Below, piece after piece: positions 1-16,740 of a DNA stretch of 16,740 nt (positions are counted from its first letter, which is position 1; every line of letters begins with the position of its first letter). Source of the DNA: a bacterium. GTDB lineage: Bacteria; T1Sed10-126. The stretch lies in the NCBI GenBank assembly GCA_003557545.1, contig PWOD01000033.1:1-16740 (forward strand), read 5' to 3'. Both the position numbers and the translations under genes were made by a program. Below the pieces are notes generated by a model. It was not told the DNA's origin, made no database searches, and worked only from the letters and a program-made list of their open reading frames with translations.

Positions 1-11
1 ACCGTATATAT

Positions 12-299
12 ATGGAGCTATTAAGCGAAGACTTTACGGAAAACTTTATGTCCCCTGACAATCAAAAAGAATTCGAACGTGTGTTTTTAAAGTTATTTGA
101 AGCTGGAAAACCTAAGAATGTCGTGGAATTATTAATTGATCTAACAAAGATTATCATTAAAAAAGCGGATAAGAGTTTTCGGAAGAAAATTAAAAAGAAA
201 CTCAATGAATTAATAACAAATAAATCAGAGCATAGAATTGGAACAAATAACATAAACAAAGTTTATGAGCTAATTCAGATGATTGAAAAATGTGATTAA
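12..299 (+). CDS. Small AT-rich hypothetical protein, possibly 5'-truncated
   Basis: I do not recognise this 95-residue ORF. It is highly charged and lysine-rich, looks alpha-helical, and has no signal peptide, membrane segment or cysteine pattern that would suggest a function. The frame stays open to the window edge, and no ribosome binding site fits in the 11 bases before the ATG at 12, so the real start may lie outside the window and this could be the C-terminal part of a longer protein. A second in-frame ATG lies at 48. Its base composition is visibly more AT-rich than every other gene here, which suggests different ancestry, perhaps an accessory gene. It ends with TAA and is separated from birA by a 326-base spacer, so it is not part of that operon. 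Confidence 0.5.
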   Translation: MELLSEDFTENFMSPDNQKEFERVFLKLFEAGKPKNVVELLIDLTKIIIKKADKSFRKKIKKKLNELITNKSEHRIGTNNINKVYELIQMIEKCD

Positions 300-625
300 A
301 AAAAGATTGCGTAGTGTTTATTTGCGATGTTATGCATTAGTTGCCAATATAAATTGAGAAAAACTAAGTCTGTAAATTCTTGTTGGTAAAATGATGATTT
401 AGATCTGGTGGGGATGAGATTGGTTTTGGAGTTTGGTTTGGAAGTTACGCGGGGTTGGAAATGGGATGTTTGTCCGGGTTGGATTTTTGGGGGGAGTTGC
501 TGAGAGGGCTTGTTTATTTGGTCTGGGGGGCATATAATCGAAGGGGTTAGTAAGCAGGGAGAACAGATTTTTTGGTGGTTCGTTAGAAACCTTCCCGCGA
601 TTTTCAGGAGAGAAAATGATAGTTT
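300..625. other. Intergenic spacer with G/T strand bias
   Basis: No gene of convincing length is present. The left third is AT-rich like the preceding ORF. From about 400 to 560 the plus strand is dominated by G and T with very few C, and has several runs of three to six G (for example near 409, 464, 489 and 525). The right part carries the promoter at 510-538 and the leader of the biotin ligase gene. No rho-independent terminator for the upstream ORF was seen. Confidence 0.5.
510..538 (+). promoter_or_regulatory. Predicted sigma-70-type promoter for birA-carboxylase
   Basis: A TTGTTT -35 element (510-515) is separated by exactly 17 bases from a perfect TATAAT -10 element (533-538). Transcription would start near 545 and give a leader of about 80 bases before the biotin ligase start. 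This is the best promoter match in the window and probably drives birA and the carboxylase gene together. Confidence 0.65.
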
Positions 626-633
626 ATGCTTAA
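616..633 (+). other. Possible five-codon leader ORF overlapping the birA start
   Basis: The only good ribosome binding site upstream of birA is AGGAG at 606-610. It lies 5 bases before an ATG at 616 but 15 bases before the birA ATG at 626. The ATG at 616 opens a five-codon frame (Met-Ile-Val-Tyr-Ala) ending in TAA at 631-633, which overlaps the birA start. It may be a translational-coupling device or only coincidence. Confidence 0.25.
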
Positions 634-1510
634 GATTTTAAAGCGAAATATTGAGTCTTTGCATGATCCGTTGACGCCTGAACAGATTGTCGAGATTTCT
701 CCCCCCTGGAAAAATGATATTGAGAAATTCAGTCCCTGGGAATCCACCGCTGGCGGAGATTATCTAACGGCGGGAAAACAGTTGGAGTCGGGGATTATTG
801 TGGCGGGCGAATGTTGTTCAACTTTTGATCTTGCGGATCGATTGATTGGCGAGTCGGAGCTGGATGAATGGGAGTCGGTGATCGCTGTGTCGCAGCGGGC
901 CGGTCGGGGGCGGCGGAAAAGTCACTGGATATCTCCACCGGGTAATCTCTACGTTTCGCTTGTGTTGCCTGAAATCCCCGCTGAGTGGCAGACTCTTGCT
1001 TCGCTTCTGAGCGGGTTCTGCTTGAGCGAAGGATTAAATCAGCTGGGCTGTGAAACGGCTGTTAAATGGCCGAACGATATATTGCAGAACCGGAAAAAGG
1101 TGGCCGGGATTCTGATAGAACAGAAGGCCGGCCAGACCGTTGTGGGGGTGGGGATTAACCTGATCAATCGACCGGAAAATCAACAGCTGGAGGGACCGGG
1201 GGCGTTCCCGGCGGGCTGCTTGTGGGAGTCGGCAGGGAGGGCTGTGGAGCCTGTTTCCCTGTGGGATTTTCTTGTTAAACGGTTTAAAAAATTGTATTAT
1301 GGCTATACTGACGGTGGAACTGTGGAAAATTTTATAGATACCGTGCAGCCTCAACTGGAGTTTATCGAGGAAGAGGTTATGATTTTAGAGGCGGGAGAAG
1401 TGGAAGCCACACGCGCTGTTTTCAGTGGAATAAACAGTAGTGGTTTTGCCCGGTTTTTGATTGACGGGCAGCCAAAGATTTTACGGGACGCAAAGATTTT
1501 ACCCGATTAA
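626..1510 (+). CDS. birA: Biotin--protein ligase (BirA family)
   Basis: Attaches biotin, through biotinyl-AMP, to the carrier lysine of biotin-dependent carboxylases in the cytoplasm. The catalytic domain is clear: CSTFDLADRL (about residues 64-73) at the biotin/ATP pocket, QRAGRGRRKSHW (90-101) for the adenylate-binding loop, SPPGNLY (103-109), KWPNDI (147-152), KVAGILIEQ with the biotin-contacting lysine (about 158), and VVGVGIN (172-178). The family loop usually reads GRGRRGR; here it is GRGRRKS. The C-terminal small domain (about 245-294) is present. The first 60 residues do not look like the winged-helix DNA-binding domain of bifunctional BirA, so this is probably a ligase without repressor function. 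The next gene, 60 bases downstream, encodes a biotinylated carboxylase, the obvious substrate. An in-frame TAG at 620-622 rules out an upstream start; the ATG at 626 has a poorly spaced ribosome binding site. Confidence 0.9.
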   Translation: MLKILKRNIESLHDPLTPEQIVEISPPWKNDIEKFSPWESTAGGDYLTAGKQLESGIIVAGECCSTFDLADRLIGESELDEWESVIAVSQRAGRGRRKSHWISPPGNLYVSLVLPEIPAEWQTLASLLSGFCLSEGLNQLGCETAVKWPNDILQNRKKVAGILIEQKAGQTVVGVGINLINRPENQQLEGPGAFPAGCLWESAGRAVEPVSLWDFLVKRFKKLYYGYTDGGTVENFIDTVQPQLEFIEEEVMILEAGEVEATRAVFSGINSSGFARFLIDGQPKILRDAKILPD

Positions 1511-1570
1511 ATACAGGCTTTTTAATGCTGAAAAACTGTTATTTTATATTCAAAGTAAAGGAATTTTGCA

Positions 1571-4500
1571 ATGACTGACAAAAGTTTTAATAAAGTTTTA
1601 GAAGAGATTCAAGGTAAAAAAATACTGGTTGCCAACCGCGGGATAACCGCCCGGCGGATTATTCGCTCGATCCGGGATCAGTTTAAAGCTGCACCGGTTC
1701 TGACAGTGACTGACAAAGATACGACTGCGCCGTTTACTACCGGTGCGAAAGAGTTGATGTTACTGGGGAAAAATCCTCACGCTTATCTTGAGCTCGATCG
1801 GATTATTAAGCTGGCAAAGTCAGAGGGAATCAGTGCCATCCATCCGGGCTGGGGGTTTGCCGCCGAAGATCATGAGTTTCCGCGTAAATGTCGTGAGGCC
1901 GGGATGATATTTATCGGTCCGCCGGCGGAGGCGATGCAAAAGTTGGGAAATAAGGTGAGTGCCCGGGAGATTGCTAAAAAAATCGGTGTGCCGATTGTTC
2001 CCGGAACCGATAATTCCATCAGTATTGATGAGGCCCGGGCTGAGGTTGAAAAACTGGGTCTACCGGTAATGTTGAAAGCCGAGGGTGGTGGTGGCGGCCG
2101 TGGGATGTATGAGGTTTTTGATGAGGAGCAGCTCGAAGATGCCTTCCAGAAGGCCTCAATGCTGGCCGAGTCTTCATTTGGTAATCCACGCATATATGTA
2201 GAGAAACTGTTAACTGATATTCGGCATATTGAGATTCAGGTTGTGGCCGATCAGCATGGGAACGCTTTTGCTTTTGATGAGCGGGACTGCTCGGTGCAAA
2301 GACATCATCAGAAACTTATTGAAATAACCCCTTCACCCTGGAGTGGAATGACCGAAGAGCTAAGAAACAGGCTGAAAGAATATTCGATCAAGCTGATTCA
2401 GGAGGCGGGGTATCATTCCCTGGCCACGGTTGAGTTTTTAGTTGACCCGGAGGGGAATCCCTATCTTATTGAGGTTAATACCCGTCTGCAGGTAGAACAT
2501 GGGATAACCGAGTGCCGCTATGGCGTGGATCTCGTTGAAGAGCAGATTGCTATCGCCTACGGAGCTGAACTGAGGTTTAATGAAGAGGAGACGAAACCAT
2601 TTCATCATGCCTTCCAGGTGCGGGTAAACTGTGAGGATCCCCAGGATGATTTTTCTCCTAACTCGGGGGTTATAAACCGCTATCTGTCGCCGGCCGGACC
2701 GGGGATAAGGCTGGACTCCTGTATTACCACCGGCTATGAGTTTCCCTCCGTATATGACTCGGCCGCCGCGTTGTTGATCAGTTATGGTAAGAACTGGGAA
2801 AAAACTCTCGGGATAATGAATCGTGCCCTCAATGAATATATAATATCGGGTGTGAAAACGACGATAAATTTCCATAAAAAAACAATAAACCATCCTGATT
2901 TCAGGGCGGGTGAATTCACCACAAGTTTTGTCGATGATACGCCTGAATTGATGGATTATACCGATATGGAGCCGGAAGCTTTACGTCTGTCACGACTTGT
3001 GGCTGAAATATCGGCCCACGGGTATAACCCGTATGTAAGCCTAGATGAGTACCGGGGAACCGAGGATAAACGTATTGGTCGGTTCAAGCCGGTTCTGCCG
3101 GAGCCGGAAGAGGGCGACGAGGGGATCTATCCCCGGGATGATCGGGAGGCCCTGCTGGAGTTTCTGCGGGATACGGATTATGTTCATTTTACCGATACAA
3201 CTCCGCGTGATATAACCCAGTCTAACAGTGGCAACCGGTTTCGACTGGCGGAGGATAGACTGGTTGGTCCGCTGCTTGACCGGTGTGGATTCTTTTCAAT
3301 TGAAAATGCCGGGGGTGCCCATTTTCATGTGGCCATGCTGGCCAACATGACCTATCCCTTTACCGAGGGTTATGAATGGAACCAGTTTGCCCCCAGAACA
3401 CCGAAACAGATACTGGTGCGGTCGACCAATCTCCTCGGCTATAAACCACAACCGAAGAATATGATGGAACTGACCGGGGGGATGATCTGTGAGCATTATG
3501 ACGTCGTGCGCTGTTTTGATTTTCTGAATCATATTGAAAATATGCAGCCGATCGCGGACGTGGTCATGCGTTCTGAGAAAAATATTTTTGAACCGGCGGT
3601 ATCGCTGTCCTGGGCCACCGGGTTTGATGTTAAGCATTATATGAAAATAGTTGACAGTATCGTGCAGATGACGGCAAAGGTTAGTGGCTTGAGTGAAAAG
3701 CAAGCCCGGCGGAAAATTATTCTCGGATTAAAAGATATGGCCGGAGTCTGTCCGCCGCGATTTATCAGTTCCCTGGTGAAAGCGGTTAAGGAGCGGTATC
3801 CGGATATTATTGTTCATTACCACCGTCATTGTACTGATGGATTGTTTGTTCCGTCAGTTGGCGCTGCTGCTGCTGCCGGGGCTGATATAGTGGATACCGG
3901 TATGAGCGCCGCGGTACGCTGGTATGGTCAGGGTGATGTGCTGGCGACGGCGGCTTATATGGAGGGGGAGCTGGGGCTGGAAACCAATCTTAACAAGGAT
4001 GCTCTACGGGCAACTAATTTTCTGCTCAAACAGATAATGCCCTATTTTGATCGTTATGCAGCTCCGTGGTTCCAGGGGCCGGATTATGATGTTACCCGGC
4101 ACGGTATGCCGGGCGGAGCAACATCTTCCTCCCAGGAAGGGGCGATGAAGCAGGGCTATATTCATCTGCTGCCTTATATTCTTGATTTCCTCGCGTTAAC
4201 CCGCAAGGTGGTTCGTTACCATGATGTTACGCCGGGTTCTCAAATAACCTGGAACACGGCATTTTTAGCGGTAACTTCAGCCTACAAACGGGGCGGGACA
4301 GCCGAGGTAAAGTTTCTGCTTGATACGCTGAAAACTGTAACGACTGTCCCGGAGGAACAGCTCAGTAGCCAGGTGAAGAAGGAGCGGCTGGCCATATACC
4401 GCGATTCAAACGATGCTTTCAGGGATCTGTTGTTGGGTGAATATGGCCGTCTGCCTCTCGGTTTTCCACCGGACTGGGTTTATAAATCTGCTTTTGGCGA

Positions 4501-5254
4501 CAATTACAAGCATGCGCTGAACAACCGGACTGAATCATCGCCGCTGGAAAAGCTGGAGCCGATTGCAATTGATAAAGAGCGGTCTGCGCTGGCCAAACAG
4601 CTCGATCGGGAACCGACGGAAGAGGAGCTGGTTATCTATCTAAACCATCCGGGAGACGCACTTAAAACTATTCGCTTCCAGGAAAAGTTTGGTGATCCCA
4701 ATAATCTACCGGTAGATGTCTGGTTTGAAGGGCTGCCCGAAGGTGAGCAGCTGGAGTTTTTTGATGCTAATGACAAACCTCACCTTTTGAAAATTATCGC
4801 GATTGATGAGCCGGATGAGCGGGGCTACCAGCTGGTTCGGTATAATCTTGATAGTGAGACTTTTGAATACCAGGTAAAAACAGAAGAACCTACTGTTGGT
4901 GCGGATATCGGGATTGAAATGGCTGAGTCTGACAACCCGTACCATGTGGCAGCCCCCTGTAATGGAGATTTGTGGGTGACATATGTGCATCCGGGTGTGG
5001 TGGTTGAAGAGGGGGATGAGATTTTTAACGTTAGTATTATGAAACAGGAGAAAGCGGTCAATGCTCCGACCGATGGAATCGTCGAAAGAGTGCTTAAATC
5101 AGCTGATTACCAGAAGGATCGTAAGATGGTCCCGGTTAAGGAAGGGGAGCTGATTGTTGAGCTGGCTCCGTTACCAAATAGCTGTCCCAACTGTGATTGT
5201 CATATTACCGATAAGGATTATGACTACTGTCCGTCCTGCGGTAAGAAGCTGTAG
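1571..5254 (+). CDS. pyc: Pyruvate carboxylase-type biotin enzyme with zinc-ribbon tail
   Basis: Probably carboxylates pyruvate to oxaloacetate using ATP, bicarbonate and biotin (anaplerotic). At 1227 residues it has the one-chain layout: biotin carboxylase (about 15-460; KILVANRGITARR, ATP-grasp lysine 169 and GGGGGRGM at 172-179, EVNTRLQVEHGITE), carboxyltransferase (about 535-840; TDTTPRD with metal-ligand Asp542, LKDMAG with Lys721 as the expected carboxylated metal ligand, HRH at 751-753), and a biotinyl domain (SIMKQEK, biotin lysine 1158). Several carboxyltransferase motifs are atypical: HRHC replaces the usual HTHD, and the usual 'MSGMTSQP'-like stretch is replaced by MSAAVRWYGQGD. 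The biotin lysine is 70 residues from the end rather than about 35; the extension carries CPNC (1205-1208) and CPSC (1220-1223), a likely zinc ribbon. An AAAGGA ribosome binding site precedes the ATG. Substrate could differ from pyruvate. Confidence 0.85.
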   Translation: MTDKSFNKVLEEIQGKKILVANRGITARRIIRSIRDQFKAAPVLTVTDKDTTAPFTTGAKELMLLGKNPHAYLELDRIIKLAKSEGISAIHPGWGFAAEDHEFPRKCREAGMIFIGPPAEAMQKLGNKVSAREIAKKIGVPIVPGTDNSISIDEARAEVEKLGLPVMLKAEGGGGGRGMYEVFDEEQLEDAFQKASMLAESSFGNPRIYVEKLLTDIRHIEIQVVADQHGNAFAFDERDCSVQRHHQKLIEITPSPWSGMTEELRNRLKEYSIKLIQEAGYHSLATVEFLVDPEGNPYLIEVNTRLQVEHGITECRYGVDLVEEQIAIAYGAELRFNEEETKPFHHAFQVRVNCEDPQDDFSPNSGVINRYLSPAGPGIRLDSCITTGYEFPSVYDSAAALLISYGKNWEKTLGIMNRALNEYIISGVKTTINFHKKTINHPDFRAGEFTTSFVDDTPELMDYTDMEPEALRLSRLVAEISAHGYNPYVSLDEYRGTEDKRIGRFKPVLPEPEEGDEGIYPRDDREALLEFLRDTDYVHFTDTTPRDITQSNSGNRFRLAEDRLVGPLLDRCGFFSIENAGGAHFHVAMLANMTYPFTEGYEWNQFAPRTPKQILVRSTNLLGYKPQPKNMMELTGGMICEHYDVVRCFDFLNHIENMQPIADVVMRSEKNIFEPAVSLSWATGFDVKHYMKIVDSIVQMTAKVSGLSEKQARRKIILGLKDMAGVCPPRFISSLVKAVKERYPDIIVHYHRHCTDGLFVPSVGAAAAAGADIVDTGMSAAVRWYGQGDVLATAAYMEGELGLETNLNKDALRATNFLLKQIMPYFDRYAAPWFQGPDYDVTRHGMPGGATSSSQEGAMKQGYIHLLPYILDFLALTRKVVRYHDVTPGSQITWNTAFLAVTSAYKRGGTAEVKFLLDTLKTVTTVPEEQLSSQVKKERLAIYRDSNDAFRDLLLGEYGRLPLGFPPDWVYKSAFGDNYKHALNNRTESSPLEKLEPIAIDKERSALAKQLDREPTEEELVIYLNHPGDALKTIRFQEKFGDPNNLPVDVWFEGLPEGEQLEFFDANDKPHLLKIIAIDEPDERGYQLVRYNLDSETFEYQVKTEEPTVGADIGIEMAESDNPYHVAAPCNGDLWVTYVHPGVVVEEGDEIFNVSIMKQEKAVNAPTDGIVERVLKSADYQKDRKMVPVKEGELIVELAPLPNSCPNCDCHITDKDYDYCPSCGKKL

Positions 5255-5267
5255 GTCGGTCAGGCTG

Positions 5268-5293
5268 GCCGGCCAGGGCCGGCAATTGTTTTG
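5268..5293 (+). terminator. Possible intrinsic terminator after the carboxylase
   Basis: GCCGGC (5268-5273), a CAGG loop and GCCGGC (5278-5283) form a six-base GC-only stem 13 bases past the stop codon, followed by AATTGTTTT. The stem is stable but the U tract is short and interrupted, and GCCGGC is itself palindromic, so this is only a moderate candidate. Confidence 0.35.
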
Positions 5294-5513
5294 AGGGCTG
5301 CGGGTCGGGCTGTCTGTAGAACTGGTTTGCCGGTTGTAGAGAGTTTCTGTGTAGGGTTGAATATTCTTCCCTGTGAAGTCAGCCAGTTATCTACCATGAA
5401 ATCCAGCAGCTTTTCTGTGGAGCAGTCTATCCCCCTGAAAAACTGTGCAGTAACTTTTTCCCACCAGAGTGATTTATCCCGATATCAATTTTAGAGGAAA
5501 CTGGATGTAATTC

Positions 5514-5542
5514 TTTTCAGCATGGATGATTAGTGTTATTAT
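5514..5542 (+). promoter_or_regulatory. Candidate promoter for the receptor-ECF operon
   Basis: TTTTCA (5514-5519) and TATTAT (5537-5542) are spaced by 17 bases, which would put the transcript start near 5550 and leave a short leader before the ribosome binding site at 5561. The -10 matches five of six consensus bases and the -35 four of six. No other promoter is needed for the downstream genes, which overlap or abut. Confidence 0.4.
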
Positions 5543-5576
5543 TCTGTAAATCGTGTTACAAAGGAGATTTTTGCTG

Positions 5577-7373
5577 ATGAATTACAGAGCGGTGGTTGTT
5601 AGCTGGTGGAGCCTGGTAATCTGTTTGACAGTAACTTTTGGCCCGGCAGCTCCCGGGTGGGCCGGATCGATTGAATTGGAGCCTATTGTGATAGTCGACC
5701 ACCAGGAAAGAGGTTGGGGAGAGGATGATTTTTCGGTTAACCGGCGAATTATTGATCAAACTGAAATAACTCAATCAGGAGCCAGGGACCTGGGCGAGCT
5801 ATTGAACTTAATTGCCGGCAGCAGTTTGATGTCTGAGTCAGTTTTTGGTGGTCGGACAGTTGGCCAGGGGAGAGTCAAGTTGCGGGGGAATAATCCGCTG
5901 ATAATGGTTGATGGCCGGCCGGTGACCATGGAGCTGTTTAACTGTGTGATAAATAATCAGTTGAGTTTGAGCGGGGTGGAAAGGATTGAAGTAACCCGTG
6001 GTGCGGAGGCGGTATTAAGTGGCGCCGATGCGCTGGGCGGGGTCGTTAATATTGTGACTGAACGTCCGGCTGATTACCGTTCCAGAGTTTCAAAAAAGGC
6101 CGGGAGTAATAGTTCATTTGCCGGGGCGGTGGAAAGTTCGGGTGGTGGAGCAGTTGGTTATTATTCGCTGGGTTATCAGTATAAAACAACCGATGGTCAC
6201 CTGGAAAATAGTGAATTAAGATCAGGTGACTATTTTTTGAAATTAGGCTATTTTCTATCGGACGCAGTGGAGTTGGAATTGACCACCCAGTATTATGACG
6301 GTGAATATGAAGATCCGCTGAACCGGGGAGCCGAGCAGCGGTGGGAGAAACAACGGGCCGGATTTGATCTAAAAGTTGACGGAGTCTGGGAAAATCACCG
6401 GGTTGTTTTACAGGGGTATTATAATTCAGGTGAGCATCAACGTTATTTAATCGACACCGGAACCTTAGATTTTCATACTCGTGATGAGATGACCGGGGTG
6501 CGAGCCCGGCAGAGCAGCGACTTTGGAAGGTTGAAGCTGATTTATGGATTTGATTATCGGGAATATGGTGGCAGAAGGTTGGACCCGGCGGATGGTTCGA
6601 GACTGTTCAAGCGATTAGAAAATGAGCGTGCCATCTACGGGATGGTCAATCGGGAACTGGGACAGAATACAGAGGTTGTGGTTGGTGGAAGATACAATGA
6701 CAACAGTGTTTATGGGGAGAGATTTTTTTCTAAGTTAGGAATCAAACGAAAATTAGGGGAGCAGTTAAGCGGTCGGATCTCCTATAACCGGGGATTCAGG
6801 AACCCATCAATTATGCAGCTTAATAATAATCCTGATTTACAGCCGGAGATTGCAGATAACTATGAGCTTGGGATTGAATATAATCGGGGAGGAAAATGGC
6901 AGGCCGGGCTGGCACTGTTCCGGGTTGAGGGGGAGGATCGAATTGCCGGTTTTCCACCGGAAAACCAGGAGGAATACCGGCATTATGGTGTTGAGTTTGA
7001 AGTTACCGGTAATCTATCAAACAATCTCCGGGGAGGGTTGACCTATAGCTGGATCGATCCTGAGGATGACACAGTTTTTCAGTTTGAAAACCGGGTCACG
7101 GGTCAGTTGAGTTACCGGCGGAAAAACTGGTTGGTATATCTGGCCGGTGAGTATGTGAACCGGCTGTATGCTGAAGCAGAGAGTCAAAACCGGCTGCCCG
7201 ATTATTTAAAACTGGATCTGCGAACAAGTTATCAGCCACCCGGTGGGATAAGCTATATTGTGGAGGTGGATAATCTGCTGGATGTGGATTATGCCACCCA
7301 GACTTATGATGATGGAACAAGGATGTACAATAGCGGTTTAACAGTTTTTGGTGGGATAGAGGTGGAGTTTTGA
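5577..7373 (+). CDS. TonB-dependent outer-membrane receptor
   Basis: A gated 22-strand barrel that binds a scarce ligand at the cell surface and imports it to the periplasm using TonB energy. The 598-residue product has a Sec signal peptide (charged start, hydrophobic core, likely cleavage after GWA at residue 29), a TonB-box-like segment EPIVIV (35-40), a plug domain (about 55-160) with VDGRPV (111-116) and VERIEVTRGAEAVLSGADAL, then many alternating aromatic beta-strands and a terminal Phe typical of outer-membrane barrels. Its length is close to BtuB (vitamin B12 receptor). The ATG at 5577 is chosen because AAGGAG lies at 5561-5566; an upstream GTG at 5553 precedes that site. The ECF transporter genes follow directly, so receptor and transporter probably share a ligand. 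Corrinoid, metal complex or another cofactor are all possible; the sequence does not decide. Confidence 0.93.
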   Translation: MNYRAVVVSWWSLVICLTVTFGPAAPGWAGSIELEPIVIVDHQERGWGEDDFSVNRRIIDQTEITQSGARDLGELLNLIAGSSLMSESVFGGRTVGQGRVKLRGNNPLIMVDGRPVTMELFNCVINNQLSLSGVERIEVTRGAEAVLSGADALGGVVNIVTERPADYRSRVSKKAGSNSSFAGAVESSGGGAVGYYSLGYQYKTTDGHLENSELRSGDYFLKLGYFLSDAVELELTTQYYDGEYEDPLNRGAEQRWEKQRAGFDLKVDGVWENHRVVLQGYYNSGEHQRYLIDTGTLDFHTRDEMTGVRARQSSDFGRLKLIYGFDYREYGGRRLDPADGSRLFKRLENERAIYGMVNRELGQNTEVVVGGRYNDNSVYGERFFSKLGIKRKLGEQLSGRISYNRGFRNPSIMQLNNNPDLQPEIADNYELGIEYNRGGKWQAGLALFRVEGEDRIAGFPPENQEEYRHYGVEFEVTGNLSNNLRGGLTYSWIDPEDDTVFQFENRVTGQLSYRRKNWLVYLAGEYVNRLYAEAESQNRLPDYLKLDLRTSYQPPGGISYIVEVDNLLDVDYATQTYDDGTRMYNSGLTVFGGIEVEF

Positions 7374-7375
7374 AG

Positions 7376-7942
7376 ATGTTTTCAGCCAGTGATAAAGGCA
7401 GCTCGAAAAGTTTTGGTTCGATCACCAACCGGCAGCTCGTGGTGGCGGCGACGGCGATCGCCCTGGGAACGATAATCCCGTTCCTGTTTCATGGGATCAA
7501 AGGTGCGGGACCGCTGTTTTTGCCGCTCTATTATCCGGTTATTATAGCGAGTTTTTTATTGACGCCATCGCTGGCTGCCCTGACCGGTTTATTAACTCCG
7601 GTAAGCTCAACAGTTTTAACCGGAATGCCGCCGATAAACCCACCGATAGTACTGATAATGATGATTGAGCTGTTAGTGCTGGCCGGCAGTATAGCAGTGA
7701 TCCACAGGCGATTTGCGGTTAGTCACCGGACAACAATTTTTCTGGCAGTTTTAGTCAACCGGGTTGTCTATGCGGGGATGCTGGTAGTCTTCGCCGAGCT
7801 TTTCCGGCTTCCGGCCTTTTCTTTCAGCCTGGTTAGAGTTATCAGCAGCTGGCCCGGATTATTGATAATTTTGTTGATTTTACCGGCTTTATCCCGGGAG
7901 ATTGAGAAACGTTACAGGGAGAGCGATTTTTATGCTGAGTAA
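7376..7942 (+). CDS. ECF transporter S component (substrate-binding membrane protein)
   Basis: Small integral membrane protein (188 residues, about five to six hydrophobic segments) expected to bind the imported ligand in the inner membrane and dock on the EcfT/EcfA module. Evidence is the hydrophobic profile, the length usual for S components, and the position two genes before EcfT and EcfA. The stretch around residues 45-90, with GPLFLPLYYP, GLLTPVSS and LTGMPP, is a conserved-looking loop/helix region that I associate with an uncharacterised ECF S-component family; assignment to a substrate (for example a corrinoid or its precursor) is not possible here. ATG 7376 is preceded by GGAG at 7364-7367 with 8-base spacing; it lies 2 bases after the receptor stop codon, so translation is probably coupled. 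Confidence 0.75.
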   Translation: MFSASDKGSSKSFGSITNRQLVVAATAIALGTIIPFLFHGIKGAGPLFLPLYYPVIIASFLLTPSLAALTGLLTPVSSTVLTGMPPINPPIVLIMMIELLVLAGSIAVIHRRFAVSHRTTIFLAVLVNRVVYAGMLVVFAELFRLPAFSFSLVRVISSWPGLLIILLILPALSREIEKRYRESDFYAE

Positions 7943-8528
7943 GCAGCGTGATTATTTTAATCGCCGGGCGGCGGAATGGTCGGATGATCTATCAGCGGCA
8001 CAGGCGGAGAGTCTGGAGGAGATAATGACTGTTTTGTCACCGGAAACAGGGGAAAAGATCCTTGACCTGGGATGTGGTGCAGGGATTCTTACTGAGCGGT
8101 TGACGCGGGGGATGACCGGTGAGGAGAGAAAGCTGGTGAGTGTTGATCTGGCGGAAGAGATGGTGAAACGAGTTCGCCGGGACTATTCCCGGTTAAGTTC
8201 TGCAGTCTGTGGAGCAGCAGAAGAGCTACCCCTGGCTGCCAGGAGTTTTGATCGGATAATCTGTTTTTCAGTTTTTCCCCATTTTTCCAGTCCCCGGTCG
8301 GTGCTGGAGGAGATCAACCGGTTGTTAGTACCGGGTGGTCGAGCTGTTATTGCACATGTCGATTCAAGGCAGCAGTTAAATCAGTTTCACAGCAACTTAA
8401 AGGGAGTTGTCAGCGCTGATATTTTGCCGCCGCTGGAGGAACTGCAGGAGATTATACAAGCAGCCGGACTGAGGGTTTTACAGATGGACGAAAGGGAGAA
8501 TTTATATCTTGCTGTCTTCGGAAAATAA
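7932..8528 (+). CDS. Class I SAM-dependent methyltransferase within the ECF operon
   Basis: A Rossmann-fold methyltransferase of 198 residues. The SAM-binding motif I ILDLGCGAG is at 43-51, the acidic residue after strand 2 is Asp72 (VSVDLAEEM), motif II-like FDRIICFSVF lies at 106-115, and LLVPGGRAVI at 131-140 is the usual strand-5 region. The C-terminal part contains HVDSRQQLNQFH (142-153), which probably shapes the acceptor site. The substrate is unknown. The ATG at 7932 has AGGGAGAG at 7916-7923; an upstream TTG at 7902 is less likely. It overlaps the S-component gene by 11 bases and EcfT by 20 bases, so it is firmly part of the transporter operon. This suggests it modifies the imported ligand or a related metabolite, as opposed to being a housekeeping RNA methylase. 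BioC-like function cannot be excluded. Confidence 0.8.
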   Translation: MLSKQRDYFNRRAAEWSDDLSAAQAESLEEIMTVLSPETGEKILDLGCGAGILTERLTRGMTGEERKLVSVDLAEEMVKRVRRDYSRLSSAVCGAAEELPLAARSFDRIICFSVFPHFSSPRSVLEEINRLLVPGGRAVIAHVDSRQQLNQFHSNLKGVVSADILPPLEELQEIIQAAGLRVLQMDERENLYLAVFGK

Positions 8529-9138
8529 GCTGCAGTTGATCGTTAGATTCACTGTTTTTTTAATCTTGCTGGGCGGGTTTATTATCAGCCCCCTGCGGTT
8601 TTTTTACCTGCCGCTGCTGCTGCTCGGGCTGGCGTTATGTAGCTTTCCGGTGGAGTTGAAAAAATTCTTTCGAAAGCAGCTATTTCTGCTGGTTATCGGC
8701 TTTTCACATCTGTTTCTGTTTGGTTATTTTGTGATCGATAGAGTTTTTTTGGGTGGTGGTCCGATTTTTCAAACCGAGCATTTTATAGTGGTTTTGAACC
8801 TGTTTTATAGAACGGCCGGTTCTTACCTTGTCGTGAGTTTTTTCAACAGCCTCAATAGTTTTTCAGAGCTATTAGCGACGCTGAAGATTTTGCGATTCCC
8901 GCCGTTGATTATTATGTTGTTTACAATAAGTTACCGGTTAGTGCATATTTTTGACAGCCGGGTCCGTCAGATGTTGATAGCCTACAGGTTGCGGACCGGG
9001 GGTAAACAGAGGCCAGCGCTATTTTTACAGATGCTGAAGAGCGCCCTGTTTAAGTCGTTTGCCAGTGGTAACAGAATAACCGGGGCGTTGAAAAGCCGTA
9101 ATTTTCACTCCAACCTGGATTTCAGGAAGATCAAATGA
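8509..9138 (+). CDS. ecfT: ECF transporter T component (CbiQ/EcfT-like)
   Basis: Transmembrane coupling subunit that links the S component to the ATPase. The 209-residue protein has about four to five hydrophobic helices in its first 150 residues and a basic cytoplasmic C-terminal region. The two coupling-helix motifs of the family, normally built around Ala-Arg-Gly, are degenerate: AYRLRTGG (158-165) and ALKSRNF (193-199, where ARGF/ARGY is usual). The start is TTG at 8509, supported by GGGAG at 8494-8498 and overlapping the methyltransferase end by 20 bases. It is followed by EcfA with a 4-base ATGA overlap. Identification rests on length, topology, degenerate motifs and context together. 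Confidence 0.8.
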   Translation: MLSSENKLQLIVRFTVFLILLGGFIISPLRFFYLPLLLLGLALCSFPVELKKFFRKQLFLLVIGFSHLFLFGYFVIDRVFLGGGPIFQTEHFIVVLNLFYRTAGSYLVVSFFNSLNSFSELLATLKILRFPPLIIMLFTISYRLVHIFDSRVRQMLIAYRLRTGGKQRPALFLQMLKSALFKSFASGNRITGALKSRNFHSNLDFRKIK

Positions 9139-9824
9139 TTGAATTAAAAAAAGTTAATCTATTTTTTAACCCGGGCAAACATGTTTTGAAAGATATTGAG
9201 TTGACGATTCAAGCCGGCTGCTCCACGGCCCTGCTGGGGGCGAACGGCAGCGGAAAAACCTCGTTGTTATGGGTGATCGCGGGGATCTATAAATATAAGG
9301 GAGAAATTATTTTCCGGAATCAGGGTAGGTTAAACGGGGGGAGTAAGGAGTTACGGGATAAAACTGGGGTGGTTTTTCAAAATCCGGATGAGCAGCTGTT
9401 TATGCCGACGGTTCGTGAAGAGCTGGCGTTGACCCTGTTGCAAAAACATGATCGAGTTGACGAGGCTTTAATAGGTGAGATTATGGAGCGGTTTGGAATT
9501 GTAGAGCTGGCTGATAGAGCCCCCCATAAACTGTCGGAGGGGGAGAAAAAGAAGGTGGCGCTGTCGGCGGCGCTGGTGGCGAAACCGGAGCTGTTAATTT
9601 TAGATGAGCCGACCTCAGATCTTGACCTGCCGGGGAAAAAAGAGTTTTTAAAGTTGATTAACTCCCTGGAGCAGACCCGATTGGTTGCCACCCATGATTT
9701 AGAGTTCGCCCGAAACTGTTGTGACCGGGGAGTTATTCTGGAGTCGGGAAGGGTTGTGGCCGAGGGAAAGTTTGAGGAGTTGATCGACAATCGCCGGTTA
9801 CTGGAAAGCTGCGGGTTAATTTAA
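9135..9824 (+). CDS. ecfA: ECF transporter ATPase (CbiO/EcfA-like)
   Basis: Cytoplasmic ABC ATPase that powers uptake. All motifs are present in 229 residues: Walker A GANGSGKT (35-42), Q-loop VVFQNPDEQLF (79-89, the NPD form is characteristic of ECF/CbiO ATPases), signature LSEGE (133-137, LSGGQ is the ABC norm), Walker B LLILDEP (153-159), D-loop SDLD (161-164) and switch His187 (ATHD). A single ATPase gene suggests a homodimer and a dedicated (group I type) transporter and not a shared EcfAA' module. ATG 9135 overlaps the ecfT stop (ATGA), with AGGAAG at 9123-9128. It is the last gene of the operon and ends 18 bases from the converging tonB gene. Confidence 0.92.
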   Translation: MIELKKVNLFFNPGKHVLKDIELTIQAGCSTALLGANGSGKTSLLWVIAGIYKYKGEIIFRNQGRLNGGSKELRDKTGVVFQNPDEQLFMPTVREELALTLLQKHDRVDEALIGEIMERFGIVELADRAPHKLSEGEKKKVALSAALVAKPELLILDEPTSDLDLPGKKEFLKLINSLEQTRLVATHDLEFARNCCDRGVILESGRVVAEGKFEELIDNRRLLESCGLI

Positions 9825-9842
9825 TGAGTGTGTGGGAGCGGT

Positions 9843-10598
9843 TCAGTCCAGTTGAAACTGTACGGGGATTTTTATTATTAGACTGCGGTCGGTTAGTCCG
9901 GCCGGCAGCGGTGGCCAGGGCTGGGAGCTTTGCAGGGCACGGCGGGCTGCTTGATCGAGTTGTTGGTGGCCGCTGGACTGATGAAGCTGCAGCTGGTTGA
10001 TCCGGCCAGTAGAGGTAATCTCCAGTTGGAAAACGGTTGTTCCCTGCTGGCCTTTTCGGGCGGCTCGGGAAGGATAGGAAAGTTGTGAGCGGATCTTTTC
10101 AATAAGAGTTGCCGTGTAACTGGCGAGCAACTGCTCTTCCGAATCAGCGCTGGCTGATCTGCTGGTTGGCGGAGCTGCTGAACTGCCGCTGGCAGTCTGA
10201 ACAGTAGAGCTGGATGGTGGTGGTTTAGTCCGCTGTCGGGCGGCTGTTTGTGGTTCTGCTTGGGGGATAGTTGGTGGGTCGGGTAAGCGGTTAGGTGGTT
10301 GCTGAGCGGGCGGGTTGATTTTCGATGATCGTTTAGATTTGTCCGGGGAAAGTTCAGTTTCAGGCATATCGATGAAATTAAGATTTTGTGGTGAACGGTC
10401 TGAGTTTAAGTTGCTGATTGTTGTAGATTTGTCCGGGGCCGGGCCGGGGTTAGCGGCTGAAACAAGTTTGATTCGGGTGGAATTCGTAGAGTGGGGAGAG
10501 GATTCCCAGGAGCGGACCGGTGGTAGAGCGGAGCCGCTAAAAATAAGCAGATGGAGCAGAATTGAACCGGTCAGCGCCAGAGTTAATCTTGTTAGCAT
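9843..10598 (-). CDS. tonB: TonB energy-transducing protein
   Basis: Spans the periplasm to pass energy from an inner-membrane motor to TonB-dependent receptors. The 251-residue protein has a single N-terminal membrane anchor (about residues 7-24, Leu-rich with a His at 16 as in TonB/TolA anchors), a long Pro/Ser/Gln-rich linker (about 30-155), and a C-terminal TonB domain (about 160-251) containing LSYPSRAARKGQQG (173-186), an extended strand FQLEITSTGRI and the PWPPLP segment (227-232). The minus-strand ATG at 10598 has a GAGGTGG-type ribosome binding site (complement of 10608-10614). It converges on the receptor-ECF operon that it presumably serves. No exbB or exbD lies in this window, so the motor must be encoded elsewhere. 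Confidence 0.88.
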   Translation of the reverse strand: MLTRLTLALTGSILLHLLIFSGSALPPVRSWESSPHSTNSTRIKLVSAANPGPAPDKSTTISNLNSDRSPQNLNFIDMPETELSPDKSKRSSKINPPAQQPPNRLPDPPTIPQAEPQTAARQRTKPPPSSSTVQTASGSSAAPPTSRSASADSEEQLLASYTATLIEKIRSQLSYPSRAARKGQQGTTVFQLEITSTGRINQLQLHQSSGHQQLDQAARRALQSSQPWPPLPAGLTDRSLIIKIPVQFQLD

Positions 10599-10629
10599 GG
10601 TAAGTTCCCACCTCGTTTATGTGTTACGA

Positions 10630-10658
10630 ATTCTAAAATAGTAATACTAAGATGGCAA
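10630..10658 (-). promoter_or_regulatory. Predicted promoter for tonB
   Basis: On the minus strand, TTGCCA (complement of 10653-10658) and TAGAAT (complement of 10630-10635) are spaced by 17 bases; each matches five of six consensus bases. The transcript would start near 10623, about 25 bases before the tonB start codon. Confidence 0.6.
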
Positions 10659-10665
10659 GGGGAGT

Positions 10666-10694
10666 TTGAAATCGGGGCGGAAGGGAGCTATCAT
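10666..10694 (+). promoter_or_regulatory. Predicted promoter for the threonine-synthase-like gene and nth
   Basis: TTGAAA (10666-10671) and TATCAT (10689-10694) are spaced by 17 bases, each matching five of six consensus bases. The transcript would start near 10701 with a leader of about 90 bases. Its -35 element lies only 7 bases from the -35 of the divergent tonB promoter. Confidence 0.55.
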
Positions 10695-10789
10695 TTCCTC
10701 TAATCTGGTTATCTGTTAAAATTCTGTGAATTCTATTTGTTGAGGGCTATGCAAAAGATTAAATCATTTAAAATCTGGAGAGAAGATAT

Positions 10790-11935
10790 ATGGGACTGCT
10801 GGCTGGATTATATGAACCGGATAGAAACCGTCTGTACAGGGCGGAGCCAGGACGGTTTAGAGGTGATAACGGGGAGTTTCTCAGGGCGGTTTATGATTAT
10901 CGTATACTGGCCGAGACCTTTGATGTAAAAGAAGCCTTTGCCGGCTGGGAGAACTCTGGTATGGCGGCTTTTTCCGATCTGCTTCCGGTGGAAAATCGTC
11001 GAGTTATAGAGTGCTCCGGAACGGTTACTGGTTGCAGTAAAATCTGGGGCAGACCGGGATTGTTTTTGAAGGATGACAGGACAGCAGTTTCGGGAACCAG
11101 TCTCTACCGGGGGGCCTGTCTGGCTGTGGCCCTGGCCCGTCAGAATGAGTTTTCAGGAGTCAGCTTGTTAACGGTTCAACCGGAGGTGGTGGAAGCTTTT
11201 GCCGCGGTAGCCAGAACGGCTGATCTGGCGATAAGGATTACGGTACCTGAGGAGTCCCCCGCCGGGGTTGAGGAGTTTGATTTGCCGGCCGGAGTAGAAG
11301 TTGTAAAAGTTTCCGGCCCGGTCTCAGAGGTTTTTCAGGCAAGTTGTGAACAGGCGGAAGAGGAGGGATTTTACCGGGCTACGCTGGGTGATAATCCCTA
11401 TATCCGAGAGGCTTATAAAACAATCGCTTTTGAACTTTATTTGCAGATGAACAGAGTTCCTGAACGGGTTTATTTTCAGCACTCGGAAGGGGAGATTATT
11501 GCCGGTCTGACCAGGGGGTTTGAAGAACTTAAAATTACCGGTTGGACCAGCAGTATACCACGGATATACCCGGTCATCGGGCCGGGAAGGTCCTCTCGGA
11601 TTCGCTGGTTGAGTGAGTTTAAAACAGCCCGAGGTGATTTTTCAAATCGCCGCTTGAGCAGGATGGAACAGGGACCGCTGGATCTGTATTTTGCCCTGGA
11701 AGCCCTGGAAAAAACCGGTGGTAAAGTGATCAGTTTGAGTCCTAAAGATCTGACCGAACATCGAAAAAAAACTGAGATTGAAAAAATTAATCCGGCGGAT
11801 GGCAATCAACTTCCCCCGGAACTTTTAACCGCCTTTGAGCGGACCGAACCAGCTGAATATGAGGCTGTTGTCCTGTTGGATACAGGGTTTGATTATGAAG
11901 CCGGTGAACCGGCCGGGGAGGAGCGGGATGAATAG
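10790..11935 (+). CDS. Threonine synthase-like protein lacking PLP-site residues (probable pseudoenzyme)
   Basis: A 381-residue protein that follows the threonine synthase (fold-type II PLP) pattern from end to end, by my unaided alignment. Recognisable segments include LFLKDDRTAVSG (91-102; family: YLK.E..NPTG), YRATLGDNPYIREAYKT (195-211; family: NS.NP...EG.KT), AFELYLQM (213-220) and RGFEEL (242-247). Yet the catalytic features are gone. The schiff-base segment SFKDRG appears as TSLYRG (103-108), with Leu105 where the PLP lysine should be. The S/T-G-N-T phosphate loop is replaced by TVQPEV (128-133), the glycine-rich loop by HSEGE (231-235), and the C-terminal Thr-Gly-His-Gly by DTGF (364-367). 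The reading frame is intact, so it is maintained as a protein, not a decaying gene. Start ATG 10790 has GGAG at 10777-10780. Function unknown; perhaps a binding or regulatory protein. It overlaps nth by 8 bases. Confidence 0.7.
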   Translation: MGLLAGLYEPDRNRLYRAEPGRFRGDNGEFLRAVYDYRILAETFDVKEAFAGWENSGMAAFSDLLPVENRRVIECSGTVTGCSKIWGRPGLFLKDDRTAVSGTSLYRGACLAVALARQNEFSGVSLLTVQPEVVEAFAAVARTADLAIRITVPEESPAGVEEFDLPAGVEVVKVSGPVSEVFQASCEQAEEEGFYRATLGDNPYIREAYKTIAFELYLQMNRVPERVYFQHSEGEIIAGLTRGFEELKITGWTSSIPRIYPVIGPGRSSRIRWLSEFKTARGDFSNRRLSRMEQGPLDLYFALEALEKTGGKVISLSPKDLTEHRKKTEIEKINPADGNQLPPELLTAFERTEPAEYEAVVLLDTGFDYEAGEPAGEERDE

Positions 11936-12734
11936 GCCGCGTCGCTGGTTACAGAGAAATGACAGCCGTTTGCAAGCTGTTTTAAAGTTAGTTAAAAATA
12001 AATTTGGAGTTGTCAGACGGCAGGAGGGACTGGATCTATTACAGGTGACAGTGCTGACTGTTTTAAGCCAGAACACCACCGATGTAAATGCCCGCCAGGC
12101 TTATATAGGACTGCTGGAGGAGTTTTCAAATAGTTCAGAAGAGGATTATGAAGAGCTTCAAACAACCGATATTAGGGTGGTTGATCTGGCATTTGAGCTG
12201 GGCCGACCGGATTGGGAAAGGCTGGCGGCCAGCTCGGCTGAGCGGCTGGCTGAGGCTATTGCCCCGGCCGGTTTACAGCAGGCCAAGTCCCGGACAATTC
12301 TGGCTCTGCTGAAGAAGATGGATCAACTGGCAGAAAATTTTTCTGATTTACAGGAGATATTTGAAGAGTTTTCTCACCGGCAGGCCCTGGAACTATTAAC
12401 TTCGGTCGATGGAATAGGTTTAAAAACGGCCGGGGTAGTGTTGATGGAGACAACCAGAGCAGATATCTGCCCGGTCGACACCCATATCAATAGAATTTGT
12501 CGACGGCTGCGCCTGGTGAGTTACCAGGGGCCTTCTCGGGACAAGTTATTCTGGGAGTTACAGCCGCTGATACCGGCGGGTGAGGCCTATCAGCTACATC
12601 ATGGGTTGTTGTCCTTTGGCCGGCGGATTTGTACTGCCAGAAATCCCAGCTGCTCCAGCTGTCCGGCGGCTCGAATCTGCTGGGATCTGCGAGTGGACCG
12701 GGGAGGCGAAGATTTACAGCTTAAGTTTGTTTAG
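11928..12734 (+). CDS. nth: Endonuclease III homologue (DNA glycosylase/AP lyase)
   Basis: Base-excision repair enzyme that removes oxidised pyrimidines and cuts the abasic strand. In 268 residues it has LSQNTTD (46-52; family LSAQTTD), the helix-hairpin-helix SVDGIGLKTAGVVL (159-172) with catalytic Lys166, catalytic Asp184 in PVDTHINR, and the C-terminal [4Fe-4S] site C235-x6-C242-x2-C245-x5-C251. It is somewhat longer than E. coli Nth (211 residues), mainly through insertions before the hairpin. ATG 11928 is chosen because GGGGAGGAG lies just upstream within the end of the previous gene; a longer frame reaching back to 11835 has no such support. The 8-base overlap indicates co-translation with the threonine-synthase-like gene. 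Other HhH-GPD members could be named, but both catalytic residues and the cluster support Nth. Confidence 0.88.
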   Translation: MNRPRRWLQRNDSRLQAVLKLVKNKFGVVRRQEGLDLLQVTVLTVLSQNTTDVNARQAYIGLLEEFSNSSEEDYEELQTTDIRVVDLAFELGRPDWERLAASSAERLAEAIAPAGLQQAKSRTILALLKKMDQLAENFSDLQEIFEEFSHRQALELLTSVDGIGLKTAGVVLMETTRADICPVDTHINRICRRLRLVSYQGPSRDKLFWELQPLIPAGEAYQLHHGLLSFGRRICTARNPSCSSCPAARICWDLRVDRGGEDLQLKFV

Positions 12735-12785
12735 AGTAATTTGCAAACAGATTTTCAGGTTCAGTTAGTGCCGCTGGAATTGTGG

Positions 12786-12814
12786 TTGTTTTTTATTTTT
12801 CTCTGGTATATACT
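12786..12814 (+). promoter_or_regulatory. Candidate promoter for the redox-complex operon
   Basis: TTGTTT (12786-12791) and TATACT (12809-12814) are spaced by 17 bases, lying inside a T-rich stretch between nth and the iron-sulfur operon. A transcript starting near 12821 would have a leader of about 70 bases. Confidence 0.45.
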
Positions 12815-12844
12815 TTGACAAATATCTTTCGGGTAAGCTTGACA
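12815..12844 (+). repeat. Direct TTGACA repeats downstream of the candidate promoter
   Basis: TTGACA occurs at 12815-12820 and again at 12839-12844, 24 bases apart. Neither has a good -10 element at 16-18 bases, so they are better read as possible regulator half-sites than as -35 boxes. The first is part of the small palindrome TTTGACAAA. Chance occurrence is possible. Confidence 0.25.
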
Positions 12845-12891
12845 TGTAACAGTAGAGTTAGCTGGAAAAGCTTAGATCTACAAGGAGTTGC

Positions 12892-13920
12892 ATGGTGAAA
12901 AATTACAGACTAACTGCTGAGCAGATCAATAAACTTATTGGAGCTCGTGCGGATAGATCCAGGGTTCTTGTTCCTGTGCAAAGTGAGGAGAGGGTGGAGC
13001 TGGAAGAACTGGATGAAAACTATGATGCTGCCCGGGCGGTGGATTTTTTCCGCCCGTTTGACCCGTTAAAATCATTAGTTCTCTCGCCGTTTGAAAAAGT
13101 TGCTGAATTTCCCCACAGTTCACAGACACCAGATCCAGCTGAAGTCACCTTATACGGTGTTAAGGCCTGCTCCGTAAACCATCTTCGACTGCTGGATGAG
13201 ATTATGCTGGATGAAGAGATAGCCGATAGTTTTTACCAGGCCCGGCGGGAGAAGTTATTCATTATCTCCTGTGACTGTCAAATAGTAGAAGATACATGTT
13301 TTTGTACAGAAGTTGGTCTTGCTCCCCATCCAACCACCGGTAATTTTGATCTAAATATTGCTCATATCGAGGGGGAATACCTGCTGACCGTGGGAAGTGA
13401 AAGGGGCGGTTTGTTTCTCGAGGAGATCGGGTTAGATTTAGCTGAAGCCGGTCCTGAAACAGAACAGCAGCTGGAGGAGCAGCGCCAGCGGATAGCGGAG
13501 GAGGTTGCCGAGAAGAACCAGGAGTTTGAGATCGAGGAGGATATCCACCGGTCGGTCAGGAGTAACCGGGATGCTGAAGTTTACCGGGAGAAGGCTGAGG
13601 ACTGTGTGGAATGTGGCGGTTGCAACCTGGTCTGTAGCTCCTGTTATTGTTTTTACCTGGCAGACCGACCGGAAGATCAAACAAGTTTTAGCCGGTTTCG
13701 CCTGTGGGATTCATGTCAGTTTAACGCCTATGCCCGGGTTGCCGGGGATGAATCTCCACGGCCGTTATTGATGCAGAGAATTCGCCATCGGATTGCCCAT
13801 AAATTTGATTATCTTGAGGAGTCGATGGGGTTTTATGGTTGTGTCGGTTGTGGTCGTTGTATTTCGGCCTGTCCGGCGGGAATTGATATCAGGAGTCTGC
13901 TGGCAGGTGTTAAACAGTGA
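12892..13920 (+). CDS. Sulfhydrogenase beta / AsrA-type iron-sulfur subunit
   Basis: Electron-transfer subunit of the family that includes sulfhydrogenase beta and anaerobic sulfite reductase subunit A, which normally pairs with the gamma-type flavoprotein encoded next. Length is 342 residues. The family-specific region GVKACSVNHLRLLDEIMLD (89-107) and the CDC/CFC cysteines (127, 129, 136, 138) suggest an additional metal or cluster site. Two ferredoxin-type [4Fe-4S] sites follow: C238-x2-C241-x2-C244-x3-C248 and C317-x2-C320-x2-C323-x3-CP at 327-328. A Glu/Gln-rich helical segment (about 185-215) separates the halves. No signal peptide or membrane segment, so cytoplasmic. ATG 12892 has AAGGAG at 12882-12887. 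The GTGA overlap with the next gene supports a tight pair. First gene of the operon. Confidence 0.82.
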   Translation: MVKNYRLTAEQINKLIGARADRSRVLVPVQSEERVELEELDENYDAARAVDFFRPFDPLKSLVLSPFEKVAEFPHSSQTPDPAEVTLYGVKACSVNHLRLLDEIMLDEEIADSFYQARREKLFIISCDCQIVEDTCFCTEVGLAPHPTTGNFDLNIAHIEGEYLLTVGSERGGLFLEEIGLDLAEAGPETEQQLEEQRQRIAEEVAEKNQEFEIEEDIHRSVRSNRDAEVYREKAEDCVECGGCNLVCSSCYCFYLADRPEDQTSFSRFRLWDSCQFNAYARVAGDESPRPLLMQRIRHRIAHKFDYLEESMGFYGCVGCGRCISACPAGIDIRSLLAGVKQ

Positions 13921-14738
13921 ATCCCTATCAACCGATACCGGCGGAAGTTGTTGAAATAATAGCTGAATCACCCACTATAACCACCTATCGATTTATTCCG
14001 GAACAGCCGATTCCTTTCCTGACGGGTCAATTTGTTGAACTGACTGTTCCGGGAGTGGGGGAGGCTCCATTTACCCCGTCATCAGATCCGGCTGTGGCTG
14101 ATCAGATGGAGATCAGTATTATGCATGTGGGGAAGCTTACGCAGCATCTGCGTGACAAAACTGAGGTTGGCGACATGGTGGGAATTCGCGGCCCGTACGG
14201 GCAGGGGTATCCGCTTGACGAGTTTGCCGGCAGGGAGATTTTAATTGTCGGTGGGGGGGTGGGACTGGCTCCATTGAGAAGTTTGATCTATGCGCTGCTG
14301 GGAGAGATCGAGCGGTTTAAGGCTGTGAAAATTAAATTTGGGGCCCGGACTCCCGGAGATATAATTTATAAGGCTGAGGTTGAAGATTGGTTGAACAGTG
14401 ACGAGCTGGAGTTAGAGCTGACAGTTGACTCAGATGAAGATTATCCTGATTGGGAGGGGAATGTTGGGGTTGTTACCACAATCATGGATGATCCTGACCT
14501 GGAAATAGATAGTGGGGTTGCAGTGGCCTGTGGACCTCCAATAATGATGAAATTTGCCACCCAGAAATTTCTTTCTATGGGATATTCACCGGAACAGATA
14601 TATCTCTCGATGGAAAAAAATATGTCCTGTGGAATCGGTAAATGTGGTCATTGTGGTATTGGTCCTTATTACGTCTGCAAAGATGGACCGGTAATGACCT
14701 ATGACATGCTGGAGAAATACAGTGAAGTTTTTGAATAA
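13917..14738 (+). CDS. Sulfhydrogenase gamma / AsrB-type FAD, NAD(P)-binding subunit
   Basis: Flavoprotein of the ferredoxin-NADP reductase fold expected to exchange electrons between NAD(P)H and iron-sulfur clusters. In 273 residues: FAD-binding barrel with GQFVELTVPGVGEAPFTPSS (37-56), nucleotide-binding domain with VGGGVGLAPLRS (111-122) and VACGPPIMM (203-211), and a C-terminal [2Fe-2S] site C238-x4-C243-x2-C246-x7-C254 as in PyrK and sulfhydrogenase gamma. GTG at 13917 overlaps the previous stop by four bases (GTGA); AGGTG at 13904-13908 is the ribosome binding site. It pairs with the preceding beta subunit; together they form an NAD(P)H input/output module. Which nucleotide is used is not evident. 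Confidence 0.87.
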   Translation: MNPYQPIPAEVVEIIAESPTITTYRFIPEQPIPFLTGQFVELTVPGVGEAPFTPSSDPAVADQMEISIMHVGKLTQHLRDKTEVGDMVGIRGPYGQGYPLDEFAGREILIVGGGVGLAPLRSLIYALLGEIERFKAVKIKFGARTPGDIIYKAEVEDWLNSDELELELTVDSDEDYPDWEGNVGVVTTIMDDPDLEIDSGVAVACGPPIMMKFATQKFLSMGYSPEQIYLSMEKNMSCGIGKCGHCGIGPYYVCKDGPVMTYDMLEKYSEVFE

Positions 14739-14761
14739 TAAACGGTTAGGAGCTGGTGGTT

Positions 14762-15250
14762 TTGACTGAACCGGCCCTGTTGGTTGATCTTGAGATTTGC
14801 CGGCGCTGTCCTGAATGCGTGGTGGATTGTGATTATTTTTATCATCCCTACAACAATGGGATTACCAAGCTGCGTGAGCAGGGGACCTGGGAGGAGATCT
14901 GTCGCCGTTGTAAGGAAGCTAACTGTATAGAATCCTGTCCCCAGGATGCCCTGCAGAAGGCGCCCGGGACCGAGCGGGTGGAACGGGCCAGTATGCTCTG
15001 TATCCGCTGTCGGACCTGTACCATAGCCTGTCCGTTTGGAACGATGGACAGGGATATCCTGGCTTTTAAACATTCCGGCTGTGATCTTTGTAGACCCCGG
15101 TTACAGCCGGGCGACAAACCGGTTTGTGTGGAGAGCTGTCCGTATGATGCGCTTGACTACGCTGAGTTTGAAGAGGATCCGGAAGCCGATATACATTCTG
15201 TTAAACCTGGATTTTTGGTTCATGCTGTTAACTGGAAGGAAGATAAATAG
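14762..15250 (+). CDS. Four-cluster polyferredoxin subunit (HycB/CooF-like)
   Basis: Electron-wire protein of 162 residues with sixteen cysteines in four groups: 13/16/19/23, 47/50/55/59, 80/83/86/90 and 107/110/122/126. This is the arrangement of HycB, CooF and DMSO-reductase B type subunits and predicts four [4Fe-4S] clusters. It probably links the flavin/beta module to the NuoB-type small subunit encoded two genes downstream. The TTG at 14762 is preferred because AGGAG (14748-14752) sits 9 bases before it; a GTG at 14756 is only 3 bases from that site and would add two residues. No membrane segment. Its stop (TAG, 15248-15250) overlaps a GTG start for the next gene. Confidence 0.85.
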   Translation: MTEPALLVDLEICRRCPECVVDCDYFYHPYNNGITKLREQGTWEEICRRCKEANCIESCPQDALQKAPGTERVERASMLCIRCRTCTIACPFGTMDRDILAFKHSGCDLCRPRLQPGDKPVCVESCPYDALDYAEFEEDPEADIHSVKPGFLVHAVNWKEDK

Positions 15251-16191
15251 TGATGGAGAACTGGTTGTTATGGTCGGTTTATCTGTTAATTTTTCCCGGT
15301 ATAGGATTTGCCATGGTGGTCGGGATACTGGCCAGTTGGGTTGATCGGAAGGTAACGGCAAGAATCCAGTTCCGCGTCGGCCCACCGTTATTGCAGCCGG
15401 TTTATGATCTAGTTAAACTGGTGGGGAAAGAGGTTGTGATTCCGGTATCAGCCCAGCCGGGGGTCTTTTTGCTGGCACCGCTGGTTGGTTTTGTGGCGGC
15501 CGCACTTTCAGCAGTTATCCTTGGGGTAAATAATTTTCTCGGCCAGAGTTTCCTGGCCGATCTAATTGTGCTTGTTTATCTATTATTAATTCCATCTCTG
15601 GCAATAATTGTGGGAGGATCAGCTTCTGGCAACCCCCACTCTTCAATCGGCGCTTCCCGTGAGATGAAACTGGTTATGGCCTATGAACTTCCACTTATAC
15701 TGGCTATAGTGACGGTGATTATCAATGCGGGGTTCAGTCTTGATCTGGCGGTTATTTCGGCCGAACCTCAAATAAGTTCGATCTCCGGGGTTCTGGCCTT
15801 TATCGTCTCTTTGATCTGTATCCAGGCCAAGCTGGCCGAGGTTCCGTTTGATATTCCAGAGGCTGAAACTGAGTTGATGGAGGGTCCGCTGCTGGAGTAT
15901 TCAGGACTGCCGCTGGCGATATTTAAGGCGACGCACATGTTGCTGCTCTATCTACTTCCCTTATACTTGATAACGATTTTTCTGGGGGGTATCGGAACCG
16001 GTTATGGAATTATCTGGGGAGGATTAAAATATCTGTTGATTATTGTGCTGATTATTTTGATTAAAAATACTAATCCACGTTTGCGGATCGACCAGGCCGT
16101 AGTGTTTTTTTGGACCTGGATGACAGCGCTTGCCGGGCTGGCAGTGTTGCTGGCCGGCGTGGGTAATATTTATGGGATTGGTTGGCTATGA
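15250..16191 (+). CDS. NuoH/EchB-type membrane subunit
   Basis: Membrane subunit that anchors the soluble arm of complex I and of energy-converting hydrogenases and carries part of the ion-translocation path. The 313-residue protein is strongly hydrophobic with about eight membrane segments. Family motifs are WVDRKVTARIQFRVGPP (30-46), SREMKLVMAYELPL (136-149) and the acidic loop AEVPFDIPEAETELMEGP (196-213), where NuoH has a similar Pro-Phe-Asp-Leu-Pro-Glu-Ala-Glu stretch. GTG 15250 has AAGGA at 15236-15240 (9-base spacing); ATG 15253 is the alternative and removes one residue. Only one membrane subunit is seen before the NuoB gene; an antiporter-like (NuoL/EchA) subunit would have to be outside the window. 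Confidence 0.9.
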   Translation: MMENWLLWSVYLLIFPGIGFAMVVGILASWVDRKVTARIQFRVGPPLLQPVYDLVKLVGKEVVIPVSAQPGVFLLAPLVGFVAAALSAVILGVNNFLGQSFLADLIVLVYLLLIPSLAIIVGGSASGNPHSSIGASREMKLVMAYELPLILAIVTVIINAGFSLDLAVISAEPQISSISGVLAFIVSLICIQAKLAEVPFDIPEAETELMEGPLLEYSGLPLAIFKATHMLLLYLLPLYLITIFLGGIGTGYGIIWGGLKYLLIIVLIILIKNTNPRLRIDQAVVFFWTWMTALAGLAVLLAGVGNIYGIGWL

Positions 16192-16631
16192 GCTGGAAAG
16201 ATCGGTTAGCTCTGTGGGGGATAAAACGTTCTCCCTGGGTCTATCATATTAATACGGGGGCCTGTAATAACTGTGATATTGAAATACTTGACGCATTGTG
16301 TCCCCGCTATGATGCTGAGCGGTTTGGCATAAAACTGGTTGGCTCTCCCCGGCATGCTGATGTCTTACTGGTTTCAGGACCGGTTACCAGGCATAGCGAA
16401 CAGCCCCTGAGAGATGCTTATGAAGCAACACCGAAACCCTGTGCCGTGATTGCTTTCGGGGCCTGTGGATGTTCCAGTGGAATTTTTAAAGATGGTGTAA
16501 ATGTTAACGGGACGGTTGATCGAGTGATCAGGGAAGAGGATCCTGAGGCAGTGATAACCTATTTGCCCGGATGTCCGCCAAAACCTGAAGCGATATTGTC
16601 AGCAGCGTTAAAGACACTGGAGGCGTTATGA
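16188..16631 (+). CDS. NuoB/EchC/HycG-type small subunit
   Basis: Small subunit carrying the [4Fe-4S] cluster nearest the active-site subunit in group 4 [NiFe] hydrogenases and complex I relatives. In 147 residues the cluster ligands are Cys26 and Cys29 (GACNNCDIE), Cys93 (FGACGCSSG) and Cys129 (LPGCPPKPE). The GACNxCDIE form resembles HycG/EchC/MbhJ more than NuoB. ATG 16188 overlaps the preceding stop (ATGA); the longer TTG start at 16182 is unnecessary. The next gene again overlaps by ATGA. Whether the complex is a hydrogenase depends on the large subunit, not visible here. Confidence 0.88.
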   Translation: MSWKDRLALWGIKRSPWVYHINTGACNNCDIEILDALCPRYDAERFGIKLVGSPRHADVLLVSGPVTRHSEQPLRDAYEATPKPCAVIAFGACGCSSGIFKDGVNVNGTVDRVIREEDPEAVITYLPGCPPKPEAILSAALKTLEAL

Positions 16632-16740
16632 TGGAAGCAAGCACTGTGCTGGAGAGGCTGAATGATCTACTGGGGGATGATCTGAAAGAGCAGCAGGAGG
16701 TTTCCCCGACAAGATATTACCTGGAGGCGAATCCGGAAAA
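16628..16740 (+). CDS. Start of a probable NuoC/EchD-type subunit (3' end outside window)
   Basis: An ATG at 16628 overlaps the previous stop as ATGA, has GGAGG at 16619-16623, and opens a frame that continues past the window end (37 codons visible). The visible residues form an acidic helix (LERLNDLLGDDLKEQQE) followed by a strand-like RYYLEAN. This is too short to identify by itself; NuoC/EchD is proposed because a 30-kDa-type subunit commonly follows NuoB/EchC in these operons. A large-subunit start is the alternative. Confidence 0.5.
   Translation, partial: MMEASTVLERLNDLLGDDLKEQQEVSPTRYYLEANPE

Follow-up and report, generated by a model that had tools for sequence, protein, structure and literature searches.

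A gene of the candidate phylum T1Sed10-126 encodes a threonine synthase-like protein that is very probably a pseudoenzyme. The gene occupies positions 10790 to 11935 (plus strand) of the window, the 16,740-nucleotide stretch of contig PWOD01000033.1 analyzed here, and its 381-residue product has lost the lysine to which PLP is attached in all intact relatives compared. We consider it probable, as the account that best fits the evidence, that this PLP fold-type II pseudoenzyme is specific to the phylum and has been retained to serve, without catalysis, as a binding or regulatory subunit. A non-catalytic partner seems more probable than an enzyme because the PLP lysine is lost, yet the protein appears to be kept by selection in both known species. 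The comparisons below point to a real pseudoenzyme of a well-known fold that is under selection, restricted to the phylum and of putative function.

The gene and its ortholog in Candidatus Busufiota

The open reading frame runs from ATG to TAG with no internal stop, and a ribosome binding site, GGAGAG (10777 to 10782, plus strand), can be read directly with the ATG 7 bases downstream. The intact frame and good ribosome binding site of a preliminary description are therefore confirmed; the good promoter that it also named corresponds to one sigma-70-like site, TTGAAA-17-TATCAT (10666 to 10694, plus strand), which is a consensus match from a scan. Codon usage and GC3 resemble those of neighboring genes.

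The contig belongs to a 2.15-Mb draft genome (G000; completeness 91.9%), and GC content of the window is near 48%. The GTDB phylum T1Sed10-126, or Candidatus Busufiota, comprises 2 genomes of 2.15-2.2 Mb from hypersaline soda lake sediment (PMC11382960), and the GC content of the window agrees with this placement. The second of these genomes (G001, MAG T1Sed10_126) contains an ortholog (contig PWHN01000058.1, locus L002, 1501-2601) with an intact frame, 40% (39.8%) identity to the window protein, the same start MGLLAGLYEP, and GAGGT ahead of the matching ATG. Three overlapping sweeps of 386, 385 and 380 genomes yielded no ortholog beyond the phylum, the best match outside it (1.9e-31) being an intact enzyme, and a scan of 84,980 species' genomes with two peptide patterns matched only the ortholog already known. 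Viral contigs contained no relative of the pair and one CysK-like match for the intact family. In trees the two orthologs are monophyletic (100/100) on a long branch. Grouping them with the phylum's own intact paralog costs 0.47 log units (p-AU 0.49), a sisterhood neither supported nor rejected; duplication within the phylum is thus a possible but unproven origin.

Descent and fold

The window protein matches Pfam PALP with E=1.3e-20 and 74.4 bits (cut-off 35), which places it in that family by descent, and its ortholog scores 66.8 bits. The nearest NCBIfam models are threonine synthases (2e-20), but at 73 bits against an equivalog cut-off of 303 the protein falls below every threonine synthase equivalog threshold. 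A profile built from the two orthologs aligns to the intact subfamily with 99.9% probability over 335 columns (profile-profile comparison, hhalign) and to solved threonine synthases at 3e-9. AlphaFold models, made template-free from the two sequences, are of low confidence (mean pLDDT 40 for the window protein and 38 for its ortholog); at these values neither surface nor pocket can be mapped, and their use was limited to Foldseek ranking. Even with the weak model of the window protein, the top structures were the threonine synthases 6cgq (first, E 5.9e-9), 6nmx, 1uin and 2d1f, all with E <1e-7. Because the PALP, NCBIfam and profile-profile matches agree with this ranking, descent from threonine synthase relatives and a PLP fold-type II fold, as judged by homology, are not in doubt. 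The earlier claim that the threonine synthase pattern can be followed across the whole protein is thereby upheld. The Pfam match carries a warning for annotation pipelines, since a score so well over the cut-off labels this pseudoenzyme an enzyme.

Erosion of the cofactor site

Motif columns were judged against 49 intact relatives from many families, aligned with MAFFT and independently with hhalign. TSLYRG (residues 103-108; 11096 to 11113, plus strand) replaces SFKDRG, with Leu105 (11102-11104, plus strand) in the column of the PLP lysine. That column is lysine in 49/49 intact relatives and phenylalanine in the ortholog, so the Schiff-base lysine of the threonine synthase SFKDR motif is absent only from these two proteins. 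Leu105 itself is not conserved, as the preliminary description had supposed it might be; leucine and phenylalanine are both hydrophobic, and neither is able to form a Schiff base. We give hardly any credence to the idea that an ordinary, if divergent, threonine synthase was misaligned by eye: homology does extend along 335 columns, but the lysine column reads leucine or phenylalanine in the independent MAFFT and hhalign alignments, which refute a misalignment, and both genomes encode an intact enzyme elsewhere (L028, L029).

The asparagine loop STGNAG is replaced by TVQPEV (residues 128-133; 11171 to 11188, plus strand) and by FRDWKL in the ortholog, so that neither protein has the STGN sequence. 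Lysine and phosphate loop were both lost as first described. The other two motifs are less completely altered. The glycine loop VGDGN is HSEGE in the window protein (residues 231-235; 11480 to 11494, plus strand), as had been noted; Gly234 persists, however, and the loop of the ortholog, IGEGD, departs little from the canonical form. At the C-terminus, a change of Thr-Gly-His-Gly to Asp-Thr-Gly-Phe had been proposed in a register that is off by one; TGNG aligns with TGFD, and Thr365-Gly366, within DTGF (residues 364-367; 11879 to 11890, plus strand), is kept in both orthologs. In threonine synthase the threonine of this C-terminal Thr-Gly sits at the PLP pyridine nitrogen. The view that every PLP motif has been replaced therefore stands for the lysine and the asparagine loop and is overstated as a whole, because Thr365-Gly366 and Gly234 remain.

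Further losses add to those first listed. The four zinc-ribbon cysteines, each about 90% conserved among relatives, are all absent in both orthologs, and the window protein has a shortened ADSI substrate loop and no EPAG motif. Compared with threonine synthase (PALP, PLP fold-type II; 6cgq of B. subtilis, 1uim of T. thermophilus), the protein is alike in fold by homology, in length and in the C-terminal Thr-Gly, and differs in having no PLP lysine, STGN loop, ADSI loop or EPAG. Its catalytic motifs are thus missing by sequence in the sense of the pseudoenzyme definition of PMC10211241. Between the two orthologs, identity in motif columns (11/35) is not significantly lower than in the rest (131/324, p=0.36).

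Loss of PLP binding, the "non-PLP" part of the early proposal, is well founded on sequence, and loss of catalysis is what we infer from it. It is distinctly unlikely that the protein is an enzyme whose chemistry has migrated or needs no cofactor, or one that holds PLP through another lysine. The two orthologs do share Lys47, 94, 173 and 210, and pseudoenzymes with migrated residues are known (PMC10211241), but ordinary threonine synthases conserve Lys94 and Lys210 too, so these two are no replacements. It is because two of the four conserved lysines are such ordinary family residues that this reading loses ground, and the asparagine loop, substrate loop and EPAG motif have gone as well.

Selection and the shift of constraint

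Between the two orthologs synonymous sites are saturated (pS 0.75), dN is 0.67 and there are 0 frameshifts, as measured on two sequences; amino acid identity is 39.8% against 6.6% under random pairing. Had the branch been unconstrained over most of its length, such a pattern would not be expected. From saturated synonymous sites with dN of only 0.67, an intact frame and normal codon usage, it appears that the gene is not decaying and is kept by purifying selection in both known species, so that, on these two sequences, retention by selection accompanies the loss of catalytic motifs. The early suggestion of a repurposed, not decaying, protein is supported by an ortholog that also has no lysine, by conservation of frame and gene pair and by divergence far below neutral.

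The gene nevertheless evolves fast: between-species identity of 40% compares with 56% for the endonuclease III-like neighbor, 71% for the intact paralog, 84% for carbamate kinase and 80-84% for neighbors in the intact paralog's cluster. This rate and the long branch would suit a gene on its way to becoming a pseudogene, or one that is free of constraint, and a two-sequence comparison is compatible with very recent decay in one lineage alone. Against this, both species have a full-length frame that has persisted to synonymous saturation at 40% overall identity, with 62% in residues 1-68; start, ribosome binding site and gene pair are conserved, and codon usage is ordinary. Decay is thus very improbable.

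Constraint is unevenly distributed along the protein. The old zinc-ribbon or N-terminal segment (residues 1-68; 10790 to 10993, plus strand) is now the most conserved despite loss of its four zinc cysteines, with 62% identity between the orthologs compared to 34% elsewhere (Fisher p 4.6e-5). The intact paralogs of the two species have the reverse pattern (53% in the matching N-terminal region and 75% elsewhere). A second conserved block (55%) spans residues 198-275 (11381 to 11614, plus strand) and includes NPYxREAYKTIA and FEELxIxGW; residues 206-211 read REAYKT where intact relatives have REGKKT. The old cofactor domain, residues 93-197, is least conserved (23-28%). At the gene start, 5 of the 9 codons after the ATG of MGLLAGLYEP differ synonymously between the orthologs, and therefore conservation is at the amino acid level and an RNA-level cause is ruled out. 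Several residues are common to both orthologs and unlike the intact family: Ala208 (Gly in 49/49 relatives), Glu225 (Asp in intact proteins), Ser290, Ala336 and Gly338, as well as Tyr209, which is Lys in the closest intact subfamily. At single columns such shared derived states could be due to chance.

Because constraint has moved to residues 1-68 and 198-275, a contact function is favored, at the level of sequence comparison, over a cleft-based sensor. As a ligand sensor, the protein would bind an amino acid or phosphorylated metabolite in its eroded cleft, with no PLP involved, and signal this to a partner. Enzymes of fold-type II close on their ligand, which counts for such a role, as do the retained Thr365-Gly366 and Gly234 and the IGEGD loop of the ortholog; these same features would leave room for a phosphate-containing ligand. 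The cofactor domain is the least conserved part, however, and the cleft-lining lysine and asparagine loops differ almost completely between the two species, which is unexpected for a shared ligand site. The sensor is less likely for the latter reason, and overall we regard it as rather unlikely.

A proposed binding subunit and its candidate partners

The comparisons show that a threonine synthase-like gene lost its Schiff-base lysine, both the asparagine and the substrate loop, and its zinc-ribbon cysteines in the ancestor that the two Ca. Busufiota species share, and that selection has maintained the altered protein since then. In the preferred account, that of a non-catalytic binding or regulatory subunit, covalent PLP binding and catalysis would have gone with these parts, and the protein would act through the constrained residues 1-68 and 198-275. 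The partner would probably be another protein; such a protein-partner role is plausible but tentative, with the case for it falling a little short of even. Two candidates may be put forward: the endonuclease III-like protein of the coupled gene pair and, in a mixed dimer, the intact threonine synthase-like paralog.

The endonuclease III-like gene (11928 to 12734, plus strand) encodes an HhH-GPD glycosylase with 4Fe-4S cysteines (HhH-GPD 4.7e-11) and overlaps the stop of the pseudoenzyme gene by 8 bases. In G001 such a gene likewise lies downstream, after a 5-base gap, and the proteins are identical at 145/260 positions. The gene pair is kept although the upstream neighbors differ (tonB in the window, rnfC in G001); the G001 contig ends right after it, and the adjacency amounts to one gene pair in two genomes. 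Neither Ca. Busufiota genome yielded another Nth-like gene. It is unlikely that the pseudoenzyme assists a base-excision DNA glycosylase as an accessory subunit; if true, this would be a new use of the PLP fold outside amino acid metabolism. The endonuclease III-like protein itself scores 77 bits against the Nth cut-off of 211.7, and by eye it keeps the HhH lysine, the VDTH aspartate and the 4Fe-4S cysteines.

The intact paralog is present in both genomes (L028 on G000:C147; L029 in G001). At 27-28% identity these proteins are the closest homologs of the pseudoenzyme pair within the two genomes, and a common origin exclusive to the two groups is compatible with the tree test (p-AU 0.49); they differ in that their own PLP motifs and zinc-ribbon cysteines are all intact and in their 71% identity between species. 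In both species the paralog is flanked by carbamate kinase and an ornithine-type carbamoyltransferase (L033 1489-6902 on G000:C147; L029 269-3317 on G001:C100), with two more carbamoyltransferase genes upstream in G000, and by eye a carbamate kinase-like gene also adjoins relatives in L035 and L036. Instead of making threonine, the intact paralog may take part in a catabolic pathway of ureide or purine type. A canonical threonine synthase was found in G001 (L067) and not in the G000 draft, which may reflect mere incompleteness (91.9%).

Relation to other pseudoenzymes

Pseudoenzymes of PLP fold-type II are rarely described, and literature searches yielded plant TSB-like as the only case. The fold class of plant TSB-like is PLP fold-type II. 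It is a pseudoenzyme paralog of tryptophan synthase beta that keeps a role as TSA activator (PMC12727527), and it resembles the protein described here as a non-catalytic paralog kept for a non-enzymatic role. It differs in that two key residues are substituted there, whereas in the present protein erosion extends over the whole cofactor site and the partners are mere candidates. The window protein would accordingly be a bacterial case of a fold-type II pseudoenzyme, with more of the active site lost than the two residues of TSB-like. With lysine, asparagine loop, substrate loop and zinc ribbon gone and selection apparently persisting, it suggests that this fold can be kept without its cofactor.

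More distant parallels come from other families. The trypanosomal prozyme and the inactive deoxyhypusine synthase subunit are described as dead paralogs that partner an active enzyme (PMC5201418, PMC3663545); the prozyme, like TSB-like with TSA, is thus a precedent for the partner role proposed here. They share with the present protein the retention of a dead paralog by selection; they belong to other enzyme families, and their partner, a candidate here, is experimentally shown. M. tuberculosis Rv3778c is a PLP-family protein without the conserved lysine and presumed non-catalytic (PMC12910592), which is its likeness to the pseudoenzyme, but its kin are cysteine desulfurases and selenocysteine lyases, not threonine synthase.

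Other genes of the window

Upstream of the pseudoenzyme gene, a cluster of genes (5553-10598) encodes a TonB-dependent receptor, an ECF-type substrate component, a CbiQ-like protein, an ABC ATPase and a TonB protein, suggesting an outer-membrane plus ECF uptake locus in this candidate phylum. Downstream (12892-16631), sulfhydrogenase-like beta and gamma subunits, a ferredoxin-type protein, and NuoH-like and NuoB-like proteins are encoded in a row, as a membrane hydrogenase- or Complex I-like operon that is cut by the contig end.
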